Origin: Hyphomonas sp.
GTDB taxonomy: Bacteria; Pseudomonadota; Alphaproteobacteria; Caulobacterales; Hyphomonadaceae
Reading direction: 5' to 3'
Assembly (NCBI GenBank): GCA_017792365.1
Contig: CP051229.1
Coordinates: forward strand, 1,798,001-1,862,000
Length of the DNA stretch: 64,000 nucleotides
Of the stretch, positions 1 through 64,000 are shown in pieces (position 1 is the first letter of the stretch; the number at the start of each line of letters is the position of its first letter). Under the pieces are notes generated by a model that saw nothing but the letters and a program-made list of their open reading frames with translations, made no database searches and was not told where the DNA came from. Position numbers and translations under genes: made by a program.

Positions 1-326
1 AGACGCGCCAGACGCGCGCCCTTCTCGACCTGGTCGCCTTCGTCGACATAAACCTCGGCCACGCGGAAGCCCGAAAGCTCCGAACCGACAGCCGCTTCCT
101 CGCGCACGACGAGGCGTCCCGTCGCGACGATTTCTTCCGACAGGCTGCGGCGCTCGATGCGCGTCACGCGCATGCTCTGCTCACTGCCCTCAGTCGCCCT
201 GGCCGCCTGAGTCGCCTCGCCCTGCGGAGCTTCCGCCGCAGGCGCGGGCTTCTGGCCGCAGGCGCCAAGCGCCAGCGAGAGCGCGACCACGCCGACGCCC
301 GTTTTCATCAGATTGCGCGAATGCAT
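1..326 (-). CDS. RND efflux periplasmic adaptor (MFP/HlyD family), N-terminal part
   Basis: This is the start of a membrane-fusion (adaptor) subunit of a tripartite RND efflux pump; the rest lies beyond the left window edge. Reading the minus strand from ATG 326 gives a signal peptide with a lipobox (LGAC followed by GQ), so the protein is probably a lipoprotein on the periplasmic face of the inner membrane. It continues into the first beta-barrel/lipoyl region (VATGRLVVREEAAVGSELSG, then EVYVDEGDQVEKGARLAR), which is typical of the family. An AAGGA ribosome site lies 9 nt before ATG 326; a second in-frame ATG at 308 is possible. The divergent TetR gene at 611 is a likely regulator. About 108 residues are visible. 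Confidence 0.85.
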   Translation of the reverse strand, partial: MHSRNLMKTGVGVVALSLALGACGQKPAPAAEAPQGEATQAARATEGSEQSMRVTRIERRSLSEEIVATGRLVVREEAAVGSELSGFRVAEVYVDEGDQVEKGARLAR

Positions 327-481
327 GTTTTGTTATCCTTGCGCGTTTCGGGGAGTATTTATCTAGTATTTTGTTTTATATTGCGTTTCCGGCTGTCCCG
401 CCGGTTGCTCAGACCACTGCGTCAATTTCGCCGTCCACTGACGTTTCATCGGCGAACGATATCGACCTCACTGCTCCGATA

Positions 482-518
482 CACTACTTCAGCAGTGTTG
501 GAAACTCCAGCGTTTCCA
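482..518. promoter_or_regulatory. Two adjacent inverted repeats, candidate TetR operator
   Basis: Two palindromes sit side by side between the divergent efflux-adaptor and TetR genes. The first, 482-497, is CACTACT-TC-AGCAGTG with one mismatch. The second, 499-518, is TGGAAAC-N6-GTTTCCA and is perfect. TetR repressors usually bind such sites between themselves and the divergent pump genes, so these are candidate operators. The rest of the 327-610 gap is AT-rich and probably holds both promoters. Binding is inferred. Confidence 0.4.
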
Positions 519-610
519 TATCTCACGCCCCTATGGCTCGAAAAGGTGGTCATCGCGTTAAATGGATCAAGTTTTCGCGCGCAATTGCATGAACGTGTGG
601 CCTTTCTGAC

Positions 611-1219
611 ATGGTTACAGCCGCTACTCCCGCCGAGGATAACGACCTGCGAGACCGTATCCTGTCAGCAGCGAAACGAATCTTTCTCGAAGGCGCCCCC
701 GAAACCGCAACCATGGACGCCGTCGCCCAGTCGGCCGGCATGTCGAAGAAGACCATCTACCGCGAGTTCAAGAGCCAGCTTGAGCTCATGATCGCGCTGA
801 TGAAGGAAAACCGCACCGACTTCGGCCAGATCCCGCCGCCCGACCCCAACGAACCGCTCGACGAACAACTCACCCGGCTCATCGTCCGCGTCGTGTCCTA
901 CGTCATGGCGCCAAACTCGATGGCGCTGATCCGCCTGATCGTCTCCGAAATCCGCCGTTACCCCGAACTCCTCAAGGAGCACAAACAGCGCGGCCTGCCC
1001 GTGGAAGTCGTCGCCGACTGGTTCCGCCACGACATCGTGAAAGCGGCCTACGACTTCGACGATCCCGAGGACGCCGCCGCCATGGTCATCGGCATGGTTG
1101 TCCAGGATGCCCCGTTCAAGCTGATCTTCCTGCCGACCGAAACGCTGCCGGACGAAGAACTCGAACGCCGCGCGCGCACTGGCGTCAGGATTTTCCTGCG
1201 CGGCATCGCCAAGGCCTAG
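611..1219 (+). CDS. TetR/AcrR family transcriptional regulator
   Basis: A 202-residue TetR-type repressor. Residues about 15-60 form the helix-turn-helix DNA-binding domain (RILSAAKRIFLEGAPETATM, then AQSAGMSKKTIYREFKSQLE). The C-terminal ligand-binding half (MALIRLIVSEIRRYPELLKE) resembles the AefR-like C-terminal domain found in efflux-pump regulators. It is transcribed divergently from the RND adaptor gene, so it probably represses that pump in response to a toxic small molecule. No strong ribosome site precedes ATG 611, so the start is less sure than the gene. It ends 13 bases from the converging pstA gene. Confidence 0.88.
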   Translation: MVTAATPAEDNDLRDRILSAAKRIFLEGAPETATMDAVAQSAGMSKKTIYREFKSQLELMIALMKENRTDFGQIPPPDPNEPLDEQLTRLIVRVVSYVMAPNSMALIRLIVSEIRRYPELLKEHKQRGLPVEVVADWFRHDIVKAAYDFDDPEDAAAMVIGMVVQDAPFKLIFLPTETLPDEELERRARTGVRIFLRGIAKA

Positions 1220-1231
1220 CCTTCCGCCCGC

Positions 1232-2524
1232 CTACCAGCGCTTCTCCAGCTTCGACCGCAGCCAGATCGCTGCGCCGTTGATCACGATCATGAACGCCAG
1301 AAGGATCAGGATCGCAGCCGACGTGCGCTCCTCCCACGCCACTTCCGCGCTGTCCGACCACAGGAAGATCTGCACCGGCAGCGCGCTCGCCGGCTCGGTG
1401 ATGCTGGACGGGATCTCGGTCACGAACGCCACCATGCCGATCATCAGCAGCGGCGCCGTCTCGCCCAGCGCCCGCGCCATGCCGATGATCGAGCCCGTGA
1501 GGATGCCCGGCGCGGCGTTCGGCAGCTTGTGGTGGAACACCGCCTGCGTATGCGACGCGCCAAGGCTCAGCGCCCCGTCATAGATGCCGCTCGGCACAGC
1601 CTTCAGCGCAGCCCTCGTCGCAATCATGATCGTCGGGAAGGTCATGAACGCCAGCACGATCCCGCCCACCAGCGGCGCAGACCGCGGCATGCCGAAGAAG
1701 TTCAGGAACACCGCCAGGCCAAGCAGGCCGAACACGATCGACGGCACCGCCGCCAGGTTGTTGATGTTGATCTCGACGAAGTCCGTCATCCGGTTCTTTG
1801 GCGCATATTCTTCCAGATAGACCGCCGCGCCCACGCCCAGCGGGAACGCCAGCACAAACGTCACCAGCATCGTCAGCAGCGAACCGACAATTGCGCCCGC
1901 AACGCCCGCCAGCTCAGGGTCACGGCTGTCAGGCGCGGTAAACAGCGTCCAGTTGAACTGCGACTTGATCTCGCCGCTCGCCTTCAGCTCCTGCGCCCAG
2001 GCGATCTGGTTGTCTGAAACCCGACGCAGCGATTCGTCGATGTCGGTGGTCAGATTCCCCTTCAGGTACTGGTCGAGGTCGTCCGACACCGGCGCCGTCA
2101 CGGTCATCGTGGTCCCGACCAGCGACGGATCGGTGAACACCTGCTGGCGGATGATGTCGGTCGCCCCCGACGTCGACACCAGCCCAAAAGCCTCCTGACG
2201 CCGCTGCCGGTCGTCGCCGACATCGAAGCGCTCATAAAGGGCGTCCTGCACCACCGCGCGATAATTCGCCAGACGCAGCGCATCGGGATCCCGCTCACCG
2301 CTCGGATCAAGCTCCTCCTCGTCCAGCACCACCTCGAATGTGATGACGTTCTGCGTGAACGCGCTGATGCCCGTACCCACGATGCTCGACATCAGCCAGA
2401 CCAGCGCAGCGATCGCAAACGCAATCGCGGCGACGCCAAGCGCATGGAAAACGGAGTTGGCCCTGCGCCGCTTCTTCAGCATCGCCACCGCGCGCGCGGT
2501 CGTATGTGGTGACCCGCTACTCAT
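1232..2524 (-). CDS. pstA: Phosphate ABC transporter permease PstA
   Basis: Inner-membrane permease of the high-affinity phosphate importer; it forms the channel together with PstC. The 430-residue protein has an N-terminal membrane anchor and a long periplasmic domain of the DUF3333 type (residues about 30-205), common in alphaproteobacterial PstA. The ABC permease core follows with about five further membrane segments and the coupling-loop signature (LGASHTQAVFHHKLPNAAPG). The start overlaps the end of pstC by 8 bases, indicating translational coupling. The ATPase gene pstB, which usually follows, is absent: the next gene is a convergent TetR. Confidence 0.95.
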   Translation of the reverse strand: MSSGSPHTTARAVAMLKKRRRANSVFHALGVAAIAFAIAALVWLMSSIVGTGISAFTQNVITFEVVLDEEELDPSGERDPDALRLANYRAVVQDALYERFDVGDDRQRRQEAFGLVSTSGATDIIRQQVFTDPSLVGTTMTVTAPVSDDLDQYLKGNLTTDIDESLRRVSDNQIAWAQELKASGEIKSQFNWTLFTAPDSRDPELAGVAGAIVGSLLTMLVTFVLAFPLGVGAAVYLEEYAPKNRMTDFVEININNLAAVPSIVFGLLGLAVFLNFFGMPRSAPLVGGIVLAFMTFPTIMIATRAALKAVPSGIYDGALSLGASHTQAVFHHKLPNAAPGILTGSIIGMARALGETAPLLMIGMVAFVTEIPSSITEPASALPVQIFLWSDSAEVAWEERTSAAILILLAFMIVINGAAIWLRSKLEKRW

Positions 2525-3719
2525 ACTTTTCCCGGTATTTCCTGACGATGTTGAGCGCGAACACGTTCAGCACCAGCGTGATGACAAACAGGACCAGACC
2601 CAGCGCGAACGCCGCGCGCGTCTTGGCGCTGTCGAATTCCTGGTCGCCCGTCAGCAGCGCCACGATCTGCACCGTCACGGTCGTCACCGCCTCAAACGGG
2701 TTGGCCGTCAGGTTCGCCGCCCGCCCCGCCGCCATCACCACGATCATCGTCTCGCCAATCGCGCGGCTGATCGCCAGCACGAACGCGCCCATGATCCCGG
2801 GCAGCGCAGCCGCGAACACCACGTTGCTCGTCGTTTCGAACTTGGTTGCGCCCAGCGCGTAGGAGCCGTCGCGCATGGTTTGCGGCACGGCATTGATCAC
2901 ATCATCCGACAGCGACGACACCAGCGGGATGATCATCACGCCCATCACCGAACCCGCCGCAATCGCGCTCTGGGTGGGCGCCTCGAATCCCATCGATTCA
3001 CCAAACGCCCGGATCGTCGGCCCCACAGCCAGCAGCCCGAAGAAGCCGTACACCACTGTCGGAATGCCCGCGAGAATCTCGATCACCGGCTTGACGATCG
3101 AACGCACCCGCTTGTTGGCGTATTCCGACAGGTAGATCGCAATCATTAACCCGATCGGCCCGGCGACGACGATCGCCACGGCCATCACCAGGAACGTGCC
3201 CGTAAACACCGGCACGGCGCCGAACGCGCCCGACTGCCCCTGCTGGTCCGCACGCAGCGCCGTCTGCGGCGACCACTGCAGCCCGGTCAGAAACTCGATC
3301 GGCGACACCTCGGCGAAGAACAGGATGCTCTCGTAAAGAAGCGAAGCGATGATCCCCAGCGTCGTCAGGACGGCGACAACCGAGCACGCCCCAAGCGCCG
3401 CCTGCACGATGCGCTCGACATGCGTGCGCGCCCTAAAGTCAGGCCGCGCCAGCGTATAGGCGATCGCAAACATCCCCAGCGCGGTGGCCGCGACCAGCGC
3501 AAACGCCACCAGGCGCGACATGTCGGGCGCAAAGGTCAGGAGCAGGCTGAGAACGACGAACGTCGGAATGCCGATCAGCCAGCCCGCGAGGTAACCGTGA
3601 TACCCGGCGCGCGAATGCATCCGCACGCCGCTTGTGCTGGCGCGCACCAGCGCCGCCCGTCTCGACAGGAAGAACCCGCCGATGACGGCCAGCGCTGCAA
3701 ATACGAACAGTCCGATCAA
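2517..3719 (-). CDS. pstC: Phosphate ABC transporter permease PstC
   Basis: Second inner-membrane permease of the phosphate importer. The 400-residue protein has two N-terminal hydrophobic regions, then a third before the permease core. It carries the coupling motif LGATKFETTSNVVFAAALPG and the Pst-type stretch AISRAIGETMIVVMAAGRAA. It lies 55 bases downstream of pstS and overlaps pstA, so porin-pstS-pstC-pstA reads as one minus-strand operon. The start at 3719 opens directly in a hydrophobic segment, normal for this family. No second promoter is evident between pstS and pstC. Confidence 0.95.
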   Translation of the reverse strand: MIGLFVFAALAVIGGFFLSRRAALVRASTSGVRMHSRAGYHGYLAGWLIGIPTFVVLSLLLTFAPDMSRLVAFALVAATALGMFAIAYTLARPDFRARTHVERIVQAALGACSVVAVLTTLGIIASLLYESILFFAEVSPIEFLTGLQWSPQTALRADQQGQSGAFGAVPVFTGTFLVMAVAIVVAGPIGLMIAIYLSEYANKRVRSIVKPVIEILAGIPTVVYGFFGLLAVGPTIRAFGESMGFEAPTQSAIAAGSVMGVMIIPLVSSLSDDVINAVPQTMRDGSYALGATKFETTSNVVFAAALPGIMGAFVLAISRAIGETMIVVMAAGRAANLTANPFEAVTTVTVQIVALLTGDQEFDSAKTRAAFALGLVLFVITLVLNVFALNIVRKYREKYE

Positions 3720-3774
3720 GCCGCAGCCCCGCTTCTCGATCCGTTAGCGCACGGATGAACCGCCTTATGCAGTT

Positions 3775-4867
3775 CTACTCCTCGTGCGCATACCCCGTCC
3801 CTGTGACAACAGCGTCACGGTAGGCGGCCCGCGCCTCATCCGTCGCCGGAACAAGGCCGATTTCCTCGAGATAACCGCCCTCGCCCGCCGCCTCATCCGA
3901 CAGGAATTCCAGCGCATACTGGCGAATGGCCGGTATTTCCTCCATGTGAGACGCCTTCACATAGAAGAACAGCGAGCGCGAAATCGGGTAGTCGCCGGTG
4001 GTGATGTTCTCGAAGCTCGGCTCGGCCCCATCCACCGTCGCACCTTTGATCTTGTCCGTGTTCTGGGCAAGGAACGAATAGCCGAACACCCCAACCGCGG
4101 TAGGCGTGTTGACCAGCGTCTGGACGATGACGTTGTCGTTCTCGCCGGAATCGATCCAGCGGCCATCCTCACGCACCGTGTGGGCTGCAGCCAGGAAGGC
4201 GTCCTCGTCGCTGTCGGCCAGCGCCGCAAGGCAAGGATACGCCTTCGCGCCGCCTTCCATGGCGATCTCGACGAACGCATCGCGCGTGCCCGATGTCGGA
4301 GGCGGGCCATAGCCCTCGATCGTCTCGTTCGGCAGCGACGGATCGATCTCCGACCAGTTGTTGTAGCCGTTCGCGACCATCGTGCAGTCATCGTCCGATG
4401 TCGGCAGTTCCTTGGCGAACGCCTGGTAGACCTGCTTCAGCGACAGATTGAATTCCGGCCCTTCGCGCAGGTTGCCGATGACGATGCCGTCATAGCCGAT
4501 CATCACCTCGACGACCTCGTCCACCCCGTTGGCGTGGCAAGCGGCAAGCTCGCTCTCCTTCTGGCGGCGCGAGGAATTGGTGATGTCCGGCGTGTCCATG
4601 CCGGCCCCGTCACAGAACAGCTTGTGACCGCCGCCCGAACCCGTCGATTCGACCACGACGTTGACGCCGGTCTTGTTCTTGAACTCCTGCGCCACCTTGG
4701 TGGAGAACGGATACACCGTCGACGATCCAACGATCCGGATCTCGCTGCGCGCCGTGCTCGCCGCCGCATCGCTGTTCGCCTCGCCGGCCGCGCTGACCGC
4801 CTTCGCCGCCGCATGCCGCCAGACCAGCCGCAAACACGCCGCCAGCAAGTAGGGTTCTGAGTTTCAT
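3775..4867 (-). CDS. pstS: Phosphate-binding protein PstS, lipoprotein, frameshifted near the N-terminus
   Basis: Periplasmic phosphate-binding component of the Pst importer. The mature part shows PstS/SphX-family phosphate-contact motifs: IVGSSTVYPFS, ESTGSGGGHKLFC and PPTSGTRDAF. The start at ATG 4867 is supported by GGAAGAG upstream and gives a lipoprotein signal (MKLRTLLAGGVFAAGLAAC). Just after the lipobox cysteine (codon 4811-4813) the reading frame is wrong, and the mature protein continues one base out of frame. One extra base within about 4770-4812, in a GGCGGCG-rich stretch, explains it. As the rest is intact, sequence error is the simplest reading. Without the correction only a start inside the signal region would be available. 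Confidence 0.88.
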
Positions 4868-4962
4868 GAATTTCTCTTCCGCTTGCGCAAGACGCCCAAA
4901 GGGCAAAGGCTTCGCCTGCCGGCCACTCCTGCCAATGAATGACGAAGCTTTTGTGACAGTCA

Positions 4963-6141
4963 CTAGAAGTCGAACTGAAGACGCACAGTTACACCAGAAA
5001 CATCATCGGATTCGGTCCCGGCGACGACCTGCTGCGCGAACGCAGGGTCCAGCCCCGACGTGCTCGCGCCATAGCTCACATCGTTCCAGAACGCGTTGAT
5101 TCCCAAGCGGGAATACGCCGTCGGCCACCAGTCGGCGCCCAGCACCAGCGTGTCCAGCTCGCCGCCGTCCAAGCCGCCATCGCGCTGGTCGATCGAATCC
5201 AGCCTCGCGACAAAGGACCACGCCCCGTTGCCGCCCTCGCCCAGCGGCGCATCCACCTTAGGCCGGTCGAACCGCCCGCCCTTGTAGGTCCGCTCGCCGC
5301 CCAGGATCATGCCGGCCTCGAGGTAATAGCCATACAGCGTCGGGTCGCCGACCGCGCACGCCGCGCAGTCCGCATCCGTCACGCCGTATTCCGCAGCCCC
5401 CCAGAAGCGCGACACGATCACCGCGGCCTCCGCCCCATAAAACGCATCACTGTCGGCGATCGCGCCGGTCGAGATCACCCGCCCGGGAATGTGCGCGTAC
5501 GGCCGCTGCCGATACCGGATCAGCCCCGAATCATCGCCCTGCTCGCGATAGCGCGCCGACGCCCCAAGGTGCACCAGGCCATCCTCGCCAAAAGGAACCG
5601 CATAAGTCCCGCGCGCGGCCAGCGCCGTGCCGCCGTCGACCGCATCCGATTCGAGGTTCTCCCCGAACACGCCGGCAGCGAACGTATAGCGCTCGCCCGA
5701 GCGCTGCGCCTGCACGCCAATCCGGCGATCAAATTCGAACGCGTCGGAAAACGCCGTCCGCTCATACGTGGACGTGAACCGGCCCGAGGTGATCTCGTCG
5801 AATGAGTTGGGCGTCTTCATCTGCCCGGCCCGCAACTCCCAGCCGTTCGCCACGGCAAAATCGAGATAGACGTCAGTCGCGGAAACCTCGCCCGAACTGT
5901 CAGTCGCCAGCTCGGCCTTGTAGCTGATGGCGCTCGAGAGATCCCCGGCCACCGCAAGCCGGATCGTGCGCGCCTCGCCCGCCGATACGTCGAAGTCCGC
6001 CCGATCAGCGTCCAGCACGCTGTAATCCAGCTGCACCCGCCCCGAGAGCTTGAGCGTCGGCTCCTGGGCCGCAGCCACAGGCGCGCCAAGCGCCGAAACT
6101 GCGCCAACGGCGATTGCAGAAATCGTGAAGGTACGTGTCAT
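4963..6141 (-). CDS. Phosphate-selective porin (OprO/OprP family)
   Basis: Outer-membrane beta-barrel of 392 residues with a signal peptide ending near AAAQEP. It shows OprP-type features: KLSGRVQLDYSVLDADRADF at the mature N-terminus, the early-barrel motifs YLDFAVANGWELRAGQMKTP and FTSTYERTAFSDAFEFDRRI, and a terminal aromatic (RLQFDF). OprO/OprP porins pass phosphate or polyphosphate across the outer membrane. The gene leads the pst operon, 95 bases before pstS, behind a candidate Pho box. This supports induction by phosphate starvation through PhoB. It has an unpaired DCAACAV motif in one loop. Confidence 0.88.
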   Translation of the reverse strand: MTRTFTISAIAVGAVSALGAPVAAAQEPTLKLSGRVQLDYSVLDADRADFDVSAGEARTIRLAVAGDLSSAISYKAELATDSSGEVSATDVYLDFAVANGWELRAGQMKTPNSFDEITSGRFTSTYERTAFSDAFEFDRRIGVQAQRSGERYTFAAGVFGENLESDAVDGGTALAARGTYAVPFGEDGLVHLGASARYREQGDDSGLIRYRQRPYAHIPGRVISTGAIADSDAFYGAEAAVIVSRFWGAAEYGVTDADCAACAVGDPTLYGYYLEAGMILGGERTYKGGRFDRPKVDAPLGEGGNGAWSFVARLDSIDQRDGGLDGGELDTLVLGADWWPTAYSRLGINAFWNDVSYGASTSGLDPAFAQQVVAGTESDDVSGVTVRLQFDF

Positions 6142-6197
6142 GAGCCAGCCGCCCCGAATTCGCTAGATGAGCCCTGTTTGCCTCTGCCCGCGGCTGT

Positions 6198-6235
6198 GCG
6201 ACACTTGCATGACGCTTTGATGACACTGACGCGAC
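6198..6235 (-). promoter_or_regulatory. Candidate Pho box upstream of the porin-pst operon
   Basis: On the minus strand GTCAT occurs twice exactly 11 bases apart (6220-6224 and 6209-6213). It is flanked at the same 11-base period by GTCGC at 6231-6235 and 6198-6202. PhoB binds direct repeats with 11-base spacing (CTGTCAT-type), so this is a good candidate. It lies 57-94 bases before the porin start, in position to activate the operon. Confidence 0.6.
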
Positions 6236-6408
6236 GTCCACCAAAATAAATCCGTATGCGGACGGTATGTCGCGGTTCGACCGGACGCGCCTCGCCCATG
6301 CCTGCTGTGAATTCTCTGTCTGCAGGTGCAAAGCCTTTCCGTTCGCGGTAAGTGTGTCGCGAAAAGCCGACAGCCGGCCACAAGACCGGGACCACAGGGA
6401 GCGACCAC

Positions 6409-7905
<1,497 letters not shown>

Positions 7906-7958
7906 GAGGACGAACGAGCACATGGGGGAGGTTGCACTACAGCAACCGGGAGAGAACG

Positions 7959-8360
7959 ATGAGCGGTGAAACCATTGCGCTGGCCGTGGGGTCGTTGTGT
8001 GCGCTGCGGTTTCTGACGCACGTATTCGTCGTCTTTAGCACTCCAGACCCGACGCTACCGAGTTACCTGCGGCCCGGGTATCGGTCGAAGGGTTTCGTCG
8101 ACAAGCTGAAGATGGCTGTCGGTGGCATCGCACTATTCGCCGGCGCGTGGATCGTATCTGCGCAAGTTTTCGATGTGCTGATTTGGTGGCTGCCGCGAGA
8201 ATGGGGTTTCGAGGATAGTGAAGGATACTGGACCAGTTACCGAACCTACCTTCAACACTTCGCGGGATTCTGGGGCGGCCTTTATGGTGTTTCTGAAATC
8301 CATAAAGTTCCTCGACGACTCCGGCGATTGGCGGACCAAGCGGAAAGGAGATCCACATGA
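7959..8360 (+). CDS. Hypothetical membrane protein
   Basis: A 133-residue protein I do not recognise. It has an N-terminal hydrophobic segment (ETIALAVGSLCALRFLTHVF) and a second one (MAVGGIALFAGAWIVSAQVF), followed by a tryptophan- and tyrosine-rich stretch and a basic tail (RRLRRLADQAERR). The start ATG is preceded by GGGAGA at good spacing. The base composition is visibly more AT-rich than the flanking catabolic genes and third codon positions are mixed, suggesting later acquisition. It overlaps the next gene by ATGA, so the pair is probably co-translated. Confidence 0.75.
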   Translation: MSGETIALAVGSLCALRFLTHVFVVFSTPDPTLPSYLRPGYRSKGFVDKLKMAVGGIALFAGAWIVSAQVFDVLIWWLPREWGFEDSEGYWTSYRTYLQHFAGFWGGLYGVSEIHKVPRRLRRLADQAERRST

Positions 8361-8680
8361 CTGACGAGGAGGTAGCCCAAATTGCCGAGAAGGCGGCATC
8401 GTATCCTGTCGGAAGCCGTGAGAACCCCATCCGCACGTTTCAGCCGTCCGGCTCAGAATTCTACCTCCAACGGCTTCGCACTAGTTCCGGTCGACCGCTG
8501 CAATATCGACGGCGCGGTAGTGTAGGTGTCGGGCCTTACGACAATATTCTCGACGAATATCAGATCAGGGATCCCGATTCGAACGACATGACTTCAATCT
8601 TTATCGACATGTATCACATGTTCTACGACGACGCGCGCTCGCCGCCAGGATTGCAGCTTCTTCCATCAAGAAAAAAATAG
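8357..8680 (+). CDS. Hypothetical protein, translationally coupled
   Basis: A 107-residue soluble-looking protein with no recognised domain. It starts at an ATG overlapping the previous stop (ATGA), with AAAGGAGA as ribosome site. Features are an acidic helix at the N-terminus (DEEVAQIAEKAASYPVGSRE) and a C-terminal half rich in Asp, Tyr and Met (SIFIDMYHMFYDDA). Its composition is AT-richer than its neighbours, like the preceding gene. The two may encode a small membrane protein and its partner; this is inferred only from the overlap. Confidence 0.7.
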   Translation: MTDEEVAQIAEKAASYPVGSRENPIRTFQPSGSEFYLQRLRTSSGRPLQYRRRGSVGVGPYDNILDEYQIRDPDSNDMTSIFIDMYHMFYDDARSPPGLQLLPSRKK

Positions 8681-8737
8681 GATCGACGGCGCTGCCTCAT
8701 CACTACTTCCAATCAGTCTTCACCCGCGGTTGCCCTT

Positions 8738-9154
8738 TTGCCCACAGCCTACCTCATCGCCTCGACCCTCCTCGCCGCCGGCGCGCTGCTCCACCTCTGG
8801 GCGGTCGTCACCGGCCCGAAGGCGCTGACCCTCATCGGCGCCAACAAGCGCATCGTCCTCGCGCGCGAGAACGGCTCGGCGCTGGCGTGGACCGTCAGCC
8901 TCACCTTCGCCGCCTTCATGGCCGGCCTTGCATGGATGAGCTTCGATCAGTGGCGCGGCGTCGATGACGGCGTCGCCCGCGTCCTCCTATCCGTCTTCGC
9001 CATCATCTTCATCCTGCGCGGCCTCTACGTCTTCCTCATGCTGCCCAAGGTGAACTGGAAGATCCCGCGCGACCGCGTCTTCGTAGTTATCTCAACCGGC
9101 GCGCTGATCATCGGGGCCGCCCTCGCCGCAGGCCTCTGGGGTCCCCAGCCATGA
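8738..9154 (+). CDS. Hypothetical four-helix membrane protein
   Basis: A 138-residue inner-membrane protein with four predicted hydrophobic segments: residues about 3-25, 48-68, 80-104 and 112-133. Charged loops (GANKRIVLARENGS, LPKVNWKIPRDR) separate them. Codon use is GC-rich and matches the chromosome. The start is a TTG at 8738 with no clear ribosome site and is the only candidate in that frame before the first helix. It overlaps the following GFA-family gene by ATGA, so they are probably expressed together. Function unknown. Confidence 0.72.
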   Translation: MPTAYLIASTLLAAGALLHLWAVVTGPKALTLIGANKRIVLARENGSALAWTVSLTFAAFMAGLAWMSFDQWRGVDDGVARVLLSVFAIIFILRGLYVFLMLPKVNWKIPRDRVFVVISTGALIIGAALAAGLWGPQP

Positions 9155-9642
9155 AAGAGATCAGGGGCACAGTCACAGGCGGCTGCCAGTGCGGCGCGGT
9201 GCGCTATCGCACAGACGTCATGCTCGACAACGCACACCTCTGCCATTGCCGCATGTGCCAGAAGGCCGTCGGCAACATCTTCGCCGCCCTCGTCGCAACG
9301 CCGAACGCCAGCCTCACCTGGACACGCGGCCAACCCTCGGTCTTCAAGAGCTCCGACCACGCCGAACGCGGTTTCTGCAACCAGTGCGGCACGCCGCTCT
9401 TCTACAACAGCCTCGACAACGACCGCATCAACCTCACCATGGGCTCCCTCGACAACCCCAACCAATTCCCGCCCGGCGGCGAAGTCGGCGTCGAGGCAAA
9501 GGTCGACTGGCTCAACTCCATCACCCAATTCACCGACAGCGCCGAAACCGGCGCAGAAGGCGACAAAGCCTGGGCCGAATCCATCCGCCAGACCTCACGC
9601 CAACACCCCGATCATGATACGGATGACTGGCCGCCGAAGTAG
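9151..9642 (+). CDS. GFA family protein (glutathione-dependent formaldehyde-activating-like, zinc-binding)
   Basis: A 163-residue member of the GFA/CENP-V superfamily. The zinc-binding cysteines are visible in CQCGAVRY, CHCRMCQ and CNQCGTPL. The namesake enzyme was proposed to condense glutathione with formaldehyde, but most GFA relatives have no proven reaction, so no substrate is assigned. The gene is coupled by an ATGA overlap to the upstream membrane-protein gene. The C-terminus (HPDHDTDDWPPK) is acidic and histidine-containing. It is followed by a palindromic repeat region. Confidence 0.88.
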   Translation: MKEIRGTVTGGCQCGAVRYRTDVMLDNAHLCHCRMCQKAVGNIFAALVATPNASLTWTRGQPSVFKSSDHAERGFCNQCGTPLFYNSLDNDRINLTMGSLDNPNQFPPGGEVGVEAKVDWLNSITQFTDSAETGAEGDKAWAESIRQTSRQHPDHDTDDWPPK

Positions 9643-9663
9643 GTTGAGGCCTATCATTCCGTA

Positions 9664-9760
9664 TTCCCCGCGAAGGCGGGGATCCGGCCAGCGAACGTCA
9701 GTTCGCTTCGAACCCATAAGGCGCTCGCGCGCCTGACCAGACCCCCGCCTTCGCGGGGGG
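9664..9760. repeat. Pair of inverted REP-like palindromes
   Basis: Two short palindromes in opposite orientation. CCCCGC-GAAG-GCGGGG is at 9666-9681 and CCCCCGC-CTTC-GCGGGGG at 9742-9759. Together they form a BIME-like unit after the GFA gene. The same palindrome recurs alone at 14342-14357, so it is a dispersed intergenic repeat. Confidence 0.7.
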
Positions 9761-9806
9761 ACACCGCATAGAGGGTTAAGCGATTGAACTGCTGTCGAGC
9801 CTGCCC

Positions 9807-10301
9807 GTGAATACGCTGATCACAGCGCTTGTCATATCGGTCGGCGTTTCTTGCCCTGCAGCACACGCCTGCTCGCGAGACTTCGGTCCGGGCTGGGAAC
9901 AACGCGCAATCGACTCAGCCGAATTGATCTTTATCGGGAGGCTCACAAACAGCCACCAGTCGGAAGGGTTTCCACACCGGCCAGACTGGCGCGAATTCAC
10001 GTTCGCAGAGTTTGAAGTGACCCATTGGGTAAAAGGAAGCGCGGAAAGCGAGTTTCTGGCAGTCCGGTTCGCCAATTGGCCGGTCCATGGATGCGGTGTC
10101 ATCTTTGATCTCCCGATCGGTGAAACCGAGATCGTGTTCGCCAGAACGGAAGAAGATGGAATTGACGGCTGGTTTGAAGGATACGCAGTACTCGCAAAGC
10201 TTCACGATCCAGTCGTCAAGGAACTCATGAGCGGAATTCCCGACCCGACCGAATATCCGCCGCCCCCGCCATCAACAAAAGTCGAACCGGAGTACAAATG
10301 A
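9807..10301 (+). CDS. Secreted hypothetical protein, TIMP/netrin-like N-terminus
   Basis: A 164-residue exported protein starting at GTG 9807. It has a signal peptide ending around CPAAHA and a mature N-terminus of CSRDFGPGWEQRAIDSAELI. A mature protein beginning with cysteine followed by a beta-strand pattern (IFIGRLTN, FAEFEVTHWVKG) resembles the TIMP/netrin-like fold seen in some bacterial exported proteins; this is a weak structural guess. Cys102 in VHGCGVIF could pair with the N-terminal cysteine. A proline-rich tail (EYPPPPPSTKVEPE) follows. The composition is AT-richer than its surroundings, and the stop overlaps the start of the enoyl-CoA hydratase gene by ATGA. Confidence 0.75.
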   Translation: MNTLITALVISVGVSCPAAHACSRDFGPGWEQRAIDSAELIFIGRLTNSHQSEGFPHRPDWREFTFAEFEVTHWVKGSAESEFLAVRFANWPVHGCGVIFDLPIGETEIVFARTEEDGIDGWFEGYAVLAKLHDPVVKELMSGIPDPTEYPPPPPSTKVEPEYK

Positions 10302-11074
10302 CCGACTTCAAAACCCTAACCCTCGAAACCGCAAGCCGCATCGCGACGATCACCCTCAACCGTCCCGACAGCCTCAACGCGCTCAACGCAGAAGTTATGC
10401 GCGAAGTCGTCGCCGCGATCCGCTCGGTGGAAGAAAACCCCAGCCTCGCCGTCACCATCATCACCGGCGCGGGCCGCGCCTTCGCCGCCGGCGCCGACAT
10501 CAAGGAGATGCAGCCGCAATCCTTCTCAGACATGTTCCTTGCCGACTACTTCGCCGGCTGGGACTATGTCGCCAACGCGCGCAAGCCGATCATCGCCGCA
10601 GTCAACGGCTTCGCGCTCGGCGGCGGCTGCGAACTCGCCATGATCTGCGACCTCATCATCGCCTCCGACAAGGCCAAGTTCGGCCAGCCCGAGATCAAGC
10701 TCGGCGTCGCCCCCGGCATGGGCGGCTCCCAGCGCCTCACCAAGGCCGTCGGCAAGGCCAAGGCGATGGACCTCGTCCTCACCGGCCGCATGATCGACGC
10801 CGCAGAGGCCGACCGCATCGGCCTTATCTCCCGCCTCGTCCCCCACGACGACCTGATGGCCGAAGCCCAGAAGGCCGCCGAGGAGATCGCCTCCTACTCC
10901 ATCGTCGCCTCGATGGCCGCCAAGGAAATGGTCGCCCGCGCCCTCGAACTCCCCACCACCGAAGGCGTCAAGTTCGAACGCCGCCTCTTCCACGCCCTCT
11001 TCGGCTCCGCCGACCAGAAAGAGGGAATGGACGCCTTCATCAACAAGCGCGACGCGAAGTTCGAGGATCGGTGA
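10298..11074 (+). CDS. Enoyl-CoA hydratase
   Basis: Crotonase-family enzyme of 258 residues that adds water across the 2,3 double bond of an acyl-CoA. In this setting it likely converts methacrylyl-CoA to 3-hydroxyisobutyryl-CoA in valine degradation. The oxyanion-hole motif (FAAGADIKEM, NGFALGGGCELAM) and the second catalytic glutamate (FGQPEIKLGVAPGMGGSQRL) are present. It begins in an ATGA overlap with an unrelated, AT-richer gene. Its stop overlaps the next small gene (TGATG). It could also serve general fatty-acid oxidation. Confidence 0.93.
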   Translation: MTDFKTLTLETASRIATITLNRPDSLNALNAEVMREVVAAIRSVEENPSLAVTIITGAGRAFAAGADIKEMQPQSFSDMFLADYFAGWDYVANARKPIIAAVNGFALGGGCELAMICDLIIASDKAKFGQPEIKLGVAPGMGGSQRLTKAVGKAKAMDLVLTGRMIDAAEADRIGLISRLVPHDDLMAEAQKAAEEIASYSIVASMAAKEMVARALELPTTEGVKFERRLFHALFGSADQKEGMDAFINKRDAKFEDR

Positions 11075-11564
11075 TGCGGACTGTCCGTCGTCCAATAAGT
11101 GTAGGCCTTGGCTTTGCGGCACTCCTCGCGCTCGCCGACACCAACATCGCGACGGGACAAACCGAGGCACTGGCGACGAAAGACACATGTGCCATCTTCG
11201 TGTCTCCGGAGAGGTACGACGGAAGCTTGATCGAGATCGAAGGCGTCTACGCGACCGACGGATTGACATTTGCCGGACTGCTGAACCGAGAATGCGATGC
11301 CCGTGCATTGGGGCTTCGATGGGATGACGCCGAACATGATCCTGCGCGGAAACAGCTAGTCGCCGGGAGGCCGATTTTGCGCGAGACTCGCGATGGGACG
11401 CTGTGTAGCAGGGCCCATCGAAATGCCTGTACGCGTGCGCGGAAAGCTGCTCGCGGATCCTTCGCGCCAGCGGCTGGACGGTTGATGTTGGCAAGATTCT
11501 GTACGTCGGTGATCCAATGACGGAGAACACTTGCGATCGCCCGGATAACGTTAGGGACAATTAG
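11074..11564 (+). CDS. Secreted hypothetical protein, reading frame broken twice
   Basis: The gene begins with a signal peptide (GLGFAALLALADTNIATGQT) and a conserved-looking core (DTCAIFVSPERYDGSLIEIE). In the first frame it would end at 11520 in a basic, unnatural tail. A more protein-like continuation runs in a second frame from about 11390 (CVAGPIEMPVRVRGKLLADP) and then in a third frame from about 11480 (VDVGKILYVGDPMTENTCDR). That third frame ends at TAG 11562-11564. This suggests one gene with two indels, either sequence error or decay. The composition is AT-richer than its neighbours. The reconstructed stop overlaps the GTG of the acyl-CoA dehydrogenase remnant. Function unknown. Confidence 0.55.
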
Positions 11565-11635
11565 TGCAGCTAACCGAAGAACAAACCCTAGTCGTCGAAA
11601 CCGCGAAGCGCTTCGCCGAGGAACGCGTCGGGTAA
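11564..11635 (+). pseudogene. Truncated 5' copy of the acyl-CoA dehydrogenase gene
   Basis: From GTG 11564 the sequence encodes MQLTEEQTLVVETAKRFAEE followed by RVG and a stop at 11633-11635. It closely matches the first 21 codons of the intact acyl-CoA dehydrogenase at 12092. About 57 of 62 bases agree, and several differences are synonymous. The similarity ends abruptly at CGCGTCGG/CGCCTCGC. It is therefore a remnant left by duplication or by insertion of the 11671-12084 gene, and cannot make an enzyme. Confidence 0.8.
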
Positions 11636-11673
11636 GGTTTCACTATGCGCCGACCACAAGGTTCAGAGCGTTG

Positions 11674-12084
11674 ATGGAGTATCTGCTTTTAAGTGCGTTT
11701 GTTGCCGCGGCGGCAGTCTGGGGAGGCGTTCTCGCTTTTATCATACCGTTGCAAACACCCATCTCGCTCGACGACAAAAAGACCTCTGTAGAGGACGAAG
11801 TGGCCCAAGGCTGGCTCCGGCGAACCATTCGGGTCGTATACGTTGTAGGCTGGCTCGGTTTGTTTCTTGTCTATGTCGGGGCCAAGCTCGCAATCGTGCT
11901 GTTTCTGCTCTCCGCGCCTGGCATCGCAGCATTGGAACTCTTCAGATCTGAATTGACAGGCCTATTGCATAGCAATTTTCTAATGCTGGCCCTTTTTGGC
12001 GTCCCTATGGTGACGTGCACTATCGCGAGATCGATTCGCGAACGAATGAAACGGCAACGCATGGGCGCTTCCGGCGCAGAATGA
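11674..12084 (+). CDS. Hypothetical membrane protein
   Basis: A 136-residue protein with about three hydrophobic segments: residues 4-25 (LLLSAFVAAAAVWGGVLAFI), 52-84 (YVVGWLGLFLVYVGAKLAIV) and 100-118. A charged C-terminus follows (ARSIRERMKRQRM). No known domain. A TTG directly before the ATG is an alternative start. The base composition is clearly AT-richer than the genes around it. The gene lies between the truncated and intact copies of the acyl-CoA dehydrogenase start, so it appears to have been inserted there. It ends 7 bases before the intact enzyme gene. Confidence 0.7.
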   Translation: MEYLLLSAFVAAAAVWGGVLAFIIPLQTPISLDDKKTSVEDEVAQGWLRRTIRVVYVVGWLGLFLVYVGAKLAIVLFLLSAPGIAALELFRSELTGLLHSNFLMLALFGVPMVTCTIARSIRERMKRQRMGASGAE

Positions 12085-12091
12085 CTTAGAG

Positions 12092-13225
12092 ATGACCCTA
12101 ACCGAAGAACAAACCCTGATCGTCGAAACAGCGAAGCGCTTCGCCGAAGAACGCCTCGCCCCCCACACGGCGAAGTGGGAAGACGAGGCCACGCTCGACC
12201 GCGCCACGCTGGAAGCCCTCGCCGAGCTCGGCTTCGGCGGCATCTACGTCGCCGAGGATGTCGGCGGCTCCGCCCTCTCGCGCTTCGACGCCGCCCTCAT
12301 CTTCGAACAGCTCTCGCGCGGCGATGTCTCCCACGCCGCCTTCCTGTCGATCCACAACATGGTCGCCTGGATGATCGACAGGTTCGCATCCGACGACGTC
12401 CGCAAGGCATGGCTCCCCAAACTCACAAGCATGGAAACCATCGCCTCCTACTGCCTCACCGAACCCGGCGCCGGCTCCGACGCCGCCAGCCTCAAGACCT
12501 CGGCAAAAAGAGACGGAGACCACTACGTCCTCAACGGCGCCAAGGCCTTCATCTCCGGCGCCAACTTCTCCGACATCTACGTCGCCATGGTCCGCACCTC
12601 CGATGACGGCGCGCGCGGCGTCTCCACCCTCATCGTCGAGAACGGAACCGAAGGCCTCTCCTTCGGCGCGCCGGAAAAGAAGATGGGCTGGCGCGCCCAG
12701 CCCACCGCCATCGTCTCGTTCGATGATTGCCGCGTCCCCGCCGCCAACCGCGTCGGCGATGAAGGCGCAGGCTTCAAATACGCCATGGCCGGCCTCGACG
12801 GCGGCCGCCTCAACATCGCCGCGTGCGCCCTTGGCGGCGCACAGATGGCGCTCGAAAAAGCCTATGCCTACGCGCAGGAACGCCGCCAGTTCGGCAGGGC
12901 CATCCTCGATTTCCAGGCCACCCAGTTCAAGCTCGCCGACATGGAAACCGAACTCCAGGCCGCCCGCGCACTTCTCTACACCGCCGCGCAAAAGCTCGAC
13001 GCCAAGGCGCCCGACGCCACCAAGTTCTGCGCCATGGCCAAGCGCTTCGTCACCGACACAGCCTTCAAGGTCGCCAACGACGCCCTCCAGATCCACGGCG
13101 GCTACGGCTACCTCGCCGACTACGGCATCGAACGCATCGTGAGAGACCTCCGCGTCCACCAGATCCTGGAGGGCACCAACGAAGTCATGCGCGTCATCAT
13201 CTCCCGCGAGATGAGCCGCACCTGA
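12092..13225 (+). CDS. Acyl-CoA dehydrogenase, probably isobutyryl-CoA dehydrogenase
   Basis: FAD-dependent dehydrogenase of 377 residues introducing a 2,3 double bond into an acyl-CoA thioester. Family signatures are YCLTEPGAGSDAASLKTSAK, the flavin/substrate stretch ERRQFGRAILDFQATQFKLA, and the catalytic-glutamate region HQILEGTNEVMRVIISREM. Co-location with mmsA, mmsB, enoyl-CoA hydratase and 3-hydroxyisobutyryl-CoA hydrolase points to isobutyryl-CoA as substrate (valine pathway). A general short/branched-chain acyl-CoA is the alternative. A partial copy of its 5' end lies 0.5 kb upstream. Confidence 0.92.
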   Translation: MTLTEEQTLIVETAKRFAEERLAPHTAKWEDEATLDRATLEALAELGFGGIYVAEDVGGSALSRFDAALIFEQLSRGDVSHAAFLSIHNMVAWMIDRFASDDVRKAWLPKLTSMETIASYCLTEPGAGSDAASLKTSAKRDGDHYVLNGAKAFISGANFSDIYVAMVRTSDDGARGVSTLIVENGTEGLSFGAPEKKMGWRAQPTAIVSFDDCRVPAANRVGDEGAGFKYAMAGLDGGRLNIAACALGGAQMALEKAYAYAQERRQFGRAILDFQATQFKLADMETELQAARALLYTAAQKLDAKAPDATKFCAMAKRFVTDTAFKVANDALQIHGGYGYLADYGIERIVRDLRVHQILEGTNEVMRVIISREMSRT

Positions 13226-13242
13226 TCGGCCGCTCACGTCAT

Positions 13243-13416
13243 TCCGGGCGAAGCCCGGACGTGATCCGGGGGCCGCAGACCCGGAACCCAGCCCATCCGA
13301 CGAGACTTCCCCCCGCTCATCCCGACGAAAGTCGGGATCCAGTCCTCAGGATAAAGCCGGGCGCCGCCCGACCGCATCTCCTCCTGCGCACAATGGATTC
13401 CGGCTTCCGCCGGAAT
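13243..13416. repeat. Mosaic of three palindromic repeats
   Basis: Three perfect short palindromes follow one another: TCCGGGC-GAA-GCCCGGA at 13243-13259, ATCCCGAC-GAAA-GTCGGGAT at 13319-13338, and ATTCCGGC-TTCC-GCCGGAAT at 13397-13416. They form a REP/BIME-like mosaic downstream of the acyl-CoA dehydrogenase. They could stabilise or end its transcript. Confidence 0.7.
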
Positions 13417-13524
13417 GAGCGGTGAGAGAAACCTCCTGGATATCCCCCAATCAATCCAACACCCCTCCGCCCACACTACATTCCTCAAATCGCGCTTCAC
13501 GAAGGGCAGGCCAACCAACCTGAA

Positions 13525-13666
13525 GCGCGGGGCGAAACGTCCGCGCCAGCAAGCCGGGTCCACACCACCCGGCAAAGCAGCAAAGACCGACCGCCGCGGG
13601 CGCGCTGGCGACAGCAAACCTGAACTACGAACGACAACAAACAAAGCTGAAGCCAGCGCCCCGCGC
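13525..13666. other. Structured intergenic segment, candidate non-coding RNA
   Basis: No convincing gene lies between 13426 and 13754. Within this gap, segments pair in a nested way: 13525-13534 with 13657-13666 (10 perfect pairs), 13544-13550 with 13604-13610 (7 pairs), and 13553-13559 with 13567-13573 (7-pair hairpin, 7-base loop). An alternative 6-pair stem joins 13525-13530 to 13541-13546. Such closed nesting is what a structured RNA would show, but high GC makes chance pairing common. Neither strand can be chosen and no RNA family is recognised. Confidence 0.3.
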
Positions 13667-13754
13667 CCTTCACTTCACCCTTACCTCCAGATGCAAACGC
13701 GCCATGGAGCTTTCGGCGCATCCGCCAGCGACAAGCGGCGCTCCCACACGCCCC

Positions 13755-14210
13755 CTAACCGCCAGGATTCTGCCGCTCCCATTCCAGGTCCCACTCGTAA
13801 AGCAGAAACGGCTGCGGATTGTCGTCCGGATCGCTGGCCGAGCCGAACAGCGCCTTGCCTTCGACATTGTCGCTCGCCGTCCCCAGCCACGCGTAGGCCA
13901 GCCCCCGCTCCCGCGCGAGTTCAACCATTGCATCCAGCAACTTCCGCCCGATGCCCTTGCGCCTATAGGCCTCGTCCACCCCGACCTCGTTGATGAACAT
14001 CTGCCACGGCTTGTCCGGATGAACGTAGATGAACGACGAACACATCCCCACCACGCGCCCGTCCGCCTCGGCGAAAACCATCTCGTGCCGCGGACACGCG
14101 AGGAAGTCCTCGAGGCTGTCCGCGCGGATCGCGTGATCGAACACATCGACCGTCACCTTATCCAGCAGCCGCGCAGTCTCCCGATCCAGCCGGTGTATCA
14201 CAACGTCCAT
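13755..14210 (-). CDS. GNAT family N-acetyltransferase
   Basis: A 151-residue acetyltransferase of the GNAT fold, transferring acetyl from acetyl-CoA to an amine. The acetyl-CoA-binding motif A is visible as EVGVDEAYRRKGIGRKLLDA, where the R-x-x-G-I-G loop binds the pyrophosphate. The N-terminal half (HEMVFAEADGRVVGMCSSFI) fits the aminoglycoside 3-N-acetyltransferase-like subgroup, but no substrate can be assigned. It stands alone on the minus strand, facing the valine cluster. Confidence 0.85.
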   Translation of the reverse strand: MDVVIHRLDRETARLLDKVTVDVFDHAIRADSLEDFLACPRHEMVFAEADGRVVGMCSSFIYVHPDKPWQMFINEVGVDEAYRRKGIGRKLLDAMVELARERGLAYAWLGTASDNVEGKALFGSASDPDDNPQPFLLYEWDLEWERQNPGG

Positions 14211-14341
14211 GTCGCGTTCCTCCCTGCCGCGAGCTTACACAGGGCCGCCCCGGGAAGAAGTCCTCCACCACGAAGTGGGGGAGGTGGATCGCGGCGCAGC
14301 TGCGAGACGGAGGGGGCAAGCACACACCCCTCAACCGCGTT

Positions 14342-14357
14342 CCCCGCGAAGGCGGGG
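14342..14357. repeat. Single REP-like palindrome in a 300-base gap
   Basis: CCCCGC-GAAG-GCGGGG, identical to the element at 9666-9681. It lies in the 14211-14523 gap between the divergent acetyltransferase and 3-hydroxyisobutyryl-CoA hydrolase genes. The gap must hold both promoters; nothing else was recognised in it. Confidence 0.65.
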
Positions 14358-14523
14358 ACCCGGCCAACGGCCAGAGGCCGCTTCAATCCAGACACCCCAG
14401 CACGACGACAATCGGGCCAGCGCACCGGACCGCCCTGCCGATGCGGAACACGCGTCTCCCGCCCCCCAAAAGGATGACACCGCCCCCATCCCCCGCTAAT
14501 CCTCCCGGACAAGGGAGAAACGC

Positions 14524-15564
14524 ATGACCAACGAGGTAATCGCCTCCATCGAGGGCGCAGCCGGGCGCATCACGCTGAACCGGCCGGAGGCGCTCCACGC
14601 CCTCAACGAGGACATGTGCCTCGCCATGTACGACGCCCTGCAGGAATGGCGGAGGGACCCGGCGGTCAAGCTCATCATCATCGACCACGCCCCCGGTACG
14701 CGCGGCTTCTGCGCCGGCGGCGACATCCGCATGCTGGCCGAGTCAGGGCAAGGCACGGGCCAGGCCGCACGCGACTTCTTCCGCGCCGAATACCGCCTCA
14801 ACACGCTGCTCTACAACTACGAGAAGGCCATCGTCGCCTTCCAGGACGGCGTCACGATGGGCGGCGGCGTCGGCATATCGGTCCACGGCTCGCACCGCGT
14901 CGCCACGGAGAACACCGTCTTCGCCATGCCCGAAACCGGCATCGGCCTGTTCCCGGATGTCGGCGGCGGCTGGTTCCTGCCGCGCCTGCCCCACGGCCCC
15001 GCGCTCGGCATGTGGCTGGCCCTCACCGGCGAACGCCTCAAGGGCGCAGACTGCGTCGCAGCCGGTATCGCAACCGAGTTCATGAAGTCCGACGTCATCG
15101 ATGCCGTGAAGCAATCGCTCTACACCGGCGACCTCGAGCTCCTCGAAGCCATGGAATGGGACGAAAGCGCGCCATTCGAAGACCACCTCGGCGTCATGGA
15201 AGCCTGCTTCAACAAGGACAGCGTCGAGCAGATCTTCGATGCGCTGGGCACCCACACATCCGACTGGGCCAAGAAGCAGCTCGACACCCTGAAGAAGAAA
15301 TCACCGCAGACGCTCAAGGTCGCCCACCGCCAGCTCAGGGAAGGCGCGAAGCACGCAACCTTCGAAGACAACATGCGGATGGAATACCGCATCGGCGCCC
15401 GCGTCATCCATCGCCATGACTTCGCGGAGGGCGTCCGCGCCGTCATCGTCGACAAGGACAACAATCCCGACTGGGATCCCGCCACCATCCTCGGCGTCAC
15501 CGACGAGATGCTCGACGACATCTTCGCCCCGCTGCCGGACGATGAAGAACTCACCTTCGAATAG
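14524..15564 (+). CDS. 3-hydroxyisobutyryl-CoA hydrolase
   Basis: Crotonase-fold thioesterase of 346 residues that releases 3-hydroxyisobutyrate from its CoA ester. It is longer than ordinary enoyl-CoA hydratases, with the extended C-terminus of the HIBCH subgroup (RIGARVIHRHDFAEGVRAVI, DNNPDWDPATI). Key stretches are GTRGFCAGGDIRML (oxyanion hole) and FAMPETGIGLFPDVGGGWFL, which holds the catalytic Glu and Asp. It is followed 10 bases later by mmsB, which oxidises its product, so the two form an operon. Confidence 0.93.
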   Translation: MTNEVIASIEGAAGRITLNRPEALHALNEDMCLAMYDALQEWRRDPAVKLIIIDHAPGTRGFCAGGDIRMLAESGQGTGQAARDFFRAEYRLNTLLYNYEKAIVAFQDGVTMGGGVGISVHGSHRVATENTVFAMPETGIGLFPDVGGGWFLPRLPHGPALGMWLALTGERLKGADCVAAGIATEFMKSDVIDAVKQSLYTGDLELLEAMEWDESAPFEDHLGVMEACFNKDSVEQIFDALGTHTSDWAKKQLDTLKKKSPQTLKVAHRQLREGAKHATFEDNMRMEYRIGARVIHRHDFAEGVRAVIVDKDNNPDWDPATILGVTDEMLDDIFAPLPDDEELTFE

Positions 15565-15573
15565 GACAAATCC

Positions 15574-16464
15574 ATGACCAGCATCGCCTTCATCGGTCTC
15601 GGAAACATGGGCGGCGGCATGTGCGCCAACCTTGCGAAGAAGGGCCATGACGTCTCCGCCTTCGACCTCAACGCCGAAGCCGTCGCCCGCGCAGTGGAAG
15701 CCGGCGCCTCCGCCGCACAGGACATCGAACAGGCCGTCCGCAACGCGGAAATCGTGGTCACCATGCTCCCCGCCGGCAAGCATGTCCGCCAAGTCTATCT
15801 CGAGAGCGGCGGCGTCACCGACTGCGCCGCAGAAGGCTCGCTCTTCATCGACTGCTCCACGATCGCCGTCGATGACGCCCGCAGCGTCTCGGCCGAAGTC
15901 AGGAAGCTCGGCTTCGACATGGTCGACGCCCCGGTCTCCGGCGGCACCGCCGCGGCCGACGCCGGCACGCTCACCTTCATGGTCGGCGGCGAGGACGACG
16001 CCTTCGAGCGCGCCCGGTCCATCCTCGACGCCATGGGCAAGAACGTCTTCCATGCCGGCGCCTCGGGCAACGGCCAGGCCGCCAAGATCGCCAACAACAT
16101 GCTGCTCGGCGTCTCGATGATCGCCACCAGCGAAGCCTTCAACCTCGCCCGAAAGCTGGGCCTCGACGCCCAGACCTTCTTCGACATTTCCTCGAAGGCG
16201 TCCGGACAGTGCTGGTCGATGACCTCCTACTGCCCCGAACCCGGCCCGGTGCCCGCCGCGCCCTCCAACCGCGACTACGCCGCCGGCTTCGCCGTCGCCA
16301 TGATGCTGAAGGACCTCCGCCTCGCGCAGGAAGCCGCAAAGTCAGCCGACGCCGCCCCCCCCTTCGGCGGCGCCGCCGAAGCCTTCTACACCGCACTCGA
16401 CAACGACGGCCACGGCGGCCTCGACTTCTCCGCCGCCATGAAACGCATCAAGGGCGAGATTTGA
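15574..16464 (+). CDS. mmsB: 3-hydroxyisobutyrate dehydrogenase
   Basis: NAD-dependent beta-hydroxyacid dehydrogenase of 296 residues that oxidises 3-hydroxyisobutyrate to methylmalonate semialdehyde, the substrate of MmsA. The Rossmann motif is IAFIGLGNMGGGMCANLAKK. The substrate-binding signature is VDAPVSGGTAAADAGTLTFM. The catalytic lysine lies in GNGQAAKIANNMLLG. AGGAC precedes ATG 15574. Located directly after the hydrolase gene, it completes the isobutyryl-CoA to propionyl-CoA route encoded in this cluster. Confidence 0.95.
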   Translation: MTSIAFIGLGNMGGGMCANLAKKGHDVSAFDLNAEAVARAVEAGASAAQDIEQAVRNAEIVVTMLPAGKHVRQVYLESGGVTDCAAEGSLFIDCSTIAVDDARSVSAEVRKLGFDMVDAPVSGGTAAADAGTLTFMVGGEDDAFERARSILDAMGKNVFHAGASGNGQAAKIANNMLLGVSMIATSEAFNLARKLGLDAQTFFDISSKASGQCWSMTSYCPEPGPVPAAPSNRDYAAGFAVAMMLKDLRLAQEAAKSADAAPPFGGAAEAFYTALDNDGHGGLDFSAAMKRIKGEI

Positions 16465-16489
16465 AACGGCGCCCCAACCACTCCCGTCA

Positions 16490-16518
16490 TCCCGGACAAG
16501 CGAAGCGCAGATCCGGGA
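16490..16518. repeat. Dispersed palindromic repeat
   Basis: TCCCGGA at 16490-16496 pairs with TCCGGGA at 16512-16518 around a 15-base loop. This is a REP-like element between mmsB and the GMC oxidoreductase gene and may act as a transcript end for mmsB. Confidence 0.55.
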
Positions 16519-16594
16519 CCCGGCAACCCTCACAATCCCTCGCATGCCGCCGGATCTCGGACGACGCTGCACGCCTCCGGGGTGACAGCCTGGT

Positions 16595-18220
16595 ATGAAC
16601 CAACCCAACCAGATCGAAGGCGAATACGACTACATCATCGTCGGCGCTGGCTCGGCCGGCTGCGTCCTCGCCAACCGTCTCTCTGCCGATCCGCGCAACC
16701 GCGTCCTGCTTCTGGAAGCCGGCGGCAAGGACAACTGGATCTGGTTCCACATCCCGGCCGGCTATCTTTTCGCCATCGGCAATCCCCGCGCCGACTGGAT
16801 GTTCCGCACCGCAGAGGAGCCTGGCCTCAACGGACGCTCCCTCGCCTACCCGCGCGGCAAGGTGATCGGCGGCTGCTCGGCGATCAACGCCATGATCTCC
16901 ATGCGCGGCCAGACCGCCGACTACGAGCACTGGCGCCAGCTGGGCCTTGCCGGCTGGAGCTGGAACGATGTCTCGCCCGTCTTCCGCGAGCTCGAATCCC
17001 ACTTCCTCGGCGCCACGGAACACCACGGCGACCGGGGCGAGTTTCCGGTCGCCGAACCCCGCATCCGCTGGGACATCCTCGACGCCGTTCGCGAAGCCGC
17101 AGCGCAGATGGGCATCCCGAAATCCGACGACTTCAACACCGGCGACAACGAAGGCGCCGGCGCCTTCCACGTCAACCAGAAGCGCGGCCTGCGCGTCTCC
17201 GCCGCCACCGCCTTTCTCAAGCCGGTCCTCGATCGCGCCAACCTCCGCCTCGAAACCGGCGTCGAAGTCGACCAGCTCACCTTCGAGGGTAGGCGCGCAA
17301 CCGGCGTCACCTATCGCCGCAAAGGCCAGACTTACACCGCAACCACAAACGGCGAAGTCATCCTCTCTGCTGGTTCAATCGGCTCGGTACAGATCCTCCA
17401 GCGCTCCGGCGTCGGCCCTGCCGAAACGCTGCGCCCAGCAGGCATCGCCGTGCGCCACGAGCTCAAGGGCGTCGGCCGCAACCTCCAGGACCATCTCCAG
17501 CAGCGCGCAATCTACGAAGTCTCTGGCGTCCGCACGCTCAACACCGACTACCACTTCCTCCCGCGCCGCGCCTGGATGGGCATCGAGTACGCCCTGTTCC
17601 GCCGCGGCCCGCTCACCATGGCGCCCAGCCAGCTCGGCATCTTCACCCGCTCCGACCCGTCGCGCGAACGCCCCAACATCCAGTTCCACGTCCAGCCGCT
17701 CTCGCTCGACAAGTTCGGCGACCCCTTGCACAAATACCCCGCCATCACCGTCAGCGCCTGCAACCTGCAGCCCACCGCGCGCGGCGAGATCAGCATCAAA
17801 AGCCCCGACCCGTCCGACAAGCCGCACATCGCGCCCGCCTACCTCTCGACCGACGAGGACCGTCGCGTCGCCGCCGACGCCATCCGCGTCACGCGCAAGC
17901 TCATGCAACAGGCGGCGATGGCGCCCTACTGGCCAAAGGAAGTCCTGCCCGGATCGAAAGTCGGCGACAGCGAAGAAGCCCTCGCCAGAGCCGCAGGCGA
18001 CATCGGCACAACCATCTTCCATCCCGTCGGCACCGCCAAGATGGGCCTCGCCTCCGACCCCACAGCCGTCACCGACGAACGCCTCCGCGTCCACGGCCTC
18101 GACCGCCTGCGCATCATCGACGCCTCGGTCATGCCAACCATCACCTCCGGGAACACCAACACCCCCACCATGATGATCGCCGCCAAGGGCGCAGCGATGG
18201 TGCTGGAGGATGCGCGCTAG
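16595..18220 (+). CDS. GMC family FAD-dependent oxidoreductase (choline/alcohol dehydrogenase-like)
   Basis: A 541-residue glucose-methanol-choline oxidoreductase. The N-terminal FAD-binding motif is [23 protein letters not shown] signature 1 is around [20 protein letters not shown] and signature 2 around [19 protein letters not shown]. The active-site histidine is in [13 protein letters not shown], and the second catalytic position is the Asn of [13 protein letters not shown]. Relatives oxidise choline or medium-chain alcohols; the true substrate cannot be read here. The convergent TetR gene 9 bases away is a possible regulator. Confidence 0.92.
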
Positions 18221-18229
18221 TCCGGGCGT

Positions 18230-18847
18230 CTAGCTCCTTTGCGGCGTGAACAGCAGCTTCAGATACGACCGCAGCAACATGATCTGCCGCGCGGTGGCGT
18301 CCGGTTCGCCGACCGCCTTCGATACGATCAGCCCGCCTTCAATGACGCCGCTCACCATGTCGGCCAGATCATCGAGATCCACCTCATCGCGTGGCGGATA
18401 GATCGCAACGATCTCATCAATCGCGGCGCGAAACCGCCTGCGCCATCCCAACACCGCCACCTTGTTCGCTTCGCGCACATCGGCATTGAACAGGCGGTCC
18501 TGGTAGACCGCCGTCGCCACGATGCACCCAGGATGCCCATTCGGCATATCCGCGATGAGTTCGGCCAGCAGCTTGATCGCGATCAGCGTCGACTGCAGCG
18601 GATCATCAGACAATTCCCGCGCCCGCGCGAACACGTCGTCGAACAGCTCATCCTCCACGGACACATGCCGCTCGATCAGCGCCTTCGCCAGCGCATTCTT
18701 GTCCGGAAAGTGATAGAAGAATCCGCCTTTGGTGATGTTGGCCGCCGCAACGATCTCCTCGATCGAGGTTGCGTCAAACCCCTTCGCCAGCACCGCATCC
18801 TGCGCGACATCCATGATCCGCGCCCGCGTTTCCTCGCCTCTGGCCAT
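18230..18847 (-). CDS. TetR/AcrR family transcriptional regulator
   Basis: A 205-residue regulator with an N-terminal helix-turn-helix domain (DATSIEEIVAAANITKGGFF, then YHFPDKNALAKALIERH). The C-terminus is a ligand-binding domain of the type found in many alphaproteobacterial TetR proteins. The start is taken at ATG 18847, where the family pattern begins (MARGEETRARIMDVAQDAVL); upstream in-frame sequence lacks domain character. A near-perfect inverted repeat sits 6 bases before the start, suggesting autoregulation. Likely targets are the divergent homocysteine S-methyltransferase or the convergent GMC gene. Confidence 0.9.
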   Translation of the reverse strand: MARGEETRARIMDVAQDAVLAKGFDATSIEEIVAAANITKGGFFYHFPDKNALAKALIERHVSVEDELFDDVFARARELSDDPLQSTLIAIKLLAELIADMPNGHPGCIVATAVYQDRLFNADVREANKVAVLGWRRRFRAAIDEIVAIYPPRDEVDLDDLADMVSGVIEGGLIVSKAVGEPDATARQIMLLRSYLKLLFTPQRS

Positions 18848-18852
18848 CTCGA

Positions 18853-18871
18853 ACTGTACCCCCGGTATAGT
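18853..18871. promoter_or_regulatory. Candidate TetR operator
   Basis: ACTGTACC-CCC-GGTATAGT is an inverted repeat with one mismatch in eight pairs. It lies immediately upstream of the TetR gene and within the divergent region leading to the gene at 19034. Position and length fit a TetR-type binding site; binding is inferred. Confidence 0.45.
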
Positions 18872-19033
18872 ATTCAGAGCGCAATAGGGCGCTGCGCCAG
18901 CACCGCAACCCCAGACCACTGAGACCGCGGTGTTTTTTGCGGTGTGCGTTCTGTACCGCAACGCCACTAGCTGAAAACTGCACGATCCCGCAATTCTCCG
19001 GCCGCATCATACAGCATCGCAAAGGAGAATAGG

Positions 19034-19997
19034 ATGGCTGTCGCCGACAGAATCCCGCAATTGCTCGAAACGCGTCGCCCCTGGCTGACCGACGGCGGTC
19101 TCGAAACCGACATGGTCTTCAACCACGGCGTCGACCTCCCATGGTTCGCATCCTTCACGATGCTGGAGGATCAGGCGAAACGCGCCCTGCTCGAAAGCTA
19201 CTTCACCCGTTATCTGGCTGGCTGAAGAGGCCGGCTCAGGCTTCGTGCTCGACACGTGCACATGGCGCGCGGGTCAGGCTTGGCTCGAACGCATAGGCCT
19301 CGCTGCAGACCTCGACCGCATCAATACGGTCGCAGTCGATTTCTGCAAATCCATCCGCGATCGCTTCGAAGAGCCAGACCGGCCGATCCTCATCAACGGC
19401 GTCGTCGGCCCGGCCGGCGATGGCTATGTCGTGGGAAAGGCGATGACTGCGCCACAGGCCGAAGCGTCACACATGCCGCAAGTGCAGGCCTTCGCAAAAA
19501 ACGGCGTCGACATGATCTCCGCCATCACGATGAACTACGTCGAGGAAGCGATCGGCGTTGCCATCGCTGCGGCGAAATCCAACCTGCCAGTCGTCGTCTC
19601 CTACACCGTCGAAACGGATGGAGCGCTGCCCTCCGGCCAGTCCATCGCCGATGCGATCGAGCAGACCGATCGCGAGGTCCATGCCGCGACCGGCCAGTTG
19701 CCGCTCTACTACATGATCAACTGCGCCCATCCTGACCACTTCAGCAGTCACCTCACTGGTCAGGCGGATTGGAAGTCGCGTATCGGCGGCATCCGCGCCA
19801 ACGCCTCGCGGCTGAGCCACGCTGAACTGGATGCATCCGAAACGCTTGACGATGGCGACCCGGACGAGTTCGGACGGCTCTACGCCAAGCTGGCAGGACA
19901 GCTGCCGGATCTGAAGGTGATCGGCGGCTGCTGCGGCTCTGACCATCGTCACGTCGGCTCCGCCTGCCGCGCGCTGACAGCGAAACAGCAGGCCTGA
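19034..19997 (+). CDS. Homocysteine S-methyltransferase family protein, frameshifted
   Basis: Zinc-dependent methyltransferase that moves a methyl group to homocysteine (BHMT/MmuM/MetH-N family). The N-terminal motif is WLTDGGLETDMVFNHGVDLP. The zinc cysteines are in MINCAHPDHF and VIGGCCGSDHRHV. The frame breaks once at about 19218-19223: the first 63 residues end RYLAG, and the remaining protein resumes one base later (LAEEAGSGFVLDTCTWRAG). One extra base in CTGGCTGGCTG explains it, probably a sequence error. AAAGGAG precedes the ATG. The methyl donor (S-methylmethionine, betaine or other) cannot be decided. About 320 residues after correction. Confidence 0.85.
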
Positions 19998-20021
19998 CCA
20001 ACTGCTTCAGCGCTCGCGACA

Positions 20022-20056
20022 AAAAAAGGCCCCGGGCGACTTTCGTCATCCGGGGC
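20022..20056 (-). terminator. Rho-independent terminator of the indolepyruvate oxidoreductase gene
   Basis: On the minus strand GCCCCGG and CCGGGGC (20050-20056 and 20029-20035) form a perfect 7-pair stem followed directly by a run of seven T. It lies 27 bases after the end of the oxidoreductase gene. Confidence 0.8.
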
Positions 20057-20082
20057 GATAGGGAGGATCGTTTACGCTACGC

Positions 20083-23000
20083 TCACTCAGCCGGTTCCAT
20101 CTCCGGCAGCCTGGGCGCATCGGACGGCGCATCCACATTGCGCCCGCCCGAGCGGAACCTGTCGATCAGACGCGCCCACTTCGCGCGCGCCGCTTCCATC
20201 GATTCAAGCTTGATGTGGCCAAAGCCGCGAATGTCCTTCGGCAGGCTCACCAGTTCGATCGCGATATGGACATTCTCGTTGTCCACGCTCTTGTTGAGCT
20301 CGCGCACCAGTTCGAAATAATCCTCGATCAGCTGACGCTCGCGGCGGCGCTCATCGGTGTGGCCGAACGGATCGGCCCACGTCCCGCGCAGCCCTTTCAG
20401 GCGGCGCAGCACGGCGAACGCGCCAAACACCCACGAACCAAACTTCCGCTTCTTCGGCACATCGCCCTTCGAGAACGGGTTCAGCGACGGCGGCGCCAGC
20501 CACACCTTCACATCCTTCCACGACGCAAACGTCTGCTTCAGGCTGTCGAGATATTCCTTCGACGAATAAAGCCGGGCGACTTCATATTCGTCCTTGTAGG
20601 CCATGACCTTGTAGGCGTACTCCTCGACCGCCCGGCGATACCGCGAACCCAGAACGCCAAGCCGCTCGGCGGCGACCCGCGTCTCGTCCACCAGCGCCGC
20701 ATAGCGATCCGCGTAGGCCTGATCCTGATAGTCGACCAGCTCGCCAAGATTGCGTTCAAAGCCCGTCACCGGAAGCTTCGCCGGCTGCTCGGGACGGATC
20801 GCCTTCTCGACGGCTTTTAGATCATGCGCCGCCACCCGGCCCCAGTTGAAGGCGCGGATGTTCATCTCGACCGCAACGCCATTGAGCTTGATCGCCGACA
20901 CGATCGCCTCGCGGCTCAGCGGGATCATGCCCTTCTGCCAGGCGAAGCCCAGCAGCATCACATTCCCCGCAATCGCATCGCCAAACAGGCCGACCGCCAG
21001 ATCCGAGATCGCGGCCTTGTGCGCCTTGCCGGCCCGCACCCGGCGCGTCACCTGGCGGATCGCCACCGTGTTGGGAATCTTGAAGTCGCGGTTGAGCACG
21101 TTGTCCGCCGTCGGCGATTCAACCGTGTTGATCACGGCCGAAGACCGCTCCGGCGACAGGGCCATCGCATTTTCCGGGGCCGCGGCAACCAGCGCATCAG
21201 AGGCCAGCAAGACGTCAGCCGCGCCATCGCCGATCCGCACCGCGTGCAGATCCTCATGCCGGTTGGCCAGCCGCACATGGCTCACCACCGCGCCGTTCTT
21301 CTGCGCCAGCCCGGTAAAGTCCAGCACCGTCGAATACTTGTCGTCGAACCGCGCCGCAGCGCCCATCAGCGCGCCCAGCGTCAACACGCCGAGACCGCCA
21401 ATGCCGGTCACGAACACGTTGTAGGCGTCGTCGATCCTGGCGATGTCCACGTCCGGCAGGCCGTCGAACAGCGCGGTCTCGATGTCGCGAATGCGCGCGC
21501 CGTCCGGCTTGCGCAACTCGGGATGATCAAGCTCGATGAAGCTCGGGCAGAAGCCCTCAACGCACGAGAAATCCTTGTTGCAGCTCGACTGGTTGATCTT
21601 CCGCTTCCGGCCGAACTCCGTCTCCTTGGGTTCGACAGCGATACAGTTCGACTTCACCGAACAATCGCCACAGCCCTCGCAGACCCGCTCGTTGATGAAC
21701 ACGCGCTTGGGCGGATCGGGAAACTCGTTCCGCTTCCGGCGACGCCGCTTCGGTCGCACGTCTGCTCGTAGATGATCGCCGTAACGCCGTAAGTGTCGCG
21801 CAGGTCCTTCTGCACGTCCTCCATCTCGTCACGATGGTGCAGGCCAAGCCCGCGCACGCGCTTGACGCCCTTGCGCCATTTCTTCGGCTCATCCGAAACC
21901 AGCTCGACGCGCGCAACGCCTTCCGACAGAAGCTGGCCGGCGATATCGAGCGGGCTCGGCCCGCCCTCCACCGGCTGGCCGCCCGTCATCGCGACCGCGT
22001 CGTTGTAGAGAATCTTGTAGGTGATGTTGGCGCCGTCAGCGACCGCCGCGCGGATCGCCAGCGAGCCCGAGTGCGCATAGGTGCCATCGCCCAGGTTCTG
22101 GAAGGTGTGCTTCGCCTTCGAGAATTCGTGCGCGCCGATCCAGTGCATGCCCTCCCCGCCCATGTGCGAGAACAGCGTCGTATTCCGCTCCGGCATCGAC
22201 AGCGCCATGATGTGGCACCCGATCCCGGCCCCGGTGATCGACCCGTCAGGCGCCTTGGTCGAGCGGTTGTGCGGGCAGCCCGCGCAGAAGAACGGCTTTC
22301 GCGCATCCAGCCGGATCAGCTCGCCGCCTTCCGACCGGCGGCGGAGCCCTTCCAGCTTCGCTTTCACCTCGCGCAGCATCTCGTTCGCCTCGCGGCCAAC
22401 GCCAACGCGCACCTCAAGCCGCGCGACAATGGCCTCGGCCACATCCAGCGGCCGCAGCTCGCCCGTCGCCTTCAGCAGTTTGCGCCCGCGATCGTCGGTC
22501 TTCCCGACCACCGCCGGACGGCGTCCAACGCCACGACCATAGAACTCGGCCTTGATCTGGTCTTCGATGATCGGCTGCTTCTCCTCGACCACGAGGAATT
22601 CGCCGCAGCCGCCAAAAGCTTCCAGCAGCGTCTCGGTCTCGACCGGCCAGCTCACGCCATACTTGAAGACGCCAAGCCCAAGCGCTTCAGCCTGCGCCGA
22701 CCCGATCCCGAGATCAGCCAGCGCCTGCATCACGTCCTGGTGCGCCTTGCCGATCGTCACGAGGCACAGCTTCGAACGGCTCGGTTGCAGCACCGGCTTG
22801 TTGATCCGGTTGGCGACCACCCACGCGCGCACGGCGGGCAGGCGCTCCTCGATCAGGCGCCGCTCATATTCCATACGGTCTGCAGGCCAATTCAGCGACG
22901 CGTCCCAGTTCAACCCGTGCTTCGGAACATCGAATTCCGGCGTCGTGAACACAGGCCCATGCACCGGCACGTCGACAACGGCGGACGATTCCACCACTTC

Positions 23001-23596
23001 GGCGATCGTCTTCATTGCCACCCAGACGCCGGCGAACCGCGACAATGCAATCCCGGCCAGTCCGTACTCGATGATCTCCTCGACGTCCGACGGCTGCATC
23101 ACCGGCATCATCACCGACTGGAAGATGCCGTCAGACTGGTGCGCGAAGGTCGAGGACTGCGCCGCGTGGTCATCGCCCGCGATCGCCAAAACGCCGCCCA
23201 GCTTGTTGGTGCCGGTCACGTTGGCGTGCCGGAACACGTCCCCGGTCCGGTCAACGCCAGGACCCTTGCCGTACCAATACCCAAACACGCCATCGACCCG
23301 CGCCGGGCCAAACGACGTGTGCATCTGCGATCCCCAGATCGCAGTCGCGGCCAGGTCCTCGTTGAGACCCGGCTGAAACTTGATGTCGTGCTTTTCGAGC
23401 TCGGCTTTGTTGCGCCAGAGCTGCTGGTCGAACCCGCCGAGCGGCGATCCGCGATAGCCGGAAATCAGTCCTGCGGTGCGCAGACCAGCGGCGGCGTCGC
23501 GCGCCTTCTGGATCAGCGGCAGGCGGACCAGCGCTGAACCCCGGAAATGAATTCCGGGCGAGGACTTTCGGTAATTCTGTCGGTCGTCTTGGCCAT
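20083..23596 (-). CDS. Indolepyruvate ferredoxin oxidoreductase, fused long form, frameshifted twice
   Basis: Thiamine-pyrophosphate and iron-sulfur enzyme that oxidatively decarboxylates indolepyruvate or related aryl/branched 2-oxoacids to acyl-CoA, reducing ferredoxin. The fused form has about 1170 residues. N-terminal pyrimidine-type domain: GYRGSPLGGFDQQLWRNKAE and FGYWYGKGPGVDRTGDVFRH. TPP-binding region: FFCAGCPHNRSTKAPDGS and FSHMGGEGMHWIG. Ferredoxin-like Fe-S motif: CEGCGDCSVKSNC. C-terminal gamma domain: VTGIGGLGVLTLGALMGAAA. ATG 23596 is preceded by AGGGAG. The frame shifts at about 23588, right after MAK, and at about 21750-21765, between GVTAIIYEQTC and KRRRRKRNEFPDPPKR. Both fit small deletions and are probably sequence errors. 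Monocistronic, with its own terminator. Confidence 0.9.
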
Positions 23597-23848
23597 AAGC
23601 GTTCTCGCTCCCTGGCGACCGATGGCCGTTCCTCGCGACTCGATCGCTCTATTTGGTCCATATTACCCCGAATTACGGATATTTCCAGAACATTTTCCTC
23701 GTGATTGCGCCAATTGTAGGAAATTTACCGCCATATTGCGTGAATGGCGGGCCACGCGCCCTCTGAAACACCCTCCAAGGCAATAAAATCCTGCGGGCCG
23801 GCAGTCACCAGACGCGGCCCCCAGCAATAAAACGCGTGTGAAATCGCC

Positions 23849-24259
23849 CTAGAGCAGGTCCGACAGGATCCGGTGCACCTGCTTCCGCACCTGTTCCGGC
23901 TGCTCCATGATCAGGAAGCCCGCTGCGAGCGAAACAGCGACCGATGCAAGCGGACGCTTGTCCACGATGTCCACCAGCGCCTGGAACGGCATGTCGATCA
24001 GCGCATCCCGCGCGGCGTCATGCTTGGTTTCAGCGGCATGTGTCAGCACGCCCTCATGCTGATGCTCCGGCTGGATGAATACATAGACCCCGGCGCACGC
24101 CAGCGCGCCAAGCACCAGCGCGCAGATCAGCGCCGCCCATGCCGGGCCGAACACGCCCGCCAGGGCGATGCCCAGTGCAAGCACAATGGAGGCGATGGCG
24201 GCGAACCCGAGAAGCACGCCGCCAACGCCTGCAAGTACGCGGATCTTCGCGCTGTCCAT
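23849..24259 (-). CDS. Small membrane protein of the stress locus
   Basis: A 136-residue protein with two strong N-terminal membrane helices (residues about 9-32 and 37-60). A cytoplasmic stretch follows (HQHEGVLTHAAETKHDAARD), then an amphipathic C-terminus (VAVSLAAGFLIMEQPEQVRK). I do not recognise a precise family; the layout recalls small phage-holin-like/YqjE-type proteins that commonly accompany DUF883/ElaB proteins. It starts 3 bases after the DUF883 gene, so both are served by the EcfG-type promoter at 24672-24696. A role in envelope stress is inferred from context. Confidence 0.8.
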   Translation of the reverse strand: MDSAKIRVLAGVGGVLLGFAAIASIVLALGIALAGVFGPAWAALICALVLGALACAGVYVFIQPEHQHEGVLTHAAETKHDAARDALIDMPFQALVDIVDKRPLASVAVSLAAGFLIMEQPEQVRKQVHRILSDLL

Positions 24260-24262
24260 TGC

Positions 24263-24628
24263 TTATTTCCGGTTGAGCAGAAGCGACAGGGCGATGCCTG
24301 CGCCAAGCGCGATACCGACAGCCGGAAGCGGGTTGCTGCGGATACGGTCTTCCACACGGCCGCTCGCCGATTTCAGCTTCTTGCTGGCTTCGTCCGCCGC
24401 CGCCTTGCTGAACTCAACGCCCTTCTCGAGGCTCTCGCGGGTTTTCGCGTCGGCGAACTTGCTCGAATGCTTCAGCAGCGACGTTACGTCCGTGCGAAGG
24501 GCTTCGACGTCCTTGCGCAGGGCGCTGACATCATCGTCGATCGCACTGCGCGCCGACTTTGCCGCCGCCGCGTTTGCTTCCTTGTCCATTGATCCATTCC
24601 CTGTCGATGTGGAGAATGCCGTAGCCAT
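24263..24628 (-). CDS. DUF883 (ElaB/YqjD-like) membrane-anchored stress protein
   Basis: A 121-residue protein with a long amphipathic helical region (DVSALRKDVEALRTDVTSLL and RESLEKGVEFSKAAADEASK). It ends in a C-terminal membrane anchor (IRSNPLPAVGIALGAGIALS), the typical DUF883 layout. Escherichia coli relatives tether ribosomes to the inner membrane in stationary phase. The start at ATG 24628 is chosen because GGAGGG lies 6 bases upstream. A perfect GGAAC-N16-CGTT promoter lies about 45 bases before the start, so it is probably part of the general-stress regulon together with the downstream membrane gene. Confidence 0.87.
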   Translation of the reverse strand: MATAFSTSTGNGSMDKEANAAAAKSARSAIDDDVSALRKDVEALRTDVTSLLKHSSKFADAKTRESLEKGVEFSKAAADEASKKLKSASGRVEDRIRSNPLPAVGIALGAGIALSLLLNRK

Positions 24629-24671
24629 GTATATCCCTCCTGGATTGCAGTGATGGTCCGTTCGAGAAATC

Positions 24672-24696
24672 AACGCTGCTCCCCGAACACCGTTCC
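24672..24696 (-). promoter_or_regulatory. EcfG-type (general stress sigma) promoter
   Basis: On the minus strand GGAAC (24696-24692), a 16-base spacer and CGTT (24675-24672) match the alphaproteobacterial EcfG consensus exactly. It drives the DUF883 gene and the small membrane gene behind it. Confidence 0.75.
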
Positions 24697-24712
24697 ACGA
24701 CCCCCAAGATTC

Positions 24713-24737
24713 CGAACAAGTTGGCTCATCATGCGTT
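24713..24737 (+). promoter_or_regulatory. EcfG-type promoter, one mismatch
   Basis: CGAAC (24713-24717), a 16-base spacer and CGTT (24734-24737) differ from the GGAAC-N16-CGTT consensus only in the first base. It lies back to back with the promoter at 24672-24696 and about 32 bases before the 59-residue membrane-protein gene. Confidence 0.55.
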
Positions 24738-24768
24738 GTTTCCATGCAACCGACGCAGGAGGACACAC

Positions 24769-24948
24769 GTGACCGGGACGACGAACACCAAGACAACGCA
24801 CCAGAATAACGCCGACGATCACGCGACGCTTGAGCCCGAAGAAGCGCGCCAGGCGACCCGCGGCAACGGGATCTGGATCATCCTGACGGCGTCGACTGCA
24901 TTGGCGGTTACGGTGCTGCTCGTCCTGTTCGGAGGGGTGCTGGGTTAA
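24769..24948 (+). CDS. Small single-helix membrane protein
   Basis: A 59-residue protein starting at GTG 24769, with AGGAGG six bases upstream. The N-terminal half is hydrophilic (NTKTTHQNNADDHATLEPEE). The C-terminal half is one membrane helix (GIWIILTASTALAVTVLLVL) ending in FGGVLG. No family is recognised. The near-consensus EcfG promoter upstream and the position opposite the DUF883 gene suggest a stress-induced tail-anchored protein. A strong terminator follows. Confidence 0.75.
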   Translation: MTGTTNTKTTHQNNADDHATLEPEEARQATRGNGIWIILTASTALAVTVLLVLFGGVLG

Positions 24949-24976
24949 CAGCCCAGCTCAGCCACAGCCACAAAAC

Positions 24977-25013
24977 AAAACGCGGCCAGCGCACTGCTGA
25001 CCGCGTTTTTTCG
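24977..25013. terminator. Bidirectional terminator between the small membrane gene and phyR
   Basis: AAAACGCGG (24977-24985) pairs with CCGCGTTTT (25001-25009), with an inner CAGC/GCTG stem. A T-run follows on the plus strand and an A-rich flank lies on the left. It can end both the plus-strand gene at 24948 and the minus-strand phyR transcript. Confidence 0.8.
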
Positions 25014-25030
25014 TGTTTGCGATACGCCGC

Positions 25031-25816
25031 CTAGGCGGCGACGCGATTGGGATGGAAGAACAGCGCCTGCCCGATCGCAGCCTTCACCGTACTCTCCTGG
25101 AACGGCTTGGGGATCAGATAGGTCGGCTCCGGGCGCTCGCCCGTCAGCAGCCGCTCCGGGAACGCCGTGATGAAGATCACCGGCACGTCCAGCGTCTCCA
25201 TGATCGCGTTCGCGGCGTCGATGCCGGATGAATTGTCCGCCAGCTGGATATCGCAGAGGATGAGACCCGGCGGATTGGACTTCGCCATCGCAATCGCCTC
25301 GTCCCGCGTCGTCGCATTGCCGGTGACCGAATGCCCCAGATCGCCCACAAGGCTCTCAAGGTCGGCGGCGATGATCGGCTCGTCCTCGATGATCAGCACC
25401 TTGGTCGCCAGATCGCCCTCGATCTCACGCAGCGCGTCGTCGATCAGCTGCTGAACCTGATCTTCGCTGGTCTGCAGGATCTTTGCGGCGTCCGCGCGGT
25501 CGAACGACTCAAGCGATGTCAGGAGGAACGCCTGCCTGTGGATTGGAGCCAGAGCCTGCAGGCGCTCATCGTGAGCCGGCCGCGGCTTGGAATCACGCGT
25601 CTCCAGCTCGGCGCCGGTCGTACCCCAGATCGCATGAAAGAATTTGTACAGCGCAACGCGCGGCGACAGGCTCTCGTCCAGCTCGCTCGGATCTTCGGCA
25701 AGCGCGGTAAGTGATGCCCGGATATATGCGTCCCCGCTTTCCTGAGAACCCGTCAAAGCCCGTGCATACCGCCGCAGGAACGGCAGATGCGGACCAAGTT
25801 GTTCAACAAGACTCAT
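25031..25816 (-). CDS. phyR: General stress response anti-anti-sigma regulator PhyR
   Basis: Response regulator controlling the alphaproteobacterial general stress response. The N-terminal sigma-factor-like domain (residues about 1-130: EQLGPHLPFLRRYARALTGS and LTSLESFDRADAAKILQTSE) mimics EcfG. The C-terminal receiver domain carries the acidic pair in VLIIEDEP, the phospho-acceptor Asp in LILCDIQLADNSSG, and the conserved FITAFPERLLTGERPEPTYL and IPKPF elements. Phosphorylated PhyR binds NepR and so frees EcfG. ATG 25816 is preceded by GAGGG; GTG 25822 is an alternative start. It is divergent from nepR-ecfG and has its own EcfG promoter. Confidence 0.97.
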   Translation of the reverse strand: MSLVEQLGPHLPFLRRYARALTGSQESGDAYIRASLTALAEDPSELDESLSPRVALYKFFHAIWGTTGAELETRDSKPRPAHDERLQALAPIHRQAFLLTSLESFDRADAAKILQTSEDQVQQLIDDALREIEGDLATKVLIIEDEPIIAADLESLVGDLGHSVTGNATTRDEAIAMAKSNPPGLILCDIQLADNSSGIDAANAIMETLDVPVIFITAFPERLLTGERPEPTYLIPKPFQESTVKAAIGQALFFHPNRVAA

Positions 25817-25852
25817 CGACACCCTCTGTGACCCGTTAATTCAACCCGCTCA

Positions 25853-25877
25853 AACGTTCATACACCGGTATGGTTCC
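25853..25877 (-). promoter_or_regulatory. EcfG-type promoter of phyR
   Basis: On the minus strand GGAAC (25877-25873), 16 bases and CGTT (25856-25853) match the consensus exactly. Spacing to the phyR start gives a leader of about 30 bases. It predicts positive autoregulation of phyR by EcfG. Confidence 0.8.
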
Positions 25878-25907
25878 ACGTCCGAGAAAAAATCATGTTT
25901 TTGCGCC

Positions 25908-25932
25908 GGAACCCTTGGCAGATCGGTGCGTT
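25908..25932 (+). promoter_or_regulatory. EcfG-type promoter of nepR-ecfG
   Basis: GGAAC (25908-25912), a 16-base spacer and CGTT (25929-25932) match the EcfG consensus exactly. It lies about 36 bases before nepR and back to back with the phyR promoter, so the switch genes are predicted to activate one another. Confidence 0.8.
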
Positions 25933-25967
25933 GTGACAGTCTGCAACGGGTAACATCTGATAAAACA

Positions 25968-26210
25968 ATGGAATCTTCGCGTACGTCGATGAGCAATCAG
26001 TCGCCGAACAGCCCTGAAGACCAGGGCGGCCGTCGCCAGCGCACCAAGCGTCTGGGTGATCAGCTGCGTCGTATCTACGACAGCGTGGCGAATGAAGGCG
26101 CGCCAGACGACTTTCTGCAATTGCTCGATCAGGCCGATCAGAAACGTGGGGCCGGCGGCAAGGATACAGGTATGTCCGGTCGTCGGAACGACCCGTCGGG
26201 GGAGGAATAA
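25968..26210 (+). CDS. nepR: Anti-sigma factor NepR
   Basis: Small protein of 80 residues that sequesters the sigma factor EcfG until phosphorylated PhyR takes its place. The core NepR helix pair is visible as KRLGDQLRRIYDSVANEGAP followed by DDFLQLLDQAD, matching the family pattern (GxxLRxxYxxxxxExxPxxFLxLLxxL). The N-terminus is disordered and polar. The start is ATG 25968; ATG 25989 is also possible, and neither has a strong ribosome site. It lies 5 bases before ecfG, the standard nepR-ecfG operon. Confidence 0.92.
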   Translation: MESSRTSMSNQSPNSPEDQGGRRQRTKRLGDQLRRIYDSVANEGAPDDFLQLLDQADQKRGAGGKDTGMSGRRNDPSGEE

Positions 26211-26215
26211 CTCCT

Positions 26216-26821
26216 TTGACAGTGGCAACCGATCTCGATGACGAGCAGTTCAAGGCCGAACTGATCGAACTGATCCCGCATCTGCGCGCCTTTGCGCGCT
26301 CGCTTTGCGGAAACGCCGCGCAGGCTGACGATCTGGCTCAGGACGCAATGCTCAAGGCATGGAAGGCGCGCGAGAGCTACGAGCCCGGCACAAACCTCAA
26401 GGCGTGGTCCTTCACCATCCTGCGCAATCTCTTCTATTCCGAAAAACGCCGCTCGTGGCGTAGCCAGCCGCTCGACCCGGAAGTCGCCGAGGCGACGCTG
26501 GTCGCTAACGACAATCCGGACGCCGCTATCGAGTTGCTTGCGCTGCGCAACGCGCTCTCAAAACTTCCCGACGATCAGCGCGAAGCCCTGATCCTCGTCG
26601 GCGCCGGCGGTCTCACCTACGACGAGGTCGCGGAAATCTGCGGCTGCGCGATCGGCACCATCAAGAGCCGCGTCAGCCGCGCCCGCAAGACGCTGCTGGA
26701 GCTGGTCGACGAGAACTCCACCGGCTTCAACTCGGACCCGGATCTGCAGGCCTCCGACACGCTTGAGGAAATCATGGCCGAGGCCCACGCCCTGTCCGGA
26801 GGTGCACGTGGATCCGGCTGA
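26216..26821 (+). CDS. ecfG: ECF sigma factor EcfG (general stress)
   Basis: RNA polymerase sigma factor of the ECF15/EcfG group, 201 residues. Sigma region 2 lies in LIPHLRAFARSLCGNAAQAD and DLAQDAMLKAWKARESYEPG. Region 4 lies in LPDDQREALILVGAGGLTYD and EVAEICGCAIGTIKSRVSRA. It directs polymerase to GGAAC-N16/17-CGTT promoters, seven of which are recognised in this window. The start is read at TTG 26216; GTG 26222 is possible. It follows nepR and overlaps the kinase gene by 14 bases. Confidence 0.95.
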   Translation: MTVATDLDDEQFKAELIELIPHLRAFARSLCGNAAQADDLAQDAMLKAWKARESYEPGTNLKAWSFTILRNLFYSEKRRSWRSQPLDPEVAEATLVANDNPDAAIELLALRNALSKLPDDQREALILVGAGGLTYDEVAEICGCAIGTIKSRVSRARKTLLELVDENSTGFNSDPDLQASDTLEEIMAEAHALSGGARGSG

Positions 26822-28502
26822 GGCCGGCGAACTAAAGCACAGGTCCGGATCTCTTCGCACCCGCCTGCTGCTGGTCCTCGCCATAGCCCTGACGCCGATC
26901 CTCGCCCTTTCCGCCATACGCGCATATTTCGACGCGCGCTCGTCAATGGAACAGCGGCGGGACGAACTGGTCCTCATCGCCGATCGCGCCATCGACCGTG
27001 TCGAACAATACGTCTCCACCTCCGAAACCATCCTTGAAGTGTTCCAGGACGAAATCGCCGCCGGCCGCTGCCAGCGCGTCTACATGGTTCTGCAGGAACA
27101 CCTGGGACCACTGACGAATGTCGTGCGCGTTTCACCAGAAGGCATCGTGGATTGTTCCGCGGCAGGCGCGGTAGGCACGCCCATCGCCAATCCAGCCTGG
27201 ATCGAAAGCCTGCGCAGCGAGCGCAATTCCGTTCGAACCGACGCCTTCTACGGAGAAGCCAGCGGTGAATGGCTGTTTGCGATCTTCCGGCGCAACAACG
27301 ACGCGACGGGGCAGTTTGCAGGCGCTTCCGGCCTCGGCCTGTCGGTCTCAAGTCTCGTCGAACTATTCAACGCCGACCCCGACCTTCCTGAAGATGTCCA
27401 GCTCGCCCTCACGGACCTTGATGGCGAAGTCTTCGGTCAGGTCGAAATGCCGAAATTCGACCGCCGCTGGATCGAACGCGCCAACGCCAATCCGGGAGGC
27501 GCGCTGGTTGTCGTGCGCGAAGAAGACGGATCATCTCTGGATCTGGTCATCCAGCCCGTCGGCACCGAAGGCATATTCGCCCTGATCACCCGTCCTTCGC
27601 CGGGGCTGTTCGACGAACTGACGCTCAACCCCGTCGGGATGTTCGGGCTTCCGCTTCTCACCTTCTTCGGCGCCCTGATCGCCGTCTGGATGGCGGTCGA
27701 CGGGCTCGTCCTGCGCTGGCTGGCGAGGCTGCGACAGGTCGCGATTCACTTTGCATCCGGACAATACGATTATCGCCCGCGCCGCTCCTTCGACTCTGCG
27801 CCGGCAGAAATCAGCCGCTTCGCCTCGACGCTGACCCAGATGGCCAGCCGCATCGCCGAGCGCGACCGCTCGCTGCGCGAAGCCCTGCGCACTCGCGACG
27901 CCGCCGTCCGCGAGATCCATCACAGGGTCAAGAACAACCTTCAGATCGTCACCAGCTTCCTCAATCTCCAGAGCCGCCAGGTGAAGGAACCGGCCGCGCA
28001 GGAAGTGCTGGCCGCCGCCCGCCACCGCATCGACGCGCTGTCGATCGTCCACCAGACGCTCTACCAGCACGAGCGCCTCGATACGGTCCACCTCAAACCC
28101 TTCCTCGAGGGCCTGCTGCGCCACCTCAGCGAAGCGATGGGCATGTCGGAATCCGGGATCAGGTTCGACTGGGAGATCGAGAACGTCGAACGCGGCTCCG
28201 ACGACGCCATCCCCATCGCCCTGTTCGTCCTTGAAGCCGTGACCAACGCGGTGAAATACGCGTTCGAGAACAATGGCGGCGTCATCAAGGTCAGCCTGAA
28301 GCGCACCGAAGAGCACATCGTGCTGACGGTCCGCGACGACGGCGTCGGCATCGCCGAAGACAAGGCCGCTTCGCCACAGACCGGGCTGGGCTCGCGCCTC
28401 ATGAATGCGTTCGCAAAGCAGCTGCGCGCAAAACTTACGATTGAGTCAGAAAAAGGCGACGGCGTCGCCGTGAAGCTCGAACTTCCGATTGCAAGCGCCT
28501 GA
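26808..28502 (+). CDS. Sensor histidine kinase (HisKA_2 family), probable PhyR kinase
   Basis: Membrane histidine kinase of about 564 residues. One helix lies near the N-terminus (LLLVLAIALTPILALSAIRA), then a periplasmic sensor domain, then a second helix (FGLPLLTFFGALIAVWMAVD), a HAMP-like linker, and the kinase core. The phospho-acceptor His is in REIHHRVKNNLQIVTSFLNL, the HisKA_2/HWE-type motif, and the ATP-binding N box is FVLEAVTNAVKYAFENNGG. Kinases of this type next to phyR-nepR-ecfG phosphorylate PhyR. The start is GTG 26808, with GGAGGT just upstream, inside the end of ecfG. Confidence 0.92.
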   Translation: MDPAEAGELKHRSGSLRTRLLLVLAIALTPILALSAIRAYFDARSSMEQRRDELVLIADRAIDRVEQYVSTSETILEVFQDEIAAGRCQRVYMVLQEHLGPLTNVVRVSPEGIVDCSAAGAVGTPIANPAWIESLRSERNSVRTDAFYGEASGEWLFAIFRRNNDATGQFAGASGLGLSVSSLVELFNADPDLPEDVQLALTDLDGEVFGQVEMPKFDRRWIERANANPGGALVVVREEDGSSLDLVIQPVGTEGIFALITRPSPGLFDELTLNPVGMFGLPLLTFFGALIAVWMAVDGLVLRWLARLRQVAIHFASGQYDYRPRRSFDSAPAEISRFASTLTQMASRIAERDRSLREALRTRDAAVREIHHRVKNNLQIVTSFLNLQSRQVKEPAAQEVLAAARHRIDALSIVHQTLYQHERLDTVHLKPFLEGLLRHLSEAMGMSESGIRFDWEIENVERGSDDAIPIALFVLEAVTNAVKYAFENNGGVIKVSLKRTEEHIVLTVRDDGVGIAEDKAASPQTGLGSRLMNAFAKQLRAKLTIESEKGDGVAVKLELPIASA

Positions 28503-28505
28503 GGC

Positions 28506-28700
28506 TTACTGCCCGGCAACCATCGTAACGCTCGCCTCGTCAAGAATGGCAGAAGCTTCCAGTTCGGCCGCAACCTTGGCCGTCTGCTCGATGCGTTGAT
28601 CCAGATCAGTCGTCTCAGGTTCCAGCACGGTGCTGTCTTCCGCGCACGCGGCAAGCACAACCACACCAACCCAGAATGCACTCCACGGTCGCAATCGCAT
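28506..28700 (-). CDS. Small lipoprotein, predicted EcfG-dependent
   Basis: A 64-residue protein with a signal peptide and a lipobox (FWVGVVVLAAC), then a short acidic helix (TDLDQRIEQTAKVAAELEAS). No family is recognised. It converges on the histidine-kinase gene with a 3-base gap. A perfect EcfG-type promoter (28729-28753) lies 29-53 bases before its start, inside the 3' end of the metallophosphoesterase gene. This makes it a stress-induced envelope lipoprotein by inference. Confidence 0.72.
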   Translation of the reverse strand: MRLRPWSAFWVGVVVLAACAEDSTVLEPETTDLDQRIEQTAKVAAELEASAILDEASVTMVAGQ

Positions 28701-28719
28701 GACAGCTTCCCTTCACCTG

Positions 28720-29529
28720 TCAGGAAGGAACGGTGTCGCTTTCGGTTGGTTCCAGCTGCGATCGGGTCCAGCCGCCCATCGGCGTTGCACGCATCCCATC
28801 TTTCTCGCAGGCCATGCTCCACGCGCTGATCTTGTCATCGCCAACGTCGATCACATTGAAACTCGGCGGCGCCGCCCGCAGCCGCTGTGAAAGCGTCCCG
28901 CACGTCAGGTTGAGATATCCGCCCGCCTCCCCGCGCCACACTTCGGCGGAAGGCGTGTGAACGTGCCCGGTCAGCAGCAATTGCGCGCCGCTGTTTTCCA
29001 TCAGGGCGCTGGCCCGCTGCCCCCTGCGCGTCGAAATCCGCAGCGGCGCATCGGCGGGCGAGCGAAACGGATGATGACAGGCGATCACCCCCAGAAGTCC
29101 CTGCGCCTCGTCCAAATGCTTCAGCGCATCCGTAAGGTCATCGAGATCGACCGACCCTTCGGCCCAGTTCCGGCGCGCCTGCCATCCCCGCGACGTATTG
29201 ATCGCGGTAATGCGCGCGCGCTCCAGGTCGATCGACATCCGCCGCTCTTCGAAATAGCGCCAGAACCGGCGAAACGGCGCCAGCGCGCGCGCCGACATGT
29301 CGAGCAACGGCGTATCGTGATTGCCCGGCGTCACCAGCACCGGCACGGTAAACTGCTCCAGCCACGTGGCGGCGGCGTTGAATTCGGAGCGTTTGCCGCG
29401 CTGACTGAGATCGCCGCACACCACGATGCCGTCGACGTCGGAGCCGGAAATCCACTCCGCCGACATCTCCAGCGCTCTTGAGTCTTCCACGCCGAAGTGC
29501 AGATCAGCCATCTGCACCAGACGCGTCAT
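28720..29529 (-). CDS. Metallophosphoesterase (calcineurin-like)
   Basis: Soluble 269-residue phosphoesterase with the full set of metal-binding motifs in order: QMADLHFG, VVCGDLSQRG, VTPGNHD, IACHHPF and LTGHVHTP. These bind a two-metal centre for hydrolysis of phospho-mono- or diesters. The substrate is unknown; the CpdA-like layout would allow cyclic-nucleotide phosphodiesterase activity. Its start overlaps the end of the diacylglycerol-kinase-like gene by ATGA, so the two are co-translated. Confidence 0.92.
   Translation of the reverse strand: MTRLVQMADLHFGVEDSRALEMSAEWISGSDVDGIVVCGDLSQRGKRSEFNAAATWLEQFTVPVLVTPGNHDTPLLDMSARALAPFRRFWRYFEERRMSIDLERARITAINTSRGWQARRNWAEGSVDLDDLTDALKHLDEAQGLLGVIACHHPFRSPADAPLRISTRRGQRASALMENSGAQLLLTGHVHTPSAEVWRGEAGGYLNLTCGTLSQRLRAAPPSFNVIDVGDDKISAWSMACEKDGMRATPMGGWTRSQLEPTESDTVPS
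28729..28753 (-). promoter_or_regulatory. EcfG-type promoter inside the metallophosphoesterase gene
   Basis: On the minus strand GGAAC (28753-28749), a 16-base spacer and CGTT (28732-28729) match the consensus exactly. It lies within the last codons of the upstream gene and is well placed for the small lipoprotein gene at 28700. Confidence 0.68.
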
Positions 29530-30386
29530 GGCGCCGCCAGAACATGCGCTGCAACCGGCATGAAATCGATCAGGGACCCCGACCTCAACTTCAACGGCTC
29601 CCCATCCAGCGTCGTCTCGATTTCATCCTCCTTGGCATGGAAGATCCGCAACGCTTCCCATTGATGATATTCCACGCCGCGCGCCAGTCGCCAGTCGCCC
29701 AGCGCGATCTCCATCCCCACGCCAGCCAGCTCAGCCAGATTGTCAGGATCGATCCAGCCAACGTCCAGACGGGCGTCGCCCGGCTCCGGCACGAAAGCCG
29801 CCAATGCTGTCGCCACGCCTTCCATGCCGATATCCTCGCCACGCAATTCATGGAAGGCAAGGCTCGTAAGGTCGAACGCGCCGACCTCAGCAGCCTGCTC
29901 CACAGCCGTAATCGGCCTGCCGTCGCGAATGGCTTCGCGCGCCCGCGACAGCCCGACAAGCTCGCCAAACATCGCGCCGACATAAAAGCGGCGCTCCCGG
30001 TTTACGCATCCCGCGCCGATGGGTTCGATCTTGCCCGCATCGACCGCGCCGCGCAGGCATTCGCGCCAGTCGATCGCCGTCCCCTCCGGCACCCCATGCA
30101 CGCGCCGGTGCAACAGATTCATCGTGCCGCCCGGCAACGGAAGAATGGGCGGACCCTTCGGCCCAACCGTTTCCAGCGAACAGGCAATCGTCCCGTCACC
30201 GCCCCACACGGCGAGGATGTCAAATCCGTCCTTCACCGCAGCTGCAACCTGCTCCCGCAGGTTCTCGGGCTCGACTTTCACGATCTCGCATTTCGCCCCG
30301 ACCTCCTCGGCCAGGGCCATCAGGTCCGCATCGGGATCGTCCGGAACGCTGCCGGCGTGCGGATTGATCAAAACCTTCAGTTTCAT
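29526..30386 (-). CDS. Diacylglycerol kinase family lipid kinase
   Basis: A 286-residue protein of the DAGK/YegS catalytic family. The nucleotide-binding signature is in DILAVWGGDGTIACSLE, followed by ILPLPGGTMNLLHRRVHGVP, which matches the GGxxN-type motif of lipid and sphingosine kinases. The family phosphorylates membrane lipids; the exact acceptor is unknown. It is co-translated with a metallophosphoesterase (4-base overlap), suggesting a paired kinase/phosphatase function in lipid or phosphate metabolism. Confidence 0.9.
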   Translation of the reverse strand: MKLKVLINPHAGSVPDDPDADLMALAEEVGAKCEIVKVEPENLREQVAAAVKDGFDILAVWGGDGTIACSLETVGPKGPPILPLPGGTMNLLHRRVHGVPEGTAIDWRECLRGAVDAGKIEPIGAGCVNRERRFYVGAMFGELVGLSRAREAIRDGRPITAVEQAAEVGAFDLTSLAFHELRGEDIGMEGVATALAAFVPEPGDARLDVGWIDPDNLAELAGVGMEIALGDWRLARGVEYHQWEALRIFHAKEDEIETTLDGEPLKLRSGSLIDFMPVAAHVLAAP

Positions 30387-30427
30387 GTCACAGTCGCCAG
30401 ACCATCACGTCACAATACTGGAATGAA

Positions 30428-30460
30428 AACGACCCGCCAGCGCGCAGCCGACGGGCCGTT
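30428..30460 (-). terminator. Terminator after the entericidin-like gene
   Basis: On the minus strand AACGGCCCG and CGGGTCGTT (30460-30452 and 30436-30428) pair with one G-T wobble and run into TTTTC. It lies 50 bases downstream of the entericidin-like gene. Confidence 0.65.
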
Positions 30461-30509
30461 TCAAGCTCTACGAACGCATGCGCATCACGCATGGAATTCG
30501 ACGAGAAAC

Positions 30510-30647
30510 CTACCGAGCCTCGTTCGCCGTTTCCTCGATTTCCTCACCCACTTCCTGGGTGTCCTGGCCGACGCCCTCAACGGTGTTGCAAGCTGCAGCG
30601 ATCAGCGCCACGGCGCCAGCAACGAAAGACTTCACAACAAGGTTCAT
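30510..30647 (-). CDS. Entericidin A/B family lipoprotein
   Basis: A 45-residue lipoprotein: signal MNLVVKSFVAGAVALIAAAC with the lipobox cysteine, followed by the entericidin signature NTVEGVGQDTQEVGEEIEET. Entericidins are tiny envelope lipoproteins, often under stress sigma factors. AAGGAG lies 6 bases before the ATG. The perfect EcfG-type promoter at 30680-30704 gives a leader of about 25 bases, so control by the PhyR-EcfG switch is predicted. Confidence 0.9.
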   Translation of the reverse strand: MNLVVKSFVAGAVALIAAACNTVEGVGQDTQEVGEEIEETANEAR

Positions 30648-30679
30648 ATCGAACTCCTTCTGACTTAGGTCAGTCGAGT

Positions 30680-30704
30680 AACGCAGTCGCATTCTCGCGG
30701 TTCC
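30680..30704 (-). promoter_or_regulatory. EcfG-type promoter of the entericidin-like gene
   Basis: On the minus strand GGAAC (30704-30700), 16 bases and CGTT (30683-30680) match the consensus exactly. It is back to back with the promoter at 30727-30752. Confidence 0.78.
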
Positions 30705-30726
30705 CGATGGCGGAAAAACTTCGCAC

Positions 30727-30752
30727 GGAACCGAGCGCCAAGATCCATCGTT
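30727..30752 (+). promoter_or_regulatory. EcfG-type promoter of the DUF1328 gene
   Basis: GGAAC (30727-30731), a 17-base spacer and CGTT (30749-30752) fit the allowed 16-17 spacing. It lies 44 bases before the DUF1328 membrane-protein gene. Confidence 0.75.
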
Positions 30753-30795
30753 GATTTGTCACTGAACGCAAAGAGATCAGTCAAAGGAGAAGATC

Positions 30796-30966
30796 ATGCT
30801 CGGTTGGGCGCTTGCATTTTTCGTTCTGGCGATCATCGCCGGTCTGTTCGGTTTCGGCGGAATCGCCGGCGCCAGCGCAGGCATCGCACAAATCCTGTTC
30901 TTCGTATTCCTGGCGCTTCTGGTGCTGTCCTTCGTGGTCCGCGCCCTGAGAGGCCGGGCGCCGTAA
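30796..30966 (+). CDS. DUF1328 (UPF0391, YtjA-like) small membrane protein
   Basis: A 56-residue inner-membrane protein with two helices ([20 protein letters not shown] and [20 protein letters not shown]). It has the family-typical [14 protein letters not shown] turn. AAAGGAGA precedes the ATG. Its function is unknown, but members are commonly stress-induced, and the EcfG-type promoter at 30727-30752 agrees. A strong terminator follows. It faces away from the entericidin-like gene. Confidence 0.9.
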
Positions 30967-31010
30967 GGCGAGGTTCAAGCCAGCAACGCGGCTGGCGAAC
31001 GGGAACGATC

Positions 31011-31048
31011 AAACCGCCTCTGGATAACCCGGAGGCGGTTTTGCTTTT
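31011..31048 (+). terminator. Rho-independent terminator after the DUF1328 gene
   Basis: AAACCGCCTC (31011-31020) pairs perfectly with GAGGCGGTTT (31032-31041), an 11-base loop between them, followed by TGCTTTT. Confidence 0.85.
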
Positions 31049-31118
31049 CAGAATCAACCCACTGATCCGCCCTTGCGCCCCCGGCGACAGGCGGTTACAA
31101 CCCGCCCCTTCACGCAGC

Positions 31119-31195
31119 GCGCCCGTAGCTCAGCTGGATAGAGCACCAGACTACGAATCTGGGGGTCAGAGGTTCGAATCCTTTCGGGCGCGCCA
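31119..31195 (+). tRNA. tRNA-Arg (anticodon ACG)
   Basis: A complete cloverleaf of 77 bases. The acceptor GCGCCCG pairs with CGGGCGC, discriminator G, and encoded CCA at 31193-31195. The D arm is GCTCAGCTGGATAGAGC. The anticodon stem is CCAGA/TCTGG with loop CTACGAA (anticodon ACG, read as inosine-CG). The T arm holds GGTTCGAATCC. ACG identifies arginine. Confidence 0.97.
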
Positions 31196-31296
31196 GTGAA
31201 CTTCCCCAAACTCAGGCGCTTCTGGCGACGAACGGTCAGCGGCGGAACTGGCGACTGCCACCTTCCCGCGCCGCCCTCGAATTACCGACCAGCCCT

Positions 31297-32295
31297 TCAG
31301 CCCTGCCGCCCCGCCTCATGGACACCGCGCGCCACTGAGCGTGCGAGGCACCCGGCCGCGAGTTCGCCCAGCCGCGCGACAAGCAGCGCACGCGGCCCCT
31401 CGCCCTGCACCTTCCCCGTCGAAAGAGCAAACACCGCATCCCCATCGAACGGCGCAAACACCGGCCGGATCGCGCGTGACAGGCCCGACAGCGCCATCTT
31501 CGCCACACGCTGCGCCTCGCCAACGCTGAGCGCGACATCCGTCGCCACGCAGGCGATGGTCGTGTTGGCCCGCCCGCTCATCTCGGCGGGGTTCAGCTTC
31601 GCACGGCCCCAGTCATCGGCGTCCAGCGCAAAATCCTCAGGCGGACGCGCGCCGCCAAACTCACCGCCCTGCTCGAACGGCCAGGCCCAGAAGGCGTCCG
31701 TCCCCGGCATCCGCGTCGAACCGAAGCAATTCACCGCCGCAAGCGCGCCAACGCTCATACCGTCCGCCGTCACGATGCTGGCCGAGCCGAGACCGCCGCG
31801 CTCTGCGCCAGCCATCGCGCCATAACCGGCGCCAGCCGCGCCCAGCGCGAAGCTGCCCTCGCATGCCTTGAGCGCGGCCCCGCCCAGCTCGCGATACGGC
31901 GGCGCCTCGCCCCACGACTTGTCGCCGCCATTCGCCAGATCATAGAGGATCGCAGCAGGCACCACAGGCGAGACCGGCACGCCGTCGGCCTTGCGCATCG
32001 CAAATCCCCGCCCCCGCGCGCCCAGCCGCGCCGCAACGCCGTCCGCCGCCGCCAGCCCGTAAACCGATCCGCCCGACAACACGATGGCGTCGACGCTTTC
32101 AACCAGCGTATCCGCCGCCAGCGCATCGCTCTCGCGCGTGCCCGGCCCGCCGCCCGCAACCGCAAGCGCGGCGATAGCCGGTTCCTCCGGGAAGATCACC
32201 GTCACGCCGGTCCGCACGCGCTCATCATGGGCCGAGCCGACTCGAATCCCGGCGACGTCGGTGATGAGATTCTGTGCGCCCGGTGCAGCTGGCAT
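31297..32295 (-). CDS. P1 family peptidase (DmpA/NylC-like, self-processing)
   Basis: N-terminal-nucleophile hydrolase of the DmpA/NylC family; members include L-aminopeptidases, D-esterases and amide-oligomer hydrolases. The N-terminal motif NLITDVAGIRVGSAHDERVR and the glycine-rich core VLSGGSVYGLAAADGVAARL are typical. Self-cleavage is expected at the Asn-Thr bond in SGRANTTIACVATDVALS, making the Thr the catalytic nucleophile. The start at ATG 32295 fits the family; an upstream in-frame ATG at 32355 would add 20 residues. It is divergent from the gamma-glutamyltransferase gene, hinting at a shared role in peptide breakdown. Confidence 0.9.
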   Translation of the reverse strand: MPAAPGAQNLITDVAGIRVGSAHDERVRTGVTVIFPEEPAIAALAVAGGGPGTRESDALAADTLVESVDAIVLSGGSVYGLAAADGVAARLGARGRGFAMRKADGVPVSPVVPAAILYDLANGGDKSWGEAPPYRELGGAALKACEGSFALGAAGAGYGAMAGAERGGLGSASIVTADGMSVGALAAVNCFGSTRMPGTDAFWAWPFEQGGEFGGARPPEDFALDADDWGRAKLNPAEMSGRANTTIACVATDVALSVGEAQRVAKMALSGLSRAIRPVFAPFDGDAVFALSTGKVQGEGPRALLVARLGELAAGCLARSVARGVHEAGRQG

Positions 32296-32408
32296 GCGGA
32301 AATCCTGTTCTCGGACAACGTGATGGCTAACGGGATTGTCTTCCCATGTCGGCATATCATGTTAACAGACCGATCGCCCAGCACCGGGCGGGCCTCTGGG
32401 GAGACGTC

Positions 32409-34168
32409 ATGCGCATTCGCACTCAAGCCGCCGTTGCGGCGCTCACGTTCGGCTTCGCCTCGTGCGCAGCGCCGGATGATGCGACGACCGCTGCGTCAGG
32501 CGCAGGCGACGGCGGCTGGCGCCTCGAAGGCCAGGCCATGGCCGCGACCGCCGACATCCGCGCAACAGAAGCTGCGCTGGAAGCCATGCGCGCAGGCGGC
32601 ACGGCCGTCGACGCGGCAATCGCCGCCCACGCCGTGCTCGGACTGGTCGAACCCCAAAGCTCAGGCCTTGGCGGCGGCGGCTACATGATCGTCTACGACC
32701 GGGCCCGCGATACGACCACGGTCTATGACGGGCGCGAAACCGCCCCCTTCGACGCCGACGAGAATTACTTCGAATGGGAAGGCGAGATCCTCGGCTTCGG
32801 CCCCGCAATCTATTCCGGCCGGTCGATCGGCACGCCCGGCCTGATCTCGCTCTACAAGACGGCCCACGACGCCCTCGGCAAACGCACCTGGTCGGAAAAC
32901 TTCTCCGCCGCGATCGAACTTGCCGACGAAGGTTTCATCGTTTCGCCCCGCCTCGCCAACAGCCTCAACTACAGGTTCCTGCGCGAAGGACCGCTGGCCA
33001 TGGGCCCGGTCACGGACCCTACTTCTATCCCAACGGCGAACCGCTTGCAGAAGGCGACCTGCGCACCAACGCGGCCTACGCCGACACCCTGCGCGCCGTG
33101 GCGACGCGCGGCCCCGCCGCCTTCTATTCCGGCCAGATCGCCCAGGACATTGTCGAGACCGTGCAGTCCGGCGACGTGCCCGGTGCCATGACGCTCGAGG
33201 ATCTCTCCACATATAAGGCGCGCACCGTCGAGCCGATCTGCGGCCCATTCCGCAGCTACACCATCTGCGCGCCGCCGCCGTCGTCATCGGGCGGCGTCGC
33301 CATGAACCTGATCATGGGCCTCTACGAACGCATCTCGGCGGCATCGCCTGAAAGCGACGAAGCCGCCAACCTCCGCGATTACGTACTGGCGCAACAACTC
33401 GGCTACGCCGACCGCGACCATTACATCGCCGACCCTGACGCGGTGCCCGTACCCGTCAGCGAGCTGATCGATCCTCGCTATCTCGATGCGCGCGCCGCAG
33501 AAGGCTTCGCGCCCGGCGACAACCCGCAACCCGGAGATCCCGGCCAGATCGTCAATGGCGAACCGGTCGTCGACATGTGGGGCCGCGAAGCCAACGACGC
33601 CCGGCCCGGCACAACCCACCTCTCCTTCGTCGACACCTATGGCAACGCCGTTTCGTTCACCGCGACGGTCGAAGGCCCGTTCGGCTCCGGCCGCATGACC
33701 AACGGCTTCCTGCTCAACAACGAACTCACCGACTTCTCGCGAAACCCGCAGCTCAACGGCAAGCTCGTCGCTAACGCGCCAGGTCCGGGCAAACGCCCGC
33801 GCTCTTCGATGTCGCCGACGCTGGTGTTCGACGAGAACGGCGATCTGTTCATGGCCACAGGCTCACCAGGCGGCAATTCCATCGTCGGCTATGTCAGCAA
33901 GACGCTCGTCGGCGTCCTCGACTGGGGCCTCAGCGCGCAGGAAGCGGCCGACCTGCCCAACGTCATCGCACGCGGCCAGCTCGTCCGCGTGGAAGCCGTC
34001 GACGCCAAGGGCGAAGAGTGGGCCGGTATGCTTGAGGAGGCAGGCTTCGACGTGCGCGAAGTCGAAGGCGAAAACTCAGGCATCCACATTGTGATCGCCC
34101 GCGACGACCACTTCGAAGGCGCAGCCGACAAGCGTCGTGAGGGCGTGGCGAAAACGCTGGAAGACTAG
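32409..34168 (+). CDS. ggt: Gamma-glutamyltransferase, frameshifted once
   Basis: Exported Ntn-hydrolase that removes gamma-glutamyl groups from glutathione and related peptides. The lipoprotein-like signal is MRIRTQAAVAALTFGFASC; GGGGAG precedes ATG 32409. The large-subunit region has EPQSSGLGGGGYMIVYD and FYSGQIAQDI. The autoprocessing and catalytic Thr is in ARPGTTHLSFVDTYGNAVSF, with SMSPTLVF and GSPGGNSI in the small subunit. At about 33015 the frame changes: the sequence runs MGPVTD in one frame and resumes GPYFYPNGEPLAEGD in another. One lost base explains it, probably a sequence error. About 586 residues after correction; the end overlaps the convergent kinase gene by 4 bases. Confidence 0.9.
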
Positions 34169-35691
34169 CTCGAACTCGCACACGGCGCGCGGAACAGGAA
34201 CACCGTTCCGCCCTCGCCGGTGTGCGCCAGCTCCAGCTCGCCGCCCATCCCCCGCGCCAGCTCGCGCGAGATGGCGAGCCCCAGTCCCGTCCCGTCGCGC
34301 GCGCCCGAGCCGGCGAACGGCTGGAACAGTTTCGCCAGGATCCGGTCCGGAATGCCCGGCCCGTCATCGGCGATCTCCAGCAGGATCGCATCGTCCTCGC
34401 GCGCGCAGCTGATGCGAACCAGTCCCGCGCGACCGCCCACGCCATGCTCACAGATCGCGCGCGCCGCATTACGGCAGAGGTTGGTGATGATGCGATGGAA
34501 GTGATCGGGATCGACACGCGCCCTCAGCGCATCCGCAGCCACCAGCTCGATCCGCACATTCGGCCAGCTCGCCAGCACCTCCTCCACCGCGTCGTTCAAC
34601 AACGGCTTGATCGCCACATCCTGGCATTGCGCGCCCGGCGGCGCCGCCTTGCCATAGCTCAGCGTTGATTCAGCCAGACCCACCGCACGCTGGATCGCAC
34701 GCTCCAGTCGCGGCGCCGCCGACCGCACGCGCGGGTCCTCGGATTCAGAGAGCCCCTCGGAGACGATCTGCGCTGTCGTAAGCGAGTTGCGCAAGTCGTG
34801 GTTGATCTTCGCAACCACCTCGCCAAGGTCCGCCAGCCGCTTGCGTTGCCGGAACGCGGCCGAAACCTCGCCCTGCATGTCCCGCAGCGCCTTGTGCGCC
34901 TTGCGCATCTCATAGCTGCCGCTCGCCTGGTGGTTGGTCTCCGGTCCCTCCGGCGACTGGCCATACCGCGTGATCGCGTCGGTCAGATCGTGCATCGGCC
35001 GTACGAACAGCCCGTACAGCGCAAAATACAGCGGCACGCCCACCACCACCGACAGGATCACCCAGATCAGCAAGAGGTTGCGCGAATACGCCAGCAGGTC
35101 CGCCTTCAGCGGCGCCTCCGGAACGAGCACTTCCATGTCCTCGTTCGCGGTGGTGGCGTCCGGCATCCGGATCTGCAGGAACCGCCCCTCCGGCGCGGTG
35201 AGGATCGAAAAGGCGCCGGCGATCGAACTCATCGCGGGCAGTTCCTCAAGATCGATCGGAATGACGGGGCCGGTGATGGCGATCGATGGCGCAAGGACCA
35301 GCTCCCGGCGGTCCTCGGCCACGATGACGACGGCAATGACCTGCGCCCGGTCCAGCAGCTCGAGCGACAGCTCGTCGCTAACCCGGCCATCCGGCGCAGC
35401 TTCAACAGCAAGGGCGGCGATCTGGGCGGCCTGGGCCCGTTCTGTCAGCCACGTGTCCCGGAAACCTGCCGCCAGCAACGGATAAAACAGCATCAGGGCC
35501 AGCAGGATCAGGCCGACCGTGATTAACAACAGCCGCCCACGCAGATCCGAAAGGAAGGATCTGCGCGCCTCTGCAGGGGCTTCGTCCCCGCCGCTAACTG
35601 TCCGGCCCACGGTCGTAACGCCCCACGCGTCCGATTTCTGGCCGGTTCCTCTACCCTGCATGCGTCTCTTCTGGTCGGACGTTCCTGCCAT
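34165..35691 (-). CDS. Sensor histidine kinase
   Basis: Membrane two-component kinase of about 508 residues. Two helices (GRLLLITVGLILLALMLFYP and LLLIWVILSVVVGVPLYFAL) flank a periplasmic sensor domain of about 140 residues, followed by a HAMP-like linker. The H box is VVAKINHDLRNSLTTAQIV, the N box is HRIITNLCRNAARAICE, and the G boxes are IADDGPGIPD and GTGLGLAISRELARGMGG. No partner response regulator lies adjacent, so its target is unknown. The start is uncertain: ATG 35691, 35736 and 35661 are all in frame and none has ideal spacing from a ribosome site. Confidence 0.87.
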   Translation of the reverse strand: MAGTSDQKRRMQGRGTGQKSDAWGVTTVGRTVSGGDEAPAEARRSFLSDLRGRLLLITVGLILLALMLFYPLLAAGFRDTWLTERAQAAQIAALAVEAAPDGRVSDELSLELLDRAQVIAVVIVAEDRRELVLAPSIAITGPVIPIDLEELPAMSSIAGAFSILTAPEGRFLQIRMPDATTANEDMEVLVPEAPLKADLLAYSRNLLLIWVILSVVVGVPLYFALYGLFVRPMHDLTDAITRYGQSPEGPETNHQASGSYEMRKAHKALRDMQGEVSAAFRQRKRLADLGEVVAKINHDLRNSLTTAQIVSEGLSESEDPRVRSAAPRLERAIQRAVGLAESTLSYGKAAPPGAQCQDVAIKPLLNDAVEEVLASWPNVRIELVAADALRARVDPDHFHRIITNLCRNAARAICEHGVGGRAGLVRISCAREDDAILLEIADDGPGIPDRILAKLFQPFAGSGARDGTGLGLAISRELARGMGGELELAHTGEGGTVFLFRAPCASSS

Positions 35692-35863
35692 AAACCCCTT
35701 AAGGTTCCTCAATCCGTCGCGCCATCTCCTTGCCAAGCGGCAAAAGTACGCAAAAAACTGGAATGAGCCTCATTACCGGTCGCCGAATGCCGCCCAACGC
35801 CTTGACGGGGCCCGTCGCAGGAGGTAGGTCCGCCGGCTTCCATGAGAGATTGAGGCGATAGCC

Positions 35864-36004
35864 GTGTCCACGAAACGGACTTTCCAACCCAGCAACCTCA
35901 AGCGCAAGCGGCGCCACGGCTTCCGTTCGCGTATGGCCACCAAGAATGGCCGCAAGGTGCTGGCCCGCCGCCGCGCGAAGGGCCGCAAGCGCATCAGCGC
36001 TTGA
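35864..36004 (+). CDS. rpmH: 50S ribosomal protein L34
   Basis: The 46-residue L34, starting at GTG 35864: [20 protein letters not shown], then [20 protein letters not shown] and RKRISA. This is a near-textbook L34 sequence. GAGG lies 9 bases upstream. Its stop overlaps the TTG start of rnpA (TTGA), the conserved rpmH-rnpA arrangement, so both are made from one transcript. Confidence 0.98.
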
Positions 36005-36462
36005 CCAACCCGCCTGCCGCAGCATCCAGCGGGCGCCCCTACAACCTGACCACGCCCGGACTCCGGAAACTCACCCGGCGCAGCGAATATCTGTTTGTCG
36101 CCAGGGGTCTGGACGAAAGACGGCGCAACCTGGTGGTTCAGGCCCGCCGCCACGAACCGGAACGCGAGGCCTGCGGATTGGGATTCACCGCCACCAAGAA
36201 GGTCGGCAACGCCGTCATCCGCAACCGCTCCCGCCGCCGCCTGAGGGAAGCCGCACGGAAACTCCTGCCTCAACACGGCCTCACATCTGTGGATTATGTC
36301 TTCATAGCGCGCCAAGACACCGCAGAATGCCCCTGGGGCGCCTTGCTTGACGATATGGAAAGCGCATTGGTAAGCCTCCGCGGCCGGATAGAAGCTGGCG
36401 AAAACCCCCAGCGCACGCCCAGAGACAGGCGACAGGCGCGTTCCAAACGACCGAAGGCCTGA
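36001..36462 (+). CDS. rnpA: Ribonuclease P protein component
   Basis: Protein subunit of RNase P, which trims the 5' leader of tRNA precursors. The conserved RNR signature is visible in [20 protein letters not shown] followed by REAARKLL, and a basic region and FIARQDTAE complete the fold. It starts at TTG 36001 overlapping rpmH; 153 residues, slightly long because of an N-terminal extension and a basic C-terminal tail ([14 protein letters not shown]). yidC follows after 4 bases; the small yidD gene often found between them is absent. Confidence 0.94.
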
Positions 36463-36466
36463 TCCG

Positions 36467-38305
36467 ATGGAACAGCAAGACCAGCGAAATTTCCTGCTGG
36501 CGATCGTCCTGATGTTCGGCCTGCTCCTGGGCTGGCAGTTCTTTTTCATTGAGCCGCAACAGCGCGCCGCCCGGCAGGCGCAGGAACGTGCGGCGTCCGA
36601 ACAGACGACCCAGATCCCGCAACCCAACGTCTCCGCGACGCTCCGCCCCCACGACGACGTCGTGACCGAAGAGGCCACGGCCGGCACGCGCGTTGAACTC
36701 GACACCCCCTCGATGGATGGCTCGATCTCGCTGCGCGGCGGTCGCATCGATGATGTCCGCCTGAAGAATTACTACGAGACGGTCGAAGCCAGGGAAGCCG
36801 GCGATCCCTCCGGCGAAGTCATCCTGATGTCGCCCGACGGCTCCGAACGCGCCTTCTACGCCGTCGTGAACTGGCGCAGCCCCGCCTCTTCGATGGCCGG
36901 CAAGCTGCCCGCCGACAATGCGCTGTGGACCCAGACCAGCGAAGGCATGCTGACGCCGTCCAATCCGCTCGACATGCGCTGGTCCGGCGACGCCGTCACC
37001 ATCGATCGCCGCATCGAGATCGACCAGGACTACATGTTCACGGTCACCGACACGCTGACCAACAATTCCGGCGAGCCGGTCGACGTCCAGCCCGTCGCCT
37101 ACATGATGCAGAACTCCCTGCCGGAACTGCTCAGCCCGCCGCCGCAGGCCCACGCCGGCGTCATCGGCATGTACGGCCCGGACCGCAAAAACCAGACCCA
37201 GAAGTACAAGGAACTGGCCAAGGCGCCGACCAACCCCAAGAAGGCCGTCAGCGAAGAGGCCAACGAAGGCTGGATCGGCCTCACCACCAAATACTGGATG
37301 GCCGCCGCGATCCCCGAACAGGGCGAGCCGGTCTCGATGTCCGCCACCGCCCTCAACGCCAACGGCCGCACCACCTTCCGCGCCGGCTACGCAGCCTCGC
37401 CCTACGCCGTCGCCCCGGGCGAAAGCCTCACCAAGTCCACCCGCATCTTCGCCGGCGCCAAGCGCGTCGAGGTTCTGGAGCGCTACCAGAAGGAAGAAGG
37501 CGTCCCGGACTTCACCAATGCGGTCGACTGGTCGTGGCTCTGGTTCATCACCAAGCCCTTCTTCTGGACCATGAAATTCTTCGAGGGCCACCTCGGCAAT
37601 TTCGGCCTCGCCATCCTCGCCCTCACGGTCTGCGTGAAGCTCGTCTTCTTCCCGATGCAGTGGAAGATGTACGAAGCCATGTCGAAGATGCGCAAACTGG
37701 CGCCCGAGATGAAGGCCATCCAGGAGCGCTTCAAGGCGGACAAGCAGCGCCAGCAGCAGGAGATCATGGCGCTCTACAAGAAGGAGAAGGCCAACCCCCT
37801 CTCCGGCTGTCTGCCGATGATCCCGCAGATGTTCGTCTTCTACGCCCTGTTCCAGACGCTCTCGGCAACGATCGAGATGCGCCACACGCCGTTCTACGGC
37901 TGGATCAAGAACATGTCGGCGCCAGACCCCACATCGATCTGGAACCTGTTCGGCCTCCTGCCGTTCGAGCCCGCGGCTGTGCCCCTCATCGGATGGCTGA
38001 TCGGCGGTACCGGCCTGCTCGCCATCGGCCTCTGGCCGATCATCTACGGCATTACGATGTTCGCCCTGCAGGGCATGTCGACCCCGCCGACCGACCCGAT
38101 GCAGAAGGCCATCATGCGTTTCCTGCCGCTGGTCTTCCTGTTCATCTTCGCAGGCTTCGCCGCCGGCCTCGTGATCTACTGGTGCTGGTCCAACATCATC
38201 ACGATGATCCAGCAGTATTACATCATGCGGAAGAACGGCGTCGAAACCGAGTTCGACAAGTTCATCAAGAAGCACGTCTTCAAGACCAAGGCCCCCGCCG
38301 AATAG
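36467..38305 (+). CDS. yidC: Membrane protein insertase YidC
   Basis: Inner-membrane insertase (Oxa1 family), 612 residues. It has an N-terminal helix (NFLLAIVLMFGLLLGWQFFF), a large periplasmic beta-supersandwich domain (residues about 60-340), and the conserved five-helix core with LAILALTVCVKLVFFPMQWK, NPLSGCLPMIPQMFVFYALF and FVFLFIFAGFAAGLVIYW-like stretches near the end. It inserts membrane proteins alone or with SecYEG and SRP. It lies in the rpmH-rnpA-yidC-engB operon; engB starts 9 bases later. Confidence 0.97.
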   Translation: MEQQDQRNFLLAIVLMFGLLLGWQFFFIEPQQRAARQAQERAASEQTTQIPQPNVSATLRPHDDVVTEEATAGTRVELDTPSMDGSISLRGGRIDDVRLKNYYETVEAREAGDPSGEVILMSPDGSERAFYAVVNWRSPASSMAGKLPADNALWTQTSEGMLTPSNPLDMRWSGDAVTIDRRIEIDQDYMFTVTDTLTNNSGEPVDVQPVAYMMQNSLPELLSPPPQAHAGVIGMYGPDRKNQTQKYKELAKAPTNPKKAVSEEANEGWIGLTTKYWMAAAIPEQGEPVSMSATALNANGRTTFRAGYAASPYAVAPGESLTKSTRIFAGAKRVEVLERYQKEEGVPDFTNAVDWSWLWFITKPFFWTMKFFEGHLGNFGLAILALTVCVKLVFFPMQWKMYEAMSKMRKLAPEMKAIQERFKADKQRQQQEIMALYKKEKANPLSGCLPMIPQMFVFYALFQTLSATIEMRHTPFYGWIKNMSAPDPTSIWNLFGLLPFEPAAVPLIGWLIGGTGLLAIGLWPIIYGITMFALQGMSTPPTDPMQKAIMRFLPLVFLFIFAGFAAGLVIYWCWSNIITMIQQYYIMRKNGVETEFDKFIKKHVFKTKAPAE

Positions 38306-38314
38306 GACGCTGCA

Positions 38315-38977
38315 ATGGCGGACCCTGACGGCGCGCCGGACAAAGACGAGACCTACACCGACGACCAGATCGAAGCCGGCCGGCTCCTGTTCGCAGGACC
38401 GGTCGATTTCGTCATGGGCGCCGCCCGCCTCGAACAGCTCCCGGAAGCCGACCGCCCCGAGATCGCCTTCGCCGGCCGCTCCAATGTCGGCAAGTCCAGC
38501 CTGATCAACGCCCTCACCGGCCGCAAGACGCTGGCGCGCACCTCCAACACGCCGGGCCGCACGCAACAGCTCAACTATTTCGACCTCGGCGAAGGCCGTC
38601 TCTACCTCGTCGACCTGCCTGGCTACGGCTTCGCCCAGGCCCCGAAGAAGGCCGTCAACCAGTGGTCGCGCGTCACCATGAACTACCTGCGCGGCCGCCC
38701 CACCCTGAAGCGCGTCTTCATCCTGATCGACGCCCGCCGCGGCGTCGGCGAAGTCGACAAGGGCGTCATGAAACAGCTCGACGACGCCGCCGTCATCTAT
38801 CAGGTCATCCTCACCAAGACCGACAAGCTGAAGGCGAAGGAACGCGACACCGTCATGGCCAAGGCGCTAACCGCCATCGCCAAACGCCCCGCAGCCCACC
38901 CCGTCGTGATGGCCACATCCAGCGAGAAAGGCTCTGGCGTCGAAGAGCTGCGCGCCGAGATCAGCCTCCTCAACTAG
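38315..38977 (+). CDS. engB: Ribosome biogenesis GTP-binding protein EngB/YihA/YsxC
   Basis: Essential GTPase for late 50S subunit assembly, 220 residues. The G motifs are G1 FAGRSNVGKSSLINALTG, G2/G3 around TPGRTQQLNYFDLGEGRLYL and VDLPGYGFA, G4 LTKTDKLK, and G5 MATSSEKG. The N-terminal extension DGAPDKDETYTDDQIEAGRL is typical of alphaproteobacterial forms. It is coupled behind yidC. Confidence 0.96.
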   Translation: MADPDGAPDKDETYTDDQIEAGRLLFAGPVDFVMGAARLEQLPEADRPEIAFAGRSNVGKSSLINALTGRKTLARTSNTPGRTQQLNYFDLGEGRLYLVDLPGYGFAQAPKKAVNQWSRVTMNYLRGRPTLKRVFILIDARRGVGEVDKGVMKQLDDAAVIYQVILTKTDKLKAKERDTVMAKALTAIAKRPAAHPVVMATSSEKGSGVEELRAEISLLN

Positions 38978-39058
38978 CCGCTGACCCAACGTAATCCGAC
39001 GGCTACGTTGACCGCACGGCATGATTGCCGACGGTGAATCCTCCACGCTAAGCTGCGC

Positions 39059-40201
39059 ATGATGAAAAACGCCGCGACCTTCCTGACCGACGCTGAAGTG
39101 ATGGAGCGCGTGCTCTCCCACATCGACAACGCCGACACCGATCGCGGTGAAACCATCTGGCGCGAGCCGGTCGCGAACTACCTGTCAGAAGACCGCCTCG
39201 CCGCCGAACGCGCCATGATCGCCAGCGCGCCAATGGCGTTTTGCCCGTCCATCTGCCTTGAGGACGTCGGCTCCTACTTCGCGCGCGACGTCGCCGGCCT
39301 GTCGCTCGTCGCCGTCCGCGGCCACGACCGCACCGTGCGCGTCTTCAAGAATGCCTGCCGGCACCGCGGCGCCCAGCTCGTCCAGGGCGCCGGCTGCAAG
39401 CGCGCGCTGGTCTGCCCCTATCACGGCTGGGCCTACCGGCTCGACGGCTGCCTGCAGAGCATACCGGGAGAGGACGGGTTCGACGGCATCGACAAGTCCA
39501 CCCACGGCCTCGTCGAACTCCCCACGGTCGAACGCAACGGCTTCGTCTTCGTCACCCTCGACCCATCGCAAGGTGCGCACGCGGACAGCGTCGCCATCCT
39601 CGATGCGCTGCCCGCATTCTTCGGCCCCGACTACAAGCTCTTCAACGTCGCCGAAACCGTCATCGAAGCAAACTGGAAACTCCACGTCGAGAGCTTCATC
39701 GAGGGCTACCACATCCGCCACGCCCACCCGGAAACTTTCTTCCCGCTGGGCTTCGACAACCTGAACGTCGTCGAACTCTGCGGCCCCCACGCGCGCGTCA
39801 CCTACCCCTTCCGCCGCATCGAGCGGCTACGCGACGTGCCGCCCGCCGAACGCGACCCAAGCCAGGTGATGTCCTATCTCTACCACCTCTTCCCCAACAC
39901 CATCGTCAGCGTGCTCTCGCACCACACCAACGTCCTGCTGCTCGATCCCGTCTCCACCAGCCAGACCCGCCAGATCATGTTCCAGCTCGCGCATGGAAAC
40001 GACGAGGCTGCATTGGAGGACGCCCGGCGCGACGCCGACTTCGTCACCACCACCGGCGTCAACGAAGACCTCGCCCTCGTCACCAGCATCCAGCGCAGCC
40101 TGAATACGGGCGCCAACGACCACCTGACATTCGGCAAGTTCGAAGCCGCCATCGCGCACTTCCACAAGACCTTGTCAGAAACGCTGCCCGCCCCCACCTG
40201 A
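39059..40201 (+). CDS. Aromatic-ring-hydroxylating-type Rieske oxygenase, alpha subunit
   Basis: A 380-residue Rieske non-heme iron oxygenase subunit. The Rieske [2Fe-2S] motif is NACRHRGAQLVQG followed by CPYHGWAYRLDG. The mononuclear iron site is in ETVIEANWKLHVESFIEGYH followed by IRHAHPETF. Such proteins add oxygen to aromatic rings or demethylate amines; the single-gene setting, without beta subunit or reductase, leaves the substrate open. Two ATGs in tandem mark the start. Confidence 0.9.
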   Translation: MMKNAATFLTDAEVMERVLSHIDNADTDRGETIWREPVANYLSEDRLAAERAMIASAPMAFCPSICLEDVGSYFARDVAGLSLVAVRGHDRTVRVFKNACRHRGAQLVQGAGCKRALVCPYHGWAYRLDGCLQSIPGEDGFDGIDKSTHGLVELPTVERNGFVFVTLDPSQGAHADSVAILDALPAFFGPDYKLFNVAETVIEANWKLHVESFIEGYHIRHAHPETFFPLGFDNLNVVELCGPHARVTYPFRRIERLRDVPPAERDPSQVMSYLYHLFPNTIVSVLSHHTNVLLLDPVSTSQTRQIMFQLAHGNDEAALEDARRDADFVTTTGVNEDLALVTSIQRSLNTGANDHLTFGKFEAAIAHFHKTLSETLPAPT

Positions 40202-40271
40202 CGCCGGGATTAACCGCCCATGCGGCCCATCCGGACGCACAGTCCGGACAGGCCGCAGGCCGTCTCCGCGA

Positions 40272-41009
40272 TCAGTTCGCCGTAGCAAACTCGATCGCAA
40301 ACGGATCGTTCTCCGGATCGCTGTTCCACTCATACTCCAGCGACTTCGCCAGCATCTCGGCCTGATCCTTGCCCTTCAGCCGCGCGATCAGGCCCAGCGC
40401 CATATCAGTCCCCGCAGAAACGCCGGAGGACGTGATGTACTTCCCATCCTCCACCCAGCGCGCGCTGCCCTGCCAGTCGACGCTCGGGTCCTGCTGCACG
40501 GCCAGCGAGAAGAACGCCTTGTTCGACGTCGCCTTCCTGCCAGACAACAGACCCGCCTTCGCCAGCAAGGCCGACCCCGTGCAGACGGACGTCGTCAGCG
40601 TGCTGGTCGCGTCAACTTTCCGGATGAAGTCGAGGTAGGCCTCGTTGTTCAGCTCAACCAGCGTGCCGTTTCCGCCCGGCACCATCAGGATGTCGATCTC
40701 CGGCGCATCGGCGAAGCTGTATTGCGCCACCGCTTCGATGCCCTGCTGCGCCGACGCGACGGGACCAGCCGTCTCGGCCACCATCACCACTTCAAAGTCC
40801 GGCACATAGGCCCACATCTCGACCGGCCCGAACACGTCGAGCAGTTCAAAGCCGGGATAGAGCGCAACCCCGACAACCGTCTTCTCCGAGCTCGCCGCCT
40901 CCTGCTGGGCGACAGCAGCCGGTGCCAACAAAAGCCCGATAGAGGCCGCAACAGCGATGACAGGACGCGCCAGCGCCCTGCGAATTTCAGTCCAGGTATG
41001 ACGTGACAT
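40272..41009 (-). CDS. Exported DJ-1/PfpI family protein
   Basis: A 245-residue protein of the DJ-1/PfpI superfamily preceded by a signal peptide (VIAVAASIGLLLAPAAVAQQ), so it acts outside the cytoplasm, which is unusual for this mainly cytoplasmic family. The nucleophile cysteine is in LTTSVCTGSALLAKAGLLSG, and the fold start is VVGVALYPGFELLDVFGPVE. The sequence fits the isonitrile-hydratase/AraC-N-like branch; no reaction can be assigned. ATG 41009 has GGAG 7 bases upstream. It lies downstream of a putative copper-related pair on the same strand. Confidence 0.85.
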   Translation of the reverse strand: MSRHTWTEIRRALARPVIAVAASIGLLLAPAAVAQQEAASSEKTVVGVALYPGFELLDVFGPVEMWAYVPDFEVVMVAETAGPVASAQQGIEAVAQYSFADAPEIDILMVPGGNGTLVELNNEAYLDFIRKVDATSTLTTSVCTGSALLAKAGLLSGRKATSNKAFFSLAVQQDPSVDWQGSARWVEDGKYITSSGVSAGTDMALGLIARLKGKDQAEMLAKSLEYEWNSDPENDPFAIEFATAN

Positions 41010-41074
41010 TTCATGTCTCCAGATCTGGCCGCAGAAGCGGCGCAGGAAAAAATGTGAAAGGGAAGCGGCCATGA

Positions 41075-42160
41075 TCACCAGGCCTTCTGCCAGCCGATGG
41101 TGAAGGTCGCATCGGTCTCAAGTTGCGGCCCGTTGAGATCGCGATAGAGCGGCAGGCCAACCTCGGCGGCCAGACGATGCCCGCTCAGCGCGCCCTCCTG
41201 CCCAACCAGGTTGACGCCAAACAACGCCTCCACGATCTCACCGCCGTAATTGTCCGGATCGGCCGTCTGAACGGGCGCCATGATCGCCGGGTCCATACCT
41301 TCGATCTGCCCGATCGAAGACGCCTTCAGCCGCGCCGAAAGCGATATCCAGCTCTCAACCTCGTAGGCGATCCAGCCCGTCGCAGCGAACCGGTCGCCCA
41401 GCGTATAGCCCTCGTCGTTCTCATCCAGCCGAATGACTGCAGAGGCCTGCGCGCCCCACCCCAGCCGGCCGGACCGCTCCTGATAGGTCAGCGCAGGTTT
41501 CACATCGAACGTGCCGGAGCCAAGCTGCATGGCGTATGGCATGCGCGGCGACGGCGTCATCCCCATCGGCGTCAGGATCTGCGCCGTCTCCTCGATCGAA
41601 CCGGTCGGCAGCGACAGCCCGAGATTGAGATTGATCTGGCGCTCCGCCCGCGACCCGTCATCAAGCCCGATGATTGCGGTCACGCTGGTATCGCCGATGC
41701 CCTCGGACGACGTCGAGAACCCGCCAAGCACATTGGTCCCCATCCCGCCCATATAGGTGATGTGGTCCATGTCGTTGCTGAGGAAGTTCACCATCCCCAT
41801 CAGCGTCACGCGGTCGCTCAGCCCGTACATGCCGCCAAGCATGTGCATGTCCATCGTCATCTGCGTCGGCACGACGCGCAGCGTCGGCGGCTGGCCCGGA
41901 TTGCCGAAGAAGCGGTTCGGCACACTGGTCGCCACCTGGTCCGGCGTCAGCGAATCCGTGCCGTCCCGCACGCCGTCCATGTCCATCCGCATGAAGCGGT
42001 ACGACGCCATCCACTCGCCCTTCTTGTGGCGGTGATCGCCCATCACGCCGATCGGCGCGTGCTCCATGGCGCGTGGCGATTTCTCCTCATCTTCGTGCGC
42101 GTACGCGGGCGCACACAGGGCGACGGCAATCGCCGCGCCCAGACATGTCTTGAGATACAT
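41075..42160 (-). CDS. Methionine-rich outer-membrane transporter-like protein
   Basis: A 361-residue exported protein (signal TCLGAAIAVALCAPAYAHED) with beta-barrel character and an aromatic-ended C-terminus (TFTIGWQKAW). It is strikingly rich in Met and His near the N-terminus (AMEHAPIGVMGDHRHKKGEW, FMRMDMDGV, MTMDMHMLGGMYG, NDMDHITYMGGMG), a pattern linked to Cu(I)-binding proteins. It resembles the 'transporter' barrel family (phenol-meta-pathway/alginate-like) that often accompanies copper genes. The DUF2946 gene lies 59 bases upstream on the same strand. A copper role is inferred. Confidence 0.75.
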   Translation of the reverse strand: MYLKTCLGAAIAVALCAPAYAHEDEEKSPRAMEHAPIGVMGDHRHKKGEWMASYRFMRMDMDGVRDGTDSLTPDQVATSVPNRFFGNPGQPPTLRVVPTQMTMDMHMLGGMYGLSDRVTLMGMVNFLSNDMDHITYMGGMGTNVLGGFSTSSEGIGDTSVTAIIGLDDGSRAERQINLNLGLSLPTGSIEETAQILTPMGMTPSPRMPYAMQLGSGTFDVKPALTYQERSGRLGWGAQASAVIRLDENDEGYTLGDRFAATGWIAYEVESWISLSARLKASSIGQIEGMDPAIMAPVQTADPDNYGGEIVEALFGVNLVGQEGALSGHRLAAEVGLPLYRDLNGPQLETDATFTIGWQKAW

Positions 42161-42218
42161 CTCGATTGATCCTTCAAAAGCAGAACACGCTCCGCACAAA
42201 GCGGAGCAGCAAACAGGT

Positions 42219-42593
42219 TCAGGCTTTCAAGGAAGCAGGCGGTCCCAGCGGCGGCGCCCCGGGCCACAAGGGGGATGCCGGATCAACCAGCGATGCTGGC
42301 GTCAGCAGCCTGGCGACAACCGCCTCGGCCAGCCACGTCGGCAGAATGGGCGCGGGCGCCAATGCCACGGCAACCGACACGCACGCGCCGCAACACGTTT
42401 CCATGCTGGTGTCGGACGGAACCGGATCGCCGATCCCGATATGGACCATTCCGCCATGGCCATCGCCGCACATCGGCACGTCGATGGAATCGGGCGAACG
42501 CAACTGGACATGCGCCTGGGCGCCGTTGGCGGTCATCCCCGCGGCGGCGACAAGCAGCGCGATCACGCGCAGGAAGGATGTCCATCCCTTCAT
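42219..42593 (-). CDS. DUF2946-like exported protein
   Basis: A 124-residue protein with a signal peptide (SFLRVIALLVAAAGMTANGA) and a His/Cys motif set: DVPMCGDGHGGMVHIG, then METCCGACVSVAVALAPAPI. This arrangement is typical of DUF2946 proteins, which are often found beside copper-responsive genes. A second hydrophobic stretch follows the CCGAC motif. ATG 42593 is chosen; an in-frame ATG 18 bases upstream is possible. It probably forms an operon with the Met-rich barrel protein downstream. Confidence 0.72.
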   Translation of the reverse strand: MKGWTSFLRVIALLVAAAGMTANGAQAHVQLRSPDSIDVPMCGDGHGGMVHIGIGDPVPSDTSMETCCGACVSVAVALAPAPILPTWLAEAVVARLLTPASLVDPASPLWPGAPPLGPPASLKA

Positions 42594-42786
42594 GGGATCC
42601 AGTTTAGTCATTCACGCGCAACAGTCTACCAGCCAACGCTCAGCGCGAGATGGCGGCGCGACAGGCGTCGCAAGCGTGTCAGCAGTCTCGCGCGATCGAT
42701 GAATTCTCGCCCGCATCATCTGGACATCACGGTCCAAGCGCCCCAAATGCACGCCACGCATTTATACGGGGGCGTTGAACAGATTC

Positions 42787-43713
<927 letters not shown>

Positions 43714-43747
43714 GCGATGCACGTGTCGATACCTCGCCCCAATCCAT

Positions 43748-43823
43748 GCTTCGACAAGCTCAGCATGAGGTTCGTTGGCGCCAAACCGGCCAAAGGGCCT
43801 CATCCTGAGCCCGTCGAAGGACG
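43748..43823. repeat. Inverted dispersed repeat between ABC genes
   Basis: Two arms related to CTTCGACAAGCTCAGCATGA (about 43750) and TCATCCTGAGCCCGTCGAAG (about 43801) are inverted copies of one another. This resembles a widespread alphaproteobacterial intergenic repeat. Sitting inside the ABC-transporter operon, it may form a hairpin in the transcript and adjust the ratio of ATPase to permease. Confidence 0.7.
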
Positions 43824-43852
43824 AGGCCCGCTCCCAGTTCAAGGCCAGCTCC

Positions 43853-44689
43853 ATGCCTGACACATCATCCCGCTCCGCTGCGCCTTCCGCCGCCGCCGAC
43901 GCAGCGCCCGCCCCCAAACCGCCTGCCTTCAACGCCTACGGCGTCTGGGCCATCTACAAGTTCGAGATGACGCGCACCCTGCGCACCTTCTGGCAGTCGA
44001 TCGCAACCCCGGTCGTCACCACCAGCCTCTACTTCGTCGTCTTCGGCTCAGCGATCGGTTCGCGCATCGAGGAAGTCGGCGGCGTCTCCTACGGCGCCTT
44101 CATCGTGCCCGGCCTCATCATGATGACGCTGTTCATGCAGTCACTGTTCAACGCATCCTTTGGCATCTACTTCCCGAAATTCACCGGCACCATCTACGAG
44201 ATCCTCTCCGCCCCGATCTCCTCCATGGAGATCGTCATGGCCTATGTCGGCGCAGCCGCGACCAAGTCGATCATCCTCGGCCTCATCATCCTCGCGACAG
44301 CCGCATTCTTCGTCGACCTCAATATCCAGCACCCGCTCTACATGGTCGGGTTCCTGGTGCTGATCGCGCTCACCTTCTCGCTGATGGGCTTCATCATCGG
44401 CATCTGGGGAACCAGCTTCGAGCACCTGAACTTCATACCCATGCTGATCGTCACCCCGCTCACCTTCCTCGGCGGCGCGTTCTACTCGATCGACATGCTG
44501 CCCGAGACCTGGCAGACCATCGCCCTGTTCAACCCCGTCGTGTACCTGATCTCGGGCTTCCGCTGGTCGTTCTACGGCGTCGGCGACGTCGGCGTCCTTC
44601 TGTCTCTTGGCATAACGCTGGGCATCTTCTTCGCCTGCCTCGGCGTCGTCGCCTGGATGTTCAAGACCGGCTACCGGCTGAAGACCTAA
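43853..44689 (+). CDS. ABC-2 type transporter permease
   Basis: A 278-residue membrane subunit of the exporter encoded with the preceding ATPase. It has six predicted helices, including [56 protein letters not shown] and [18 protein letters not shown]. The ABC-2 signature region is around [20 protein letters not shown] and [16 protein letters not shown]. The N-terminus is Ala/Pro-rich and cytoplasmic. ATG 43853 is the most likely start. Confidence 0.92.
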
Positions 44690-44730
44690 ACCCCCTTCAT
44701 CCCAGCCCCAAAACCCGTTAGAGCGGCGGG

Positions 44731-45660
44731 ATGACAAAGACCCCGTCCGCACCGCCCTCCGCGCCCCAGGCCGACGCCTTCCTGACAGCCAAAACGCTCT
44801 CGGAGGCCCTGCCCTATATCCAGCGCTACGATCGCGAGACCATCGTGATCAAGTATGGCGGTCACGCCATGGAGAACGAGGAGCTCGCCGCCCTCTTCGC
44901 CAAGGACGTCGTCCTGCTCAAGCTGCTCGGCATGAACCCCGTCGTCCTGCACGGCGGCGGCCCCCAGATCGGCCGCATGCTCGAAAAGCTCGGCATCGTC
45001 TCCACCTTTGAAGACGGCCTGCGCGTCACCGACGCCGCCTCGATGGAAATCGTCGAGATGGTCCTCTCCGGCGGCATCAACAAATCCATCGTCCGCGCCA
45101 TCAACGCCGCCGGCGGCAAGGCGGTCGGCCTCTCCGGCGCCGACGCCAACCTCATCACCGCCGTCAAGGCGACCCGCACCAAGAAGGACCCCGACAGCAA
45201 TATCGAGCGCGTCATCGACCTCGGCTATGTCGGCGAACCGGACAAGGTGGACCCGTCGGTCCTGAAGGCGCTGGCCGCCCAGATCGAGGATGACTTCATT
45301 CCCGTCGTCGCTCCCGTCGGCGTCGGCGAGGACGGCCGCAGCTTCAACATCAACGCCGACACGGCCGCCGGCGCGGTCGCCGCAGCGGTCGGCGCCAAAC
45401 GCCTCATGCTGCTCACCGACGTCGAAGGCGTCCTCGACGCCAAGGGCGAACTGGTCAAGCAGCTCAGCTGTGAACAGGCCAAAGCCCTGATCGCTGACGG
45501 AACTGCAAAAGGCGGTATGATTCCAAAGCTGGAAACGGCTATTCAGACGGTCGAACAGGGGGTCGAGGCCACCGTCATCCTCGATGGCCGCAAGCCGCAC
45601 GCCCTCCTCATGGAGTTGTTCACCCAGCATGGCTCAGGCACACTCATCCGCGGAAACTGA
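44731..45660 (+). CDS. argB: Acetylglutamate kinase
   Basis: Second step of arginine biosynthesis: phosphorylates N-acetylglutamate. 309 residues of the amino-acid-kinase fold. The N-terminal phosphate loop is [20 protein letters not shown], the substrate region is [20 protein letters not shown], the central loop is [18 protein letters not shown] and [14 protein letters not shown], and the C-terminal region is [20 protein letters not shown]. The N-terminal helix before the catalytic domain is that of arginine-inhibited hexameric forms, so feedback control is likely. The position downstream of yidC-engB is common in alphaproteobacteria. Confidence 0.96.
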
Positions 45661-45745
45661 TGGTCTTATGGCCAACGCCGGGCCGATTTCTGGGCCAATT
45701 TCAGGGCCAAACATCGGGGAAGGGGCGGTGCGAACGGAGAACCCG

Positions 45746-46801
45746 ATGACCAGTCTGCAGCGCGCCATCGCGCAACGCTCAGTCCGGCTCCTTGCAATCC
45801 TTTTCACAATACTCGGCGCAGCCATCGCCCTCGCCGCGCCGGCCAGCGCCCAGCAGGGCTTCCGCCTCTGCAACGAAACCAGCTTCATCCTCGAAGCCGC
45901 CACCGCGCGGCCCGACAACGATCAGGTCATCGTCGAGGGCTGGACCCGCCTGCGCCCCGGCGAATGCCGCATCGCCCTGCCCGCCCCGCTCCAGCGCGGC
46001 ATCCATTTCGTCTTCGCACGCTCCTCCAGCGCCCACCGCGGCGGCCAGCGCACCTGGAATGGCGACGTGCCGCTCTGCGTCGACCCCAACGGCTCCTTTG
46101 CCGTCCAGAACCCATCCTCCTGCGAAGTCGTCGGCCTCGAGAGCCGCCGCTTCAAGGCCGTCCGCGTCGAGAACACCCGCGGCGGCGAGATGACCTTCAA
46201 CGAGACCGAGACCTACAGCCAGGGCGGACAGTCAGCCCAGATCGCCGGCATGCAGCGCCTGCTGGACGACGCCGGCGTCGACAGCGAAGCCATCGACGGC
46301 TATTTCGGCCGCCGCCTGCGCGCCGCCGTCACCAGCTTCCTCACAGACCGCGGCCTCCCGCTTGAAACCTCCAACGCCGAACTGATCGACATCCTCGAGG
46401 ACGTCGCCCGCAACCGCTCGCTCGAAGTCGGCATGATGCTCTGCAACCGCACCGAGGACACGGTGCTCACCGCCATCGCCCGGCGCCGCCCCGACGGCTG
46501 GGAATCGCGCGGCTGGTGGACGCTGGAAGCCAGCGCCTGCGTCAGGACCGTAGACGAAAGCCTGATCGCATCGCCCCATTATGTTTTCGCGGAGATTCTC
46601 ACCGAAAACGGCCGGCGGACGCTGCAGGGCGCCGATCGCGTCTTCTGCACCTCCCGCTCGAAATTCGCGATCATCGGCAACGAAAACTGCGCCGCCCGCC
46701 AGTTCCGGCAGGAAACCTTCGTCGAAACCGAGATTCCGCAGGACGGCAAGCTGGTCTTCGAGCTGTTCGAACGCAATTTTGGCCCGCCCGAGAGCGACTA
46801 G
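45746..46801 (+). CDS. Exported protein with two DUF1036 domains flanking a peptidoglycan-binding domain
   Basis: A 351-residue exported protein starting at ATG 45746 (GGAG 6 bases before), with signal RLLAILFTILGAAIALAAPA. The first DUF1036 domain runs about residues 36-140 (FRLCNETSFILEAATARPDN, GWTRLRPGECRIALPAPLQR). A PG_binding_1-like helical domain runs about 165-215 (IAGMQRLLDDAGVDSEAIDG, YFGRRLRAAVTSFL). A second DUF1036 domain runs to the end (GMMLCNRTEDTVLTAIARR, GWWTLEASACVRTVDESLI). Both DUF1036 units keep the paired cysteines. The architecture suggests a periplasmic protein held on the cell wall. Function unknown. Confidence 0.8.
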   Translation: MTSLQRAIAQRSVRLLAILFTILGAAIALAAPASAQQGFRLCNETSFILEAATARPDNDQVIVEGWTRLRPGECRIALPAPLQRGIHFVFARSSSAHRGGQRTWNGDVPLCVDPNGSFAVQNPSSCEVVGLESRRFKAVRVENTRGGEMTFNETETYSQGGQSAQIAGMQRLLDDAGVDSEAIDGYFGRRLRAAVTSFLTDRGLPLETSNAELIDILEDVARNRSLEVGMMLCNRTEDTVLTAIARRRPDGWESRGWWTLEASACVRTVDESLIASPHYVFAEILTENGRRTLQGADRVFCTSRSKFAIIGNENCAARQFRQETFVETEIPQDGKLVFELFERNFGPPESD

Positions 46802-46973
46802 GCCGGTTTTCTCATCCACCCCACAGCCAGAAAATCCCGCGAAATTAACCTTATAGCTTCCGGCAAGCCGTACTCTTTGGCGAATCGGGTTGGCGAACCG
46901 CGCACAAGAGGGTAACTCGCGCGTCGGTCGGGTCGGGAGCGCCGCTTCCGGCCCCAAGCACTCCGGAGTTTTT

Positions 46974-47822
46974 TTGCCAGTGGCCACCGATCTGCAGCCC
47001 GTCATCGATGCAGCCTGGGAAGATCGCGCTTCGCTGTCCGCCGACACGCGCGGAGAGGTCCGCGATGCGGTCGACGCCGCGCTGTCCGGTCTCGACGATG
47101 GCAGCTTCCGCGTGGCCGAACGCAGCGACGATGGCGAATGGGTCGTCAACCAATGGCTCAAGAAGGCGGTGCTTCTCTCCTTCCGCCTCAACCCCAACTC
47201 GCTGATCACCGGCGGCCCGGGACCCGGGACCTGGTGGGATAAGGTGCCCTCCAAGTTCGAAGGCTGGGGCGACACGGAATTCAGCGCCGCCGGCTTCCGC
47301 GCCGTCCCCGGCTCGATCGTCCGCCGCGGCTCCTACATCGCGCCCGACGCGGTGCTGATGCCGTCCTTCACGAACATCGGCGCCTATGTCGGCAAGGGCA
47401 CGATGGTCGACACCTGGACCACCGTCGGCTCCTGCGCCCAGATCGGCGCCAACTGCCACCTCTCCGGCGGCGTCGGCATCGGCGGCGTGCTGGAACCGCT
47501 CCAGGCCAATCCCGTCATCATCGAAGACAATTGCTTCATCGGCGCCCGCTCTGAAGTCGCCGAAGGCGTCATCGTGCGCGAAGGCTCCGTCGTCGGCATG
47601 GGCGTCTATCTCGGCCAGTCGACCCCGATCATCAACCGCGCCACCGGCGAAACGCTCTACGGCGAAGTCCCGCCCTATTCCGTCGTCGTCGCCGGCAACC
47701 GCCCGGGGAAACCCCTACCCGGCGCAAACGAGGGCCCCTCGCTCTACTGCGCCGTCATCGTCAAACAGGTCGATGCGGGCACCCGCTCGAAGACCAGTGT
47801 CAACGAACTCCTGAGAACCTGA
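46974..47822 (+). CDS. dapD: 2,3,4,5-tetrahydropyridine-2,6-dicarboxylate N-succinyltransferase
   Basis: Lysine and diaminopimelate biosynthesis: succinylates tetrahydrodipicolinate. 282 residues. The N-terminal helical domain carries [20 protein letters not shown]. The left-handed beta-helix of hexapeptide repeats follows ([49 protein letters not shown]). The start is placed at TTG 46974, with GGAG 5 bases upstream; the GTG 6 bases later is an alternative, and upstream in-frame sequence looks non-coding. Confidence 0.94.
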
Positions 47823-47825
47823 GCC

Positions 47826-48254
47826 ATGCTCCACTCACCCAAACCGCCCGTCGGCGAGCCCGTACCCGCGCTCCTCGTGGAGAAGAAGTTCGGCCTCAAG
47901 GACAACATGCGCGCCGTCATGATCGCCGAGCCCGGCTGCATCGACCCGGCCGCCGAGCTTGATCCGCTCACTTCCCCGCAAGAGATTCCGGCTGGCGCCC
48001 AGTACGACTACATCCACCTCTACGTCCGCCACGCCGCCAGCATGGAAGACAGGATCGCCGCGCTGATCCCGCACCTGGCCGAGCACGCCATGCTGTGGGT
48101 GTCGTTCCCCAACTGGACGTCGCCGCTCTTCATCGACGTAACCGACGAAGAAGTCCGCAACGCAGCGCTGCCGTTCGGGCTCGTCGATGTGAAAACGCGG
48201 GACGACGCCGAGGACTGGCGCGCACTCAAGTTCATCTCGCGCCACAGCCTTTAG
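47826..48254 (+). CDS. Hypothetical protein, DUF3052-like
   Basis: A 142-residue cytoplasmic protein with a regular alpha/beta pattern: a beta-strand YDYIHLYVR, a helix RIAALIPHLAEHA, a strand MLWVSFPNW, a helix TDEEVRNAALPFGLVDVKTR, and a C-terminal strand WRALKFISRHSL. The order fits the DUF3052 family of unknown function. It starts 3 bases after dapD, suggesting co-transcription, but a role in lysine synthesis is not implied. Confidence 0.75.
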   Translation: MLHSPKPPVGEPVPALLVEKKFGLKDNMRAVMIAEPGCIDPAAELDPLTSPQEIPAGAQYDYIHLYVRHAASMEDRIAALIPHLAEHAMLWVSFPNWTSPLFIDVTDEEVRNAALPFGLVDVKTRDDAEDWRALKFISRHSL

Positions 48255-48269
48255 TCGGCAGCGCCAACT

Positions 48270-49781
48270 TCACGGACAGATCAGAGCCTCAGCCTCCTGC
48301 GGCGGCGCACATGACGTGCTCACCGGCGGCGGGTCGCCCTTGATGCCGACATCGACGCGCCGCTGGTTGGCGCAATTGCGTTCATCCTCGATGTCGGACA
48401 ACTCGCCGACACCTTCCACTTCCGTCACCGAGTAGCCGCGCTCGCGCAGCAGCGCAGCAACCGTGCCCGCGCGGCTCGCCGCAAGTCCCGCATTCATCGC
48501 CGTAGAGCCCCGCGTGTCGGCATAGCCGCGCACGACCAGCTCGTTCGACGATGCGCACGCGCCCCAGTCATCCAGCTCCTTGATCAGCGCACTGCGCACC
48601 GTCGGCGTCATGTTCGCGCTCGCCGTGCAGAAATAGGCGCGCATCGCCCTGCCCGCCGCACACGCCGGCGCCCCAGCTGCAACCGCCTCGCTGGCCGCTG
48701 GCGTCTGCGTATCCGCCTGCGCCATCTCGACCGGGGCGATCGCTGTCCGCAGCTGTGTCGGCGCCGTGTCCTCGGCGGGCGGCTCGATCGGCGAGGTGGG
48801 GCGGATATCGATCGGCCCGGGCGGAAACGGATTGGGGGCGCCCAGATCTTCGATGCGCGCCGCCTGTGACCCGTCCGATTGCGGCGCGAAGGTCGCGTCG
48901 CCATCGTCGCCGCTCGTGTCGCCGCCCATCAACGCGTTATAGCCAGCCCAGCCGAACAGGACGGCCATCGCAGCGACCAGCACCCCGGCGACAATATCGT
49001 CCTGCACCGGATCGACCTTCGCGCCGCCCCCGCCGCTGCCCGTGCCGCCGCCGCCAGATCCGCCGCCATTGCCCCCGCCGCCGCCGCCCGAACGCGCGGG
49101 CGCATAATAGGCCGCAGCGCTCGACGACGAGGCCGGCCCCGCCGGATGCTGTGGCGCAGGCCCCTGTCCGTCCGCCGCCATGACAATGGAAACATTGCCG
49201 CTGGCAGCTCCCTCCGAAGCCTCCTCGAACTCGGCAAGGATCGTCTGCTCCGGGGCTGCAGCCGGCACGCGCTTCTCGATCTCCAGCCTGACGACGTTCG
49301 GCGCCTGGGGTTCGACCGGCGCACCGCCCCGGGCGGCCCGCGCAGCCGCGCTCGCCGCAGCAGCGGCTGCAAGCGCACGCTCCCCGCCGCTCCGGCTCAG
49401 CAGGGCCCGCGAGGATTTCGATTTCAGCGGATTGAAGAACAATTGCGCATGTGTCGGCGCCGAAACATTGAACGGATCGGAGATGGGCGGCGTGATGCCC
49501 CGTGGCATCTTTCTGCGACGTCCCTGCCCTTTCTTGCCGACCTGGACCTTGAAAGGGTCCACACGATCGGTCTCGAAAGGAAATCCCGTCATGAGCGCAG
49601 ACCTGCGTCGTTCGGCGAATTCGCGTGGCTGGAGAATGTTTTCCGCCACACGGTCATACCGGGCGAGTTGATCTGCCGGCAACCGCGGCGCGTCAGAAAT
49701 CGGTGCAGGTTGCGGCTTATTAACGACAGCTGAGCCGGCGTCCGTCGGCTCGTGCGCCGGCGGGCCCGCAACCGCCTTCAT
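48270..49781 (-). CDS. Single-pass OmpA-like peptidoglycan-binding protein with long cytoplasmic N-terminus
   Basis: A 503-residue protein. It lacks a signal peptide. A polar, Pro/Ala-rich N-terminal region of about 220 residues includes a basic patch (KVQVGKKGQGRRRKMPRG). A glycine-rich linker lies around 230-253 and one membrane helix at about 263-284 (VAGVLVAAMAVLFGWAGYNA). After it come a Pro/Thr-rich periplasmic stalk and a C-terminal OmpA domain (ELVVRGYADTRGSTAMNAGL, AASRAGTVAALLRERGY, CANQRRVDVGI). The GYADTRGS and NQRRV motifs bind diaminopimelate of the cell wall. ATG 49781 has GGGAG 7 bases upstream. The layout resembles MotB-like tethering of an inner-membrane machine, but no partner gene is adjacent. 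Confidence 0.75.
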   Translation of the reverse strand: MKAVAGPPAHEPTDAGSAVVNKPQPAPISDAPRLPADQLARYDRVAENILQPREFAERRRSALMTGFPFETDRVDPFKVQVGKKGQGRRRKMPRGITPPISDPFNVSAPTHAQLFFNPLKSKSSRALLSRSGGERALAAAAAASAAARAARGGAPVEPQAPNVVRLEIEKRVPAAAPEQTILAEFEEASEGAASGNVSIVMAADGQGPAPQHPAGPASSSSAAAYYAPARSGGGGGGNGGGSGGGGTGSGGGGAKVDPVQDDIVAGVLVAAMAVLFGWAGYNALMGGDTSGDDGDATFAPQSDGSQAARIEDLGAPNPFPPGPIDIRPTSPIEPPAEDTAPTQLRTAIAPVEMAQADTQTPAASEAVAAGAPACAAGRAMRAYFCTASANMTPTVRSALIKELDDWGACASSNELVVRGYADTRGSTAMNAGLAASRAGTVAALLRERGYSVTEVEGVGELSDIEDERNCANQRRVDVGIKGDPPPVSTSCAPPQEAEALICP

Positions 49782-50252
49782 CGAACCACTCCCGACATGC
49801 ATCGGTCGCGCTCCTCAACACTTACTCACATGGTTACTAAACAGCGCTGCGCCGGTCCGCACAAGCCCGACGCCACGGGATAACCTGGTCTGTCCCGCCG
49901 GCACTACCGGTATGACCGGCGGTTTCGACCGCACTGGCGCAACTGCAGCGCCCCATCACCCACCGCATCCGCGACAAGAACGCCCGCAACAGGCGAATCC
50001 ACGGGACGTACTCGCCTGCATCTGCCACCCGGAATTCTGCAGTTCGGTCGACCAAATCGAAACGGTTTTGCCGTTAAGGTCGGCCATGCGTTTGGAATGA
50101 TGGCGACATCTGAACGCTTCGGCGCGTTCATGCGTTTTTGCCTGCATGTCAGGGTTAACACGCGGGGACGCCGCCGCCCGCAGGACGGTGCAAGGCTTGC
50201 TTGCAGAAGACTGCACCGCCGGGACCAGATGTCCCGCTGAAAGGTTGGCGAG
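49782..50252. other. Intergenic region upstream of tamA, no gene seen
   Basis: About 470 bases between the divergent OmpA-like gene and tamA. No open frame here looks like protein and no tRNA-like fold was found. The region must hold both promoters. A short inverted motif (ACCGGTATGACCGGCGGT) near 49905-49922 is the only local symmetry noticed. Confidence 0.5.
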
Positions 50253-52037
50253 ATGGCCGTGATGGCCAAGGCCGTTGGATCCCTCCGGCGCGCGGCGCTT
50301 GCGCTCGCGGCATCGGCCTTCGTATGCCTGCTCGCCCCCGCTTTCGCACAATCCGCCACCATACCCGTAGAGGGCGTGCCCAGTTCACTCCGCGACGACC
50401 TCGACGGACTGCTTGAGCAGGAAGACGCGCCCGACAGCCTGTTCGCCGCCAGACGCCAGGCCCAGCGCGCCGCCGACACCATCGCCCGGCTGCTCGAGTC
50501 CGAAGGCTACTTCGCCGCCGAAGTCGATCCGTGGGCCGAAGGCGTGGAACAATTCTCGCGCGGCGTCGACGTTGAAATCGGACCGCTGTTCGTGATCGGC
50601 GACACCGCTATCGCCTATTCCGGCGACTCGCCCGACGAAGAAACCCGCAACGCGATCGAGGAATGGCTCGGCCTGATCCCCATCGGCGTCCCTGCACGCG
50701 CCCAGCCCATCCTCGACGTCTCCGACGAAATGCAGAGGACGCTGGAGAACTCAGGCTATGCCGACGCCGCAATCGAGCCGGTCGACGCCGTCGCGGACGG
50801 CACCCAGCACACGCTCGACCTAACCTTCCGCATCAATGCAGGCCCCCGCATCACCTACGACGACCTCGACATCGCAGGTCTCGACCGCACCCGCCGGGAG
50901 TTCATTCACAACCTCCGCCCCTGGCGCGCCGGCGATCCGGTCTCGCAGGAGCAGCTTGACGAATTCCGCACGCGCCTTTCCTCCACCGGTCTCTTCAGCC
51001 GCGCCACCGTCGCGCTGGAAGAAGCGCCTCAGGAAACCTCGCGCGACGTCGTCGTCACGCTGACCGAGGGTCCGCGCCGCACCATCGCACTGGGCGGCAG
51101 CGCCTCGACCAGCGAGGGTCTGGGCGCCGACGCCGAATGGGAAACCCGCAACGTCACCGGCAGAGCCGACAGCATCACGGTTGCAGCGCGCGCCGCGACA
51201 CTCGAACGCCGCCTGCGCCTCAGCTACGACCGCCCGCACGTCGGCCAGTACGACCGCAATCTCGAACTCGCAGCCGAACTCGAAGACTTCGAGACAGACG
51301 CATTCGACCAGACCGGCGCCTCGCTCTCCGCCCGGCTCGACCAGCAGCTCACGCGCCGTGTCCGCGGCGAGATCGGCGTGGAGTTCGCCTACGCCAGCAT
51401 CGAGGACGCCCGCACCCGCGCCCTGAGCCTCGATCGCCGAGAACTCTACCTGCTCGCCGTCCCCGTCGCCGCCGAATACACTGGCGTCCGCGACATCCTC
51501 GATCCGGTCAATGGCGTCCGCGCACGCCTCTTCGTCGAACCCGGCGTGACCTACGGCGACGACACGATCGGCTTCACGCGCGTCGTCGGCGAAGCCAGCG
51601 CCTATCGCGAACTCGGCTCGAACAAGCTGGTCGGCGCCGTACGCGGCCGCGTCGGCGCCATCGTCGGCCCCGCCGGCCTGCCGCCCGATCGCCTGTTCTA
51701 CGCCGGCGGCGGCGGCTCCGTCCGCGGCTACGAATACCAGAGCCTCTCCCCGCGCGACGCGAATGGCGAAATCATCGGCGGCCGCTCACTGGTCGAGGCC
51801 AGCGCAGAGCTCCGCTACCGCTCCAGCGACACGCTCGGCTATGTCGCCTTCGTCGATGCCGGCGCCGCGAGCGAGTCCGCCGAACCCTCGTTCGACAACA
51901 CCAAGGCGGGCGCAGGCTTGGGCGTGCGCTATTACGCCGGCTTCGGTCCGCTGCGCGCCGACATCGCAGTGCCGCTCGACAAGGGCCCTGGCGACGCCGA
52001 CTTCCAGATCTATATCTCCATTGGACAGGCATTCTGA
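50253..52037 (+). CDS. tamA: Translocation and assembly module outer-membrane protein TamA
   Basis: Outer-membrane beta-barrel of the Omp85/BamA family, 594 residues, working with TamB in envelope biogenesis. Signal peptide ALALAASAFVCLLAPAFAQS, then three POTRA domains (residues about 35-270), then a 16-stranded barrel. The Omp85 lid-loop motif is visible in LFYAGGGGSVRGYEYQSLSP, and the C-terminal strand ends in DFQIYISIGQAF with terminal Phe. tamB begins in the stop codon (TGATG), so the two are co-translated. Confidence 0.94.
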   Translation: MAVMAKAVGSLRRAALALAASAFVCLLAPAFAQSATIPVEGVPSSLRDDLDGLLEQEDAPDSLFAARRQAQRAADTIARLLESEGYFAAEVDPWAEGVEQFSRGVDVEIGPLFVIGDTAIAYSGDSPDEETRNAIEEWLGLIPIGVPARAQPILDVSDEMQRTLENSGYADAAIEPVDAVADGTQHTLDLTFRINAGPRITYDDLDIAGLDRTRREFIHNLRPWRAGDPVSQEQLDEFRTRLSSTGLFSRATVALEEAPQETSRDVVVTLTEGPRRTIALGGSASTSEGLGADAEWETRNVTGRADSITVAARAATLERRLRLSYDRPHVGQYDRNLELAAELEDFETDAFDQTGASLSARLDQQLTRRVRGEIGVEFAYASIEDARTRALSLDRRELYLLAVPVAAEYTGVRDILDPVNGVRARLFVEPGVTYGDDTIGFTRVVGEASAYRELGSNKLVGAVRGRVGAIVGPAGLPPDRLFYAGGGGSVRGYEYQSLSPRDANGEIIGGRSLVEASAELRYRSSDTLGYVAFVDAGAASESAEPSFDNTKAGAGLGVRYYAGFGPLRADIAVPLDKGPGDADFQIYISIGQAF

Positions 52038-55000
52038 TGGAGAACACGAAAACATCGCGCAGCAGACTTGGCCGCCTCTGGCCGCGCTCGATCTGGGCGC
52101 GCGTCGGCATCGTGGCCGGCGCCGTGCTTCTCCTCCTAATTCTCACCGGCGTCGTATTGCGCTTCGCAGCCGCCACAGATTTCGGCCGCGGCGTCATCAC
52201 CTCGCTGATCGATGGCCGCCGCGCGGGTCCCCTCGGCACAATCCGTCTCGGCGGGCTCGCTGGCGATCCCCTCTCGTCCGCCACGGCAACCGACCTCGCC
52301 TTCATCGATGACAACGGCGCCTGGATGCGCGCCAGCGACATCGAGCTCTCCTGGTCGCCATTCAGCCTGCTGTCCCGCCGACTCGACATCGAGCGCCTGA
52401 ACATCGAAACGGCGCATGTCTTCCGTCGTCCGGTCGTCGCCCCAAGCGAACCCGGCGGCGGCGGCATCCCCGACTTCGCACTGCGCATCGGCGAAGCCAG
52501 CATCGACGAAATCCGCATCGACGACGGCGTCTACGGCGCCCAGGCAAGTTATCGCTTCGCCCTCTCCACCGACATCGCCCGCAACCGCGCCGGCGCCATC
52601 GACCTCGATCTCGTACCGCTGAACGGCAGGGGCGACAGACTACAGGCCGACGCCGAGTGGACGCAGCGCCACCTCACCGGCGCAACCGTCTCCGCAGAAG
52701 GCCTGCCGGGCGGCATTCTCGCATCCCTGATCCAGTCGCCGGCAGGCGAAGCCGTACAACTCACAGTTCAGGCCGATGGCGACGCCCAGAACCTCGCCAG
52801 CGCCGCCACGCTGCGCTTCGGCCAGCAGGCCGTCAGCGAATTCACCGCCACGCGCGACGGCGATCTCACCACCGCCACGGGTTATCTCCAGCTCAACGCT
52901 TGGCCGCTCCTGTCAGACCTGAGCGAGCGATTGGGCGACCGCGTCGATCTCAACGCCGAGATCGAAACCACCGACCTGAGACGCGCCCCGCTTGAGCTCG
53001 CGGTCTCCGCGCCGGCCGGACGGGCGACCATGTCCGGCGAAATCGACATCTCCAACCGCGACATCCGCAACCCGCTGGCGCTGAGATTCGAGAATGTCGA
53101 TCTGGCGCGCCAAGCCTCAACGATCCGCTCTGGCCTGATTTCGGGCGAAGGCGAAGCCCAGATCAACGGCGCAACGGACTGGACCTTCACCGGGCCTGTC
53201 ACCCTCACGGATCTCACAACCGACACGGTCGCCGCGCAATCCATTCGCGGCCCTGCAACGGTGTCCTTCGAGAACCGGTCCGTCACATGGGAGATAGAGG
53301 GCGCACAGGCCCAGGCCTTCAGCCTCTCGTCACTCGACAGCCTGTCGCCGATGCAGCTCAGCGTCACAACCTCAGGCGGCTACAACCTCGATCAGCGCTC
53401 GGTCACCATCTCCGACACCAGCATCTCGGGCACACCCGGCGGCTCCACCGTCTCAGGCAGCTACGACCTCGCCACAGGCGCACTCAACCTCTCCGGCGAG
53501 GCCACCTCCGCGCAGCTCTCGGCCTTTTCCGATTTCGGCGGCTCCGCCAGCGGCGACTGGTCCGTGCAACGCGCATCAACCGGCGCGCCCTACCGCATCT
53601 CGTTCGACGGCGCCGGCCAGAACATTTCGGCGACCAACCCCACCCTCTCCCAGCTCCTCGGCCAGTCGCCAAGTGTAGAGGCGACGATCACGTGGAACGA
53701 CGGAAGTCTGACAATCGAAAACGGCGCCGTCGCCAGCGAAACCGTGTCGCTGACGATCGACGGCCGCACCTCCGCTTCAGGCGCCCTGACTGGAGAGATC
53801 GACGGCGAGCTCCTCCAGCCGCTCGACCTGCCGGGCGCACGGCTCGAATCGCTGCAGCTCGACGGAACGCTCAGCGGCACGCCGGGCAGCCCCACAGCGA
53901 ACGTCCAGTTCTCCAATGGCGCGCTTGGCGCCGGCGGCATGCAGCTCACCGACCTCTCCGGCCGCACCATCATCTCGACGCGCGACGGTCTGTCGATCAA
54001 CGCCGATCTGACCGGCGCAGCCGACGGCCAGCCGCTCGACGCCAGCTTCAACCTCACGCGCGACAACGAAGCGCTGGCGATTTCCGACGTCAGCATCTCC
54101 GCCGGCGCGCTGGTGCTTGCCGCGCCCTCCCTCACCTTCGAGGACGGCCTGCCCGCAGGCGCGTTCACGCTCGAAGGCTCGCTGGCCGGCCTCGCGAACT
54201 TCTCTCAAGGCGACGTCGCAGCCGAAGGACGGCTGTCCTCCGCGAACGGCGCCCCGCAAGTCATCGTCTCCGGCGAGGCGACCAACGTCGAGCGCCCGGG
54301 CGTCGACCTCCGCCGCGCAACTTTCGACGCAGCGCTCCAGGCCGACACGCTGAGCATCGAAACCGACTTCGAAAGCCGCGGAAACGAAGGCCCACGCCTC
54401 AGCATCGACGTCGAAGGCTCGCAGACCGATTCAATGTGGACAGGCACCGTCGCCATCGCTGGCGAAGGCGGCGCCCAGCCGATCGCCATGACCGAACCGG
54501 CGACATGGACCTACGGCCCCGACGGCTACACCTTCAATGGTCGCGCCAATCTCCTCGCAGGCGCCCTCACGGCCGACATCAGATCGACCGAGGCCGCGCA
54601 ACGCGTGTCCGTCGAACTTGCCGCGATCGACCTCCGGGCGCTGACGCGCCTCGTGCAACTGCCTCCCGTCGAAGGCGCAGCTTCCGGAAGCATCCTGCTT
54701 GAGGCCCCCGCCGGCGACATGCGCACAGGCGCGCTCGACCTGCAGATCGACGGCCTCAACGCGCTCGGCGCAGAGAGCGAAGCAATCGACATCAACCTTC
54801 GCGGCGATCTGCAGGGGCCGTCGCTCAGCCTCGTCGCCGACGGCGCAGGCGGCGCCTTCGGCATCGATGGCCAGGCTGACTTGTCGACCACCGGCGAAGG
54901 ACTGGTCGTTGCGCCCGACATGTCCGCGCCCATCGAAGCGTCGCTACAGCTCAACGGCCGCGCCGAACAGTTCTGGACCCTCGCACGCCAGACCAACCAG

Positions 55001-56200
55001 TCGCTGGCCGGCGCGCTGACAGTCGACATCACAGCCGCGGGCCGCCTCGGCGCGCCAGTCCTCGACGGCGGCTTCCAGCTCGCGGACGGCCGCTACGACC
55101 ACGCCGAAAGCGGTTTCCACCTCGAAGACATCCAGCTCGAAGGCGTGTTCGACCAGCGCTCGCTCCGCCTCACCACGGTCAGCGCGATTGATGGCCAGGG
55201 TGGCCGTTTATCCGGCGACGGACAATTGAGCTGGGCGAACGAGCTCTCGGGCAATATCGACTTCGAAGCCCAAAGCCTCAACGCCCTCAACCGCGACGAT
55301 CGCTCGGCGGTCCTGACCGGCACCGGCGCCGTCTCGCTTGAGCCGGAAGCCATCCTCATCTCCGGCGACATGACCATCGCCAGCGCACGCTTTTCCGTGG
55401 AACAGCCTGCATCCGAACAGATCCCGACCCTCTCGAACGTCCGCCGCGTGAACTTCCCCGGGCGCGAAGACACCCAGACAGAACAGGCCGAACCCGGCCG
55501 CCCGATCCGCCTCGATCTCAGCGTCGACGCCCCCCGCCGCGTCTTCATCAATGGCCGCGGCCTCGACATGGAATGGTCCACCGATCTCGACGTCACCGGA
55601 TCGATCTCCAACCCGGTCGTGAATGGCGAGGCGACCCTCGTGCGCGGCGATCTCAGCCTCGCCGGACGCCGCTTCCCGTTCAACTCCGGAACCATCACGC
55701 TCAACGGACCAATCCGCTCGGCGCGGATCAACATCGCCGCCACAGGCTCCGCCGACGGCGCCGAAGCGCGCATCCGGCTCACCGGCACGCCCGTCGACCC
55801 CGAATTCCAGCTCGAATCCTCGCCCGCCCTCCCGCAGGACGAAATCCTTTCGCGCCTGATCTTCGGTCGTTCCGCGGCCGAACTCTCCGCCCTCGAAACC
55901 GCACAGCTCGCCGCAGGCCTCACACAACTCGCCGGCGGTCAGGCCGCTTTCGATCCCAGCAGCGTCCTGCGCGACGCCACGGGCCTCGATCGCATCTCGA
56001 TCGGCGCTGAAGGCGACGCGGCCTCCATCGCGGCGGGCAAGTACATCGCAGAAGACGTCTTCGTGCAGCTCGGCGCCGGCGGCGAAGGCGGAACGGCGGC
56101 AGAAGTCGAGTGGGAGCCGACCGACAGCATCTCGGTCATCTCCTCCGCCCAGGGCAACGGCGACACGCGCATGACGGTCCGCTGGAAGAAGGATTACTGA
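52037..56200 (+). CDS. tamB: Translocation and assembly module inner-membrane protein TamB
   Basis: AsmA-like bridge protein of 1387 residues anchored in the inner membrane by one N-terminal helix ([20 protein letters not shown]). The rest is a long repetitive beta-taco that spans the periplasm and probably carries lipids between membranes. The C-terminal DUF490/TamB domain is clear: [60 protein letters not shown]. It ends with the TamA-facing strand [11 protein letters not shown]. The start ATG overlaps the tamA stop by one base. Its end overlaps the convergent truA end by 7 bases. Confidence 0.94.
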
Positions 56201-56943
56201 TCCGGGTAATCAACCCGCGTCAGGTAGAGCCCCTCCGCAGGCGCCACCGGTCCGCACAGCGAACGGTCGGCAGCCGCCAGGATCTCTCCCATCCACCTCA
56301 CCGGCTCTCTGCCCCGCCCGACCTCGACCAGCGAGCCGACAATCGATCGCACCTGCCGATGCAGGAATGACGGCGCCGCGCAGCGCACCTCGATCTCGCT
56401 CCCCAGCCTTATCACCTCGATCTCGCTCAGCGTCTTCACCGGGCTGTCCGCCTGGCACTGCGCATCGCGGAACGTCGAAAAATCGTGCTTGCCCACCAGC
56501 GCCTGTGCCGCCTCCTGCATCTTCTCGTGATTGAGCTTCATCGGCACGCGCCAGGCGCGTCCTACATCCAGCGTCAGGTCGGCGCGCCGGGCCACGATGC
56601 GATAGAGATACGACCGGCGGGTCGCGCTGAACCGCGCATGGAAATCGTCACCGACGGCTTGCGCATCCAGCACCGCAACCGGATCAGGACGCAGGTGCGC
56701 ATTCATCGCATCCCGCAGCTTGTCGGCTCGCATCTCCCGCACGAGATCAAGGTGGGCAACCTGCGCCAGCGCATGCACCCCCGCATCGGTGCGCCCCGCC
56801 CCGATAACCTCCACCGCCTCGCCGCCATTCAGCGCCGCGCCCGCACGCTCCAGCGTCTCCTGCACGCTCGGCGCATGAGCCTGCCGCTGCCAGCCCGAGA
56901 ACGGACGGCCATCATACTCCACAGTCAGCCGGTAGCGCGGCAT
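56194..56943 (-). CDS. truA: tRNA pseudouridine(38-40) synthase TruA
   Basis: Makes pseudouridine at tRNA positions 38-40 in the anticodon stem. 249 residues, starting [20 protein letters not shown]. The catalytic aspartate is in [20 protein letters not shown], and other conserved stretches are [26 protein letters not shown] and [20 protein letters not shown]. It lies 4 bases downstream of an acetyltransferase gene and behind fmt, the usual fmt-truA neighbourhood. Confidence 0.96.
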
Positions 56944-56947
56944 GCGC

Positions 56948-57445
56948 CTAAACCCCGAACGCCTTCGGGAAGACCAGCTTGCCCGACATCGGCGGGCCAT
57001 GCCGCATGCGCAGCGCCATGAAGGCCGGCTGGCCCGACCACGGGCTCTCGAACCCGTCCGCCGCCTCACTCGAAAAACCAAGCTTCGGATAATACTCCGG
57101 ATGCCCCAGCACGAACACGATCGGCACATTCGCGCGCTTGCACACATCCAGCCCATAGCGCGCCATCGTCAGGCCGATGCCTTCGCGCTGCACCCACGGA
57201 TCGACCGACATCGGGCCAAGCCCGATCGCGCCAAGGCGCCCGAGCACGCCAACGAGATAAAACGTCAGGTGCCCGACAATCCTGCCATCCAGTTCGGCGA
57301 CCACCTGCAGGTAGGACGCGCCCTCCTCCTCAAGCTTGTCGACAATCTGGGCCTCGTCTTCCTGCCCGAACGCGCGCGTGATCAGGTCGCGAATGTCCGC
57401 GCGGTCATCCGGCGTTGCTTCGCGCAGGTGTAGGTTATGCTTCAA
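56948..57445 (-). CDS. GNAT family N-acetyltransferase (YhbS-like)
   Basis: A 165-residue acetyltransferase. It begins at TTG 57445 (GGAGG 5 bases upstream), overlapping the fmt stop by four bases (TTGA). The acetyl-CoA site is in [20 protein letters not shown], and the C-terminal part [20 protein letters not shown] is typical of YhbS-like members, whose substrate is unknown. It is inserted between fmt and truA and translationally coupled to fmt, suggesting stable co-expression with the translation genes. Confidence 0.88.
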
Positions 57446-58377
57446 TCCAGCCTCCGGCCCTTCTCGATCGGCGTACCGCGCAGAAACGCGTCGGCATCCA
57501 TTGCGCCCTTTCCCGCCCGCTGCAACCGCAACAGGCGCACGCTCCCCGCACCGCAACCAATCAACAATTCATCGTCAAGCGCGATGCCCGCCTCACCGTC
57601 TTCATGCGGCACGGCCAGCGCGCCCAGAACCTTGATGCGAACTGCCTCATCGCCGTCCTGCAGCTCAAACCACGCGCCCGGAAATGGCGACAGCCCCCGG
57701 ATATGCGCGCTGACCGCCTCGCAGTCCCGGCTCCAGTCGATGCGCGCCTCCTCGCTGGAAATCTTGTGGGCATAGGTGACGCCGTCATCGGCCTGCGGCG
57801 TGAACACGGCATCCCCCGCCTCGATCGTCTGCAGCGCCTCGACCATCAGCTCCGCACCCATGGCTGCAAGCCGGTCGTGAACATCAGCTGTCGTGTCTCT
57901 CGGAAAGATCGCCGTCTCGGCGCTCGCCATCACCGGGCCGGTGTCGAGCCCGGCCTCCATCTGCATGACCTGCACGCCGGTCTTCTCATCGCCAGCCATC
58001 ACCGCACGCTGTATCGGCGCAGCGCCCCGCCACCGCGGCAACAGGCTGCCATGCAGGTTCAGGCAACCATGGCGCGGCGCACCCAGCACGGCCTGCGGCA
58101 GCAACAGTCCGTAAGCCACCACAACGCCGATGTCGGCGCCCAGCGCCCGGAACGACGCTTTCTCTTCCTCGGGCTTGAGGCTAACCGGCGTCCGCACTTC
58201 GATCCCCAACTCCTCGGCCAGCTCATGCACCGCTGTCTTCCGCAGCGCCTTGCCGCGGCCCGCCCGGCGCGGCGGCTGCGTGTAGACGCAGACCACGTCA
58301 TGCCCGGCCTCGACGATCGCCTTCAGCGTCAGCGTCGAAAAGTCGGGGGAGCCCATGAAAACGATGCGCATGCTCAT
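57442..58377 (-). CDS. fmt: Methionyl-tRNA formyltransferase
   Basis: Formylates the initiator Met-tRNA using 10-formyltetrahydrofolate. 311 residues. N-terminal [20 protein letters not shown]. The folate/catalytic region [20 protein letters not shown] contains the Asn and His of the active site, and the catalytic Asp lies in [12 protein letters not shown]. The C-terminal OB-fold domain includes [23 protein letters not shown] 58377 or the second ATG at 58371 could start it. def, often a partner, is not in the window. Confidence 0.96.
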
Positions 58378-58514
58378 GGGGCGTTTCTAGAAGAAACCGG
58401 CGCAAGGTCGAGGACGAACGCGCAATTCCGGAACATTCCTGCCGGCAGCCAGCTTGCAGCCGCTGCCGCCCGCAACGGGCGACAAATCCCCATCAGCGTG
58501 CTAGTTTTATCGCC

Positions 58515-58790
58515 ATGGAATGGAAACCGTCCGAGATCCTGATCGTCGTGATCGCGCTCGCGATCCCCACCGGCCTGTTTGCAGCCCTTTTCATACCCGG
58601 AATCATGGGCGGGCTGTTCGGCTTCATCTTCGCGCCGGAAAACATGCAGATCGTCTTCACAGTGATGGCGATGATCGTCGCAGGCGTCCTGGGCTGGCGC
58701 GTCTACCGCCGCATTCGCCCCGCCAAGCCCTCCAAACCGGGCGAGGAAAATTCCATCGCCGGCCTGTTCCGCGACCCCAACAAGTCCTGA
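58515..58790 (+). CDS. Small two-helix membrane protein
   Basis: A 91-residue protein with two or three hydrophobic stretches (ILIVVIALAIPTGLFAALFI, GGLFGFIFAPENMQIVFTVM, AMIVAGVLGWRVY). A basic, soluble tail follows (RRIRPAKPSKPGEENSIAGL). No family is recognised. It stands alone between divergently transcribed fmt and convergently placed ybaB. The ribosome site is weak. Confidence 0.7.
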   Translation: MEWKPSEILIVVIALAIPTGLFAALFIPGIMGGLFGFIFAPENMQIVFTVMAMIVAGVLGWRVYRRIRPAKPSKPGEENSIAGLFRDPNKS

Positions 58791-58806
58791 ACCCAGCGTC
58801 TCGCCG

Positions 58807-59133
58807 CTAGAACGGCATCTTGAAGCCGGGCAGCATCCCGCCAAGCCCGCCCGTGGCTTCCTTCATCGCCTTCTCGACCTCTTCCTCCAGCTTGCGCCGG
58901 GCGTCGGCGTGCGCCGCCTTGATGAGGTCTTCGAGGATTTCGCCCTCACCCGGCGCCAACAGGCTCGGGTCGATCGACAGGCCGGCGAGCACGCCCTTGC
59001 CCTTCAGTTCCACCCGCACCATCCCGGCGCCCGACGTGCCTTCAGCCGAAATCTCTTCCATCCTGGCCTGCGCAGCGGCCAGCTTCTTCTGCATTTCCTG
59101 CGCCTGGCGCATGATGTCGGAAAGGTCTTTCAT
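58807..59133 (-). CDS. YbaB/EbfC family nucleoid-associated protein
   Basis: A 108-residue DNA-binding protein of the YbaB/EbfC family: KDLSDIMRQAQEMQKKLAAA, then the central strands MVRVELKGKGVLAGLSIDP and the C-terminal helix EDLIKAAHADARRKLEEEVE. It forms dimers with tweezers-like helices on DNA. Its start overlaps the end of dnaX by ATGA, the conserved dnaX-ybaB operon. recR, which normally follows, is missing from this site. Confidence 0.94.
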   Translation of the reverse strand: MKDLSDIMRQAQEMQKKLAAAQARMEEISAEGTSGAGMVRVELKGKGVLAGLSIDPSLLAPGEGEILEDLIKAAHADARRKLEEEVEKAMKEATGGLGGMLPGFKMPF

Positions 59134-60909
59134 CCGCTGTCTTCCTCTGGCTCGCCGTCGTCGGGATAGGCTTCGCGTGGTCCGAACTCAACACGAATGA
59201 CATTGTCCGGCCACTCTCCGTCAAGCTCCTCCAGCCCGTCTAGTTCATCGCTCTCGCCGCCGTCCACGCTGATCACGCGCGCCCCCGGAAACAGCCGCAA
59301 CGCCTCCTGCACGCGCGGGTGCGCCTTGGCCGCCTCAAGCTTCTCCTCACGCTTGCGCCGGCGCAGCTCGGCTGCCGTCTCGCGCACAGCCTCATCCGTC
59401 TGCTCGACCTGCCACTCGACGCCGCAGACACTCTCAAGCCACGCCTTGATCCGCCCCGAAAGACCAGCTGGCGCGCCCGCCGCCGCCGTGTACCGGAAAT
59501 GGCCAAAGCGGATTTCCGCCGGCCGCACAAACCGCTCAATCTCGTAGGTCAGGTCGATCTCGCGCCGCCGCTCAAGCTCGTCGAGCACCTCGCGCAAGGA
59601 ATCCAGTACGACGCCCGGGTGATCGTCGTCGTCTTCCCCGCCGGCTATGGCGGTGGCGCCAGCCGTCTCGCCTTCGCGCGACCGGGTCCGCGGCGCAGCC
59701 GGCGCGCCGCTCCCGCCCGACTTCATCTCCGCCAGCATCCGCGCCGCATCTTCCGGCGGCGGCAGGGCCGCAGCAGCAGCCAGCCGCAACACCACCACCT
59801 GCGCAGCCGAAGTCGGATCAGGCGACCGCCCGCAATCCTCGAACCCCTGCAGCAACAACCGCCACATCCGCGCCGCCTGCGCCGGCGACAGCTTCTCCGC
59901 CATCGCCTGCGTGCGGGTCATCCAGTCCTTCGGCCCGGCATAGCTGTAGGCATCCTTCAGCGCCTGCGCCCGCGACACCTCGACCATGACGTCCATCATG
60001 TCGCGGACCAGCACCGGCGCATCGGCGCCAGCTTCCAGCATCGCTTCGGCCTCGACCAGCGCATCCTTGTGCTGGCTGGCGATCGCCTTCTCCACCAGGT
60101 CCAGCACCCGTGTCCGGTCCGCCAGCCCCAGCATCTCGCGCACTGTGTCCGCGCCGACCTCGCCGCCTTCGCCGCGCACCAGCACCTGATCGAGGATGGA
60201 CAGCCCATCGCGCGCCGAGCCTTCCGCCGCCCGCGCAATCATCGCAATGGCGTCGTCGGCGACCTCGGCATTCTCCAGCTTGGCGATCGTCTTGAGGTGC
60301 GCGCTCAGCCCCTCGACGGTGAAGCGCTGCAGGTTGAAGCGCTGGCACCGCGACAACACCGTCACCGGCACCTTGCGCACCTCGGTCGTCGCGAAGATGA
60401 ACTTCACATGCGGCGGCGGCTCCTCAAGCGTCTTCAGCAGCGCGTTGAACGCCGCGTTCGACAGCATGTGAACCTCGTCGATGATGTAGACCTTGTAGCG
60501 CGCGCTCACCGGCGCATACCGCGACCCGTCCAGCAGGTCCCGCATGTCCGCAACGCCAGTATGTGAAGCCGCATCAAGCTCCATCACATCCGGATGCTGC
60601 GAGGCCATGATCGCAGCGCAATGCTCGCCCGGCGGATCAAGCGATCGACGGCCCGTCCTGCGCGTCCGACTTGTAGTTGAGCGCCCGCGCCAGAAGCCGA
60701 GCGGTCGTCGTCTTCCCGACGCCGCGAACCCCGGTCAGCATGAAGGCGTGCGCGATCCGGCCGGTCTTGAACGCGTTCGTGAGCGTCCGGACCATCGGCT
60801 CCTGACCGACAAGGTCCTCGAACGTCCGCGGCCGGTATTTGCGCGCCAGAACCTGATAGCCGCCGCCATCGGTTCCGCCGGTTTCGCTAGGGGGCTTCTT
60901 GCTCGCCAT
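59130..60909 (-). CDS. dnaX: DNA polymerase III subunit gamma/tau, frameshifted
   Basis: Clamp-loader ATPase of the replicative polymerase. The N-terminal part runs MASKKPPSETGG..., YQVLARKYRPRTFEDLVGQE and Walker A LTGVRGVGKTTTARLLARAL. The frame then hits a stop after GPSIA at about 60637, and the protein resumes in another frame (LDPPGEHCAAIMASQHPDVM). Walker B VYIIDEVHMLS, sensor 1 FIFATTEVRKVPVTVLSRCQ and the C-terminal tau region follow. A missing base pair or extra base at 60630-60640 explains it; dnaX is essential, so a sequence error is likely. The Zn-finger cysteines are mostly absent, as in many alphaproteobacteria. About 592 residues. Confidence 0.92.
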
Positions 60910-61047
60910 GCCTCGTTATGGACAGCGTGGAACAACCGGGCAACCCGCCCGCAGCCGCACGCGAAGACGCCACACAGAAAGACGCCTCACAGAAAGCTGG
61001 GCGTGCGCCGCCAAGGCGCTGTCTGGCGGTTCGATCTGCTATAAATC

Positions 61048-61146
61048 AGGTGCAGACTGGCGCGACCCGAACGGAAACTCGTTACGGCTGCTACCTTCCG
61101 GTCCTGACCGGGTTGGCGAGGCGCTCGTCCGCACCAGCCTGCCCGC
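61048..61146 (-). ncRNA. ffs: Signal recognition particle RNA, small bacterial type
   Basis: On the minus strand the universally conserved SRP domain IV apical sequence is present (GTCAGGACCGGAAGGTAGCA followed by GCCGTAACGA). The terminal stem GCAGGCTGG (61142-61134) pairs with CCAGTCTGC (61060-61052). The length of about 97-99 bases fits the alphaproteobacterial 4.5S type, and its place upstream of dnaX is common in this class. It binds Ffh to target membrane proteins. Ends are approximate. Confidence 0.95.
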
Positions 61147-61236
61147 CCTATATCGCGACCCATCCGCCGGATGGCAAGGCTCGCATTCAATCCCGCTTCT
61201 GCTAGTTTACGGCAGCGAAATCACCGGGGGCGGTGC

Positions 61237-62304
61237 ATGAAGTACGATATTTTCGTCTCCTATCGACGCTCCGACCGCGAGCTGGTGGCGCATGTCGTCC
61301 GCAAGCTCGAGGAACGGGGCGCATCGGTCTGGTACGACGCCGAAATCGAAGGCGGCGCCGACTGGCGCGAGATCATCGTCGATGCGCTGTCGAATTCCGA
61401 CATGCTCGTCATCTTCTTCTCCGAAGCCTGCAACCATTCCCGCCAGCTCAAGAAGGAGCTCGCGATCGCCGATGACATGGAAAAGCCCGTCATCCCGATC
61501 CTGATCGAGAACACCAAGCCCAAGGGCGCCTACCTCTACGAACTCGCCGATCGCAACTGGCTGCAGGCCTTTCCCGATCCGATGTCCCATACGAAAGAGG
61601 TCGTCGATCACCTCATCGCACTCGCCGAAAAATCGCCCGGCGGCTTGGAAGGCGGCGCCAGCCCGCCCCCCGAACCTCAGATCCAGAAATCCGCCCCCGC
61701 AGAGCCAGAGGCCCAGCCCGCTGCCGAAACCGCAAAGAGCGAGAACCTGTCAGGCGTGTTCGACGGCATGTTCAAGGCCTCTCCCGCCAAGCCGGGAACG
61801 CCGCGCGCGGAAGACTACATCGGCAAGAAGTCCATCCAGTCCAAGAAGGCGGCGCACCTCAACGACATCCTGCCCTTCAGGTGGATCGATCTGGTCTTCC
61901 TGTTGCCGATGGCCGCAGCCTTCATCTGGTTCGCGTTCGAAATCGAGATCGACGCCGGCGACACCGCTGCAAGCGAAGTGCTCGCCGTCGCGATATACCT
62001 GACGGCCATCGTCGGTCTGTATGGCGCCCTGGTCTTCCCGTTCCGCTATTACATGCGCCGCCGCACGCCCCTGCACGCCCTGACCCGCTACATCCTCTCC
62101 AGTCTCATCCTCTATGCGATCGTGATCGGCACCTTCGTAATCGGTTATGCGATGGGCCTGTTCCCCTATGACGAGCCCGGCGACATCGCGCTGATCTTCG
62201 GCCTGATGTGGATCGGCTTTATGGTCGTGGCCTTCGTCATATATGGGATCCTGGCGACACAGCGCGCCCTGCGCGTCTTCCGCTCGAACATCACCAAGGT
62301 CTGA
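61237..62304 (+). CDS. TIR domain protein with C-terminal membrane domain
   Basis: A 355-residue protein with an N-terminal TIR domain (residues about 1-140): box 1 YDIFVSYRRSDRELVAHVV, then GGADWREIIVDALSNSDMLV and FFSEACNHSRQLKKELAIAD. A Pro/Ala/Glu-rich linker (about 145-200) leads to four membrane helices (LVFLLPMAAAFIWFAFEIEI, VLAVAIYLTAIVGLYGALVF, SSLILYAIVIGTFVIGYAMG, GLMWIGFMVVAFVIYGILAT). Bacterial TIR domains can cleave NAD, often in phage defence or signalling; a Glu lies in the WRE segment where the catalytic residue is expected. No sensor gene is adjacent. Alternative: a TIR scaffold at the membrane. Confidence 0.88.
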   Translation: MKYDIFVSYRRSDRELVAHVVRKLEERGASVWYDAEIEGGADWREIIVDALSNSDMLVIFFSEACNHSRQLKKELAIADDMEKPVIPILIENTKPKGAYLYELADRNWLQAFPDPMSHTKEVVDHLIALAEKSPGGLEGGASPPPEPQIQKSAPAEPEAQPAAETAKSENLSGVFDGMFKASPAKPGTPRAEDYIGKKSIQSKKAAHLNDILPFRWIDLVFLLPMAAAFIWFAFEIEIDAGDTAASEVLAVAIYLTAIVGLYGALVFPFRYYMRRRTPLHALTRYILSSLILYAIVIGTFVIGYAMGLFPYDEPGDIALIFGLMWIGFMVVAFVIYGILATQRALRVFRSNITKV

Positions 62305-62329
62305 TCAAGGCCCAACTCACGAGGCTCAA

Positions 62330-63271
62330 GTGCCCAACACGGCGCCGTCATCGGCAATTCCGCTGGCAGACCACGCCATCGACCGCGCAGCCCACCTGCG
62401 CCGGGACGAGGCCTGGCTGGACCAGGCGATCATGGCCGACAACGTCCAGATCATGATCATGCACGAGGGCCTGCCGCTGGTGACTGGCGGCCAATTGAAC
62501 GGCCCCAGCGCGGTCGTCTGGCTTGGCCCGCAGGCCGTCAGCCTGTCGCCCAAGGCGCACCGCATCTTCCTCGGCCAGACTGAACGCGACGAACCGGTCT
62601 TCGCGCTCGAACTCCCCGCCAGCTTCAGCCTCGACAACTCGCCTATCGCCGGACTGGGCGTCTTCCCGGACCTGCGCATGGCGCTTTCCGGCATGAACCC
62701 GTTCGACGCAGGACTGGTCGCCACCGCACGCGCCATCTTCGAATGGCGTCGCCGTCACATCTATTGCGGGGCCTGCGGCGACAGGATGAAGAGCGCCGAA
62801 GCAGGCTGGAAACACGTCTGCACCGACTGCGGAACCGACAGCTTCCCGCGCATCGACCCGGTCGCCATCATGCTGGTGGTCAAGGACGACAAATGCCTCC
62901 TGGGCCGACAGGCGGCATGGCCTGCGGGCATGTGGTCGTGTCTCGCCGGCTTCGTCGAACCCGGCGAAAGCATCGAACAGGCCGCCGCCCGCGAAACGCT
63001 CGAAGAGGCGGGCATCCTCACCACGGGCCGCGCCGAATACCTCTTCTGCCAGCCCTGGCCGTTCCCATCCTCACTGATGATCGGCCTGATCGTCGAAGCC
63101 GCAACCGACGAGATCTCCGTCGATCCAGCCGAACTGGAAACCGCACGCTGGTTCAGCCGCGACGAACTGGCGGCGATCATGGCCGGCGAGCATCCCGAAG
63201 TTGTTCGCCCCCGCCCCATCGCCGTGGCCCACCACGTCATGCAGGCATGGCTCGACCGCACCGCAAAATGA
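62330..63271 (+). CDS. nudC: NADH pyrophosphatase / RNA-decapping NudC
   Basis: Nudix hydrolase of 313 residues that splits NAD(H) into NMN(H) and AMP and removes NAD caps from RNA. It begins at GTG 62330 (GAGG upstream). Zinc ribbon: YCGACGDRMKSAEAGWKHVC followed by TDCG. Nudix box: GFVEPGESIEQAAARETLEE followed by AGI. The NudC-specific motif is CQPWPFPSSLM. It lies 25 bases after the TIR gene on the same strand and may be co-transcribed. An NAD-processing enzyme next to a possible NAD-cleaving TIR protein is notable but may be chance. Confidence 0.95.
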   Translation: MPNTAPSSAIPLADHAIDRAAHLRRDEAWLDQAIMADNVQIMIMHEGLPLVTGGQLNGPSAVVWLGPQAVSLSPKAHRIFLGQTERDEPVFALELPASFSLDNSPIAGLGVFPDLRMALSGMNPFDAGLVATARAIFEWRRRHIYCGACGDRMKSAEAGWKHVCTDCGTDSFPRIDPVAIMLVVKDDKCLLGRQAAWPAGMWSCLAGFVEPGESIEQAAARETLEEAGILTTGRAEYLFCQPWPFPSSLMIGLIVEAATDEISVDPAELETARWFSRDELAAIMAGEHPEVVRPRPIAVAHHVMQAWLDRTAK

Positions 63272-63273
63272 AA

Positions 63274-63298
63274 CGCCCCCGCCGGATCGGCGGGGGCG
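63274..63298. terminator. Bidirectional terminator between nudC and the barrel gene
   Basis: CGCCCCCGCCG (63274-63284) pairs perfectly with CGGCGGGGGCG (63288-63298) around a 3-base loop. CTTT follows on the plus strand; on the minus strand the stem runs into TTTCATTTT. It serves the convergent genes on both sides. Confidence 0.85.
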
Positions 63299-63325
63299 CT
63301 TTGCAGTCCGATCGACAGGTTCAGA

Positions 63326-63805
63326 CTAGAACTTGCGAACGTAGGACAGCGAGTAGGCGTCAACTTCACCGCCATTGTCGAAGTCGTGGCGCGTGAAGTC
63401 AGCGCGCACGCCATCAACGGCCGTGAAGAAGAACTGACCGCCAACGCCATAGGCCCAGCCGTCTTCATCGCCACCCGGCGAGGTTTCCAGCTGTGAATAG
63501 CCAAGACGCGCGAACAGTTCGAACTGGTCGGTCACCGGCAGTTTGCCGAAACCGAACAGCCCGAGCTGGTTGTCCAGCTCAATGCCGCCGTCGTCATCAA
63601 CGCCGAAAGAGGCTTCGCCTTCGACCCCGAAGTGAGGACCGAAACCGACGCCAACCCGGCCCGTCAGAGCGCCCAGGTCGACATTGTTCGCGTCGAATTG
63701 GGTGTAGCCGCCGTTGACGTAGATGTTCGCTTCCTGCGCCTGCGCGGTCATCCCGAGCGAAGCCGCAGCCGCAATGGCCGAAACAGCGTAGATCGATGGT
63801 TTCAT
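63326..63805 (-). CDS. Small outer-membrane beta-barrel protein
   Basis: A 159-residue exported barrel: signal AVSAIAAAASLGMTAQAQEA, then about eight amphipathic strands (NIYVNGGYTQFDA, LTGRVGVGFGPHFGVEGEAS, QFELFARLGYSQLET, GWAYGVGGQFFFTAVDGVRA) ending in AYSLSYVRKF with terminal Phe. The pattern fits the Omp25/OmpX-like 'outer membrane protein beta-barrel' family. ATG 63805 has GGAG upstream. The AT-rich stretch at about 63920-63960 probably holds its promoter. Function is likely structural or adhesive. Confidence 0.85.
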   Translation of the reverse strand: MKPSIYAVSAIAAAASLGMTAQAQEANIYVNGGYTQFDANNVDLGALTGRVGVGFGPHFGVEGEASFGVDDDGGIELDNQLGLFGFGKLPVTDQFELFARLGYSQLETSPGGDEDGWAYGVGGQFFFTAVDGVRADFTRHDFDNGGEVDAYSLSYVRKF

Positions 63806-64000
63806 GGGAGTGCTCCAAAACCCCGGCCGGCCGCCGCGGGGATTCCTGGTCCCCGAAGTCATTTCCGTCCGGGCAAATTACCCGCCCAGCCGGGTCGATA
63901 TGGATGCAGTCGTGGGCTGCACAAAATTAAATCATCATAAGTCAAAAATTGAGCACGACTGCGTGGCGCCAAGAACACACGTAGATGAACGAAAATAAAT

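Follow-up and report, generated by a model that had tools for sequence, protein, structure and literature searches.

Why should seven promoter-like boxes of the EcfG type lie within 6 kb of one another, around the genes of the very switch that would control them? The case arises in a window (the whole stretch of DNA analysed, 64,000 nt) from Hyphomonas sp. (GCA_017792365.1, CP051229.1:1,798,001-1,862,000, forward strand; genome 3.4 Mb), whose features are collected in Table 1. With GGAAC-N16/17-CGTT taken as the exact pattern, the seven matches reported in the initial annotation were recovered: six are exact at the positions and on the strands it gave, and the seventh (24713-24737, +) departs from the pattern by one mismatch, at the first base of the -35 element (CGAAC). 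Its description of the arrangement, with a spacing of 16 in all but one box, a distance of about 28-45 bases to the genes and three back-to-back pairs, also agrees with the measurements. Indeed, the spacer is 16 in six boxes and 17 in one, the last T of the -10 element lies 43, 31, 36, 35, 28, 32 and 43 bases from the start codon (boxes in order; range 28-43), and the -35 to -35 gaps of the pairs are 16, 30 and 22 bp. By consensus, spacer of 16-17 and closeness to the start codon, the boxes fit the EcfG (ECF15) promoter class. The box at 28729-28753 is not intergenic; it falls within the 3'-terminal codons of the metallophosphoesterase-like gene.

Table 1. Features of the island, in window coordinates.
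Feature	Coordinates	Strand	Remarks
YqjE-like membrane protein, 136 aa	23849..24259	-	Downstream of DUF883-like gene
DUF883-like (ElaB/YqjD type) protein, 121 aa	24263..24628	-	DUF883_C 26.3 bits, cut-off 27
EcfG box, exact, N16	24672..24696	-	Before DUF883-like gene; pair 1, left half
EcfG-like box, CGAAC-N16-CGTT, one mismatch	24713..24737	+	Before EARQ gene; pair 1, right half
EARQ protein, 59 aa	24769..24948	+	Single hydrophobic stretch; convergent with phyR
Terminator-like hairpin	24977..25009		Between convergent EARQ and phyR genes; 14 pairs, found on - strand
phyR, response regulator with sigma-like domain	25031..25816	-	NF006623 364.6 bits, cut-off 240
EcfG box, exact, N16	25853..25877	-	Before phyR; pair 2, left half
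EcfG box, exact, N16	25908..25932	+	Before nepR-ecfG-phyK; pair 2, right half
nepR, anti-sigma factor	25968..26210	+	PF18557 49.1 bits, cut-off 25.7
ecfG, ECF sigma factor	26216..26821	+	ECF domains above cut-off
phyK-like HWE/HisKA_2 sensor kinase	26808..28502	+	ORF overlaps ecfG end
Lipoprotein (by eye), 64 aa	28506..28700	-	Relatives carry small acidic lipoproteins in this slot
Metallophosphoesterase-like gene (PF00149)	28720..29529	-	Lacks its own exact box in the window and in 15 relatives
EcfG box, exact, N16	28729..28753	-	Before 64-aa lipoprotein gene, inside 3' end of metallophosphoesterase-like gene
Diacylglycerol-kinase-like (DGK-like) gene (PF00781)	29526..30386	-	No box here; exact box in 11/16 relatives
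Stable hairpin with U tract	30415..30475	-	Between entericidin and DGK-like genes; -28.6 kcal/mol, z -3.8
Entericidin-type lipoprotein, 45 aa	30510..30647	-	PF08085 30.6 bits, cut-off 23.3
EcfG box, exact, N16	30680..30704	-	Before entericidin gene; pair 3, left half
EcfG box, exact, N17	30727..30752	+	Before DUF1328 gene; pair 3, right half
DUF1328 membrane protein, 56 aa	30796..30966	+	PF07043 54 bits, cut-off 27

The genes at the centre match those of a partner switch. PhyR carries PF22029, PF22233 and PF00072, all above cut-off, and in this way joins the sigma-like and receiver domains, and it matches the structure 3n0r (2.8e-95). NepR matches 3t0y chain B and scores 37.1 bits with NF051865, under the cut-off of 100; its gene lies beside that of the ECF sigma factor and divergent from phyR, as in a partner switch. 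For the sigma factor, the closest NCBIfam model gives 187 bits (cut-off 219) and the best PDB match is 5uxx, deposited simply as RNA polymerase sigma factor; the locus, the boxes and the 5uxx match agree with EcfG, and no second close EcfG is encoded in the genome. The PhyK-like kinase has HisKA_2 and HWE domains above the Pfam cut-off and matches NF051872 over nearly its full length, although its 377.5 bits stay below the cut-off of 750. In such a switch, a stress signal would cause the HisKA_2/HWE kinase to phosphorylate PhyR, whose sigma-like domain would then bind NepR and free EcfG, which in turn would guide RNA polymerase to the seven boxes. Feedback on phyR and nepR-ecfG-phyK would come from the central pair, and the other five boxes would turn on envelope proteins, namely the DUF883-like/YqjE-like pair, the EARQ protein, the lipoprotein, entericidin and DUF1328.

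The density of the boxes was compared with chance by means of shuffles, the reversed pattern, permuted patterns and random placement. In 6,081 bp, 0.13 exact boxes are expected and six are observed; in the window, 8 exact matches (spacer 15-18 for this count) stand against 2.1 expected, a number reached by none of 100 shuffles. Genome-wide the excess is modest, 1.3-fold, with 74 exact matches (spacer 16-17) and 56 for the reversed pattern. Promoter-like placement, that is, an intergenic position with a called start at most 250 bp downstream, applies to 41 of these 74 and to 5 of the 56 reversed controls, the starts being those of a home-made gene caller that was trained on the window and is poor for lower-GC relatives. 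Five of the 41 belong to the island, whose sixth exact box was scored as genic, and 36 lie dispersed outside the window and constitute most of the regulon. Clear of the cluster, no 6,081-bp stretch of the genome holds more than two boxes, the same maximum as for the control, and when 74 points were scattered uniformly 20,000 times, six never fell within 6,081 bp. The enrichment over the genome average that the initial annotation named as support for its claim is therefore borne out, the cluster being unique in the 3.4-Mb genome, and an equal density throughout can be set aside. The idea that the regulon as a whole favours back-to-back pairs was rejected: of the 33 promoter-like boxes in the rest of the genome only 1 is paired, which is the level of chance (control 1.08), and the pairing belongs to the island.

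A similar picture is found in relatives. The boxes were counted in 26 related phyR loci (399,910 bp), with orthologues taken as best tblastn matches and with counts that are not independent events because the loci are related. These loci hold 131 boxes (control mean 8.4, highest 22), most densely within about 6 kb of phyR; measured from the phyR start, none is farther away than 6 kb on the downstream side and few are on the upstream side. Exact back-to-back pairs number 25, against a control mean of 0.01 and a highest value of 1. In particular, an exact box precedes all 18 DUF883-like and all 18 entericidin orthologues found, 11 of 22 DUF1328 orthologues (22/22 with at most one mismatch) and 8 of 25 nepR orthologues (25/25), while permuted patterns gave for these four gene types means of 0.04-0.08 for exact boxes (highest 5, 300 patterns) and 0.8-1.3 with one mismatch (highest 7, 60 patterns). 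Autoregulation of phyR would be uneven, because only 11 of 26 relatives have a box there with one mismatch or none (exact in 4). In the same loci, ecfG, phyK, the metallophosphoesterase and the YqjE-like gene (0/16 orthologues) have no exact box of their own. Since the boxes are conserved before orthologous genes in the 26 loci, they can be read as EcfG promoters, and it is highly probable that all seven are genuine (ECF15-type) promoters of an autoregulated general-stress-response locus that has expanded into a conserved island. Helical phasing between paired boxes was also weighed and discarded, the gaps ranging from 10 to 91 bp in relatives with no common period by eye. A gap of 13 bp recurs in loci L031, L032, L033 and L043.

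The small proteins differ in how well they can be named. The 136-aa protein scores 22.9 bits with Phage_holin_3_6 (YqjE type), below the cut-off of 28.4, and is hence called YqjE-like only. The DUF883-like protein, whose ATG at 24628 is preceded by AGGAGG, obtains 17.8 bits with DUF883 (cut-off 25.4), so that neither Pfam cut-off is reached. The entericidin has its lipobox cysteine (AAACNTVEG). The EARQ protein matches no Pfam or NCBIfam model, and its CGAAC box would mean little alone, its support coming from the EARQ family. Indeed, a box with one mismatch or none precedes the gene in 24 of 39 scored EARQ loci, where chance would give about 1.3, and C or T is recurrent at the first -35 base; the 39 derive from 43 loci, the best matches of the EARQ searches and not all matches, after removal of one without a match, one without a start codon and two duplicates. 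Class-wide searches found EARQ in 3/190 genomes with three rows and in 28/240 with 25 rows, many of these weak. Among the 27 of 29 class-wide loci that were scored (two have no start codon), 11 carry a box with no more than one mismatch, where 1.16 would be expected by chance (highest control 7), and PhyR is nearby in 5; these counts include at least three apparently false matches (L267-L269).

The initial annotation had predicted a stress island of small membrane proteins and lipoproteins rather than enzymes. The island stands, with boxes before the orthologues and a density that peaks near phyR, and in the window the boxed genes are, as claimed, small membrane proteins, lipoproteins and regulators, the PhyK-like kinase following ecfG. 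The exclusion of enzymes is not general: the DGK-like gene is boxed in relatives (Table 1), and elsewhere in the genome Ku, an aldehyde dehydrogenase, a DJ-1/PfpI protein and a DinB_2 protein are encoded behind boxes, as judged by Pfam on 20 of the 33 regulon proteins from outside the island, with longer sequences trimmed to their first 130 residues. In the window, the DGK-like gene lacks a box even when one mismatch is allowed, and it is separated from the entericidin gene by the hairpin at 30415-30475, a likely terminator that is absent from the sites of a simple hairpin scan. That scan, which gave the hairpin between EARQ and phyR, returned 9 sites in total against 7.7 by chance. Of the 16 relatives that have the metallophosphoesterase-like gene, 9 show an exact box in the interval from 36 bases upstream to 30 bases downstream of its stop, six of the nine at exactly -36 to -12 from the stop.

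What keeps these neighbours together can be read in more than one way. The boxes may be real and their clustering functionless, only phyR/nepR-ecfG belonging to the switch and the other genes staying through slow decay of synteny. This is somewhat unlikely, even if the 26 loci and the 61 genomes compared come from one family or near it, EARQ, in the 43 genomes having both, is at most 10 kb from phyR in only 12 and more than 80 kb off on the same contig in 10, and most of the regulon is dispersed. Against slow decay, gene order and strand are reshuffled in relatives, yet proximity and boxes persist: DUF1328 is found to the left or to the right of phyR at distances of 1.1-6.7 kb, and the DGK-like and metallophosphoesterase-like genes are inverted in loci L048-L051. 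In the 61 family genomes, moreover, DUF1328 is found only with phyR, at most 10 kb from it in 43 of 45 and never far from it on the same contig (0/45; the other two are on different contigs), and it was not found in the 15 genomes without orthologous phyR. Entericidin adjoins phyR also in 28 of 54 loci outside the related group, mostly sphingomonad, and 25 of these 28 have a box with no more than one mismatch, only 2 of them an exact one (control mean 0.97, highest 11); the -10 of most of the 25 reads CATT, a natural variant in Sphingopyxis according to the available part of PMC7083833.

A bolder proposal, which we consider unlikely, is that selection maintains in Hyphomonadaceae a home island with envelope effectors a few kb at most from ecfG and back-to-back promoters, such that the first EcfG molecules produced or released there would reach them first, the pairs would fire together, and DUF1328 and EARQ would be core effectors and not passengers. 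It is far less probable that a different ECF sigma factor or a general regulator reads some of the boxes, above all the weak CGAAC box and those before the DUF1328 and lipoprotein genes: the -35 elements of ECF sigma factors resemble one another and five further sigma-like matches exist in the genome, but these proteins are just 26-34% identical to EcfG, and the EcfG consensus and spacing are common to all boxes. A chance origin in a GC-rich genome, to which the small genome-wide excess over the reversed control might point, is refuted by the conservation before orthologues in several genera and by the 25 pairs, with shuffles, control patterns and random placement in agreement, and its probability is negligible. 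Collectively, these sequence data strongly support the reading as a conserved EcfG-linked stress island.

Divergence of phyR from nepR-ecfG, both under EcfG promoters, is the most frequent arrangement of the alphaproteobacterial PhyR-NepR-EcfG locus (PMC4814048, excerpt), and it is shared here; the present locus differs in the boxed small-protein genes that flank both sides, with two extra back-to-back pairs, and in the overlap of the phyK-like gene with the ecfG end. The phyR/nepR-ecfG pair is textbook, and the island around it is less known: among titles and abstract starts, with few subscription papers covered, none names such an island for Hyphomonadaceae. The EcfG regulon of Sphingomonas melonis Fr1, in the available part of PMC6599016, likewise includes Ku, aldehyde dehydrogenase, CGAAC -35 elements, one of them (#3278) with a good score, and a strongly EcfG-dependent gene for a "predicted small secreted protein" (#1442), which is numbered beside phyT (#1443), nepR (#1444) and phyR (#1445), has GGAAC...CATT 30 bases before its start and shows a log2 value of -4.7 without ecfG. 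That part of the report describes no DUF1328/DUF883-like/EARQ island. In S. melonis AS2.3, the entericidin gene beside phyR has a box nearly identical to that of Fr1 #1442.

Because each small island protein is boxed near the switch and the cluster is largely kept in relatives, several unknown small proteins are now testable as direct members of the stress response. The island singles out a handful of small envelope proteins that are conserved and stay near the switch (DUF1328, entericidin, DUF883-like/YqjE-like, EARQ and the lipoprotein slot) and makes it testable whether nearness to the sigma gene matters. To our knowledge, the small-protein genes of the enterobacterial RpoS regulon do not cluster at the sigma gene. 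Entericidin and DUF1328 types are common to both systems and the sigma factor differs: ecnB and ytjA (DUF1328) are among the sigma-S controlled small ORFs of Salmonella (PMC5437024, in part), and unrelated general stress sigma factors thus seem to drive similar small membrane proteins. In parallel, PA3040-3042 of Pseudomonas aeruginosa, under the envelope-stress sigma factor AlgU (PMC11302039, in part), have the same order of a YqjD-like and then a YqjE-like gene with a different sigma factor, a likeness judged by family names and weak Pfam scores.

A tRNA-Arg gene at 31119-31195 adjoins the island and prompted its reading as a mobile element, which was rejected: GC is 0.61-0.63 in the island and 0.62-0.68 around it, and much of the block recurs in relatives. 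None of the plasmid records covers 80% of the island block, and 142 have a match; the five listed cover 7% of it each, three of them over annotated phyR-sigma-nepR genes.

The window corresponds to positions 1,798,001-1,862,000 of a 3.40-Mb genome. Among named proteins, the closest to its PhyR come from Henriciella (76 and 75%), followed by those from a Ponticaulis MAG at 74% and from Hyphomonas at no more than 74%, on which basis the genome is assigned to the Hyphomonadaceae. All seven EcfG-type promoter matches (GGAAC-N16/17-CGTT, hereafter boxes) predicted by the initial annotation around phyR and nepR-ecfG were found in place, together with the three back-to-back pairs that it had proposed; these are DUF883-like/EARQ, phyR/nepR and entericidin/DUF1328, with gaps of 16, 30 and 22 bp, respectively, between the -35 elements. 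The remaining box is unpaired and lies upstream of the 64-aa lipoprotein gene, within the 3'-terminal codons of the metallophosphoesterase-like gene. Among 16 relatives that have the latter gene, some closely related to one another, an exact box is found at -36 to -12 from the stop in 6, across the stop in 1 and just past it in 2, and is absent in 7. The predicted promoters of this island are almost certainly real. Its central phyR/nepR pair is already known and belongs to the textbooks; the novelty lies in how extensive and how constant the island is, with DUF1328 tightly linked to phyR, pairing restricted to the island, a promoter retained at the end of a coding sequence, and the EARQ family. 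A tRNA-Arg (ACG) gene lies at 31119-31195, just past the DUF1328 end of the island.

Gene order and strands of the island block
Feature	Place	Strand
YqjE-like membrane protein, then DUF883-like protein	23.8-31 kb block, first genes	-
59-aa EARQ protein, single hydrophobic stretch	after DUF883-like gene	+
phyR	after EARQ gene	-
nepR-ecfG-phyK	after phyR	+
64-aa lipoprotein, metallophosphoesterase-like, diacylglycerol-kinase-like (DGK-like), entericidin genes	in that order after phyK	all -
DUF1328 gene	last of 23.8-31 kb block	+

Genome-wide, 74 exact boxes were counted versus 56 for the reversed pattern. In particular, 41/74 boxes fall between genes and have a called start no more than 250 bp away, as compared with 5/56 reversed-pattern controls, thus leaving roughly 35 promoter-like boxes beyond chance, those of the island included. 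The anticipated enrichment over the genome average was indeed observed, as the island holds 6 exact boxes in 6,081 bp versus 0.13 expected, and stretches of that size clear of it at most 2; it is the sole cluster among the promoter-like boxes of the genome. Back-to-back pairing is likewise confined to the island and elsewhere at chance level, with a divergent partner (up to one mismatch, within 100 bp) for 1 of the 33 promoter-like boxes outside it and a control level of 1.08. Across 25 family genomes, the median of boxes relative to control was 0.40 in the 6 without PhyR versus 1.14 in the 19 with PhyR (p = 0.01).

Conservation was evaluated in the 26 phyR loci most similar to the window, with gene starts projected from the best tblastn matches and 220 bp upstream scanned with the true and 300 permuted patterns. 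An exact box precedes the DUF883-like gene and entericidin in 18/18 orthologues each, the DGK-like gene in 11/16, DUF1328 in 11/22, nepR in 8/25 and phyR in 4/26, against control means of 0.04-0.08 per gene, and was not found upstream of ecfG or phyK (0/26 each), the metallophosphoesterase (0/15) or the YqjE-like gene (0/16). Allowing one mismatch, the counts are 25/25 for nepR, 22/22 for DUF1328, 11/26 for phyR and 2/16 for the YqjE-like gene (control means 0.7-1.6 over 60 patterns, top single control 7). Altogether, the 26 loci contain 131 exact boxes over 399,910 bp, as compared with a mean of 8.4 and a maximum of 22 in the controls; 19 loci account for 25 back-to-back pairs, and no exact pair stands face to face. 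One locus (L034) lacks an exact box throughout its 16.8 kb. From 6 kb upstream of the phyR start to 4 kb downstream of it, the loci carry 0.29-0.64 boxes per kb, a density that drops to 0.11 and finally to 0 at greater downstream distances; in the other 54 loci, mostly from sphingomonads, the peak around phyR is lower and narrower. Two tandem boxes precede nepR in L048, L049 and L051, and one in L050. In five loci (L035, L040, L046, L047, L052) the left half of the back-to-back pair at the DUF883-like gene points to a gene resembling, on visual inspection, a Crp/FNR regulator, so a regulator may be under the control of the island in these loci.

The linkage to phyR was examined in 61 family genomes, 46 of which carry an orthologous PhyR (E <=1e-50). 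DUF1328 (E <=1e-8) occurs in 45 of them, and none was found at that threshold in the 15 others, some of which are incomplete assemblies (Fisher's test 2e-13, uncorrected for the kinship of these related genomes). It lies within 10 kb of phyR in 43/45, being on a separate contig in the other two; entericidin does so in 40/45, with five on other contigs, and is also present in seven genomes without orthologous PhyR. A distant EcfG-like protein (41-45%) was detected in 8 of the 15 genomes without orthologous PhyR, which may therefore have another stress switch, and none at E 1e-30 in the other seven. In three genomes without orthologous PhyR (G240, G243, G255) two EcfG-like genes, 42-45% identical, stand back to back, separated by some 270 bp.

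The EcfG-NepR-PhyR partner switch includes a phosphorylation step. It is an established system made up of EcfG, the anti-sigma factor NepR and, as antagonist, PhyR (PMC4814048). Upon stress, EcfG would be freed through this switch and would then fire both the central phyR/nepR pair, as feedback, and the remaining boxes, as output. Such an output would be directed at the envelope, through the entericidin lipoprotein, DUF1328, the DUF883-like protein with its YqjE-like partner, EARQ and a lipoprotein; PMC11302039 cites the YqjD of E. coli as a membrane protein that binds ribosomes. The EcfG dependence of gene #1442 of Sphingomonas melonis Fr1 has been measured (PMC6599016). Its label, its numbering beside phyT (#1443), nepR (#1444) and phyR (#1445), and its box all fit entericidin, the box being almost the same as the one at the S. 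melonis AS2.3 entericidin gene. We infer that #1442 is the phyR-adjacent entericidin; if so, the EcfG dependence of that gene has already been measured in Fr1. Apart from this precedent, the functions of the island genes in this genome are putative.

The initial annotation had also predicted small membrane proteins and lipoproteins rather than enzymes. This holds in the window, where no box precedes any enzyme gene outside the switch, but not in the relatives, where the DGK-like gene is often boxed, and the statement is therefore only locally true. A strong hairpin stands between entericidin and the DGK-like and metallophosphoesterase-like genes. In two Henriciella a boxed 88-aa gene lies directly 5' of the DGK-like gene, and in L048-L051 this gene and entericidin share a back-to-back pair. 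Elsewhere in the window's own genome, exact boxes lie 33 and 36 bases upstream of two genes that are DUF883-like by eye and reach no Pfam family (L006, 481 kb; L028, 1,571 kb), and 25 bases upstream of a Ku-type gene (L014, 1,169 kb); a Ku gene is listed among the EcfG targets of S. melonis in PMC6599016.

The 59-aa EARQ protein had no match in Pfam or NCBIfam; 14 members of its family reached no Pfam family and, in NCBIfam, two unrelated names, one member each. The 13 relatives in phyR loci, each lying immediately 3' of phyR and read from the other strand, have in common a short (E)ARQG motif ahead of the single hydrophobic stretch. A 14-row profile search recovered the family in 48/61 family genomes and in 21/47 genomes from other families of the order, some of these matches being weak. 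Among the best matches, 39 distinct loci (13 linked to phyR, 26 unlinked) carry within 160 bp upstream an exact box in 10 cases and a box with up to one mismatch in 24 (chance about 0.04 and 1.3; top single control 10, in the unlinked set). Several mismatched boxes start with T or C, as does that of the window (CGAAC-N16-CGTT), which makes this weak box credible on family grounds. With boxes at 17 of the 26 unlinked loci, EcfG seems to control the family at a distance from phyR as well, and the location of EARQ near phyR in only 12/43 genomes argues against proximity being strictly required in its case. The same genome has, outside the window (G000:C1:285251-285406), another and more divergent gene of the EARQ type, preceded at 67 bases by no more than a weak box with one mismatch.
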